Source: Ignavibacteriota bacterium
Lineage (GTDB): Bacteria; Bacteroidota; Ignavibacteria; UBA10030; UBA6906
Length of the DNA stretch: 38,939 nucleotides
NCBI GenBank assembly: GCA_003158475.1
Contig: PMJR01000085.1
Location: 18,992 to 57,930 of the forward strand
Direction of reading: 5' to 3'
Shown: piece after piece, positions 1 to 38,939 of the stretch
Position numbering within the stretch: position 1 is the stretch's first letter
Layout of the letters: each line of letters starts with the position of its first letter
Notes under the pieces: generated by a model
What the model saw: the letters and a program-made list of their open reading frames with translations, nothing else
The model's database searches: none
What the model was told of the DNA's origin: nothing
Program-made: the position numbers and the translations under genes

Positions 1-393
1 CTGGTGGATCATGATGCGCGAATTCGGCAGGCCGGAACGCTTCCCCTTCGCCCCGCCGGTCAGGAGCACCGCTCCCATGCTTGCGGCAAGGCCGATGCAG
101 ATTGTCGAGACATCGGGGCGGATATACTGCATCGTGTCGTAGATCGCGAGTCCGGAGGAAACGCTTCCGCCGGGACTGTTGATGTACAGGTTGATGTCCT
201 TGTCGGGGTCTTCCGATTCGAGGAACAGGAGCTGTGCTATGACAAGGCTGGCGATGGTATCGTCGACCGGCGTGCCGATGAAGACGATCCGTTCCTTCAG
301 AAGGCGGGAAAAGATGTCATACGCCCGCTCACCGCGTCCCGTTTGTTCCACCACCATCGGGACGAGCTGGTTATACGTCTTCACATCTCGCAT
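1..393 (-). CDS. clpP: ATP-dependent Clp protease proteolytic subunit ClpP (partial, C-terminus outside window)
   Basis: ClpP is the serine peptidase that forms the barrel-shaped proteolytic core used by ClpX/ClpA-type unfoldases in the cytoplasm. The first 131 residues are present and read off the left edge, so about a third of the usual ~195 residues is missing. The catalytic Ser105 lies in the GLAASMGA motif and the catalytic His130 in MIHQ at the edge; the Asp would be outside. The SPGGSV oxyanion-loop motif is at residues 73-78. The ATG at 393 has a GAAGGG Shine-Dalgarno-like sequence just upstream and sits 16 bp after the tig stop, so the two genes are probably co-transcribed, the common tig-clpP order. 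A clpX gene is expected beyond the window (inference). Confidence 0.96.
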
Positions 394-409
394 GGGAGCC
401 CTTCGTCTG

Positions 410-1690
410 TTATGATTGCCGGGGACTGTCCTCGATGACCTTTTCAGTGACCTTCGCATTTGACCGGAGAAACGCCATGAGCTTGTCCGAGAGTATGCGG
501 TTCGCTGCGCTGCTGGATTTCCTGTAATACTCGAGCAGGCGCTCCTTCTCAAGGCCGATCTTCACTGCCTCGCTCTCCGCCATGGCTTCGATCTCCGCGT
601 CGCTCACCGTGATCTTCTCCTCCTCGGCGATTCGGCCGCTCAGCAGCAGCCACTGTGCCTGCCATGTGGCGGAAGCGCGGTTCTCGTCCCGGAATTTCTG
701 TTCGTCGAACCCTTTCGCCAGTTTCCGGTCCCGCGACCGGGTGCGGACGTCCTCGACGTACGAGTCGAGAAGGCCCGCCACGATGGATTCGGGGATGGGG
801 AAAGGATGGGCCTCGACGAGCGACTTTGCAATATTGTCATTCAGCCTGGCCGCTGATTCCTCTTCCCAGTACCGTTCGATATCGCCCCTCAGGTTTTTCC
901 GGAACTCGTCGACGGAACTGGCCTTTCCCCCCGTGATTTTCTTGACGAGCTCTTCGTCGAACGGCGGGAGTATCACCCGTTCAATCCGGGTGACCGTCAT
1001 CGCGATGTGCACGCTGTGGGAGTGCTCGCCGTGCCGTGATTCAAATTTCGTCCTGTACGTCTCCCCTTGTGCGGCCCCCGCAAGGGCATCGCAGATCTCC
1101 CGGGCAAGGGTCTCATCCGAGAGGTCGAACCGCGCCCCCGCGGTCTTCTTGCCGATCAGGGGCGTCCCCGTCTCGTCCAGTTCCTGCACATCCGCGGTGA
1201 CGACGTGGCCGGTGTCGGTCACGGTCTCCGCGTCGGCAGTCGAGCTGTTCGCGCGACGGATCTTCTGGATCTCGGACTCGACTTCCGCTTCGGTGACGAT
1301 ATGGATCGGCTTCTCAACCTTGATCCCCCTGTAGGAACCGAGCGTGATGTCGGGCTTTACCTCGTACTTGATCTTGAAGTGAAAATGCTCTCCCCGCTTG
1401 AAATCGATATCCACAATTGCCGGTTGCCCGACGGGGTGGATATTCTTTTCTTCCATCGCTTTGCGGTAGAAGTCGCTGGCGATGTCGTCAAGGGCGTCCT
1501 GCTCGATGGCCTCTCCGTAAAGCTGCTTGATCATCGGCATCGGGACTCTCCCTTTCCGAAACCCCTTGATCTCGACCTTCGGACGGTACTTTTCATAGGC
1601 CCGTTCGAACATCGGCTGGATCTCATCCTGCGAGAGCTGAATATCCGCTTCCTGCTGGACGGATGAAACATTGTTGATCGAAACCTGCAC
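410..1690 (-). CDS. tig: Trigger factor, ribosome-associated chaperone with degenerate PPIase domain
   Basis: Trigger factor binds nascent chains at the ribosome exit tunnel. The N-terminal ribosome-binding domain carries the signature loop GFRKGRVP at residues 43-50. The C-terminal chaperone arms follow from about residue 250 ([12 protein letters not shown] onwards). The middle region (about 155-240), which is an FKBP-type prolyl isomerase in E. coli, is poorly conserved: the usual FIPGFE-type segment before the GE turn is replaced by a Leu/Ala-rich stretch (FDLSDETL...[10 protein letters not shown]), so isomerase activity is doubtful. At 426 residues the protein is close to the family length (~430). 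It lies downstream of tRNA-Leu and 16 bp upstream of clpP on the same strand. Confidence 0.95.
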
Positions 1691-1781
1691 CTTCTGGACC
1701 CTTCCTGAAAAGAATGAATGGCCGCGGCCACAGGCGTCCTAACACGACGCGGTGGCAATCCGTTCCGTTACAGCGGAAAAG

Positions 1782-1863
1782 TGGGTAGAGGGGGACTTGA
1801 ACCCCCACGGATTGCTCCATTGGATCCTAAGTCCAACGCGTCTGCCAATTCCGCCATCTACCC
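1782..1863 (-). tRNA. tRNA-Leu (anticodon UAG)
   Basis: The minus strand folds into a class II cloverleaf. The 7-bp acceptor stem pairs GGGTAGA with TCTACCC, followed by discriminator A. A D-arm follows, then an anticodon stem TTGGA/TCCAA closing the loop CTTAGGA (anticodon TAG). There is a long variable arm (GGAGCAATCC) typical of Leu/Ser, and a 5-bp T stem GGGGG/CCCCC with loop TTCAAGT. The long variable arm and TAG anticodon identify leucine (codon CUA/CUG family). CCA is not encoded. It lies 91 bp upstream of tig on the same strand. Confidence 0.95.
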
Positions 1864-1903
1864 GTTCTGGGCGTCCTTGCACGGCATGAAGATTGCAAAC
1901 TTC

Positions 1904-1932
1904 AAAATACGTTTTTCCGGAGGGAACTTCAA
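1904..1932 (-). promoter_or_regulatory. Candidate sigma-70-type promoter of tRNA-Leu/tig/clpP
   Basis: On the minus strand TTGAAG (1932-1927) is followed after exactly 17 bp by TATTTT (1909-1904). Each hexamer matches four of six consensus positions. Transcription would start near 1897, about 34 nt before the tRNA 5' end. It is the only good match I found upstream of the tRNA. It is a pattern match only. Confidence 0.42.
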
Positions 1933-2021
1933 GACACAGATGCAGGGAAAGAATCCCGTATTCGAGGCGAAGGAGGGGTGGGAAGGGGTATCCTGGTGCA
2001 GGGGGTAGGAAGCGCGCTCTT

Positions 2022-2081
2022 CAGGAAATCGGTCAGGAAACAGGCCAGGAGATCGGTCAGGAAATGGGTCAGGAAATTGGA
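2022..2081. repeat. Five tandem 12-bp repeats (CAGGAAATCGGT-like)
   Basis: Five consecutive 12-bp units begin at 2022, 2034, 2046, 2058 and 2070, each starting CAGGA(A/G)A and ending in GGT, GGC or GGA. The last unit lies inside the final codons of the histidine kinase gene (stop codon 2071-2069), so the array straddles its 3' end. Units are imperfect (1-4 differences), suggesting an older expansion. The length is a multiple of three, so copy-number change would not shift a reading frame. Confidence 0.85.
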
Positions 2082-3778
2082 ATGAGAAGGCGGATCGTCG
2101 TCCCCTTATTTACCACGGACTCAATTTCCAGCTTGCCATGGTGGTCATCGACGATCTTTTTGACGATTGCCAGCCCGAGCCCGGTGCCATGGCGTTTGCC
2201 GTAGGTGAAGAAGGGCTCGAGGATCCTGGACCGAATCTCATCGGGTATGCCGCAGCCGGTGTCCGTAAATCCGATCGAAAGCGTACCGTCAATCTTCTCC
2301 GTACGGATAGTCAGCGTCCCGCCGTCCTTCATTGCGTCGGCGGCATTCCCGGCCAGGTTGTAGAACACGCGGACCATTTTCTCGACGTCCATCGTGCACT
2401 CCCCGGAGTATCGGAAATCGCGCACGACGGTGACATTCCGCTTGACAAGATCCTTTTCGATGAATGAGAGCGCCCCCTCCATGACGTCTTCGAGGTTCAT
2501 CGTCTCGAGGTGGATATCGCTTACACCGCGGGAGAAATCAAGGATCTCCTGCGTCATGTTGACGAACCGGTCGACCTGCCGTATCATCTCCTCGGCGAGC
2601 TGCGCCGATTCCGCATCCCCGGTCTTCTTCTTGATCACCTGCGCGTACATGCGCAGCGTTCCCATCGGATTCTTGATGTCGTGGATGATGGTGCTCGCCA
2701 TCTTCCCCACGGCGGAGAGCCGCTCGCTCTGGACCATGTCGCGGGCGAGCCGGGCGTTCTCCAGGGCGATCGAGGCGTGGACGGAGAGGGCGTCGATAAA
2801 CGACTCGTCCTGGCTGAGGAACGGTCCCTCCCGCTTGTTCAGGAACTGGAAGACGCCGAAAATCTTCCCCTCCTTGTCCCTCATCGGCATGCAGAGGACG
2901 TTGTGGGTCTTGTAGCCGCTCTTCTTGTCGATCTCCGGGTTGAAACGGGGGTCCTTGTACGCGTCGGTGATGTTGACCACCTCGCCGGTCTTGGCCACGT
3001 AGCCCGCGAGTCCCTTCCCGACCGGGAGGCGGATCTCGACGATGTTGTTCCCCTGAGCGACCCTTGACCAGAGCTCGCCTGTCGTCGTGTCGAGCATGTA
3101 GAGCGTTCCCCGGTCCGCGTTGATGCTGCGCGAGGCGGTTTCCAGAATCAGCCCGAGAAGCTTGTCGATCTCGATCGCCGAATTGACACTCTTGCTCGCC
3201 TCGATAAGCATGTTGAGGCGGTCGACCTGCTCCCTTGTGGCGAGAGCGCTCCGGTCCAGTTCCAGCATGAACGTCTGGTCCATGGTGCGGAGCCTGATCG
3301 CCATATTCGTCAGGAGGTTGAACGTGAACTCGGTGCTTTTTTGCGAGAGGCGCCGGATCTCCTTCTGGCTGAGAAGCACCGCGGCACACTCGTCCATCGC
3401 CTCGGCCCTGGCAGAGCGGGGCATCCCGTCGACGACCGAGAGTTCGCCGAAGAAGTCCCCTTCATGCAGTATCCCCAGTAGCGACTCCACACCGAATTTT
3501 GTATATTTATTGATGCGAACCCGCCCGCGCGTAAGGCAGTACACTTCTCGTCCGCGCGACGATTCATCGAAAATGATGTCGCCCGCCGCGAAACGGCGCT
3601 CGTGGGCGCCCGCTACGGCGGAGCGGATGATCTTCGGGTTCACGCCGGTGAAAAGGATGTTTCGGCTGAGGAGATCGAAAACCGGTTCGCGGGCGGCGCG
3701 GGGTTTCCGGGAGACTGATGCGGGCCGTTTGCGCCTGGGCGCTGCGGTTGATTTCTTCTTTGGTTTCGGCTTCGGCAT
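2069..3778 (-). CDS. Soluble sensor histidine kinase with cNMP-binding and GAF domains
   Basis: This is a 569-residue cytoplasmic kinase; no membrane segment is visible. Residues 1-32 are rich in Lys, Arg, Pro and Ala. A Crp-like cyclic-nucleotide-binding fold follows (about 35-160), with FGE at 110-112 and RSA at 121-123, the positions that hold the ligand phosphate in the family. A GAF domain spans about 195-345. The HisKA helix carries His366 in IIHDIKNP, and the ATPase domain has the N box (YNLAGNAADAM, 473-483), DTGCGIP (506-512) and GTGLGLA (531-537). All catalytic motifs are intact, so it should autophosphorylate. No response regulator is adjacent, so the partner is unknown. The start codon lies only about 5 nt from the predicted transcription start. 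Confidence 0.93.
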   Translation of the reverse strand: MPKPKPKKKSTAAPRRKRPASVSRKPRAAREPVFDLLSRNILFTGVNPKIIRSAVAGAHERRFAAGDIIFDESSRGREVYCLTRGRVRINKYTKFGVESLLGILHEGDFFGELSVVDGMPRSARAEAMDECAAVLLSQKEIRRLSQKSTEFTFNLLTNMAIRLRTMDQTFMLELDRSALATREQVDRLNMLIEASKSVNSAIEIDKLLGLILETASRSINADRGTLYMLDTTTGELWSRVAQGNNIVEIRLPVGKGLAGYVAKTGEVVNITDAYKDPRFNPEIDKKSGYKTHNVLCMPMRDKEGKIFGVFQFLNKREGPFLSQDESFIDALSVHASIALENARLARDMVQSERLSAVGKMASTIIHDIKNPMGTLRMYAQVIKKKTGDAESAQLAEEMIRQVDRFVNMTQEILDFSRGVSDIHLETMNLEDVMEGALSFIEKDLVKRNVTVVRDFRYSGECTMDVEKMVRVFYNLAGNAADAMKDGGTLTIRTEKIDGTLSIGFTDTGCGIPDEIRSRILEPFFTYGKRHGTGLGLAIVKKIVDDHHGKLEIESVVNKGTTIRLLIPIS

Positions 3779-3789
3779 GGTTGGATCCT

Positions 3790-3818
3790 ATAGTAGGGAA
3801 AAAGGGACCCATAGTCAA
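3790..3818 (-). promoter_or_regulatory. Candidate sigma-70-type promoter of the histidine kinase
   Basis: Minus-strand TTGACT (3818-3813), 17-bp spacer, TACTAT (3795-3790). The predicted transcription start near 3783 is only about 5 nt before the ATG at 3778, implying a nearly leaderless mRNA. The site sits in the divergent gap shared with the plus-strand ABC operon; TATAGT at 3789-3794 on the plus strand could be an overlapping opposite -10, but no matching -35 was found. Confidence 0.45.
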
Positions 3819-3835
3819 GATTGAAGGTTCACGCG

Positions 3836-4756
3836 ATGTCGGGCGATATCGTCCTGCAGACGGTCAATCTGGGGAAGAAATACGGCGATCGTTGGGCCGT
3901 TCAGGGGCTGAACCTCTCGGTGTTCCGCGGAGAAATATTCGGCTTCCTGGGACCGAACGGAGCAGGAAAGAGCACCACAATCCGCATGCTTCTCTCGCTG
4001 ATCGCCCCGAGCACCGGATCGGTGGAACTCTTCGGACTCCCGCTCCGCGAGAACAGGGGGACGGTCCTTGCCCGCGTGGGGGGACTTGTCGAACGGGCAG
4101 ATTTCTATCTTTACCTCTCCGCCCGCCGTAACCTTGAAATTGTCGCGGATCTGAACGGGGGGGTCTCTTCATCTGCGATCGACGAAGTACTGGAGACCGT
4201 CGGCCTTGCCGAACGCGCAGGAGACAGGGTCAAGTCATATTCCCACGGCATGAAACAGAGGCTCGGTCTCGCTGCCGCCCTTCTGGGCTCGCCGGAACTG
4301 GTCGTGCTCGATGAACCGACGAGCGGGCTCGATCCGCACGGCATCAAGGAAGTGCGGGATTTGATCGCCCGCCTCGCCGCCGAGCGGAAGGTCACCGTCT
4401 TCCTTTCCTCCCATCTCCTTTCCGAGATCGAACATCTGGCCACGAGCATGGCCATCATCAACAACGGTTCTCTTGTCGTCCAGGGGAGTGTGAACGAATT
4501 GCTCGGTGCCGGGACAGGGACCGTGCACGTCATCGCGGTCCCCGCCGGACGGGCGCTGGAAATCATCCGTTCCCTCCCGTACGTAGAGGGGGCGACACTC
4601 GAGCAGGAGGGGATCCGGGTGAAAATTCCCGCGGCGCATGCCGGCTCGATGAACGCCGAACTTGTCCGCGCCGGGATAGAAGTCCGGGCGCTCGTTCCCG
4701 AGCGCTCGCTCGAAGAGTACTTTCTGTCCATCACGGGAGAGGTGCCCGGGCTATGA
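3836..4756 (+). CDS. ABC transporter ATP-binding protein (ABC-2/exporter type)
   Basis: This is the ATPase subunit that powers the adjacent membrane permease. The 306-residue protein has Walker A GPNGAGKST (residues 39-47), the ABC signature in YSHGMKQRLG (around 135), Walker B with LDEPTSGLD (around 157) and the switch His in SSHLLSE. A C-terminal extension of about 90 residues is typical of ABC-2 exporters such as drug or bacitracin-resistance transporters. I chose the ATG at 3836, with GAAGG 8 nt upstream, over the in-frame TTG at 3821. Its stop overlaps the permease start by 4 bp (ATGA), indicating translational coupling. The substrate cannot be deduced. Confidence 0.93.
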   Translation: MSGDIVLQTVNLGKKYGDRWAVQGLNLSVFRGEIFGFLGPNGAGKSTTIRMLLSLIAPSTGSVELFGLPLRENRGTVLARVGGLVERADFYLYLSARRNLEIVADLNGGVSSSAIDEVLETVGLAERAGDRVKSYSHGMKQRLGLAAALLGSPELVVLDEPTSGLDPHGIKEVRDLIARLAAERKVTVFLSSHLLSEIEHLATSMAIINNGSLVVQGSVNELLGAGTGTVHVIAVPAGRALEIIRSLPYVEGATLEQEGIRVKIPAAHAGSMNAELVRAGIEVRALVPERSLEEYFLSITGEVPGL

Positions 4757-5592
4757 TGCGGGTGATCATCGGCAATGAGATTCTCAAAACATTTCGAAAG
4801 TGGCGGACGTACATCGGGTTCATCGCCGTGGGGGTGGTCGTCCCGCTCGTCGAATTCGGGCTCAAAGCGGAGGGAGGGTCGCTCGTCCGGAACATGACGC
4901 GCGGGCTTGGGGAGGACTTCCTCATCGTCGGAAACCTGTTCAACGCCTACTTCATCACATACTTCATCATGAACAGTCTCTGGGTCCACGTCCCCTTCCT
5001 GATAAGCCTCGTTGCAGGCGATCAGCTTGCGGGAGAGGCGACCGGAGGCACATTCCGGCTCATGCTCATCCATCCCCCGTCGCGGAGCCGCATCCTTGCG
5101 GCAAAATACGCGACAACCCTCCTGTACACGTTTTCGCTCGTCGCATTTCTCGCCCTGCTCGCCCTCGGGCTGGGTCTGGCTCTCTTCGGGACGGGAGACC
5201 TGATCGTCCCCGGCAGGACGCTGACAATCATTCCCCGGGGGGACGTGCCATGGCGTCTTGCCCTTACCTTCGGCCTGGGCATCTGGAGCATGTGGTGCGT
5301 GGCGTCTCTCGCGTTCCTGTTTTCCTCCCTCGTCGAGAATGCCATCGGCCCCATCATCGGGACGATGGCGGTGATCATCGTCTTCCTTGTCGTCAGCTCC
5401 ACGCCGATCTCCCTCTTCACGGCGGTCCGCCCGTACCTGTTCACCACGTACTTCAATGTCTGGCAGAAAGTGATGGAACAGCCGGTTCCCTGGAGTGAGA
5501 TCGTCACACACACCGCCTACCTGGGGCTCTTCAGCATTGGTTTTTACATTGCAGCTTGGTATATTTTCGTCACCAAAGACGTGCTGAGCTGA
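4753..5592 (+). CDS. ABC-2 type transporter permease
   Basis: The 279-residue membrane protein is the partner of the upstream ATPase. A cytoplasmic N-terminus with a first hydrophobic segment (about 18-35) is followed by segments around 58-82, 117-145, 170-195, 200-222 and 253-272, the six-helix layout expected for ABC-2 permeases. The start ATGATG overlaps the ATPase stop. No signal peptide or periplasmic domain is visible. It may export a lipid, drug or peptide, but nothing in the sequence decides this. M24 peptidase follows after 36 bp, probably in the same transcript. Confidence 0.9.
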   Translation: MMRVIIGNEILKTFRKWRTYIGFIAVGVVVPLVEFGLKAEGGSLVRNMTRGLGEDFLIVGNLFNAYFITYFIMNSLWVHVPFLISLVAGDQLAGEATGGTFRLMLIHPPSRSRILAAKYATTLLYTFSLVAFLALLALGLGLALFGTGDLIVPGRTLTIIPRGDVPWRLALTFGLGIWSMWCVASLAFLFSSLVENAIGPIIGTMAVIIVFLVVSSTPISLFTAVRPYLFTTYFNVWQKVMEQPVPWSEIVTHTAYLGLFSIGFYIAAWYIFVTKDVLS

Positions 5593-5628
5593 TTCTCCTC
5601 CTTGCCATCTCACCAATCGGGAAGCGCC

Positions 5629-6804
5629 ATGGACATCCAGAAAATCCAGAAGGCACTCAGGGACAAACGCATCGACGGCTGGCTGCTGTGTGATTTTCGC
5701 AACCGGGACTATCTCGCCTATCGTGTGGTCGGCCTCAATTTCGAAAAAATGACGAGCCGCCGGTGGTACTACTATATCCCGGCAAAGGGGGAACCGAGGA
5801 AACTCGTCTCCGCGGTGGAGCGGATGCGTCTCGACTCGCTCCCGGGGAAGCGGATGGTCTACCTCTCCTGGCAGGACCTCCACAGCTCGCTCAGGAAGAT
5901 GATGGGCCCGAAGAAGAAGATTGCGATGCAGTATTCCCCGAAGAACAACGTGCCGTACGTCTCCATGGTTGACGGCGGCACGATCGAGCTTCTGAAAAGC
6001 CTCGGGTACAAAATCGTTTCCTCGGCCGATCTCGTCCAGATGTTCGTCTCCGTGATTCCGGAAGAGGGCTACCGGACACACATCGAGGCGGGGCGCCTCA
6101 TGGACCGCATCCGTGCACAGGCGTTTGACCAGATCCGGAACGCGGTCCGGAACAACACCGGTGCGACCGAGTACGACATACAGCAGTTCATGATGAAACG
6201 CTTCAAGGAAGAGGGCCTGACGACGTACGATCCTCCCATGGTGGGGGTGAACGATCATCCGGCCGATCCCCACTTCGATACCTTGAAAGAAGGAGCCCGT
6301 CAGTTCAAGCCGGGGGACACGGTGCTTATCGACATGTGGGCGAAGAAGGACGTTCCGGGGGGGATTTACTACGACATCACGTGGGTGGGCTACATCGGCG
6401 CGACGCCTCCCGCGAAGTATGTGAAGATATTCGCAGCCGTGAAGGCGGGGCGCGACGCCGCCGTGAAATTTGTCCAGGAAAAGTTCGCAAAAGGCGAGAC
6501 CTGTTACGGATGGCAGGTGGACGACGCATGCCGCAACGTGATAAAGAAAGCTGGATTCGGCAAGTACTTCCTCCACCGTACCGGACACTCGATCACGGAG
6601 GAGACGCACGGCAACGGCGTCAACATCGACAATCTGGAGACGAAAGACGAGCGGGCGCTCCTGCCGGGGTGCTGCTTCTCCATCGAGCCCGGGATCTACC
6701 TTGAAGGGGAGATGGCGGTCCGGACGGAGATCAACATGTTCATACGACACGACGGTGTCCCGGAGGTGACGGGGGAAGTCCAGCAGGACCTCGTGCTCCT
6801 CTGA
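5629..6804 (+). CDS. M24 family metallopeptidase (Xaa-Pro aminopeptidase-like)
   Basis: This is a pita-bread-fold dinuclear metal aminopeptidase, probably removing N-terminal residues from peptides. The N-terminal creatinase-like domain (about 1-150) precedes the catalytic domain. The five metal ligands are all present: Asp235 (LIDMW), Asp249 (YYDITW), His320 (RTGHSI), Glu353 (SIEPG) and Glu367 (RTEIN). At 391 residues it fits the Xaa-Pro aminopeptidase/dipeptidase group. The ATG at 5629 is chosen because GGGAAG lies 5 nt upstream; an earlier TTG at 5602 has no such site. No signal peptide, so cytoplasmic. The following POT-like transporter suggests peptide uptake and breakdown together (inference). 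Confidence 0.92.
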   Translation: MDIQKIQKALRDKRIDGWLLCDFRNRDYLAYRVVGLNFEKMTSRRWYYYIPAKGEPRKLVSAVERMRLDSLPGKRMVYLSWQDLHSSLRKMMGPKKKIAMQYSPKNNVPYVSMVDGGTIELLKSLGYKIVSSADLVQMFVSVIPEEGYRTHIEAGRLMDRIRAQAFDQIRNAVRNNTGATEYDIQQFMMKRFKEEGLTTYDPPMVGVNDHPADPHFDTLKEGARQFKPGDTVLIDMWAKKDVPGGIYYDITWVGYIGATPPAKYVKIFAAVKAGRDAAVKFVQEKFAKGETCYGWQVDDACRNVIKKAGFGKYFLHRTGHSITEETHGNGVNIDNLETKDERALLPGCCFSIEPGIYLEGEMAVRTEINMFIRHDGVPEVTGEVQQDLVLL

Positions 6805-6847
6805 CCGGCCCTCCTCACCGTACCCACAAAGAAGAAACAGGATTCCC

Positions 6848-8125
6848 GTGTCCTTTGCACAGCGACTGAGGGCCACGTACGAGACGTTCCATCCCACGTT
6901 CTGGGTGGCAAACGGGATGGAGCTTTTCGAGCGCCTCGCCTATTACGGCCAGCAGATAGTGTTCATGATCTACCTGCGGAACAATCTCGGGTTCTCCGAG
7001 GCGCAGGCAGGGACGCTCTCCGGGATATTCGGCGGTCTGATTTACCTCATGCCGATACTCGCCGGCACGCTGGCGGACAAGTGGGGGTTCCGGCGGGCAT
7101 TCAACCTGGCATTCACGATCCTTGCCCTCGGCTATTTCGCAATCGGCACGATGGGGATGGGCGCGTTCTCCGGCATATACGGAGGTACGGTTCCGTACCC
7201 GCTCCTGGTGGCGTTTCTCGTGCTGACGGCGTTCGGGGGCTCGTTCATCAAACCCTCGGTGCTGGGGACGGTGGCGGTCACAACGACCGAACAGACGAAA
7301 TCGCTCGGCTTTGCTGTCTACTACTGGCTTGTGAACGCGGGCGCGATGATCGGACCCACGATCGCCTACCTCGTCCGCGACTGGTTCGGGAACGAGTACG
7401 TCTACATGGTATCGTCCGCGAGCTGCCTGGCGATGCTGCTTGTAAACATCTTCCTGTACAAGGAGGTGCGGAGCGCAAGGACAGAGGTGGTGGAGTCGAT
7501 GGGGAAGAAGATCACCAACCTCTTCGTCGTCCTTGCCAATTTCCGTTTCATGATATTCCTCCTGATATATTCCCTCTACTGGATCATATTCTGGCAGGAA
7601 TTCATCATCGTCCCGTATTACATCACCGACTACATCAACAAACAGGCTCCCTATGAAATAGTCCAGTCCTGGGCGGGGGCCGGGGCGATCATCCTCTTTC
7701 AGATCCCGATCAACCGGCTCACGAAGAATATCCCCACGCGCAAGGCGATCCTGATCGGATTTGCCGTTTCCTCGCTTATCTGGGTTATCATCGGCATCTC
7801 TCCGAGCATCCCCACGATAGCGGCCGGCATCGTCGCATTCGCGATCGGCGAAATGATCCAGGCTCCCCGGTATTATGAATACATCTCGACGATAGCTCCC
7901 CCCGGGCAGCAGGGGCTCTTCCAGGGATACGCATTCCTGCCGATCGCCATCGCCCGGTTTGTCGGCGACCCGCTGGGAGGGTGGCTGTACCAGACGTCGA
8001 AGGCCATGGGGAAGCCCCACTACGTCTGGTTGGCGCTGATCGCCATCGGGGTTCTCGCCACACTCCTGATGCTCGCGTATAATAAATTCCTCGCGCCCGA
8101 AGACCAGCCGGGGGTGGCACCGTGA
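6848..8125 (+). CDS. MFS transporter of the proton-coupled oligopeptide (POT/PTR) type
   Basis: A 425-residue polytopic membrane protein with about 12 hydrophobic segments. The first helix carries ELFERLAYYG (residues 25-34), matching the ExxER motif (Glu25, Glu28, Arg29) that couples protons in POT peptide transporters. Loop LADKWGFRRAF after helix 2 is the major-facilitator signature. It is shorter than classical 14-helix bacterial POTs (~480-500 residues), so it may belong to a sister MFS group with another substrate. The GTG start at 6848 has AGGA upstream. Its stop overlaps the next gene's GTG start (GTGA). The neighbouring aminopeptidase favours di/tripeptide uptake. Confidence 0.82.
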   Translation: MSFAQRLRATYETFHPTFWVANGMELFERLAYYGQQIVFMIYLRNNLGFSEAQAGTLSGIFGGLIYLMPILAGTLADKWGFRRAFNLAFTILALGYFAIGTMGMGAFSGIYGGTVPYPLLVAFLVLTAFGGSFIKPSVLGTVAVTTTEQTKSLGFAVYYWLVNAGAMIGPTIAYLVRDWFGNEYVYMVSSASCLAMLLVNIFLYKEVRSARTEVVESMGKKITNLFVVLANFRFMIFLLIYSLYWIIFWQEFIIVPYYITDYINKQAPYEIVQSWAGAGAIILFQIPINRLTKNIPTRKAILIGFAVSSLIWVIIGISPSIPTIAAGIVAFAIGEMIQAPRYYEYISTIAPPGQQGLFQGYAFLPIAIARFVGDPLGGWLYQTSKAMGKPHYVWLALIAIGVLATLLMLAYNKFLAPEDQPGVAP

Positions 8126-8835
8126 AGACCGGGAGGCTCCGCCAGCGCATCATGCCCCGCGTCATGGCCCTCTCGGTCGCTGCCGCCGTGGCGGTCGCCC
8201 GCGGAGGAGATTCCGCCGGAGAGACGATACTCCACAATATCGAAGCCCGGCTCGCCCCGGTGCACGATTACACTGTCACGCTCGACGTTGTGGCCGACAT
8301 CGAGCGGTTGAACGTCCCGCCGATGCACGCCACAATGTACTTCAAGCAGCCGGACAAGGTCCACATCGACGCAGAGGGGTTTGCGATGCTCCCGAGGGAA
8401 GGGCTTCAGCCGAACGTCGGGAAACTTCTGGCAAAATATGCGGTGGCGGGAGTCGGCAAAGATACGCTGGACGGTGTCCCGGTCAGGAAGGTCATGCTGC
8501 AGGCGAAATCCGACAGGAGTTTTCCCCGGAGCCTGGCCGTCTATGTCAATACGCAGCGGTGGACCACGGAGCGGATCGTCACCTCCGGCGGCGCCGACCG
8601 GCTGGTGACGATCTCCTTCAGCTACGTGCAGGTCCAAGGGATCTGGCTCCCCGACGGGATGAGAGCGGCATTCGCCCTCGCCCCCGCCGACCCGACCGAG
8701 ACCGATTCCTCCGCGGGGCCCCTTCGCCCTCCTCAGAAGCCGCGCAATGGCACCGTCACCGTCCGCTACAGCAACTACCGTCTGAACACCGGCCTCAGCG
8801 ACGACATATTCAAAAAAGAGACACTCTCCCGTTAG
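8122..8835 (+). CDS. Exported LolA-like protein of unknown function
   Basis: A 237-residue protein with an N-terminal basic stretch and hydrophobic segment (MALSVAAAVAVA, about 15-26), probably a signal peptide. The body resembles the LolA/LolB outer-membrane lipoprotein-carrier fold: alternating strands such as YTVTLDVVADI, HATMYFKQPDKVHID and RLVTISFSYVQVQGIWLPDGM, the last typical of LolA-like families. A Pro-rich segment near 200 is followed by a final strand. The function of such LolA-like proteins outside lipoprotein transport is not established. The GTG start overlaps the transporter stop by 4 bp. It converges on the amidase gene with only 3 bp between stop codons. Confidence 0.68.
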   Translation: MKTGRLRQRIMPRVMALSVAAAVAVARGGDSAGETILHNIEARLAPVHDYTVTLDVVADIERLNVPPMHATMYFKQPDKVHIDAEGFAMLPREGLQPNVGKLLAKYAVAGVGKDTLDGVPVRKVMLQAKSDRSFPRSLAVYVNTQRWTTERIVTSGGADRLVTISFSYVQVQGIWLPDGMRAAFALAPADPTETDSSAGPLRPPQKPRNGTVTVRYSNYRLNTGLSDDIFKKETLSR

Positions 8836-8838
8836 CCG

Positions 8839-10689
8839 CTATTTTGCGTCCCCGAAATCCTTCCCTTCCTGGAGCAGCTTTTCGTATTCCTCCTTGTATT
8901 GCCTCACCGCATGGAAGAGTGCCTCGGCGATTTTCTGTTGCCCGCTGTCGCTCCTGAGCAGCCGCTCGTCCTCGCGGTTTGACAGGTAGGCGGATTCGAC
9001 AAGGACATTGGGCATTGCCGCCCCGACAAGCACGAGGAACCCCGCCTGCTTCACGCCCCGGTTCGGAATGCCGGTGCGCGACTCTATCTCCTTCTGCGCG
9101 AGGTCGGCGAATACTTCGCTTGCCTTGACATGTGCGCTCTGCGCCATCGCCACGAGGATGAAGTTCTCTTCCGTCAGCTGCTGGTATTTCGCTGCGTACC
9201 CCTGCTCCATTTCAATCACTGAATTCTCACGCTCCGCGATGGCGATTGCCTCCTCCGTGCGGCCGGGGCGGAGGAGATAGACCTCAAACCCGCGGGTCTT
9301 GCTCGGTTTCCGCGGCAGCGAATTGCAATGCACGCTGATAAAGAGTTTCCCCCCCGCTTCGTTGGCAATCCTCCCCCTCCTGTCGAGCTCGATGAACCGG
9401 TCGTCTTTGCGGGTGTAGACGACGTCGACGCCCTTCAGGTTCTCCTCGATCAGCTCCCCGAGCTTCAGCACGATGCCGAGCGCGACGGTTTTTTCCTTCA
9501 CCCCTGTTACGCCGATCGTCCCCGGGTCGTATCCACCATGACCCGCATCGAGCACGATCACGTCGAGTTTCCACTTGTTCCGTTCCGTGTCCAGATGCAG
9601 CGGGCTTTCACGTTCTCTCCTCGGAGGGGGGGGAGATAGGGCAACGGAGCTGCGTTCCCGTTCTTCCGGCTGTCCGGATGCGCTCCCGGCGGGGGATCCG
9701 GCGTCAACCTCCTGTTTCGCCGGGGGGAGAACGGTCGACCGTTGCGGGGTCTCTGGTTCGTTGTCCGGGACCGCCGCTTTCACTGATCTCCCTGCATGCA
9801 GCGTGTCCTGTTTGTGCACCGTCGCCGGGGGGGAAAACGTTTCGCGTTCTCTCTTCGGCATGGATCGGGTCTCCGGCCCGGGCGCGTTCTCCTCCGCGCC
9901 CGGCGTGCGGATGAGGAGAAGGAGGTCGTTGGATTCGCCGTCGTTCATGATCTCGGAGGCCGCAATTTTTCCCGAGAGCCTGAACGTCAGTTGTACGGAC
10001 GTGGGGGATTGGATGGCGATGATCTGTTTCACGAGCCCGGCGGGTCTGACGGAATTGATGGTCGCGATATCCGCCCGCGCGTCCCCCACGGTGACGTACA
10101 GCCACCCGTCGGCGCGAACCCAGTTCTCGTAGTCGCTCAGTTTCTTGGTCGCGGCGATGCGGATCAGCATCCCGTTGCTCTTCACTTCGAGACGGACCGT
10201 GGAAATGTCGAACGCGGGGACCGCGGCCTGCGTCCCTATCCCCAGCACCCCCGTCCACTGGTTATACGAGGCATTCACACCGAAGACGGGGCGCAGCAGG
10301 GGGAGGAACGACGCAAGCGGGACGAAATAGGAATTGGCGGCGAACACGACCTTTGCGGGGAGCTGGTACACGCTCTGGCGCCCCGCGCCGTCGGTCACGA
10401 TGATGAAGGGGTTCCCGCCTGCGACCTTGAGTCGCAGGGGAAGACGCTTGATCTCGAATTTCTGACTCTCCCGGCTTTCATACGTCGCGAGCGAGAATAT
10501 CTGGGCGAGATCGTTCAGCGATACATAGACCATGCCGGAGCGCCTGAAAGCGCCGATCACGGTGCTCCGCGAGGAGTCCCCCGCGAATTCGACGCGGACG
10601 GCGTTGTCCTCGGCCCGGGAGCCCTCCCGGGGGTAGATAACGAGCGCAAGGAGCGCCGCCCCGTATGTGAACCTCCGCGGAGAGCGCAT
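8839..10689 (-). CDS. N-acetylmuramoyl-L-alanine amidase (Amidase_3) with N-terminal beta-rich domains
   Basis: A cell-wall hydrolase that cuts the amide between N-acetylmuramic acid and L-alanine, used in daughter-cell separation. The 616 residues comprise a signal peptide (1-25), a copper-amine-oxidase-N-like domain (about 28-155), an AMIN-like beta domain (about 160-262), a low-complexity charged and Pro-rich linker (263-370) and a C-terminal zinc amidase. Zn ligands and catalytic residues are intact: His384 (DAGHGG), Glu399 (VKEKT), His454 (SVHCNS) and Glu565 (VESAYLSN). The linker contains a run of eight C at the SPPPP codons. The start codon overlaps the yajQ stop by 1 bp (TAATG), so translation is probably coupled. 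Confidence 0.93.
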   Translation of the reverse strand: MRSPRRFTYGAALLALVIYPREGSRAEDNAVRVEFAGDSSRSTVIGAFRRSGMVYVSLNDLAQIFSLATYESRESQKFEIKRLPLRLKVAGGNPFIIVTDGAGRQSVYQLPAKVVFAANSYFVPLASFLPLLRPVFGVNASYNQWTGVLGIGTQAAVPAFDISTVRLEVKSNGMLIRIAATKKLSDYENWVRADGWLYVTVGDARADIATINSVRPAGLVKQIIAIQSPTSVQLTFRLSGKIAASEIMNDGESNDLLLLIRTPGAEENAPGPETRSMPKRERETFSPPATVHKQDTLHAGRSVKAAVPDNEPETPQRSTVLPPAKQEVDAGSPAGSASGQPEERERSSVALSPPPPRRERESPLHLDTERNKWKLDVIVLDAGHGGYDPGTIGVTGVKEKTVALGIVLKLGELIEENLKGVDVVYTRKDDRFIELDRRGRIANEAGGKLFISVHCNSLPRKPSKTRGFEVYLLRPGRTEEAIAIAERENSVIEMEQGYAAKYQQLTEENFILVAMAQSAHVKASEVFADLAQKEIESRTGIPNRGVKQAGFLVLVGAAMPNVLVESAYLSNREDERLLRSDSGQQKIAEALFHAVRQYKEEYEKLLQEGKDFGDAK

Positions 10690-11186
10690 TAACGGTAATT
10701 CGTAAACTGCACGGCGAACTTCAGTTCCGCGTCGCGGATCAATTTCATCACGGACTGAAGATCGTCTTTCACCTTGCCGCTCACCCGGATCTGGTCGTCC
10801 ATGATCTGGGCCTGCACCTTCAGTTTGGTCTCTTTGATCATCTTCACGATAAGCCTGGCGTTCTCCTTGTCGATCCCCACCCGCAGCCCGATCGCCTGGC
10901 GGACCGTCCCTCCCGCCGCCGGTTCCGGGGGACCGTAATCAAGGGCCTTCAGGGGGACCCCGCGCTTTATCATCTTGTTTTGCAGTATGTCGACGACGGC
11001 TTTCAGCTTGAAATCGTCGTCGGAGACAACGGCGATCTTCTTCTCTTTCAGGTCGAGATCGATCGAGCTCTTCGAGCCCTTGAAATCATACCGCTGGGCG
11101 ATCTCCTTGCGCGCCTGGTTGATCGCGTTGTCGGTTTCCTGGAGGTCGACCTCCGACACGATATCGAACGAAAATGCCTCTGCCAT
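10689..11186 (-). CDS. yajQ: YajQ family nucleotide-binding (cyclic-di-GMP effector) protein
   Basis: A small cytoplasmic protein of two ferredoxin-like folds; some YajQ homologues bind cyclic di-GMP and modulate transcription. The opening AEAFSFDIVSEVDLQETDNAINQA, the RYDFKGS motif and the ending RDAELKFAVQFTNYR are diagnostic. At 165 residues it matches the family. I use the ATG at 11186, preceded by AAGGAG 5 nt upstream; the open frame extends further but without homology. It lies 10 nt after the 48-residue ORF and overlaps the amidase gene by one base. A link between c-di-GMP and cell-wall hydrolysis is suggested by context only. Confidence 0.94.
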   Translation of the reverse strand: MAEAFSFDIVSEVDLQETDNAINQARKEIAQRYDFKGSKSSIDLDLKEKKIAVVSDDDFKLKAVVDILQNKMIKRGVPLKALDYGPPEPAAGGTVRQAIGLRVGIDKENARLIVKMIKETKLKVQAQIMDDQIRVSGKVKDDLQSVMKLIRDAELKFAVQFTNYR

Positions 11187-11196
11187 GCTGTCTCCT

Positions 11197-11343
11197 TTAG
11201 GAGAATTTGACGTGCAGGAGCGCGTGCACGAAGATCTTGAACAGCTCCCAGCGCGGGTGGCGTCCCTCGAGGACATACTCCTGATGGACTTCCCGCTGTG
11301 ATGCGCTGTCGCGCGTGATGATCTGGACCGACAGTGGATGCAT
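11197..11343 (-). CDS. Small hypothetical protein (48 residues)
   Basis: A short ORF fills the gap between the saccharopine-dehydrogenase-like gene and yajQ exactly: its ATG (11343) is 2 nt after the upstream stop and its stop is 10 nt before the yajQ ATG. GGAG lies about 8 nt upstream. The protein is basic with several His residues and ends in a hydrophobic helix-like segment (LFKIFVHALLHVKF). There is no signal peptide or recognised domain. The tight packing with a plausible ribosome site on the coding strand of the operon supports a real gene, but conservation is untested. Confidence 0.6.
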   Translation of the reverse strand: MHPLSVQIITRDSASQREVHQEYVLEGRHPRWELFKIFVHALLHVKFS

Positions 11344-11345
11344 GG

Positions 11346-12500
11346 TCAGCTCCAGGTTTCGGTGATACGCTTTGTGATCTTCAGGTTTCTCTTCCCCAGC
11401 TCTTCGATTAACGCGTCTCCCGGAACACATTGTTCCGGGGGCTTCACACCGCGCTCACGAATCGTTCCGTGCGCGAGCATCTGGGCGGTGATGGACGTCG
11501 GGAAGGCTGTCGCACGCATCATCGCCGTGATCGAGGCGCTCTCGTCATAGTAATCGACGAACTCGTAGGCAAGGACCTTTTCCGCCCCCTGATGCGTGCC
11601 GGTGATCGTCGCCCGCGCGAGCACGACGTCCTTGTCGCCGAAATCGAGTTTCTTTCCCAGCAGGTCGGCAAAGAACTCCCGGTTGGTTTTCACGCTTCCC
11701 CCCACCATCATGGGCTCCCTGGTGGCAAACCCGAGATCGATGAGCGTTTTAAATTTCTCGCAGTGTCCGCGGTAGCGTATCGTCTTGTAATCGAGGGTCT
11801 GTACTTTTCCCGCGAACAGCTCCGGGAGCGTGGAAAGCCCCCCCGAGGTTGCGAACGCCTCCAGTTTTCCGAAAGGCTCGGGGAATTCGATCTCCTCGAG
11901 TCCCGACATCGAGTCGATATGTTTCAACTCCCCGTCCTGGATCACGAGAGCTTGTTCCACGTACTCGTTGATCAGCCCCTCGACCGAGAAGACGATCTGG
12001 TAATTCAAGGGAGGGCGCGGGTGCCGGGGCAATCCCCCCACGCGGAGCCGGATGGAGTCCAGCGTATCGAACCCCTTGCTTGCGGTGACCGCCAGTATGT
12101 TAATGAGCCCGGGAGCCAGGCCGCTGTTGGGAATCACGGTCACCCCTTTTGTGCGTGCCTCCTCGTCGAGTGCCAGCTGTTTCTCCACGACATCATTATT
12201 CCCCCCGAGGTCGCACACATGCACACCCGCCTGGAGGGCGGCCCGCGTCACCTGGAGGTTCACGGAATAGGTCACGGCGCTTATGACCGCGTCGCACCCC
12301 TTCATCGCCTCGACAAGGTCCCGGTTGCTGTTCACGTCGAGCCTGACCGGATGGACATTGGACCCGATTGCGCCGGCAGAGCGCTTAGCCGTCTGTACGT
12401 TGATGTCGGCAAGGATCACCTGGTTGTCGGGGCTGCTCCTGGCGAGGTCGTACGCCGCGGCCGATCCCATCATCCCGGCTCCAAGAACAAGATACTTCAT
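11346..12500 (-). CDS. Saccharopine dehydrogenase family protein
   Basis: A 384-residue NAD(P)-dependent oxidoreductase. The N-terminal Rossmann fold begins with VLGAGMMGSAAAYDL (residues 5-19, GxGxxG-type) and the Asp of LADIN (~32) would select NAD. The VTYSVNLQVTRAALQAGVHVCDLGGN segment and NSGLAPGLINILA are typical of the saccharopine dehydrogenase/carboxynorspermidine dehydrogenase superfamily. The exact reaction (lysine catabolism, lysine dehydrogenase or polyamine synthesis) cannot be read from sequence. AAGGAG is 4-6 nt upstream of the ATG. It follows ogg after 27 bp and precedes the 48-residue ORF by 2 bp, in the operon starting with mutT. Confidence 0.88.
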   Translation of the reverse strand: MKYLVLGAGMMGSAAAYDLARSSPDNQVILADINVQTAKRSAGAIGSNVHPVRLDVNSNRDLVEAMKGCDAVISAVTYSVNLQVTRAALQAGVHVCDLGGNNDVVEKQLALDEEARTKGVTVIPNSGLAPGLINILAVTASKGFDTLDSIRLRVGGLPRHPRPPLNYQIVFSVEGLINEYVEQALVIQDGELKHIDSMSGLEEIEFPEPFGKLEAFATSGGLSTLPELFAGKVQTLDYKTIRYRGHCEKFKTLIDLGFATREPMMVGGSVKTNREFFADLLGKKLDFGDKDVVLARATITGTHQGAEKVLAYEFVDYYDESASITAMMRATAFPTSITAQMLAHGTIRERGVKPPEQCVPGDALIEELGKRNLKITKRITETWS

Positions 12501-12527
12501 GTCACTCCTTTCGCATCACTGGCTGCT

Positions 12528-13166
12528 TTATTTCAGTATCTTCCCCGTCTCCCTGCTCCAGAACAACAGGTCGAGTTCGTCCATCGGTATCCCGACTTCC
12601 TCCGCAAAGCGCCGGAACTTCCCTTCGATCGTCCTGTAGCGCGCCGGGGTCAACGATTTCGGGAGCGCACGTATGATCCGGTGCCGGCGGAGGTTCTTCA
12701 AAATGTGCCTGTCGAGTATGGCCAGGTCCCGGTACCCGATGTTCCGGAGGAAATGGGACGCTTCCTTCCATCCCAGACCCTTCACATTCCGCACGAACCA
12801 CGCCCGCATCTCAGGCGGGGAGCTTCCTTCGCCGAGGGCGGCAAGTATGCCCGGAAGAGTTTTCTTCGCCTCGATCAGGTGCCTCGCTTTCGTGTTGTGA
12901 AAGCGAATGTAGTGTTCCTTCCCGGCGAGGATCTCCGATGGATCGATATCGGACCACAGAAAACCGGCCTCCTTCAAATGCTCCACTACCCTTGCGGCAT
13001 TGACGGCGCTTGATTGCGGCGTCAGCAGGCAATAGACAAGCTCGTAGAAATACTCCTCCTGCGGCACACACGTGAAATCTTGCAGCCGTGCACGTATCCC
13101 CGGTCGCCTCCCGGCATAGTCCCGGCGGAGGTCATCGACTTCACGGTACGGCGTTTCCCGCTTCAC
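12528..13166 (-). CDS. ogg: N-glycosylase/DNA lyase Ogg2-type (8-oxoguanine DNA glycosylase)
   Basis: This enzyme excises 8-oxoguanine from DNA and nicks the abasic site. At 212 residues it fits the small archaeal/thermophile Ogg2 group rather than eukaryotic OGG1. The helix-hairpin-helix VKGLGWKEASHFLRNIG (about 128-144) carries the likely Schiff-base Lys134, and Asp152 in LAILDRHIL is the conserved catalytic Asp. The GTG at 13166 overlaps the mutY stop (GTGA). The same frame is open further upstream, antisense-like and overlapping mutY, but homology begins only at the GTG. Coupled translation with MutY fits their shared role in the GO pathway. Confidence 0.9.
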   Translation of the reverse strand: MKRETPYREVDDLRRDYAGRRPGIRARLQDFTCVPQEEYFYELVYCLLTPQSSAVNAARVVEHLKEAGFLWSDIDPSEILAGKEHYIRFHNTKARHLIEAKKTLPGILAALGEGSSPPEMRAWFVRNVKGLGWKEASHFLRNIGYRDLAILDRHILKNLRRHRIIRALPKSLTPARYRTIEGKFRRFAEEVGIPMDELDLLFWSRETGKILK

Positions 13167-14068
13167 GCCAGCACCACGCGCGAGCCCGGCAGAGTCCTTC
13201 CCCGCCGCACCCGGACGAGTCCGTCCCGCTCCAGGCCCGCCAGGAGGCTCTCCAGCCAGGGGACGTCGTGCCGGGAGAACTCCGGACGGATCTCTCTCCC
13301 GAGCACTTCCGTCCTGAAACCGCCTTTTTTTCTCCGCAGGGCCTCGACGATGCGACCCCTGTAAATCCTGTTGGGCACGCCGTGCAATCCCGGCTCGGAC
13401 TTCCGTGTCCCACGCGCGGCCTGCGTCATCCCCTCTCGTGAAGCGCAGATCCCTCCGAGCGGGCACCTGCTGCACGAAGGGAGTCGCCCGGTACATATCG
13501 TGGCGCCGATATCCATTAATGCCTGGTTCCAATCATACACACCGCGCCGGGGAAGTATCCTCTCTGCCGTGCGCCAGATCTCTGCTTCGCTTTTCATATC
13601 CGCCGTTGAGGACATGCGCCATAGCACGCGCGAGAGAAGCCGCCGTATGTTCACATCGACAACCGGTACCGGCAGACCGTGGACCGACGAGAGTATCGCA
13701 TGCGCCGTGTACCTCCCGATTCCCGGGAGCTCCAGGAGCGATGCCGCGTCGGACGGAATCTTCATCCCCCGTTCGACGAGCACTGAGGCGAGCGCGTGCA
13801 GCCGGACCGCCCTGTTGTTGTACCCCATCCCGCGCCACGCCAGCACCACTTCCCGCTGCCGCGCCAGGGCCAGCGAACGCATTGATGGAAAACGGCGGAG
13901 GAACCGGGGGTATATGTCGAGGACCCTGCTGACCTGCGTCTGTTGCAGCATGATCTCCGACAGTATGATCCTGTACGGATCGGACTCGCCCCGCCACGGC
14001 AGAGAGCGTCCGTGCCGGCGGTACCATTGGCGCACTGGAGAGATGATGCTACGGTCGCGACTTCTCAT
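13163..14068 (-). CDS. mutY: A/G-specific adenine DNA glycosylase MutY, short form
   Basis: MutY removes adenine mispaired with 8-oxoguanine. The 301-residue protein has catalytic Glu38 (LSEIMLQQTQV), the HhH motif LPGIGRYTAHAIL (114-126) and catalytic Asp138 (VVDVN). The iron-sulfur cluster ligands Cys192, Cys199, Cys202 and Cys208 have the spacing C-X6-C-X2-C-X5-C. The usual C-terminal Nudix-like domain that reads 8-oxoG is missing. Instead about 75 residues (RIYRGRIVEALRR... to the end) look like a small winged helix, as in short actinobacterial-type MutY proteins. It overlaps mutT by 20 bp and ogg by 4 bp. Confidence 0.94.
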   Translation of the reverse strand: MRSRDRSIISPVRQWYRRHGRSLPWRGESDPYRIILSEIMLQQTQVSRVLDIYPRFLRRFPSMRSLALARQREVVLAWRGMGYNNRAVRLHALASVLVERGMKIPSDAASLLELPGIGRYTAHAILSSVHGLPVPVVDVNIRRLLSRVLWRMSSTADMKSEAEIWRTAERILPRRGVYDWNQALMDIGATICTGRLPSCSRCPLGGICASREGMTQAARGTRKSEPGLHGVPNRIYRGRIVEALRRKKGGFRTEVLGREIRPEFSRHDVPWLESLLAGLERDGLVRVRRGRTLPGSRVVLA

Positions 14069-14468
14069 CTCTCAGGAAGATCTCGACGGCTTCACGGTTC
14101 CCCTCAAGCATGTCCAGCCGGGCAAGTTCGGCAAATGTCACCCAGCGGATCTCTTCAAATGCGCGGTTCGCGGGCTTTCCCGCGTACCGATCGACAACAA
14201 AATAGAATACCCGGAAGGAACCATCTCTCTCCGGGTCGGCCACTCCGTCCTTGTACACCCACTCCTGCCGGTGAATTTCCGCCCCGGGGGTCGCCTCGAT
14301 CCCCAGCTCTTCGCGAAGTTCCCGTTGGAGCGCTCCGGCCGGGGACTCTCCCGCTTCCACCTTCCCACCCGGGAATTCCCACTTCAGAGGATACACGGCA
14401 TTTCGCTTGCGTTGGCATGCAAGCACCATTCCGTCATCCCTGATTATGCCGACCGCCACTTCCTTCAT
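14049..14468 (-). CDS. mutT: Nudix hydrolase, MutT-like (8-oxo-dGTP diphosphatase candidate)
   Basis: A 139-residue Nudix protein likely to cleanse oxidised dGTP from the nucleotide pool. The full Nudix box GX5EX7REUXEEXGU is present: GKVEAGESPAGALQ followed by RELREELGI. The N-terminal KEVAVGIIRDDGMVLACQRK and the PLKWEFPGGK lead-in match MutT/CtfA-type proteins. The ATG at 14468 begins the homologous region; the open frame extends to 14588 without homology. There is no Shine-Dalgarno sequence, and a TATCTT box lies 6 nt upstream, so the mRNA may be leaderless. It heads an operon with MutY and Ogg, strongly supporting an 8-oxoguanine role. Confidence 0.88.
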   Translation of the reverse strand: MKEVAVGIIRDDGMVLACQRKRNAVYPLKWEFPGGKVEAGESPAGALQRELREELGIEATPGAEIHRQEWVYKDGVADPERDGSFRVFYFVVDRYAGKPANRAFEEIRWVTFAELARLDMLEGNREAVEIFLRDEKSRP

Positions 14469-14474
14469 TGCTGA

Positions 14475-14503
14475 AAGATACGAAAATTGAGGGAAAATCG
14501 AAA
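14475..14503 (-). promoter_or_regulatory. Possible leaderless promoter of the mutT operon
   Basis: Minus-strand TATCTT (14480-14475) ends exactly 6 nt before the mutT ATG, so transcription would begin at the start codon. A weak -35 TTTCGA (14503-14498) lies 17 bp further upstream (3 of 6 consensus bases). The same TATCTT-N6-ATG layout occurs upstream of rluE. Weak evidence on its own. Confidence 0.28.
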
Positions 14504-14584
14504 CCTGAGCCCTCACGGCGCCACAATCCCTGCGAGCGGAAGAAAGAACCCTCTTAATTGGATTCGAGAGGATTCGGCGGATTG

Positions 14585-14596
14585 CCACAATTGTGG
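14585..14596. promoter_or_regulatory. 12-bp perfect palindrome CCACAATTGTGG in the divergent gap
   Basis: The palindrome CCACAATTGTGG lies between mutT (minus) and the plus-strand gene at 14643, next to an AT-rich ATATATAT stretch. Its symmetry and position suggest a dimeric repressor or activator site, but only one copy was seen and no regulator is encoded nearby. Confidence 0.25.
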
Positions 14597-14642
14597 ATAT
14601 ATATGCATTGAGGAATGCCTTTCATAGTACCGGAACACGCGG

Positions 14643-15062
14643 ATGGAATTCAAGAGGGACATAATCGGAGAATACACGGGGTCTTTTGCCCCCTCGGTCG
14701 GAGGGAACACGCTTGTCGTGCGGAACAGAACGAGGATTTATGAGAGCGAGAAGGGGCACCTCTCCTACGTCATCACCGAGCAGGTCACCGATCAGCACCG
14801 GCGCCTGACCCGCAGGGAGACGTACGTTGGACTGGTGACGGAACAGGCTCCATCAGAGGAAGACGGAATTTTTCATCTTCACCTCAGTCCGCTCGACAAG
14901 CCCTACAGGGGGGGGAATGATCTCAGGTGCAATTTTCTCTTCAGCGAGGATTTCAATTCATATTTCCTTGTGTTCGACTGGAAGGAAGGCCTGGGAAGAA
15001 TTCAGTTTCGTCTGAAGAAAGCCTCGCAAAACGGTTCAGGGAGGCGGAGGAAACAGGTGTAG
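14643..15062 (+). CDS. Hypothetical protein, not recognised
   Basis: A 139-residue protein without signal peptide, membrane segment or a motif I recognise. Composition is soluble and mixed, with predicted beta strands (NTLVVRNRTRIYE, LSYVITEQV, IFHLHLSPL, FLVFDWK, GRIQFRLK) suggesting a single beta-rich domain, and a basic C-terminus (SGRRRKQ). It is transcribed divergently from the mutT operon and convergently with the next gene (7 bp between stops). No clear Shine-Dalgarno sequence precedes the ATG. The long uninterrupted frame, with codon use like its neighbours, supports a real gene. Confidence 0.68.
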   Translation: MEFKRDIIGEYTGSFAPSVGGNTLVVRNRTRIYESEKGHLSYVITEQVTDQHRRLTRRETYVGLVTEQAPSEEDGIFHLHLSPLDKPYRGGNDLRCNFLFSEDFNSYFLVFDWKEGLGRIQFRLKKASQNGSGRRRKQV

Positions 15063-15069
15063 CTCTCCT

Positions 15070-15885
15070 TCACCACGGTCCCCACCCCGGGCACTCCACG
15101 CGAATGACGTTCCAGGCTATCCCGGATCGCTTCATGCGGACCGTGGCCACCCCCGAAGCAGAGAGGGAACGGAGGGTCCCGGCCTCGAGCCCCGTCCAGG
15201 AGATTGCGAACCGCACGCTGGCATATCCCCGCTCAACGGTACATCCTCTCTCCGTTACATCGGAACCCGTGAAGACCGCGATCCCTGCAACGAACGTGTC
15301 AATCGAACGCCGCATCTCCTCGCGCGTGACGGGCCTCCCCGAGGGACTGTAGAGTTCCTCCCTGTCTGACCTCTGCATGCACCCTTGCGTGTCCCTTCCG
15401 AAGAGCGCATAAAGAAAATGCCCCGCAAACATAGTCGCGCACGCCTCCTCATCGGGGTGGAAATCCTCGTACACGAAGCTGTGCGTCATTCCCGCGATCC
15501 GAACGTCGTCGATTTCCATGTCAAAAAGTTCTTCGACGATGAACCTGTAAGCCTCGGCAGGGGGAACGGTCCGGTCGAAGTGGACAGCGATTGCGTTTGC
15601 TCCGAGGTGATCGATCAATCTGCGGAGTTCCCCCGGGATTTGCCGGGGGGGGAGTGATGAGGGGGGAGTGAAGCGCGGGTTCCCGGCATAGGAACGGACG
15701 GTCGTCTTTCCGACTCCCTGGAACTGCCTTTCGAACTCTTCTACGGTGTCAAGCCACTCGCCTATGATCTCGGGGGGAGCATCCGATTCGCTGAAGGAAA
15801 ACCGGGCTCCGTATTTCTCCTCCAGATTCTTCCGCTTCTGTTCGTTCAGCGCGCGTTGTATGCGGTCCTGCGTGTCGTCCGGCAT
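15070..15885 (-). CDS. Hypothetical protein, not recognised
   Basis: A 271-residue soluble protein. Residues 1-60 are charged and helical (RALNEQKRKNLEEKYGARF and IIGEWLDTVEEFERQF), followed by a mixed alpha/beta region with many acidic residues (FIVEELFDMEIDDVRI, FVYEDFHPDEE). The last 60 residues are strand-rich (ASVRFAISWTGLE, VATVRMKR, WNVIRVECPGW) and vaguely recall NTF2-like folds, but I do not assign one. GGAGAG lies upstream of the ATG at 15885. It follows folA after 60 bp on the same strand, so it may be the third gene of thyA-folA. Confidence 0.72.
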   Translation of the reverse strand: MPDDTQDRIQRALNEQKRKNLEEKYGARFSFSESDAPPEIIGEWLDTVEEFERQFQGVGKTTVRSYAGNPRFTPPSSLPPRQIPGELRRLIDHLGANAIAVHFDRTVPPAEAYRFIVEELFDMEIDDVRIAGMTHSFVYEDFHPDEEACATMFAGHFLYALFGRDTQGCMQRSDREELYSPSGRPVTREEMRRSIDTFVAGIAVFTGSDVTERGCTVERGYASVRFAISWTGLEAGTLRSLSASGVATVRMKRSGIAWNVIRVECPGWGPW

Positions 15886-15945
15886 TTCCGTCTCTCCGCT
15901 GTTGGTAATGATCGCTTCGGAGCCGATGGAGTCGCCGGGGGGGGG

Positions 15946-16410
15946 TCAGGTCCGGACGTAGTCTACGAATTCAAATTCCGGGTGGCGTTCGCGTGCCGCT
16001 TCTCTGAACACGGTGCCGAGCAGGTGCTCGTAGGGGGGAAAAAACGCGTCCGCCTCCACGTTCCGGTCGACAAGCGTCAGATAGAGTTCGTCGGCGCGGT
16101 CGATGAGCTGCGCGTACACATTCCCTCCCCCGATCACAAACACTCTCTCCGCAGACGCAAGTGCCCGGAGCGATTCCTCAATCGAAGCGTATGACTCGAT
16201 CCCCGGCACGGGAGAGGAGCTCAGCACAACATTTCTCCTCCCCGGGAGGGGTCGTCCGAGCGATTCCCATGTCCTCCTACCCATCAGGACGGCATGGCCC
16301 GTTGTCAGACGCTTAAATCGCTTCAAATCCTCCGGAATGTGCCACGGGAGCTTCCCATCCTTGCCGATGGCGCGGCGGTGATCCAGAGCCGCGATAATAG
16401 CCAATTTCAC
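15946..16410 (-). CDS. folA: Dihydrofolate reductase
   Basis: DHFR reduces dihydrofolate to tetrahydrofolate with NADPH, recycling the dihydrofolate made by thymidylate synthase. The 154 residues show the family pattern: IAALDHRRAIGKDGKLPWHIPEDLKRFK (with Trp23 and the acidic Glu/Asp pair), GHAVLMGRRTWESLGRPLPGR and VFVIGGGNVYAQLI. The GTG start at 16410 overlaps the thyA stop (GTGA), so the two enzymes of the thymidylate cycle are translationally coupled. A run of nine G lies immediately after its stop at 15937-15945. Confidence 0.96.
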   Translation of the reverse strand: MKLAIIAALDHRRAIGKDGKLPWHIPEDLKRFKRLTTGHAVLMGRRTWESLGRPLPGRRNVVLSSSPVPGIESYASIEESLRALASAERVFVIGGGNVYAQLIDRADELYLTLVDRNVEADAFFPPYEHLLGTVFREAARERHPEFEFVDYVRT

Positions 16411-17219
16411 ACCGCCACCTGGAATTTGATCGGCTCATAAGATTTATACCCGACCAGCGTAAAATTTTCGAACCTTAATTCGTCTATGGGTACGTCGTCA
16501 ATTTTCACGGAGGGGAGAGGTTTCGGTGTGCGCGTGAGCTGTTCCCGGAGCCCCTCGATATGGTTCACGTAGATATGCGCGTCGACGATCGTATGGCTGA
16601 ATATTCCCGGCGTCAGTCCGGCCTCGTGTGCCAGTATCTGTGTCAGGAGCGCGTACGCGGCGAGGTTGAACGGTATCCCCAGGGCGATATCCCCGGAACG
16701 CTGTGTGAGGTGGCAGCAGAGTCTCTCCTGCTGGACGTTGAACGTGAACGTGTAGTGGCATGGGGGGAGCCTGCTCTCCAGCGCGTTCCCGGGTTCCCAG
16801 GCCGTCACGACCATCCGGCGGGAGTTCGGATCGGTCTTCAGGAGCTCGATCACACGAGAGATCTGGTCCACCTCCACCACTTCATACTTCCCCGTGGAGG
16901 GATTGATCTGTGCGCTCGGAAACCGGCGCCAGTAGCGCCCGTACGCGGTTTCCAGATTCCCATTTTCGTCCGCCCACGCGTTCCAGATCTTTGTGTGCTT
17001 CATCAGGTTCCGGATGTGGTCCTCGCCGGAGAGGTACCAGAGGACCTCATAGAGCATGGCGTCGAAGTTCACCTTCTTTGTCGTCAGCAGGGGATACCCC
17101 TTCGCCAGATCGACCTTGTAATGTTCGGCGAAGCAGGATATCGAATCCACCCCCGTCCGGTTCTTCTTCATCGTGCCGTTGGTCAGCACCCGTTCGACAA
17201 GATCCAGATACTCCCGCAT
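16407..17219 (-). CDS. thyA: Thymidylate synthase
   Basis: ThyA methylates dUMP to dTMP using methylene-tetrahydrofolate. The 270-residue protein carries the catalytic Cys154 in RLPPCHYTF, the dUMP-binding RSGDIALGIPFNLAAYA motif and DAHIYVNH. I start at the ATG 17219 (MREYLDLVERVL), preceded by GGGGAA, as homology begins there. The same frame stays open to 17339 and runs into the remnant of an ABC ATPase, so an N-terminal 40-residue extension is possible but unlikely. It is followed by folA with a 4-bp overlap. Confidence 0.95.
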   Translation of the reverse strand: MREYLDLVERVLTNGTMKKNRTGVDSISCFAEHYKVDLAKGYPLLTTKKVNFDAMLYEVLWYLSGEDHIRNLMKHTKIWNAWADENGNLETAYGRYWRRFPSAQINPSTGKYEVVEVDQISRVIELLKTDPNSRRMVVTAWEPGNALESRLPPCHYTFTFNVQQERLCCHLTQRSGDIALGIPFNLAAYALLTQILAHEAGLTPGIFSHTIVDAHIYVNHIEGLREQLTRTPKPLPSVKIDDVPIDELRFENFTLVGYKSYEPIKFQVAV

Positions 17220-17334
17220 GCCATTCCCCGTGTCGATGATCCCCCGCGCTCCGGAGGTTCCCCCAAAGTAGCAACGCACCCGCCGAAAAGCAATTCTGCG
17301 GCCCGCCGCTTGAGCCCTCCGCTCGACATCGAGA

Positions 17335-17502
17335 CCCATGAGCGCCGTCCTCCCTGCGCCGTTCTCTCCCGGGAGCCCGAAAAATCTCCCCCTGTTTCAC
17401 CGAGAGGGAGAACCGTCGAGTGCCCTGACCGGGGCGCGCCGACGTCACCTGGTAGATCTTGAGCAGGTTCTCAGCTTCAATGGCGGCATCAGTCGGGCTC
17501 AT
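17335..17502 (-). pseudogene. Remnant of an ABC transporter ATP-binding protein gene
   Basis: From the ATG at 17502 the minus strand encodes a typical ABC ATPase opening (AAIEAENLLKIYQ, then RFSLSVKQGEIF). At the T5 run (complement of A5 near 17378-17384) the frame shifts by one. In the next frame it continues FGLPGENGAGRTALMG, a Walker A motif with its Lys changed to Arg. Similarity ends there, with no signature or Walker B. The gene is therefore both frameshifted and cut to about 55-60 codons, and the post-shift frame runs directly into thyA. An upstream promoter (17540-17568) is still intact. Confidence 0.78.
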
Positions 17503-17539
17503 GGGTTGCAACAGAGCAAGGAAGGAAAAATGAAGAGAA

Positions 17540-17568
17540 ACTGTACGATGAAATCCACGGAATATCAA
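17540..17568 (-). promoter_or_regulatory. Candidate promoter for the ABC remnant and thyA-folA
   Basis: Minus-strand TTGATA (17568-17563, five of six consensus), 17-bp spacer, TACAGT (17545-17540). The start would be near 17533, about 30 nt before the remnant's ATG and about 314 nt before thyA. With no other strong site seen, thyA-folA may now be expressed from the promoter of the dead ABC gene. Confidence 0.45.
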
Positions 17569-17612
17569 GAAAACAGGGATCTCCGGGGCTCTCGCGGCAC
17601 TCTTTTCCATGG

Positions 17613-17639
17613 TTTGGCCGTAACAAACAGCAGGCCAAA
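17613..17639. repeat. Inverted repeat TTTGGCC-N13-GGCCAAA
   Basis: Two perfect 7-bp arms (17613-17619 and 17633-17639) flank a 13-bp spacer, upstream of the repeat-protein gene. It could be a protein-binding site or a weak hairpin in the leader. No clear promoter was found around it. Confidence 0.3.
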
Positions 17640-17691
17640 ACGTAACACTATGAAAGAGAAGGTCATACTGAAACGCGAAAGCGACATTGTC

Positions 17692-19575
17692 ATGAACCCG
17701 AAAAAATACTTCTGGCCGGGATGGGTGGGGTGTCTCTTTTTGGCATCTGCGGTGGTAACCGCCGCCGGCGAAAAACAGATCGTCTCTCTCAAAGACCTGA
17801 GCGAGACGCAGGTCAAGTGCGCCGGGTTCCAGATTCAACAGGAAGCAATTGTTCATATCAAGGCGGTGGGCGCAGGGGGCGAAAACAAGTGGTCATATCG
17901 GAACGGCGATCGCGGCGGGGACTTGACCGCGTATCCCTGGATCATTGACGCCGATACGCGCAACGTGGTCTGGGAGATGACCGTCGATAACTCCTCGAAA
18001 TGGAAGGATGAAAGGAGTTTCGACGGAACGGTGACGCTCCCGGCCGGTTCCTACGAAGTGTATATCGCCGCCGCAACGTTTTCCATCAACACCGCATTCA
18101 CCCACATCTCGATGACCGTCGACCACCGGAAGAATCCGCTCTTCGGCGACGTGCGGGAAGAAAAGAAGAATTTCTTCCACTGGCTTTCCGGCTGGTGGTC
18201 CGACGACTTCATGAAGTCGTGGGACAAACGGTCCCGGACATGGGGGATCGATCTCCTTGTCGATGAATCCGTCGTCGTCTCGTCGTTCAATCCCCCCAAA
18301 GCCCGCGACAATGTGGTGATCAAGGCGACGGGTCTCGGTGAAAACGAGGTTATCCGGAAGTCGTTCTCGCTCGGCGAAGCCGCAACGCTGTTCATCTACG
18401 CACTGGGGGAAGGGGACAAGGAGAATCAGCTCTCGGACCACGGCTGGATCGTGAACACGGCCGACAGAAAACGCGTATGGGAGATGCAGCTTCGCAACTG
18501 CACGTACGCCGGAGGAGCGGAAAAGAACATCCGCTACGTCAACTCGGTCACACTTCCGAAAGGCGACTACACTCTCTACTATGTAACGGACGGAAGCCAC
18601 TCGAGCGTCTGCTGGAACGCGAACCCCCCGTATGATCCGCTCAGCTGGGGGATCACGGTGTCCGCCGACCACGAAAAAGAACGGAAGAACTTCAGGGCGA
18701 TCCCGAACGAGGATGACCGGAATGTCGTCGTGAGCCTCATCCATCCCAAGAACAGCGACTACCTGTCGGAGGGATTCACGCTGAAGAAGGACGCCCGCAT
18801 CCGCATCTACGCGATCGGCGAGAGGGACAATTCACGCCGCTCGATGGCGGACTACGGGACGATCCTCGACGCAAAGACGCGCGAGAAGGTCTGGACGATG
18901 GACGTCGATAGGACGTCGCACGCCGGGGGCGCGTCAAAGAACCAGTATATCGATGAGATCGTCACCCTCCCCCGGGGAAACTACATCGTGACGTACACGA
19001 CGGACGATTCGCACGCGTACGACGACTGGAATTCGGATCCTCCGTATGACAAGGAACACTACGGGATCACGGTGATGGGTGTCGGGGAAAAATGGGATCC
19101 TTCGATTGTCGGCAAGTACACCGAAGAGCGGAACAGGAACATCATCGCCCAGATCGCACGTCCCGGCAACAGCGTCGATGCATCAAAACCGTTCACCATC
19201 GACAAGACCACGCGCGTCCGTGTCTATGCGATCGGGGAGGGGATGGGCAGGGAGATGGACGACTACGGCTGGATAGAGGATGCACGGACGGGCACGGTGG
19301 TATGGGAAATGACGTACCGGATGACATTTCACGCCGGGGGCGACCGGAAAAACCGGATGGTGAACACCACCATCATACTCGATCACGGGAGTTACCGGCT
19401 CCGGTTCAAGAGCGACGATTCACACTCGTTCGGAGACTGGAACGCGGATCCTCCCGATGATCAGCAGTACTGGGGAATCACGCTCTACCGGGATGATGCG
19501 CCCCCCGCTCCGGGAGGTCCCGCCGCCCCGATGCCGCCGGCGACTCCCGAACCTCCGGACGATCCCGATAATTGA
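17692..19575 (+). CDS. Secreted protein of four repeated ~120-residue modules, function unknown
   Basis: From the ATG at 17692 a 627-residue protein begins with a good signal peptide (NPKKYFW, hydrophobic VGCLFLASAVV, cleavage near AAG). Four homologous modules follow at about 29-146, 193-327, 344-465 and 482-600, and a Pro-rich tail ends the protein. Each module has a strand like RVYAIGEG, a D(Y/H)GWI.D..T..VWEM block and LP.G.Y; modules 2-4 add HAGG/YAGG..KN and a closing (T/S)D(D/G)SHS..DWN.(D/N)PP.D...WGIT. The pattern suggests beta sandwiches related to pre-peptidase C-terminal domains (inference). A frame open from 17338 and an ATG at 17530 with GGAAGG exist, but the latter overlaps the opposite promoter and would put 54 residues before the signal. 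No T9SS tail. Confidence 0.85.
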   Translation: MNPKKYFWPGWVGCLFLASAVVTAAGEKQIVSLKDLSETQVKCAGFQIQQEAIVHIKAVGAGGENKWSYRNGDRGGDLTAYPWIIDADTRNVVWEMTVDNSSKWKDERSFDGTVTLPAGSYEVYIAAATFSINTAFTHISMTVDHRKNPLFGDVREEKKNFFHWLSGWWSDDFMKSWDKRSRTWGIDLLVDESVVVSSFNPPKARDNVVIKATGLGENEVIRKSFSLGEAATLFIYALGEGDKENQLSDHGWIVNTADRKRVWEMQLRNCTYAGGAEKNIRYVNSVTLPKGDYTLYYVTDGSHSSVCWNANPPYDPLSWGITVSADHEKERKNFRAIPNEDDRNVVVSLIHPKNSDYLSEGFTLKKDARIRIYAIGERDNSRRSMADYGTILDAKTREKVWTMDVDRTSHAGGASKNQYIDEIVTLPRGNYIVTYTTDDSHAYDDWNSDPPYDKEHYGITVMGVGEKWDPSIVGKYTEERNRNIIAQIARPGNSVDASKPFTIDKTTRVRVYAIGEGMGREMDDYGWIEDARTGTVVWEMTYRMTFHAGGDRKNRMVNTTIILDHGSYRLRFKSDDSHSFGDWNADPPDDQQYWGITLYRDDAPPAPGGPAAPMPPATPEPPDDPDN

Positions 19576-20147
19576 GACCGGATCAGTATCCGTACTTCTC
19601 CCGCCGTGAGGCTCCTCCACAATCCCGGAGAGAGCCCTTCCAGCGACAGGTCCCCGATCCTGGTCCGGATGAGCCTCAGCGTGGGATGACCCACTGCCGC
19701 TGTCATTTTCCTCACCTGCCTGTTCCGCCCCTCCGTCAGCCTCAGCTCGAGCCATGCGGTCGGCACCGATTTTCTGAAGCGGATGGGAACCGGCCGCGGC
19801 GGGAAGTCCGGTTCGCGGCCGAGGAGCGTCACCTCCGCATCCCTCGTCCTCTTCCCCTCGATGGTCACCCCGTGCCTGAGCCTCTCGAGCGCGGCAATTC
19901 CCGGTATTCGCTCCACCTGCACGACGTATGTGCGCGGGTGCATGAAGCGGGGCTCCGTGATTCCTCGTTTGATCCGGTTGTCATCCGTCAGCACCAGGAG
20001 CCCTTCGCTCTCCGCATCGAGCCGTCCCGCCGGGTAGACCGTGTCCGGGAACGGGCCGCAATCGGCGAGCGTCTTCCACTCTCCCTCGCGGGTAAACTGT
20101 GAAAGCACGCCGAAGGGCTTATAGAGGAGTATGACTGTTGCCGGCAT
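19485..20147 (-). CDS. rluE: 23S rRNA pseudouridine synthase, RluE-like (RsuA/RluB/E/F family)
   Basis: It converts a specific uridine in 23S rRNA (U2457 in E. coli RluE) to pseudouridine. The 220-residue protein has no S4 domain, like RluE, and matches that subgroup closely: LLYKPFGVLSQFT, AGRLDAESEGLLVLT with catalytic Asp44, KSVPTAWLELRLTEGRNRQVRKMTAAVGHPTLRLIR. The homologous part ends near residue 195; the last ~25 residues (GSSGGSGVAGG...) are Gly/Ala-rich and arise by reading antisense through the 3' end of the convergent repeat-protein gene (91-bp overlap). The ATG at 20147 lacks a Shine-Dalgarno sequence and has TATCTT six bases upstream. Confidence 0.9.
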   Translation of the reverse strand: MPATVILLYKPFGVLSQFTREGEWKTLADCGPFPDTVYPAGRLDAESEGLLVLTDDNRIKRGITEPRFMHPRTYVVQVERIPGIAALERLRHGVTIEGKRTRDAEVTLLGREPDFPPRPVPIRFRKSVPTAWLELRLTEGRNRQVRKMTAAVGHPTLRLIRTRIGDLSLEGLSPGLWRSLTAGEVRILIRSQLSGSSGGSGVAGGIGAAGPPGAGGASSR

Positions 20148-20213
20148 GGCGGGAAGATAAAGAGATCCAGCCACAGAAGCGACACGCGAGTGTTGACTCT
20201 CGGTCGGGTTCCC

Positions 20214-20242
20214 TTGACTTTTCCTCGGTACATTTGTATCCT
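20214..20242 (+). promoter_or_regulatory. Candidate sigma-70-type promoter of the T9SS cargo gene
   Basis: TTGACT (20214-20219), 17-bp spacer, TATCCT (20237-20242). A second TTGACT lies 21 bp upstream (20193-20198), two helical turns away. The start would be near 20249, giving a leader of about 180 nt before the ATG at 20429. Confidence 0.45.
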
Positions 20243-20428
20243 GAAAAGCATAGCCCGCCGGTGGGCGGGAGGCGGTCCGGCGTGCTCCGTTCTTGCTGCT
20301 CATGCGGCGCTGTGTGCGCGAAAACCTGTTCGCGGGACGCTTCAGCAGGGCTTCTCCCTCCTCCAGAATCTCCCCCCTCCCGCGCACAGTCGCCAGGATC
20401 ATGAAATTTTTCCACAATCCGGAACTGA
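20243..20428 (+). other. Long untranslated leader with two small hairpins
   Basis: This stretch between the candidate promoter and the T9SS cargo gene holds no convincing ORF. Two short perfect stems are visible: CCCGCC/GGGCGG with a 3-nt loop (20254-20268) and CGCGAA/TTCGCG with a 6-nt loop (20317-20334). No known riboswitch was recognised. A role in mRNA stability or control is only a possibility. Confidence 0.3.
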
Positions 20429-22387
20429 ATGACCCTTTCGGTACGATGTTGTGTTCTTCTCCTTGCCATCTCCCTCCCCCTGAACGCCCGTGCACAGCAG
20501 TTCAGGGTTGACACGCTTGCCCGGGGGCCCGCGATACAGCTCCCGTCTGCCATCGCGTTCATACCGGGATCGGTTGACAGGTTCTTCTTCGCCGAGCGAA
20601 GCAGCGGACGGGTGCGTCTGTATGACGGTTCGGTACGCCCCGGTTCGTTCCTGACGGTTCCCGTGGAGGACGAGAATGAACAGGGACTTCTCGGCGTTGC
20701 GGTACATCCCCTCTATCCTGATTCCCCTTTCGTGTACGTGTTCTACGTCCGGGCGATCGACCGGGCCGGCATTCTCGAGCGCTACCGTGACCAGGGTGGC
20801 GAAGGTGTTTCACCGCAGTTGCTCCTGTTTATTGCACGCCGCGATGACGCCACGCAGAATAACGGGGGAGCGCTCCGGTTCGGTCCGGACGGAAAGCTCT
20901 ATGTCGCGGTCGGAGATCACGCGGCCAAACCGTCGAATGCGCAGGATACGCTGGGGGGAAGAAATCTCCGCGGTAAGATTCTGCGCCTGAACCCGGACGG
21001 GACGGTCCCCGCCGACAATCCCTTCCCCGGGAGGTATTTCTGGTCCTTTGGCCTTCGCGACCCTTCAGGCCTCGGGTTCGATCCGAAGAGCGGGCGGCTG
21101 TACGTCACCGAAGGGGGGGCGACTCTCACCAACGACGTGATCGCCATCTCACGCGGGGCAAACCTCGGATGGCCGGGACGCCACAAGAGCGCGCCCGAGG
21201 CAGAACATCTCCCGGTGATCCTCTACAGCACGGGACACGGCGATCAACCCGACCTCACGGGGATCGCCGTCTACCGGGGGGATTTTTTTCCGAGGCTTAA
21301 CGGGAAAATCCTTTTTGCGGGAAACGCAGACCCGACGCTTTGGGTGGGCACGCTGAACAGCGCCGGGGATTCACTCGCCGCCTCGCCGATGTACCGCTCC
21401 AACACGGGCTTTTCGGATGTTCAGGTCGGCCCGGACGGCTGCATTTACCTGGCGAACGGTCCCTACCGGGGAAGCAGGATTGTCCGGCTCTCCCCCCTTC
21501 CGCCGCAGTTTGTTTCGGAGGCTCCGTTGAACGCCGTCCTCGGAGAGCAGTACATCTACACGCCGGCGTTTTACGGCACCCCCCCGGTCCTGGATATTCT
21601 GAGCGGCCCCCGTGGGATGGTCATCGACTCGACGGACTGGAGCATTCACTGGGTCCCGACAAAACTCGAAGCGCTCGAAGGGAAACAAACAGTCATTCTC
21701 CGCGCGCGCAATGGCGCCGGCTCGGCCGATCTGCGGTTCACGCTCGCAGTTCAGAATGTCAACGAGCCCCCGTCCCCCTTCGCGCTCACGTCCCCTCCCG
21801 ACGGAAGCGAACGTCGGTTCCTCGGCGAGGACCCCTATCTGACATTCAGCTGGTCGCCGGCGCGCGACCCGGATCTGGACACCGTCCGATACACGCTTCA
21901 GATCGACACCGTTGCCACGTTCAGCAGCCCTTTTCACTTGAACATCGACGCAGGGACCTCCAACTCTCTTCGCATTCCGCTCCCTCAGGCAAGCAACGCC
22001 TATTTCTGGCGGGTGGCTGCCACAGATGGTAAAAGTGTGACGCTCTCCGTCCCCCGGCTGTCCCGCATCGAAGTGGTCTTCTCAAAATTCCTTGGCCGTG
22101 AACGAGCCCGGCACGTCGAGCCCGTCCCCGAACAGAGTCTGCCCGCATCGTTCAACCAGGTCAATCCGGAGCCGAGCATCAGATACTCGGTGCCGCGCGA
22201 CGGTTATGTGCGCCTCACCGTCTTCAACCTGCTCGGACAGGAAGTTGCCCGTCTGTACGACGGGATACAGCAGGCGGGGACGTACGACGTGGGGATCGCA
22301 AACGTGAATCTTCCCAGCGGGATTTATTTCTACCGCCTCATCGTGCCCGGTTTCGCAGAAACCAAGAAGATGGTGGTCTCCAGGTAA
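20429..22387 (+). CDS. Secreted PQQ-dependent sugar dehydrogenase-like protein with T9SS sorting domain
   Basis: The 652-residue protein has a signal peptide (residues 1-22, ending NARA), then a beta-propeller of the soluble aldose/glucose dehydrogenase family (about 30-355): EQGLLGVAVHP, NNGGALRFGPDGKLYVAVGD, LRGKILRLNPDG, WSFGLRDPSGLGFDP and GANLGWPG. An Ig-like domain (about 365-450) and a fibronectin-III-like domain (about 455-550) follow. The type IX secretion C-terminal domain (about 580-652) has YSVPRDGYVRLTVFNLLGQEV, AGTYDV and LPSGIYFYRL. The usual catalytic His before NGG (HNGG) is Asn here (QNNGG), so dehydrogenase activity is uncertain. It is expected on the cell surface or secreted. 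Its stop is 3 bp from the convergent phosphatase gene. Confidence 0.9.
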   Translation: MTLSVRCCVLLLAISLPLNARAQQFRVDTLARGPAIQLPSAIAFIPGSVDRFFFAERSSGRVRLYDGSVRPGSFLTVPVEDENEQGLLGVAVHPLYPDSPFVYVFYVRAIDRAGILERYRDQGGEGVSPQLLLFIARRDDATQNNGGALRFGPDGKLYVAVGDHAAKPSNAQDTLGGRNLRGKILRLNPDGTVPADNPFPGRYFWSFGLRDPSGLGFDPKSGRLYVTEGGATLTNDVIAISRGANLGWPGRHKSAPEAEHLPVILYSTGHGDQPDLTGIAVYRGDFFPRLNGKILFAGNADPTLWVGTLNSAGDSLAASPMYRSNTGFSDVQVGPDGCIYLANGPYRGSRIVRLSPLPPQFVSEAPLNAVLGEQYIYTPAFYGTPPVLDILSGPRGMVIDSTDWSIHWVPTKLEALEGKQTVILRARNGAGSADLRFTLAVQNVNEPPSPFALTSPPDGSERRFLGEDPYLTFSWSPARDPDLDTVRYTLQIDTVATFSSPFHLNIDAGTSNSLRIPLPQASNAYFWRVAATDGKSVTLSVPRLSRIEVVFSKFLGRERARHVEPVPEQSLPASFNQVNPEPSIRYSVPRDGYVRLTVFNLLGQEVARLYDGIQQAGTYDVGIANVNLPSGIYFYRLIVPGFAETKKMVVSR

Positions 22388-22390
22388 GCG

Positions 22391-23623
22391 TCACCTGCTC
22401 CGGCGTATGATCACGATGGTCTTGTCGTCTGAGTAATCTATCAGCCTGTTGTGCACCTGCACATCTTCGATGATCAACTCACAGATCGCCTTTGGTGATT
22501 TCGACTTGAATTCCTTCAGTTTGGCGATCAACCGCTCTTCTCCGTACATTTCCCGTTTCTCGTTCGACGCCTCGACGATGCCGTCGGTGTAGAGCATCAT
22601 GATGTCGCCGCGACGCATGATCGTGAATTCGGTCCGGTACTTCTCCTCGGGGAAAGGGCCGATGATCTGTCCCGTCGCTCCCAGTTCCTCGGTCTGCCCG
22701 GTTGCCGCGTGGAGGACAATCGGGAAACAATGTCCTGCGTTCACGTACGTCACGAGTCCATTGTTCGAGTCGGCGAACTCGGCAAAGACCATCGAGATAA
22801 AATGCTCGGTGGTGAATGTCTTGTTGACAAGCCGGTTCAGCCGTCCGATCAGCGTGCTTATCTTCGTCTGGAACTCGACCCCCATCCGTATGGCACCGGA
22901 AACGTACAGGGCCTGTGCAGCGGCCGAGAGCCCCTTGCTTGCCGCATCTCCGATCACCACGGCCAGGCGGTCTTTGTCGTCGGAGGCCTGCAGGTAGTCG
23001 AAGAAGTCCCCACCCACGATCCGTTCGGAGAGCGAAATGCCGTAGAGGTCGTAGTTGCTGAACTTAAGCTCGTGAACCGGGAGAATGCTCCGCTGGATCT
23101 CCCGAGCCTTGTCCAGGTCACGTTCAAGATCCTTCGCCTTTCTCTCGCTCCTCCGGTTGCGGAGTGCGGACGTAAGCGCGCTGCCGATGATATTGAGGGC
23201 ATAGGTCATGTCCTCCTTGAGATAATCCGCGTTGATGGCAAGGACGTACTGGTACAGGTTGTACCCCTTCCAGAGGACCTTCTCGCCGATCCCCGTTGCC
23301 GAGTAATGGGTGATCCCTTTCTGGCGGAGATAGCGATTTGTCTCGGTCCCGACAACCGTTCCTTTCTTGTCGAGCTGTCCGAACAGCGGATAATCCAGAA
23401 CCCGGATCCGGAAGTTCTTCCGTATTTCCTCGATCTCGCCGTACTGCCGGAGCAGACGGTACGTGCCTGAATTATGCTCCAGTTTCCAGATCCGCCCCCC
23501 CTTTATCGGGATGGCTTCGTTGACGATAATGTTCTCGAGTATGTGTCCGAGGAGTTGCTCCTCGGTGCGGACCTTTTCGTCGCTCAGGACCCTGATGGTC
23601 CTGTAGAGCTTATGTTGATCCAT
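22391..23623 (-). CDS. GAF-like domain SpoIIE-type (PP2C) serine phosphatase
   Basis: A cytoplasmic 410-residue protein, probably dephosphorylating an anti-anti-sigma factor in a partner-switching pathway. The N-terminal ~155 residues look GAF-like (HILENIIVNEAIPIKGGRIWKL...), followed by a charged coiled coil (155-180, RRSERKAKDLERDLDKAREIQRSILP) and a SpoIIE/PP2C domain (190-405). Metal-binding residues are intact: Asp206 (VGGDFFDY), Asp226 (VIGDAASKGLSA), Asp347 (LYTDGIVEA) and Asp400 (DDKTIVII). AGGAG precedes the ATG at 23623. No STAS or anti-sigma gene is adjacent. It follows the DUF1684 lipoprotein gene after 53 bp and may belong to that operon. Confidence 0.93.
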   Translation of the reverse strand: MDQHKLYRTIRVLSDEKVRTEEQLLGHILENIIVNEAIPIKGGRIWKLEHNSGTYRLLRQYGEIEEIRKNFRIRVLDYPLFGQLDKKGTVVGTETNRYLRQKGITHYSATGIGEKVLWKGYNLYQYVLAINADYLKEDMTYALNIIGSALTSALRNRRSERKAKDLERDLDKAREIQRSILPVHELKFSNYDLYGISLSERIVGGDFFDYLQASDDKDRLAVVIGDAASKGLSAAAQALYVSGAIRMGVEFQTKISTLIGRLNRLVNKTFTTEHFISMVFAEFADSNNGLVTYVNAGHCFPIVLHAATGQTEELGATGQIIGPFPEEKYRTEFTIMRRGDIMMLYTDGIVEASNEKREMYGEERLIAKLKEFKSKSPKAICELIIEDVQVHNRLIDYSDDKTIVIIRRSR

Positions 23624-23676
23624 TGTCTCCTGTCATGTCGATCGTGCGTGTCCGGCGTACGCGTCGGGCGTCCGCT

Positions 23677-24357
23677 TCACTCGTGGTACTTCATCTCGCC
23701 CACCTTCAGGGCAATCCCAAGGCGGTCTTCCTTCCGTGGGATAGCGCAGGAGTACTTCGTGCTGTACGCACAGTAGGGATTGTAGGCTTTGTTCAGGTCG
23801 ATCTCGTACCGGTGGTTCGGATCATGAAGATCCTCCCCGGCGTCCAGGTAGCGTCCGACCTCGTACGTTTCATGCCCCGTGGTGCTGTCGGTGAACCAGA
23901 TGCTCAGCGTTTCGGGGTATCGTGAGTACCTCTCGGTGTCGTACCGTGTGAATTTGTACACGTTCAGACGGAGCATAACCGGCGCATCGTTGCTCCCCGG
24001 GACAGGGAACTCGACATAGGCGTAGCGGACCTGCCGCCGGGTTTCTCCTTTCGTTCCCATCACGAGCACCGTCTCCGGGACCGCGTAGGTATGAAGGACG
24101 GATTCTCCGCGAAACGCGGGGTCGATGGGGAACCAGTTGATCCCGTGGTAGCGGGCGCTCGTGTCGCGGACGAACGGCGAGTGGGGGTCGTGCGCGAAGA
24201 ACGCGTCCTTCTCCACGCGGTACGCCAGGTTATCCTCGTGAATGCGAAGGCTGTCCGCCTTCGTGAGGACCGGCAGGGACGGCCTGTGCGAACAGGACGC
24301 GAACATCATGACGCAGCCCGCACCTGCGGCTACGACGGTGCAATGCAGGTAGTTCAT
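23677..24357 (-). CDS. DUF1684 domain lipoprotein
   Basis: A 226-residue protein with an N-terminal hydrophobic segment ending FASC (Cys22), a plausible lipobox, so an envelope lipoprotein. The rest matches DUF1684: the FPIDPAFRGE lead-in, IWFTDSTTGHETYEVGRYLDAGE and the signature LDLNKAYNPYCAYSTKYSCAIPRKEDRLGIALKVGEM (described here in parts: NKAYNPYCAY, YSCAIPRKEDRL, KVGEM). Members are widespread and of unknown biochemical role. Its ATG overlaps the upstream glycosyltransferase stop by 4 bp (ATGA). Confidence 0.88.
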   Translation of the reverse strand: MNYLHCTVVAAGAGCVMMFASCSHRPSLPVLTKADSLRIHEDNLAYRVEKDAFFAHDPHSPFVRDTSARYHGINWFPIDPAFRGESVLHTYAVPETVLVMGTKGETRRQVRYAYVEFPVPGSNDAPVMLRLNVYKFTRYDTERYSRYPETLSIWFTDSTTGHETYEVGRYLDAGEDLHDPNHRYEIDLNKAYNPYCAYSTKYSCAIPRKEDRLGIALKVGEMKYHE

Positions 24358-25466
24358 CGCACACCCTCCATGACGTGATTATACACGCGCTCAACATTCC
24401 CGGCCATGGCCATCGCCTGGTATTTGCGCTCGAAGAGGCCGAACGAGGCGCGTCCGAACGCCGATCTCTTCGGCCCGTCGTTGATGAGCCCGATCAGCGC
24501 GGCCGCGAGCGCCGGGGGGTCTTCCGCCGGTGTCAGTGTGCCGGAAACACCCTCGTCGATCATTGCGGCGATCCCGCCGACGCGCGTCGAGACCACGGGA
24601 AGTGCGGATGCGAGAGCGCGGAGTATCGCGATCGGAAACATCTCTGATGCAAGTTCGAGCGAAGAATGGCAGTAGATGTCGAACGCCGGATACACGTCCC
24701 GCAGGTCGTCGCGAAAGCCGAGGAATCGGACGCTTTCCCCGAGTCCCAGTGCTCGGGTCCGGGCCTTCAGCTCACCCTCGAGTTCCCCGTCGCCGGCGAC
24801 GAGGAACAGGACACTCCGGTCCCCGCGTGCGACGAGCGCCGCAGCCTCCAGAAGGAAGCGGTGTCCCTTGAACGGGACGAGGCGGGCGACATTCCCGACA
24901 ACCACGGTTCCTTCATCGATCCCCATCGCGCCCCGTATCCGGGCACGGGAGGCCGCCCGTACATCGAACGGGTCCGATTCGATCCCGATGGGGACGGTCG
25001 TCACCTTCCCGGGGGGTATGGCGTCCTCGCGGAGCAGGACATCCCTCCCTGCATCGGCATCCGTGATGAAGTGGGATGTTCCGTACCTGTTTCTGAGCGC
25101 GTGCGTAATATTGTGACGGATTGAGTGGGCGCTGTGTATACCCGCGACGTGCCGCGCCCGGGTGAACGCCGCCGCGATTGCCGCGCAAGTCCGATCGTAG
25201 TTTGCGTTGCTGTGGACGATGGTGATCGAACGGTCGCGCATTGCCCTGCGGAGAACACGCGAGATTTCGAAGACCCTGGCCATATCGCCGTACTCAACGG
25301 GGACGACGGGGAGTGATGCCTCGGCGCATTTGCGGAGGAGCAGGTGGCCTGGGCGGGCGGACACCCAGACCTTGTGGCCGCGGAGTGCCAGGTACCTGCC
25401 CAGAATCAGCACATAGTCTTCCCCCCCGGCGAATATATCCGTGGCGTTGGTGAGCAGGACATTCAT
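24354..25466 (-). CDS. Glycosyltransferase family 4 protein
   Basis: A 370-residue GT-B-fold glycosyltransferase that likely adds a sugar from a nucleotide donor to an envelope glycan. The N-terminal acceptor domain opens NVLLTNATDIFAGGEDYVLILGRYL with the Gly-Gly loop. The C-terminal donor domain has VGNVARLVPFKGHRFLLEA and FLVAGDGELEGEL. The donor-binding EX7E motif reads EMFPIAILR: the first Glu is present but the second is Arg, which could impair donor binding or mark a subgroup. I start at ATG 25466, 4 bp after the C39-like gene's stop; the frame extends upstream into that gene without homology. No membrane segments. Confidence 0.88.
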   Translation of the reverse strand: MNVLLTNATDIFAGGEDYVLILGRYLALRGHKVWVSARPGHLLLRKCAEASLPVVPVEYGDMARVFEISRVLRRAMRDRSITIVHSNANYDRTCAAIAAAFTRARHVAGIHSAHSIRHNITHALRNRYGTSHFITDADAGRDVLLREDAIPPGKVTTVPIGIESDPFDVRAASRARIRGAMGIDEGTVVVGNVARLVPFKGHRFLLEAAALVARGDRSVLFLVAGDGELEGELKARTRALGLGESVRFLGFRDDLRDVYPAFDIYCHSSLELASEMFPIAILRALASALPVVSTRVGGIAAMIDEGVSGTLTPAEDPPALAAALIGLINDGPKRSAFGRASFGLFERKYQAMAMAGNVERVYNHVMEGVR

Positions 25467-25470
25467 CGGA

Positions 25471-26331
25471 TCAGCCGTTGCCGTAGACGTCCCCGATGCC
25501 GAACTTGCTCGCCGCCCAGAGGGCAAGGTTCGCGGTAATCGCGGTGACAGCGCGGGTCTCGTCTTCTTCGCGGACGACAAGGTCGTACGTATCCGCGACA
25601 AACTTCATGTTCCGGAGTATTTTCCTCGCCTGCGCCCGTCTCACAGTGCCGTGCCAGAACGCGATCTGGCCCAGGATCATTCCAGCGTGACGCCGCAGCA
25701 GTTCCCTGACGCTGATCACCTTCTCGGCCCTCGGAGTCCGGGGGACGCACATATACGAGAGGTCCGTGAAGTATTCGTCCCAGAACGTGGCAAATATCTT
25801 GTTCTCGGGACGTCGGAGATAGCGGGCGCGTTTCAGGGAGAAATGGGCCTTCGTCCTTACGCGGAACCTCGGGATGACGGGATGCAGGTCATAGAGCGTC
25901 CGCTGCTGCGTCGAGTCTTCGGGGTCGGTTTCGCGGTACACCCACCGTCTCCTGAGTTTTCGCCAGGTGTCAACGCAAACGACGGGGGCTTTGCGGCTGT
26001 CGATGGAAATGAACTTGTCCCGTTCCATTCCCACCACGGTGATCCAGTGGTTCCAACCGTCAACGCACAGGAGTGCCGGGTACCCCCTTTTCAGAAACTG
26101 GACGAGCTCGCGCTTCGCCCGGAGCGAATCCTTGCGGCGTATCACTTTCATCTCGCAGTCACAGGCCTTCGCGGCGCGGGCGAGTTTGATCTCGTCAGTC
26201 CCGTTCCACCAGTGTGTCCCGGCGATGTGCGAAATCCTGTTTTCGTCCACTATTCTGCCCAGCATGATAAGCGCATACTTCAAGGCAAACGGTCCGCACT
26301 GCCACTTGTTCGGCTGAGGATACAGTCCCAT
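25471..26331 (-). CDS. C39-like papain-fold cysteine peptidase family protein
   Basis: A 286-residue protein with a peptidase C39-like domain at its very N-terminus: Cys12 in KWQCGPFALKYAL, His95 in DGWNHWITVVG and Asp111 in SIDSRK form a complete catalytic set. The substrate could be a peptide or an acyl bond, as some relatives are acyltransferases. Residues ~150-286 form an Arg-rich helical extension (SLKRARYLRRPENK, RELLRRHAGMILGQIAFWHG) that I do not recognise. No signal peptide or ABC transporter domain, unlike bacteriocin-processing C39 exporters. The ATG at 26331 lacks a Shine-Dalgarno site. It heads a cluster with a glycosyltransferase and a lipoprotein. Confidence 0.8.
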   Translation of the reverse strand: MGLYPQPNKWQCGPFALKYALIMLGRIVDENRISHIAGTHWWNGTDEIKLARAAKACDCEMKVIRRKDSLRAKRELVQFLKRGYPALLCVDGWNHWITVVGMERDKFISIDSRKAPVVCVDTWRKLRRRWVYRETDPEDSTQQRTLYDLHPVIPRFRVRTKAHFSLKRARYLRRPENKIFATFWDEYFTDLSYMCVPRTPRAEKVISVRELLRRHAGMILGQIAFWHGTVRRAQARKILRNMKFVADTYDLVVREEDETRAVTAITANLALWAASKFGIGDVYGNG

Positions 26332-26410
26332 CGGTGAGATAATTTCCAGATCGAATGAAGTCCGGGGAAAAAAGCGGCGGCTCCCGGGGGGGGATCACGT
26401 ACTGTCTTAT

Positions 26411-26439
26411 AGAATACGGAAAAGGGGGGGGATTTCCAA
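26411..26439 (-). promoter_or_regulatory. Candidate promoter with a C8 tract in its spacer
   Basis: Minus-strand TTGGAA (26439-26434), 17-bp spacer, TATTCT (26416-26411). Eight of the 17 spacer bases are one uninterrupted C run (G on the plus strand, 26424-26431), so slippage would change the spacing from the optimum. A second run of eight G (26386-26393) lies in the predicted 73-nt leader. The downstream genes encode the C39-like peptidase, glycosyltransferase, DUF1684 lipoprotein and SpoIIE phosphatase. Confidence 0.42.
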
Positions 26440-26479
26440 GGTGGGATTTGTGGCGTTTTTTGGCGGTTTTCGCTGGTTC

Positions 26480-26980
26480 TTACGTCTTTTTTGTCTCACG
26501 GATAAATAAGGTCAGCCCGGTATCGGGGGGTTTGTGCCCCATCTGGCGCATCAGCGCGACCACCTGCCCCCGATGGAACGTTGAGTGATTTACGACATGT
26601 TGCAGAGCCTCACTGTACCGGTAGGTAAATTGTTCCCCGGTGAGCGTCAAAAAGCCGAATGTCTCTGCGAGCTTTTTGTCTGATTGCGTGCCGAGGAACT
26701 TTGCCAGTGCGAACCCTGTCTGTTCCCATATCGTCTTCACGTCGGCGACGGTCGGCACGTCGGCGGGCCTCACCATGGACTTGTCGGGTGTTCCCGACAT
26801 GCGGGAGAGCCACATCTTCTCGGCGCCGACCAGGTGCGTGAGGGTCCCGTGTATGCTTCTGTGGCTGCTCTTCATGTCCCGCATCGCCTCCTCGGCGGGG
26901 AGCGCCTCCACTGCCTCGAATATCCTGTTTGTTGCCCACGAGTTATACGCTATCAGCGCCTTTATCTCCTGCAGGGTCAT
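26480..26980 (-). CDS. DinB-like (four-helix-bundle metal-binding) protein
   Basis: A 166-residue member of the DinB/YfiT superfamily, not the DNA polymerase also called DinB. The probable metal-binding His triad is in IHGTLTHLVGAE (first His) and HVVNHSTFHRGQV (second and third). Relatives include thiol-dependent S-transferases and DNA-damage-induced proteins, but most are of unknown function. The ATG at 26980 has GGAGG 5 nt upstream. It follows mutS after 49 bp on the same strand and is probably the last gene of that transcript, as a candidate promoter lies beyond it. Confidence 0.88.
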   Translation of the reverse strand: MTLQEIKALIAYNSWATNRIFEAVEALPAEEAMRDMKSSHRSIHGTLTHLVGAEKMWLSRMSGTPDKSMVRPADVPTVADVKTIWEQTGFALAKFLGTQSDKKLAETFGFLTLTGEQFTYRYSEALQHVVNHSTFHRGQVVALMRQMGHKPPDTGLTLFIRETKKT

Positions 26981-27029
26981 GCACGCCTCCTGTGTAGGTT
27001 CGTCCGGTTGCCGGGGAGTCGGATCCTCT

Positions 27030-29645
27030 TCACCCCCGTTTTCCCACTTTCCTCTGTAGGTCCGCGATCGCCTTGAGGGCGTCGAGAGGCGTCATCCCAT
27101 CGACGTTCAGGCGGGAGATCTCATCCCTGAGCGGATCGTCCTTCATCTCGAAGAGCGTCATCTGGATCTCGTCCGCGTGTATGCGCCCCTTCCTTTTTCC
27201 ACCCGAATCCTCATGGACGCTCAGTTCTGAACCCTCGAGATTCTTCAGTATTGCTTTCGCCCTGTCCGTCACCTCGTCGGGGAGACCGGCCATTCTGGCG
27301 ACATGGATCCCGTAGGAATGGTCGGCGAACCCCGCAGTCACCTTGTGGAGGAACACCACTTTGTCGCCATACTCACGGACGTCCACTTTGAAATTCCTGA
27401 TGCGGGGGAAAAGATCCGCGAGCTCGTTGAGTTCGTGGTAGTGTGTGGCGAAGAGCGTGCGGGCCCCGACCCTTTCGTGCAGGTACTCTGTAAGCGACCA
27501 GGCGATGCTGATCCCGTCGAATGTGCTCGTTCCGCGTCCCACCTCGTCGAGAAGTATCAGGCTCCGGGATGTTGCGGTGTTGACGATGTGCGCGGCCTCG
27601 TGCATCTCCACGAGGAACGTGCTCTCGCCGGCGCTGATATTATCGCTTGCGCCGACGCGTGTGAATATCCTGTCGACGATCCCCACGGCAGCGCTCCGCG
27701 CAGGGACGAAGCTCCCGATCTGCGCAAGCAGGACGATAAGCCCGGTCTGCCGGAGAAAGCTCGACTTTCCGCTCATGTTCGGGCCGGTGATTATAAGTAT
27801 CTGGTCGGAGGCGGTGTCGAGGTGGACGTTGTTGGGAATGTATTTTTCCCCCGGGGGAAGAAGGCGCTCGATCACCGGATGCCGCCCGTCGACAATATCG
27901 AGCACGGTGGAATCGTTCACGTCGGGGCGGGTGTACTCCTGCTCCAGAGCGACGCGTGCAAGCGAAGAGAAGCAATCGAGAGTTGCCAGCGCCCGGGCGG
28001 TTGCCTGGATGGCATCTGTTTCACAGGCGACCGCCAGCCGGATGTCGTTGAACAGTTGTGTCTCGAGGGCGAGAATCCTCTCTTCGGCATGCAGGATCCG
28101 GTCCTCGTACTCCTTGAGCTCCGGCGTAATATACCGTTCCGCATTTGTGAGCGTCTGTTTCCGGATGTAGTCGGCGGGGATCTTCTCCCGGTGCGTGTTG
28201 GTGATCTCGATGTAGTACCCGAAGACGTTGTTGAACCCCACTTTGAGCGAGGAGATGCCTGTTCTTTCCCGCTCCTTCCGCTGCATCTCTGCGATCCACT
28301 GTTTGCCGCTGAATGCCAGCGCTCGCAGGTCGTCCAGCTCTTGATTGTAACCGCTCCGTATGACTCCCCCTTCGGCGAGCGCAGCGGGGGGATCAGGCTC
28401 GATCCCGCTTTCGAGAAGCGCGACGGTCCCGGGAAGTACGTGGAGCCCGTCACGGACCTCCGCAAGAGGAGGGGTGGAGGCCCCCCGGACGGCGTCGCGC
28501 GCGTCGGCCACCGACTGGAGTGCGGACTTGAGCGCTATCATCTCGCGGGGCGTGGCCCGAGCGGTGCACACCCGGGTGTTCAGCCGCTCCAGGTCGCCAA
28601 TACGACCCAGTATGGGAGCAATTGCCTCGAGCAGGGGAGCGGAACGTACGAATTCCTCCACTGCATCGAGCCTGCTGCGGATAGCCGGGACGCTGTTCAG
28701 AGGGTTATTGACCCATTGCTTCAGGAGACGACCCCCCATGGGAGTGTGCGTCCGGTCCAGCACCCCAAAGAGAGTCCCGTCGCTTGAGCCCGTGCTCGAT
28801 GATGATATCTCGAGGTTCCGCTTCGTCGAAGGATCGAGAACGATATGGTCACCCACATCGTACGGCGTGATCCGGCGGATGTGAAGGAGTTTCGATTTTT
28901 GCGTTTCCTGCAGATAGTGCATTGCCGCGCCGGCGGCCATCACCGCAAGTCTCCGGTCCTCAAGTCCGAATCCCTTAAGGGACTGCGTTTTCAGCTGTCC
29001 CGTGATTAGTTCGCGGGCATAGTCTTCGGTGTAAATCCAGTCGTCCAGCGTGCTGTAGAGCCCGGCGAACACATTGGCAAGCAACCCCCGGAGTGTCTCA
29101 AGATCGCGCTTCTGGACTAGGATCTCCGCGGGGCTCACCGAAGAGACCTGCTCGGCAAGTGCCTTGAGGGGAAATTCACTTGCACGAAACTCGGCCGTCG
29201 TGACATCCACATAGGCGAACCCGACCAGATCGGTCCCGGTCGCGAGCGGAGTGGGAATGACGATCGCCGCGAGGTAATTGTTCAGTTTCTGATCCAACAC
29301 CCGATCGGAGAAGGCCACTCCCGGAGTTACAACTTCGATCACCTCCCGCTTGACGATCCCTTTGGCAAAACGGGGGTCTTCCATCTGTTCGCAAACGGCC
29401 ACGCGGTAGCCGGCTTTCACGAGCTTCGGGAGGTACGAATCGAGGGCGTGATGGGGGAATCCTGCGAGCGGGATCTCGCCTGCTGCTCCGTTCCCCCGTT
29501 TTGTCAGCGTAATGCCGAGCACGCGGGAGGTGATTTTCGCGTCTTCCTCAAACGTCTCGAAGAAATCCCCCATGCGGAAGAGAAGAATCGTGTCGGGATG
29601 CTTCGCCTTCACCTGGGCGTATTGCCTCATCAGAGGAGTGGACAT
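27030..29645 (-). CDS. mutS: DNA mismatch repair protein MutS
   Basis: MutS1 recognises mismatches and small loops and recruits MutL. The 871-residue protein is full length. The N-terminal mismatch-binding domain has the Phe-X-Glu motif in RMGDFFETF, followed by connector and core/lever domains. The ATPase has Walker A TGPNMSGKSS (around 617), Walker B LLDEVGRGTSTFDG (around 700) and the ATHYHEL switch. The C-terminal segment carries the short HhH-like MTPLDALKAIADLQRKV ending. Forty base pairs separate it from the upstream HMT/MTHFR gene. No mutL is seen in the window. Confidence 0.97.
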   Translation of the reverse strand: MSTPLMRQYAQVKAKHPDTILLFRMGDFFETFEEDAKITSRVLGITLTKRGNGAAGEIPLAGFPHHALDSYLPKLVKAGYRVAVCEQMEDPRFAKGIVKREVIEVVTPGVAFSDRVLDQKLNNYLAAIVIPTPLATGTDLVGFAYVDVTTAEFRASEFPLKALAEQVSSVSPAEILVQKRDLETLRGLLANVFAGLYSTLDDWIYTEDYARELITGQLKTQSLKGFGLEDRRLAVMAAGAAMHYLQETQKSKLLHIRRITPYDVGDHIVLDPSTKRNLEISSSSTGSSDGTLFGVLDRTHTPMGGRLLKQWVNNPLNSVPAIRSRLDAVEEFVRSAPLLEAIAPILGRIGDLERLNTRVCTARATPREMIALKSALQSVADARDAVRGASTPPLAEVRDGLHVLPGTVALLESGIEPDPPAALAEGGVIRSGYNQELDDLRALAFSGKQWIAEMQRKERERTGISSLKVGFNNVFGYYIEITNTHREKIPADYIRKQTLTNAERYITPELKEYEDRILHAEERILALETQLFNDIRLAVACETDAIQATARALATLDCFSSLARVALEQEYTRPDVNDSTVLDIVDGRHPVIERLLPPGEKYIPNNVHLDTASDQILIITGPNMSGKSSFLRQTGLIVLLAQIGSFVPARSAAVGIVDRIFTRVGASDNISAGESTFLVEMHEAAHIVNTATSRSLILLDEVGRGTSTFDGISIAWSLTEYLHERVGARTLFATHYHELNELADLFPRIRNFKVDVREYGDKVVFLHKVTAGFADHSYGIHVARMAGLPDEVTDRAKAILKNLEGSELSVHEDSGGKRKGRIHADEIQMTLFEMKDDPLRDEISRLNVDGMTPLDALKAIADLQRKVGKRG

Positions 29646-29685
29646 GGAGGCAATGAACTCAATTCAGGTTCGTGGAATCCGATTC

Positions 29686-31521
29686 TCATTTCTCCAGTAT
29701 CATGAAGATCCCCTCTATCCGCCCCATCGGGGCAGAGAGCTGAATCCCCGCAACACCCCCCTTGACATGGTCATATGTCTCCCGCGCTATCATCACCCCT
29801 TCGGCAAACCCTTCTTCCTTTGTCGTCGTCTTGCGCATCCTGTCGAGAATCTCCGCGGGCACGGAAGCGCCCGGAACTTCGTTGTTCATGAATTCTGCAT
29901 TCCGGTATGAAACGAGCGGCCAGATCCCGCAGATGAGCGGTATCTTCACGCCGGTGATTCTCTTCATGAAACGCTCGAGTATGCGGATGTCAAAGACGGG
30001 CTGCGTGATCATGTATTCGGCGCCCGCCTCGATTTTCCAATCGAGGCGTTTCAGTTCCTCGTCGAGGTTGATGGCTCCGGGGTTCACCCCTACACCGATG
30101 CTGAATCCGGTCGGGTCTCCGATCGGGTTGCCGGCAAGATCGAGCCCGTGGTTGAGACGGTTGATGACGTTCGTCAGTCCGATCGCGTCCACATCAAACA
30201 CCGCGGTAGCGCTCGGGTAGTTCCCGAGCTTGGGAGGATCCCCCGTGATCGCAAGAACGTTCCGAAGTCCGAGAGCCCATGCGCCGAGCAGATCGGATTG
30301 CATGCCGATCACGTTCCTGTCCCTGCACGCGAAATGGAGTACGGTCTCGATCCCGATGTCCCGCTGTATTATCGCGGCCATCGCGAGGGCGGACATTCGT
30401 GCTGATGCGCGCGGTCCGTCGGGGATGTTGATCGCGTCGATGCCGAAATGATGGAGCCGGCGCGCCTTCGCGACTTCCTTAAGCGGTGAGACTCCGCGGG
30501 GAGACACGAGCTCGGCAAGCGTCACGAACTCTCCCCGTGCGAGCTTGGTCGAAAGGCGCGATTTTTCCGTTCTCCCGACCACGTGCACGGCCTCCGGCGC
30601 AGTGACCGTGAGGCTCGCCGAACTCCGGTCCATCCTTTTGACGGGTTGGAGCGCCCGCACGGCACGGCGTATTGCCCGGATATGTTCGGGGTTCGTCCCG
30701 CAGCAGCCGCCGACGATTGTCGCTCCTGTCTGTATGAAACGCTTCGCATACTCTGCCATGTACTCGGGGGATGTCATATAGATGTTCCGCCCGCCGATAC
30801 TCTGGGGGAGCCCGGCGTTCGGCTGGACGGAAATCGGCATCGCGGTGAGCGTCTTCAGGGTCTCGAGCGCGTCCAGCATTGCCCGTGGCCCGACCGAGCA
30901 ATTGAGACCGAGGGTATCGACCCCCGTGTTCTCCATCGCCTTCACAAAGCTCTCCAGCGTCGCCCCGCTGAGCAGGTTCCCGTCGTCGTTGATCGTCACC
31001 TGCGCCATGACCGGGATCTCCCCGTTCAGCTCCTTCACGGCACGGACCGCCTGATCAAGCTCGGCGATAAGGGCGAATGTCTCGAGCACAATCAGGTCCA
31101 CGCCCCCTTCCAGAAGGCCCCTGACCTGCTCTTTGAATGCATCACGCGCCTCGTCATATGACAGCTTTCCGAGCGGCTCGATCTGCACGCCGAGTGGTCC
31201 CACCGATCCGGCCACCAGCACTTCTCCTCCCGCAGCCGCTTTCGCAAGCTGTGCCCCCTTCAGGTTGATTTCGAAGACCTTGGGTTCGAGTCCGTGCGGT
31301 GCCAGCTTGAACCGGTTTGCGCCGAATGTGTTGGTCTCGATCACATCCGCTCCCGCCGCGACATAATCGCGATGGACTTCGCTCACGATGTCCGGGTTCG
31401 TACTATTGAGCTCGTCGAAGCAGGTATTAATGTAAATTCCCTTCTCGTACAGGTACGTCCCGACGCCACCGTCGAAGATGACCACCTCGTTGTTCTGCAA
31501 CCGTTCTCTGAATCCTTTCAT
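29686..31521 (-). CDS. Bifunctional homocysteine S-methyltransferase / methylenetetrahydrofolate reductase
   Basis: A 611-residue fusion of the YitJ type. Residues 1-290 form a cobalamin-independent-looking homocysteine methyltransferase barrel with the zinc ligands Cys208 (GLNCSVGP), Cys273 and Cys274 (GGCCGTNPEH). Residues ~325-605 form an MTHFR (TIM-barrel flavoprotein) domain: AELVSPRG, NVLAITGDPP and MITQPVFDI. It should reduce methylene-THF to methyl-THF and help make methionine, but whether the first domain uses methyl-THF or S-methylmethionine is not evident. The ATG at 31521 lacks a strong Shine-Dalgarno site. mutS follows after 40 bp. Confidence 0.94.
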   Translation of the reverse strand: MKGFRERLQNNEVVIFDGGVGTYLYEKGIYINTCFDELNSTNPDIVSEVHRDYVAAGADVIETNTFGANRFKLAPHGLEPKVFEINLKGAQLAKAAAGGEVLVAGSVGPLGVQIEPLGKLSYDEARDAFKEQVRGLLEGGVDLIVLETFALIAELDQAVRAVKELNGEIPVMAQVTINDDGNLLSGATLESFVKAMENTGVDTLGLNCSVGPRAMLDALETLKTLTAMPISVQPNAGLPQSIGGRNIYMTSPEYMAEYAKRFIQTGATIVGGCCGTNPEHIRAIRRAVRALQPVKRMDRSSASLTVTAPEAVHVVGRTEKSRLSTKLARGEFVTLAELVSPRGVSPLKEVAKARRLHHFGIDAINIPDGPRASARMSALAMAAIIQRDIGIETVLHFACRDRNVIGMQSDLLGAWALGLRNVLAITGDPPKLGNYPSATAVFDVDAIGLTNVINRLNHGLDLAGNPIGDPTGFSIGVGVNPGAINLDEELKRLDWKIEAGAEYMITQPVFDIRILERFMKRITGVKIPLICGIWPLVSYRNAEFMNNEVPGASVPAEILDRMRKTTTKEEGFAEGVMIARETYDHVKGGVAGIQLSAPMGRIEGIFMILEK

Positions 31522-31585
31522 ATGCGACGCCGATCTCTTAGTCTCTCGTGTCGGGACGATCCAGCTCCTGCCCGTGCTGACTGTA

Positions 31586-31614
31586 ATAATACGAAATTAT
31601 TTCCTCGAGGCCAA
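31586..31614 (-). promoter_or_regulatory. Candidate promoter of the HMT/MTHFR-mutS operon
   Basis: Minus-strand TTGGCC (31614-31609), 17-bp spacer, TATTAT (31591-31586, five of six consensus). Predicted leader about 58 nt. No SAM-riboswitch fold was recognised in it. Confidence 0.45.
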
Positions 31615-31626
31615 AATGACACGTTT

Positions 31627-31655
31627 CTTGACTCTCCTCCCCGAAATCTCTATAT
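31627..31655 (+). promoter_or_regulatory. Candidate promoter of the esterase pseudogene and downstream genes
   Basis: TTGACT (31627-31632), 17-bp spacer, TATATA (31650-31655). Start near 31662, about 19 nt before the pseudogene ATG. It is divergent from the methyltransferase promoter 13 bp away and could still drive the ATP-grasp-like gene. Confidence 0.45.
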
Positions 31656-31680
31656 ATACTGCAAAAGACGCCACTTCCGG

Positions 31681-31935
31681 ATGAACCGAGAGTACCATCA
31701 ATGGCACAGCCCGTCGCTGGGATGCAAGATGGAGCTCCTGGTGTTCGGCCATGGGGGGACCGCTCTCCTGGTATTCCCCGCATCCAAAGTGTCCCTCGTC
31801 CTGGCAACGGGGGAACAGGACCTCTGCCTGCATGACAATGTCCTTCTCACTCGCATGCTCGAAGAGAAAGGGGTCCCCCGGCTTCTTGACGTGTGGAAAC
31901 GAAGTTCGACATCTGGATCGATGAAAGGAAGATAA
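31681..31935 (+). pseudogene. Esterase (alpha/beta hydrolase) with large internal deletion
   Basis: The 84-codon frame begins like the putative-esterase family: REYHQWHSPSLG and MELLVFGHGGTALLVFPAS. It then jumps straight to the family's C-terminal segment: LVLATGEQDLCLHDNVLLTRML and KGVPRLLDVW. Full-length relatives are about 230-250 residues, with the nucleophile Ser and most of the hydrolase core between these two pieces. About 130 codons are therefore missing with the frame preserved, and the catalytic His region at the end is also lost. Assignment rests on remembered family sequence. It lies 35 bp upstream of the ATP-grasp-like gene behind an intact-looking promoter. Confidence 0.75.
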
Positions 31936-31969
31936 TGGCGGGAGGCCGGTTCCTCCTTTAGGGAGAATC

Positions 31970-33157
31970 ATGATCAAAGAACTCCGCACGGACTTCAACC
32001 GGCAATGGAACGTGAGCCGGTATCGCCGCCTCCTCGACAGACTTGACTCTCGTTGCGGTGCGCATATCAGCTTCCGGGTCTGCGAGACGCCTGTTTTCAT
32101 GCCTCCGGACATCATCCGGCTGATGGAACAGAGTGGACGGGAAATCATGGAACAGCTCGTGGGGAACGCTGATTACAGGGCCGCCTCGGAACGTGCCATT
32201 CCCGCGCGCTTCAAGACTCCCCGCGAGGATCCGCATCCCCTCTTCGCCGCGGTTGATTTCGGGATCGAGGAGAAGCCAGACGGCCGTCTCGCCCCCAGGC
32301 TCATCGAGCTGCAGGGCTTTCCCTCGCTCTATGCCTACCAGCCGGTACTCTGTCAGGAATACGGGGCCGTGTACGACCTTCCCTCCGGCCTGAGCCAGTA
32401 TGCAGAGGGGATGGACGCCGACAGGTACGAGATGCTTTTCAGGACCGCGGTCCTCGGGACCAGGGCGCCGGAAAACGTCATTTTGATGGAAATTGATCCG
32501 CTTCAGCAGAAAACGCTCCCCGACTTTCGGCTGACCGGGAAGCTGTGCGGAATAGCCATCGTCAATGTCCGCGATATCGTCCGGAAGGGAAACAGGCTCT
32601 ATTACAAGAAAGGGGCAACTCTCATCCCGATTGACCGTATATATAACAGGGTAATTCCGGAGGACCTGAAGAAGTCCGGGGCCCGGCCCGCATTCAAGAT
32701 GAGTGACGACATCGACGTCGAGTGGGCCGGTCATCCCAACTGGTTCTTCCGCATGAGCAAGTTTTCTCTCCCTTTCATCAACCACCCCACCGTGCCGAAA
32801 TCGGTATTTCTCTCCAACGTCGACACGCTTCCCGTCGAATTGCGGGACTGGGTCCTCAAGCCCCTCTTCTCATTTGCCGGGAGCGGCGTACTCGTCGCTC
32901 CGGCCCGGTTCGACATCGAGAGCATCACCGGCCCCCGGCGGAGGGACTACATCCTCCAGGAGAGAGTCCAATACGCGGGGGTCGTTGACACCCCCGCCGG
33001 ACCGACAAAAGTCGAAGTGCGGATACTGTACCTCTGGCACGACAATCCCGTCCCCGTTCTCAATCTTGTCCGGCTCGGTCGCGGGGCGATGATGGGTGTC
33101 GATCACAACAAAAACATGGACTGGGTCGGCAGTTCCGCCGGCTTCTGGCCTGCATAA
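31970..33157 (+). CDS. ATP-grasp-like protein of unknown substrate
   Basis: A 395-residue soluble protein. The C-terminal half resembles an ATP-grasp ligase: LRDWVLKPLFSFAGSGVLV (lysine and glycine-rich loop like the nucleotide-binding strand), YILQERVQYAGVV, TKVEVRILYLW and a closing LVRLGRGAMMGVDHNK. The N-terminal half has LAPRLIELQGFPSLYAYQP, reminiscent of glutathionylspermidine-synthase-like proteins. It probably joins a carboxylate to an amine using ATP (inference). AGGGAG lies 5-8 nt upstream of the ATG. An exported oligoendopeptidase F follows after 44 bp, suggesting a link to peptide metabolism. Confidence 0.7.
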   Translation: MIKELRTDFNRQWNVSRYRRLLDRLDSRCGAHISFRVCETPVFMPPDIIRLMEQSGREIMEQLVGNADYRAASERAIPARFKTPREDPHPLFAAVDFGIEEKPDGRLAPRLIELQGFPSLYAYQPVLCQEYGAVYDLPSGLSQYAEGMDADRYEMLFRTAVLGTRAPENVILMEIDPLQQKTLPDFRLTGKLCGIAIVNVRDIVRKGNRLYYKKGATLIPIDRIYNRVIPEDLKKSGARPAFKMSDDIDVEWAGHPNWFFRMSKFSLPFINHPTVPKSVFLSNVDTLPVELRDWVLKPLFSFAGSGVLVAPARFDIESITGPRRRDYILQERVQYAGVVDTPAGPTKVEVRILYLWHDNPVPVLNLVRLGRGAMMGVDHNKNMDWVGSSAGFWPA

Positions 33158-33201
33158 TAAACTCCCGGTAGCAGTTATTTCCCAACATGAACGGAGACCC
33201 C

Positions 33202-35109
33202 ATGAACCCGCTTCGCGATGTCACGTTGTGCATACTCGGACTGTCCCTGGCAGCATCATCAAGCGCGCTCAGCCAGCAGCGGGACAGGAGCAAAATTCCG
33301 GAATCGTACCGGTGGAACCTGGCGGACCTGTACCCCACGGATGACGCCTGGAAAACGGCAAAAGAGGCGTTCTCCGGAAAGATCGGCGCTTCGGGGAAGG
33401 AGGAGGGCGTGATGCAGCCATTCCGCGGAAAACTCTCGGAGTCTCCGCAGACACTCCTCGCCTGCTTCGAGTTGACTACCGATCTTGAAAAAGAATTCAT
33501 GCGACTGTCTGCCTACGCAAGCATGGCATCCGATCAGGACACCAGAGATCCGAAGTATCTCGCAATGGTCCAGGCGATGGGGCAGATCGGCTCCACGTTC
33601 AGCGCGAAGGCGGCATTCATCGACCCCGAACTGCTGGAGATGGGGAAAGCGAAGATCGATGCCTTCCTCGCGAAGGAACCGAAGCTGGAGAAATACCGCC
33701 ACAACCTTGACGACGTTCTCCGCAGGAAATCACACACGGGGGGGGAGAAGGAGGAGAAGATCATCGCCGACGCCAGTCTCATGGCCGACGCACCGGACAA
33801 CATCTACGGCATTTTCTCAAATGCCGAATTTCCATACCCGAGCGTCACGCTCAGTGACGGAAAGACCGTAAAGCTGGACAAGGCAGCCTACACGCTGTAC
33901 CGGGCCGTGCCGAACAGGGAAGACAGAAAAAAAGTGTTTGAAGCGTTCTTCGGGAAGATCAACGAGTTTCGCGCAACGTTCGGGACGCAGCTCTACGCGG
34001 AAGTAAAAAAAGACATGTTTTATATGAACGCGCGGCACTATACATCCTCCGTTGAATCCGCTCTTGACGGGAGCAACATCCCCGTCGCGGTCTACCGGAG
34101 CCTCGTGAGCAATGTCAATAACAACCTCGGGACATTTCACCGTTACCTCCGGCTCCGCGCCCGGATGATGGGCGTGGACAAGCTCCATTACTACGACCTG
34201 TACGGGCCCCTGATGAAACGCGCGGACATCGACTACACATACGAGGAAGCGGAAAAGCTCGTCCTCGCCTCGCTCAAGCCGCTCGGAGAGGACTACATCA
34301 AAGTCGCGAGGAAGGGATTTGCCGAACGGTGGCTTGACGTCTACCCCACCGATGGGAAACGGTCGGGTGCCTACTCCCAGGGGGGGGCGTATGACGTCCA
34401 TCCGTACATGCTCCTCAACTATAACGGCAAGTACGATGATGTGAGCACGCTGGCCCACGAATTCGGTCACACGATGCACAGCTACCTCTCCAACACATCG
34501 CAGCCGTATTCCACGTCGCATTACTCGATATTCGTCGCGGAAGTGGCATCGACGTTCAATGAAGCCCTCCTCCTGGATTACATGATGAAGACGATCAAGG
34601 ATGACGACGTGCGCCTGACGCTCCTCGGCAGCTACCTGGACGGTCTCCGCGGGACGCTTATCAGGCAGACGCAGTTTGCGGAGTTCGAGCTCCGCATACA
34701 TGAGATGGCAGAAAAGGGGGAGACGCTGACCGGGGATGTCCTGGACACGCTGTACATGGGGATCGCGAAGCGGTACTACGGGCACGACACGGGGGTCTGC
34801 ATCGTCGATGACGAGATCAAGGCCGAGTGGGCGTACATCCCCCATTTTTACTACAATTTCTACGTCTTCCAGTACGCGACATCGCTCACCGCCTCCGGCG
34901 CCCTCTCGGAGGAAGTTCTCGCGGGCGACAAGGATGCGACGAAGCGATACCTCGCGCTTCTCAAATCGGGGGGGTCTGACTACCCGATCGAGCTTCTGAA
35001 AAAAGCGGGGATCGACATGACGACGTCGGTTCCCTTTGAGCTGACGATGAAGAAAATGAACCGGGCCATGGATGAGATGGAGAAAATACTCGACAGGAAG
35101 AAGAACTGA
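33202..35109 (+). CDS. pepF: Oligoendopeptidase F (M3 family), exported form
   Basis: A zinc peptidase cutting short peptides. The 635-residue protein has the HEFGH motif (His419, Glu420, His423) in LAHEFGHTMHSYL and the third ligand Glu447 (EVASTFNEALL). The family N-terminus (YRWNLADLYPTDDAWK) is preceded by a clear signal peptide (MNPLRDVTLCILGLSLAASSSA), so this copy is exported, unlike the cytoplasmic PepF of lactococci. I start at 33202, where GGAGA is 4 nt upstream, rather than the ATG five codons earlier. DUF885 lipoprotein follows after 50 bp. Confidence 0.94.
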   Translation: MNPLRDVTLCILGLSLAASSSALSQQRDRSKIPESYRWNLADLYPTDDAWKTAKEAFSGKIGASGKEEGVMQPFRGKLSESPQTLLACFELTTDLEKEFMRLSAYASMASDQDTRDPKYLAMVQAMGQIGSTFSAKAAFIDPELLEMGKAKIDAFLAKEPKLEKYRHNLDDVLRRKSHTGGEKEEKIIADASLMADAPDNIYGIFSNAEFPYPSVTLSDGKTVKLDKAAYTLYRAVPNREDRKKVFEAFFGKINEFRATFGTQLYAEVKKDMFYMNARHYTSSVESALDGSNIPVAVYRSLVSNVNNNLGTFHRYLRLRARMMGVDKLHYYDLYGPLMKRADIDYTYEEAEKLVLASLKPLGEDYIKVARKGFAERWLDVYPTDGKRSGAYSQGGAYDVHPYMLLNYNGKYDDVSTLAHEFGHTMHSYLSNTSQPYSTSHYSIFVAEVASTFNEALLLDYMMKTIKDDDVRLTLLGSYLDGLRGTLIRQTQFAEFELRIHEMAEKGETLTGDVLDTLYMGIAKRYYGHDTGVCIVDDEIKAEWAYIPHFYYNFYVFQYATSLTASGALSEEVLAGDKDATKRYLALLKSGGSDYPIELLKKAGIDMTTSVPFELTMKKMNRAMDEMEKILDRKKN

Positions 35110-35159
35110 GTGTTGATCTCATGCACCCGCACGCTTCTGTTCACAACAAAGGAACTCCC

Positions 35160-36875
35160 ATGAGAATCCTCCTCGTAGCGCTCGCCGTCATCGCGGGGTC
35201 CTGCGCCCCGTCCCTGACCGAAGATCAGAAATTCGAATCCCTCGCCGGGAACTACATCGGAGCCCTGCTCCGCATGAACCCGGAATGGGCCACCACGCTT
35301 GGCGACCACCGCTACGACAATGAAGTTTCCGACTACTCGCCTGCCGGTGTCGCCGCCTCGCGCGCGCTGGCTGCCGCGTACCTTGATTCCGTGAAATCCA
35401 TCACGCTCGGCGGGCTCAATGCCGTGAACCGGATCGACTGCCGCATACTGAGGACCAACCTGGAATACACTCTTTTCCAGATCGACTCGTTACGCGAGTA
35501 CGAATGGAATCCGATGAACTACAACCCCGGGGGGGCGATTTACGTGCTTCTGGCGCGAGATTTCGCGCCCCTGGACGAGCGCCTGGAGAGTGTACGCCAC
35601 CGGTTGATCAGGATCCCCGCGGTACTCGACGCCGCTCGAAAGGTCCTGAAGACCCCCCCGAAGATCTACACCGAGACTGCACTGCAGCAGAACACAGGAA
35701 CGATCGGTCTCATCCGGGACGAGCTGAACGTCTACATCGCACAGAGCGGATGGACGGCGGAGAAAAAGGAAGCCTTAAAGGCCGCGCAGGACTCCGCAGT
35801 CGGAGCCCTCCGGAGTTTTGGAGAGTGGATGCAGAAGGATCTCCTTCCCCGCTCGACCGCTGACTTCCGGCTCGGAGATGAACTCTACAGGCGAAAGCTC
35901 CAGTACGCCCTTGAATCGGATATCTCAAAAGAAGAGATCATGAAGCGGGCGGAGTCGGATCTCCGCGCCACGCAGGAAGCGCTCTATGAAACCGCCCTCC
36001 CCCTGTACCGGGGATTCCTGCCGAAGGGAGACACAACGGACAAGAACACGGTCATCAGGAAAGTTCTGGACAAACTGGCCGGGAGCCATCCCGGCAACGA
36101 GAACATCGTCGAACGCGCGACGGGAGATCTTCAAAAGGCCACCGAGTTTGTCCGGGCACAGAACCTTGTCACGGTCCCATCCGATCCCGTAAAAGTGATC
36201 GTCATGCCCGAATTTCAGCGGGGGGTTGCGGTGGCCTACTGCGACGCCGCGGGTCCTCTGGAGAAGAATGGACAGACCTTGTTCTCGATCTCTCCCACAC
36301 CGAAGGACTGGACGAAGGAGCGGACGGTCTCATTTTTCCGGGAATACAACGATTACATGCTCCAGAACCTCACGATCCACGAAGCGATGCCGGGGCATTA
36401 TCTCCAGCTCGCCCACGCGAACCAATTCAAAGCGCCGACGATGGTCCGCGCGATATTCTCGAGCGGAACGTTTGTCGAAGGATGGGCGACATACGCCGAG
36501 CAGTTGATGGCCGAAAAGGGATACGGTGGACCGGAGGTCAGGATGCAGCAGCTCAAGATGCGGTTGCGCCTTATCATCAACGCGATGCTTGATCAGAAGA
36601 TTCATACGCAGGGGATGACCGAGAAGGAGGCCATGGACCTGATGAAGAACGAAGGTTATCAGGAAGAAGGGGAAGCGGCGGGGAAGTGGCGGCGGGCGTG
36701 TCTTTCCTCGACGCAGCTTTCGACATACTACGTGGGAAACATCGGGATCAACGACCTCCGGACGGCCTACGAGAAGAAATTCGGGCCCTCCACCGGCCTG
36801 AAGACGATGCATGACGCCCTCCTCTCGTTCGGATCGCCGGCCCCTCGCTATCTGATGGATGCGCTGGGTCTCTGA
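35160..36875 (+). CDS. DUF885 family metallopeptidase-like lipoprotein
   Basis: A 571-residue protein beginning with a lipoprotein-type signal (MRILLVALAVIAGSC, Cys15), so envelope anchored. The DUF885 family carries a zinc-peptidase-like HEAMPGH motif, here His407, Glu408 and His413 (TIHEAMPGHYLQLAH), with the later EGWATYAEQLM supplying a further ligand. The overall fold is thought to resemble M32/M2 metallopeptidases. ATG at 35160 has AAAGGAA upstream; an earlier ATG at 35121 would lengthen the signal by 13 residues. It is the last gene of the run started at 31970. Confidence 0.88.
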   Translation: MRILLVALAVIAGSCAPSLTEDQKFESLAGNYIGALLRMNPEWATTLGDHRYDNEVSDYSPAGVAASRALAAAYLDSVKSITLGGLNAVNRIDCRILRTNLEYTLFQIDSLREYEWNPMNYNPGGAIYVLLARDFAPLDERLESVRHRLIRIPAVLDAARKVLKTPPKIYTETALQQNTGTIGLIRDELNVYIAQSGWTAEKKEALKAAQDSAVGALRSFGEWMQKDLLPRSTADFRLGDELYRRKLQYALESDISKEEIMKRAESDLRATQEALYETALPLYRGFLPKGDTTDKNTVIRKVLDKLAGSHPGNENIVERATGDLQKATEFVRAQNLVTVPSDPVKVIVMPEFQRGVAVAYCDAAGPLEKNGQTLFSISPTPKDWTKERTVSFFREYNDYMLQNLTIHEAMPGHYLQLAHANQFKAPTMVRAIFSSGTFVEGWATYAEQLMAEKGYGGPEVRMQQLKMRLRLIINAMLDQKIHTQGMTEKEAMDLMKNEGYQEEGEAAGKWRRACLSSTQLSTYYVGNIGINDLRTAYEKKFGPSTGLKTMHDALLSFGSPAPRYLMDALGL

Positions 36876-36908
36876 GAGGGAGTGAAATGCGGCGTGCTGC
36901 CCTCCCTG

Positions 36909-36952
36909 AAAAAGCAACGACCGCAGGCGGTAACCGGATCCGCCTGCGGTCG
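36909..36952 (-). terminator. Rho-independent terminator for the minus-strand genes
   Basis: A perfect 13-bp inverted repeat, CGACCGCAGGCGG (36918-36930) and CCGCCTGCGGTCG (36940-36952), with a 9-nt loop. On the minus strand it is followed by TTGCTTTTT, a U-tract. It begins 20 nt after the DHOD-like gene's stop. It also lies 43 nt after the DUF885 stop on the plus strand, but without a U-tract there. Confidence 0.88.
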
Positions 36953-36971
36953 TCGAATGTGAGGGTGGCGG

Positions 36972-37967
36972 CTACTTGTAGCTGTTCAGAGCCTTCATGT
37001 AGTTCGCCCTCTCGAATGCCGTCGGATCGGCCACCGACTTCTGGCTCATGCTCCCCTTCAGCTGGCTCACCGATTCGTATTCGTGTTCCTGCATCCATTG
37101 ATTGAGTTCGGCCAGGACTTCCCTGATCCTCCCCGGACCGTGCTTCAGAAGCGCGGAGCACATCATAGTCACGTCCGCCCCCGCCATAAGCATTTTGAGG
37201 ACGTCTTCCGACGTGTGGATGCCGCTCGTGGCAGCGATGCTCGCCTTGATTCTCCCGTGCAGTATCGCCACCCAGCGCAGTGGCAGCCGGAGCGCCTGGG
37301 GCGTGCTTAGTATCACGTTGGGGGCCACCTCGAGAGTCTCCAGGTCGATATCCGGCTGGTAGAACCGGTTGAACAGCACCAGCCCGTTTGCTCCGGCGGC
37401 GTCGAGCTTGTTCGCCATGTTGGCCATCGAGCTGAAGAACGGGCTCAGCTTCATCGCGACCGGGATCTTCACGGTGCTCTTCACCGCGCGGAGAACCTCA
37501 AGGTACCGCTCCTCGACATCCGTCCCCGGGAGGTTCGGTTCGGTGGGGATGTAGTACACGTTCAGTTCGATTGCATCGGCCCCCGCTTCTTCGATCTTCT
37601 TTGCGAATTTCACCCATCCTCCGGTTGACACCCCGTTCAGGCTCCCGATCACCGGGATCCCCAGCGCCTGTTTTGTCTTGTGGAGGTGTTCCACGTACTC
37701 CTCGGGACCCAGGTTGTAGTCGTCGGCTTCCGGAAAGTACGTGATGGCCTCCGCGAAGCTTTCGGTGCCGTTGGCGAGATAGTGGTTCAGCTCCGCGGAA
37801 TCGTGGACGATCTGCTCCTCGAAGAGGGAGTACATCACGATCGCCGCCGCCCCCGAGTCCTCAAGCCGCTTCATGCTGTCCAGTGTGTGGGAGAGCGGAC
37901 CGGCGGAGGGGACGATCGGGTTCTTCAGCTTGAGTCCGAGATATGTCGTTGTCAGGTCCATGGTCAT
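36972..37967 (-). CDS. Dihydroorotate dehydrogenase-like flavoprotein
   Basis: A 331-residue TIM-barrel protein of the DHOD/PreA superfamily. [25 protein letters not shown] is the class-1 DHOD opening, followed by [33 protein letters not shown] and the FMN phosphate-binding end [15 protein letters not shown]. It lacks the clear catalytic Cys/Ser motif of bona fide DHOD, and the family is often found beside pyruvate:ferredoxin oxidoreductase genes, as here (33 bp after nifJ). Its real substrate is unknown. Two ATGs (37967 and 37961) are possible. Confidence 0.88.
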
Positions 37968-38000
37968 GCCTTCAGTTGATATGTTCGTGATGTCGTCGGC

Positions 38001-38939
38001 TCAATGCGCGGCGTTTCCGGTCGTCGGGGGTGCGGTCGTATTCTCCTCGCGCGCCATCTCCTCGAATATCCGGTACCGCCGCCGTGTGTCCCCCTCCGCC
38101 AGCACCATGAGGCGCTTCGCCTCTTCGGGGTTGCTCTTCGTCAGCATCTTGTACCGTGCTTCCGTGTAGGCGTAATCCTCAAATTTGATTTTCGGCGCCT
38201 TCGAGTCAAGCTTCATCGGGTTCTTTCCCTCCCGCGCCAGCATCGGGTTGTACCTGTAGAGAGGCCAGTGTCCGCACTCCACCGCCGCCTTCTGATTCGT
38301 CATCCCCGTCGTCATGTTGATCCCGTGAGCGATGCAGTGGCTATAGGCGATGATGAGAGAGGGACCGTCGTACGCTTCCGCCTCCATGAACGCGCGGATC
38401 GTCTGCATGTCGTTCGCTCCCATGGCCACGCCCGCCACGTACACGGTGCCGTACTGCATCGCAATCAGGCCGAGGTCCTTCTTGGCAAGCGGTTTTCCGC
38501 CGGCGGCGAACTTCGCCACCGCAGAGCGGGAAGTCGATTTGGACATCTGCCCTCCCGTGTTGGAATACACTTCCGTGTCAAGGACAAGGACATTGACGTT
38601 CCGTCCCGAGGCCAGAACATGATCCAGCCCGCCGTACCCGATGTCATATGCCCACCCGTCCCCCCCCATGATCCAGACGCTCTTCTTGACGAGTGCTTCG
38701 GCAAGGCTGAGCAGGTTCTTCGCCTCGGGCGTGTTGACCCCCTGGAGTTTCTTCCTCATCTCTTCGACCCGGACGCGCTGCGCGTAGATCCCCGACTCGT
38801 CCCCCTGATTCGCCTCGAGTATCCCCTTCGCAAGCTCCGCGCCGATCGTCGGTTCGAGGACGCCCACCAGTTCCCGCGCCATCTCGTTGTGCTTATCGAT
38901 CGCAAGCCGCATCCCGAGACCGAACTCGGCGTTGTCCTC
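38001..38939 (-). CDS. nifJ: Pyruvate:ferredoxin (flavodoxin) oxidoreductase NifJ, C-terminal part
   Basis: Only the last 312 residues are in the window; the frame runs off the right edge with no stop. The thiamine-diphosphate binding segment GGDGWAYDIGYGGLDHVL and the DTEVYSNTGGQMSKST motif are diagnostic of single-chain NifJ/PFOR. These enzymes cleave pyruvate with CoA to acetyl-CoA and CO2, passing electrons to ferredoxin or flavodoxin. The enzyme is typical of anaerobic or microaerobic metabolism. The missing part would contain the two other TPP domains and the iron-sulfur clusters. Confidence 0.95.
   Translation of the reverse strand, partial: EDNAEFGLGMRLAIDKHNEMARELVGVLEPTIGAELAKGILEANQGDESGIYAQRVRVEEMRKKLQGVNTPEAKNLLSLAEALVKKSVWIMGGDGWAYDIGYGGLDHVLASGRNVNVLVLDTEVYSNTGGQMSKSTSRSAVAKFAAGGKPLAKKDLGLIAMQYGTVYVAGVAMGANDMQTIRAFMEAEAYDGPSLIIAYSHCIAHGINMTTGMTNQKAAVECGHWPLYRYNPMLAREGKNPMKLDSKAPKIKFEDYAYTEARYKMLTKSNPEEAKRLMVLAEGDTRRRYRIFEEMAREENTTAPPTTGNAAH

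Follow-up and report, generated by a model that had tools for sequence, protein, structure and literature searches.

A four-module exported protein of Ignavibacteria and its relatives: a new domain family with a predicted jelly-roll fold and a putative metal site

The four-module gene and its surroundings

The stretch of DNA analysed here (the window) spans 38,939 nucleotides of an Ignavibacteriota contig (PMJR01000085.1). On its + strand, positions 17692-19575 encode an exported protein of 627 aa with four modules, recognised as an open reading frame and supported by relatives and by a module profile. The reading frame is genuine, with the start Met, a signal peptide ending in AAGE and the overall length all kept in same-genus relatives. 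The signal peptide occupies residues 1-26 (17692-17769, +) and closes with VVTAAGE, of which the AGE boundary is kept in relatives. Of the 123 family members, a simple and rather crude script gave 107 a signal-peptide-like N-terminus and 13 an anchor-like or lipobox-like one, several of these "anchor-like" cases resembling ordinary signal peptides; the other 3 are cut at contig ends or have no clear N-terminal segment. The preliminary description of this DNA had called the protein exported, and the conserved signal peptide bears this out. At the other end, a short, variable and Pro-rich tail (19498-19572, +) follows the last module. Since the median number of residues after that module is 3 in the family, most members have no room for a C-terminal sorting domain. 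On the best reading the protein would be a binding scaffold, either periplasmic or associated with the outer membrane (OM).

Between signal peptide and tail lie module 1 (17770-18267), module 2 (18304-18672), module 3 (18718-19086) and module 4 (19132-19497), all on the + strand. Modules 2 to 4 are closely related by BLASTP (E-values of 8e-35 for modules 3 and 4, 1e-29 for 2 and 3, and 4e-24 for 2 and 4), and module 1 matches the others at 5e-7 (with module 4) to 1e-9. A module profile built without any window sequence scored modules 1 to 4 at 38.7, 137.4, 148.1 and 147.5 bits; among 2000 shuffled versions of the whole sequence the highest score was 8.5 bits. The D(Y/H)GWI...VWEM block that had been read in all four modules is literal in modules 2 and 4 only; module 1 has AYPWI...VWEM and module 3 has DYGTI...VWTM. 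The closing motif was described as present in modules 2 to 4 and absent from module 1, and so it is: it takes the form TDGSHS..CWN..PP.D...WGIT in module 2 and TDDSHA..DWN..PP.D...YGIT in module 3, and module 1 retains only the last strand (RTWGIDL), which there follows an inserted helical stretch.

On one side the gene has a divergent neighbour, judged by eye to be thymidylate-synthase-like, and on the other a convergent gene for a pseudouridine synthase. Elsewhere in the window, positions 20429-22387 encode an exported glucose/sorbosone dehydrogenase-like protein, the end of which resembles a type IX secretion sorting domain, and two open reading frames on the - strand, 4111-6897 (928 aa) and 15070-15885 (271 aa), have no Pfam match.

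Predicted fold and comparison with known domains

Nothing in Pfam, NCBIfam or the PDB reaches the cut-off for this protein, and the preliminary description, which recognised no named family, was correct in its caution. Searched whole against Pfam, the protein gave DUF5013 (PF16405) just below the cut-off, plus weaker chance matches. The DUF5013 match covers 31 residues of module 1 (3.6e-6; 27.6 bits against a gathering cut-off of 28.5), and a few further family members have similar sub-threshold matches over 31-50 residues. Membership was rejected on the score, and DUF5013 was not found in 148 genomes of the phylum. A whole-protein search of NCBIfam and a PDB sequence search returned nothing meaningful, and a profile of 63 diverse modules found nothing in the PDB, so that no family with a solved structure is matched by sequence or profile. 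The 63 modules scanned singly against Pfam gave no consistent family; a strong match of a single module to a characterised family was thus found in neither Pfam nor the PDB. No description of the four-module family was found in a literature search that left subscription papers mostly outside its reach, and a plasmid search with the whole protein gave no match.

A beta sandwich had been proposed as a structural check, and AlphaFold2 confidently predicts one, in the form of a jelly roll. Module 4 modelled alone with 63 diverse modules gave eight strands (4-9, 16-23, 27-38, 41-50, 56-59, 74-83, 86-93 and 114-120) at a pLDDT of 96.4 and a pTM of 0.89, and the mature protein modelled with 34 sequences gave a mean pLDDT of 87 and a pTM of 0.80. 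Foldseek matches of the module 4 model include PPC/collagen-binding (5sv5, E 7e-4), GOLD, Kremen (a CUB-containing chain), viral haemagglutinin-type and carbohydrate-binding module (CBM) jelly rolls, among the last CBM6 and a Bacteroides CBM; all are weak, with TM about 0.4-0.5 (query-normalised 0.36-0.45). The full-length model matches, again weakly, CUB pairs (MASP, C1r/C1s), C1q/TNF heads and DeCLIC. The fold class of the models is clear, the PDB holds no close relative, and the likeness to PPC, GOLD, CUB and CBM domains is at the level of the fold only.

The comparison with CUB domains (PF00431) extends beyond the jelly roll itself. In CUB domains, as seen in the Ca2+/ligand site of C1s and in bona fide Bacteroidota members, the β3-β4 hairpin bears a Glu and an Asp-Tyr, and the seventh strand is followed by (S/T)-D-x-S. 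The counterparts in the module would be E36, D44-Y and S-D95-D-S97 (module numbering), with hairpin and strand matched by our own alignment, which has no statistical support. In the CUB domain of C1s, the lysine of the ligand is bound by Glu45, Asp98 and Ser100, and Asp53 is an indispensable part of the Ca2+ site (PMC4222235); by the same matching of our own, Glu45 and Asp53 lie on the hairpin equivalent to that of the module, and Asp98 and Ser100 follow the equivalent strand. Unlike the CUB sequences compared, the module has a long 7-8 loop with H98, WN and PP, and the structural similarity reaches a TM of about 0.45 at best. Membership of the CUB family is not supported: among the families listed there was no Pfam CUB match for the protein (E 10) or for the 63 modules, and hhalign against 12 bacterial CUB domains returned a 1.7% probability. 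Among 99 genomes sampled from the phylum, 8 have true Pfam CUB domains, for the most part within large open reading frames (L173-L184).

PPC/collagen-binding domains (PF04151) are, like the module as predicted, bacterial extracellular jelly rolls and provide the best PDB match (5sv5, E 7e-4), and PPC-like domains bind Ca2+ (PMC12664993). Their conserved residues differ from those of the module. Membership was rejected here too, as Pfam PPC was absent from the families listed for the whole protein and for the 63 modules and the fold likeness stays below a TM of 0.5 (5sv5, TMq 0.38, TMt 0.44). The N-terminal domains of DeCLIC are jelly rolls arranged in tandem in the periplasm, and their acidic Ca2+ site is made up of one Asp and an Asp-Asp pair; in NTD1, Ca2+ is held by Asp76, Asp123 and Asp124 (PMC12664993). 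DeCLIC differs in being part of an ion channel, and the PDB search (E 10) found no sequence match between it and the module.

The putative polar site and the family that carries it

Five polar residues of the module are close to invariant. In a set of 198 non-redundant modules (under 62% identity, sensor-inserted single modules included), E36 is kept in 195, D44 in 197, N74 in 197, D95 in 196 and H98 in 198, with P108 in 196 and G115 in 198. Among the 123 four-module proteins (a set with some duplicates), modules 2, 3 and 4 retain the five almost without exception, and 16 sensor modules retain them all. In the window protein the site is intact in modules 2, 3 and 4. Codon by codon in module 4 (+ strand), E36 (19237-19239) and D44 (19261-19263) bound the β3-β4 hairpin segment 19237-19263, N74 (19351-19353) sits in the AGG..KN loop, and D95 and H98 belong to the S-D95-D-S-H98 loop (19414-19425). 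The closing motif, which had been said to look like a metal- or ligand-binding loop, is part of a larger invariant set. These residues are placed on loops 3-4, 5-6 and 7-8, which average 2.2-2.5 bits of conservation compared with 1.4-1.9 for loops 1-2, 2-3, 4-5 and 6-7. If consecutive strands alternate direction, as in a jelly roll, the three loops would lie at one pole, with greater variability in the loops of the opposite pole; the clustering of the five residues there is accordingly a prediction from strand order. A conserved Trp 103 and a Trp/Tyr at 114 are close to the closing motif.

Module 1 is a blank copy. Its fold residues are kept (W58 in 123/123, G86 in 123/123, Y88 in 120/123), and the site is jointly lost: E36 is kept in only 8/123, D44 in 7/123, D95 in 3/123 and H98 in 5/123, the last two counts reflecting absence of the loop rather than substitution, since the 7-8 loop alignment is mostly gapped by the insertion. 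The window protein conforms, with the equivalents of W58, G86 and Y88 present, those of E36, D44, N74, D95 and H98 gone, and an extra helix before WGIDL. Module 1 had been described as unlike the others, correctly so, but the loss of the opposite half of the site (E36 and D44) had been overlooked. As the five residues are near-invariant in modules 2 to 4 and jointly lost in module 1, modules 2 to 4 can be regarded as three equivalent sites. A functional divergence of module 2 through replacement of Asp by Gly in the closing motif, on the other hand, has to be abandoned: position 96 is freely Asp or Gly in every intact module (Gly in 22/123 for module 2, 36/123 for module 3 and 46/123 for module 4), which is ordinary variation beside an invariant D95.

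The proposed genome search for other module-bearing proteins turned up a widespread family. The full protein is present in 33 of 41 related genomes, once per genome in most, with an identity to the window protein of mostly 46-63% outside the genus. Of 297 genomes drawn from across the phylum, 51 gave matches to the module profile, and in one zixibacterial phylum 53 of 80 sampled genomes have the protein. A contig-wide profile scan yielded 151 relatives, and the 80 of these on which the taxonomic spread rests came from Ignavibacteria, Rhodothermia, Kapabacteria, KSB1, Calditrichota, Zixibacteria, Marinimicrobia, Latescibacterota and Gemmatimonadota, together with one Thermoanaerobaculaceae and one MAG labelled Actinomycetota. 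Copies number 1-2 per genome in genomes chosen by name. Nearly all relatives are ~600 residues long and comprise one weak module and three strong ones, and the window protein has the defining features of the family: a signal peptide, a blank module 1, intact modules 2 to 4 and a length of ~600 aa. In a tree of 75 modules, position labels need 8 changes compared with 41.5 in shuffles, and the sensor modules form one group (99/94); the alignment has few columns, the deeper forks are weak, and some position groups fall into more than one clade. Because modules group by position across phyla, the four-module plan is old, and recent tandem duplication in each lineage was rejected. This cross-phylum plan had escaped the preliminary description, as had the single module found in sensors.

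Some Reg_prop/HTCS sensors (PF07494) carry one copy of the module between propeller blades; the window protein, unlike these, is without propeller, kinase or phosphatase. For example, a hybrid two-component system protein (P0002 of genome G009) with histidine kinase, receiver and AraC-type output has the module in its propeller. At L039:3-4748, in a relative of the window's family, such a hybrid sensor (Reg_prop, HisKA, HATPase, receiver, AraC-type HTH) carries the module in its propeller. In other genomes the proteins that hold the module are of the Reg_prop/Y_Y_Y type and carry either a SpoIIE-type phosphatase or a HisKA_3 kinase. The insertion point lies between one blade and the next, and a similar lead, helical in appearance, comes before the module. 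One locus (L071, G255:C38:168000-187500) has four consecutive genes of ~1250-1280 residues, each with Reg_prop/Y_Y_Y, one module and a C-terminal SpoIIE-type phosphatase; this array is a lineage-specific expansion.

The neighbours of the four-module gene vary by lineage (Omp85/DUF5686-like, DUF4097, PmbA/TldD, Asparaginase_2, FtsX/MacB), and a single conserved operon for the whole family was rejected. Seventeen loci, from Ignavibacteria/Chlorobi, KSB1 and Calditrichota, have a same-strand gene for an Omp85/DUF5686-like barrel, which is found downstream of the four-module gene in Ignavibacteria but upstream of it in KSB1 and Calditrichota. In 13 of the 17 it is directly adjacent (L027, L029, L031-L034, L102, L108, L114, L130, L132, L146, L147), with gaps of -82 to 32 bases between the reading frames, and the two genes look like a conserved partnership. 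Most loci, the window included, have no adjoining barrel gene. DUF4097 "toastrack" and LiaF-like genes are found in KSB1 and Calditrichota clusters (e.g. L130, 5331-6131; L097, 2698-3567). In Zixibacteria, PmbA/TldD genes lie upstream, as a pair in ten loci (L125, L126, L128, L131, L133, L135, L138, L152, L154, L168), and four loci encode a small barrel-looking protein with no Pfam match. Some Ignavibacteria have an exported Asparaginase_2 just downstream. With no neighbour universal and the window's own neighbours apparently unrelated, the link to an OM barrel, which comes from gene order in some lineages and not from the window itself, is no more than suggestive.

Possible functions of the modules

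Together the modules form a domain family that is new and widespread but belongs to a known fold class. The site lends itself to testing, and the function can only be inferred. The intact modules likely carry a metal site, still putative. Given the invariant site and the CUB and DeCLIC precedents, the function that we tentatively rank first is Ca2+-dependent binding of a ligand, with a confidence a little short of even. The exported protein would consist of four tandem domains of one unnamed family folded as jelly rolls, three of them (modules 2-4) bearing the E36/D44/N74/D95/H98 set and module 1 serving as a structural copy without it. E36, D44 and D95 would hold Ca2+, like the Glu/Asp/Asp of CUB domains and the acidic clusters of PPC-like domains and DeCLIC, and the pole organised by Ca2+ might bind a ligand, most probably a group that is basic or rich in hydroxyls and is carried by a protein or polysaccharide of the envelope. 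Three such sites in a row could provide avidity, and the domain inserted between the propeller blades of two-component sensors may do the same job as a sensing module. An invariant His is an unusual Ca2+ ligand and counts against this proposal.

Three alternatives were weighed. The modules could be metal-independent, CBM-like binders of carbohydrates or peptides, with the invariant Asp, Asn, His and Trp touching the ligand directly. We consider this unlikely, although the fold matches include CBM6 and the Bacteroides CBM, the motif has Trp 103 and Trp/Tyr 114 nearby, and glycans are often what propeller sensors detect. In CBMs the binding site usually differs from one ligand to another, and the five polar residues are instead 98-100% invariant across sensors and scaffolds; nor did glycan-use genes recur next to the gene in the loci examined. 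Somewhat less probable again is that the invariant residues merely lock loops, through a structural metal or a hydrogen-bond network, in a rigid spacer or a chaperone of OM proteins. The pTM of 0.80 for the whole four-module arrangement and the barrel neighbours of several lineages would suit such a role, but the site is strictly retained both in modules 2-4 and in the sensors, which speaks for function rather than folding, and the fold seems independent of the site residues, as module 1 was modelled confidently without them. The third alternative, in which modules 2-4 would be small enzymes, each with its own Asp/His/Glu/Asn active site, is improbable: catalytic residues do usually show invariance as high as that of E, D, N, D and H, but the domain has ~110 residues, occurs in three copies per chain and is inserted in sensors, and no fold match points to an enzyme catalytic domain.

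Carried further, the proposal of Ca2+-dependent binding would point to an undescribed recognition domain, analogous to animal CUB domains but separate in origin, used in the FCB group both as a conserved three-site envelope scaffold paired with a barrel and as a plug-in module of two-component and PP2C-type sensors; in this full form it is a doubtful, speculative reading. The protein is exported, conserved and mostly single-copy in several barely studied phyla, and has had neither a domain name nor a function. Each protein holds three intact sites and one natural knock-out copy, so the site can be tested at once. The identity of the ligand would also indicate what the module-bearing sensors may detect.
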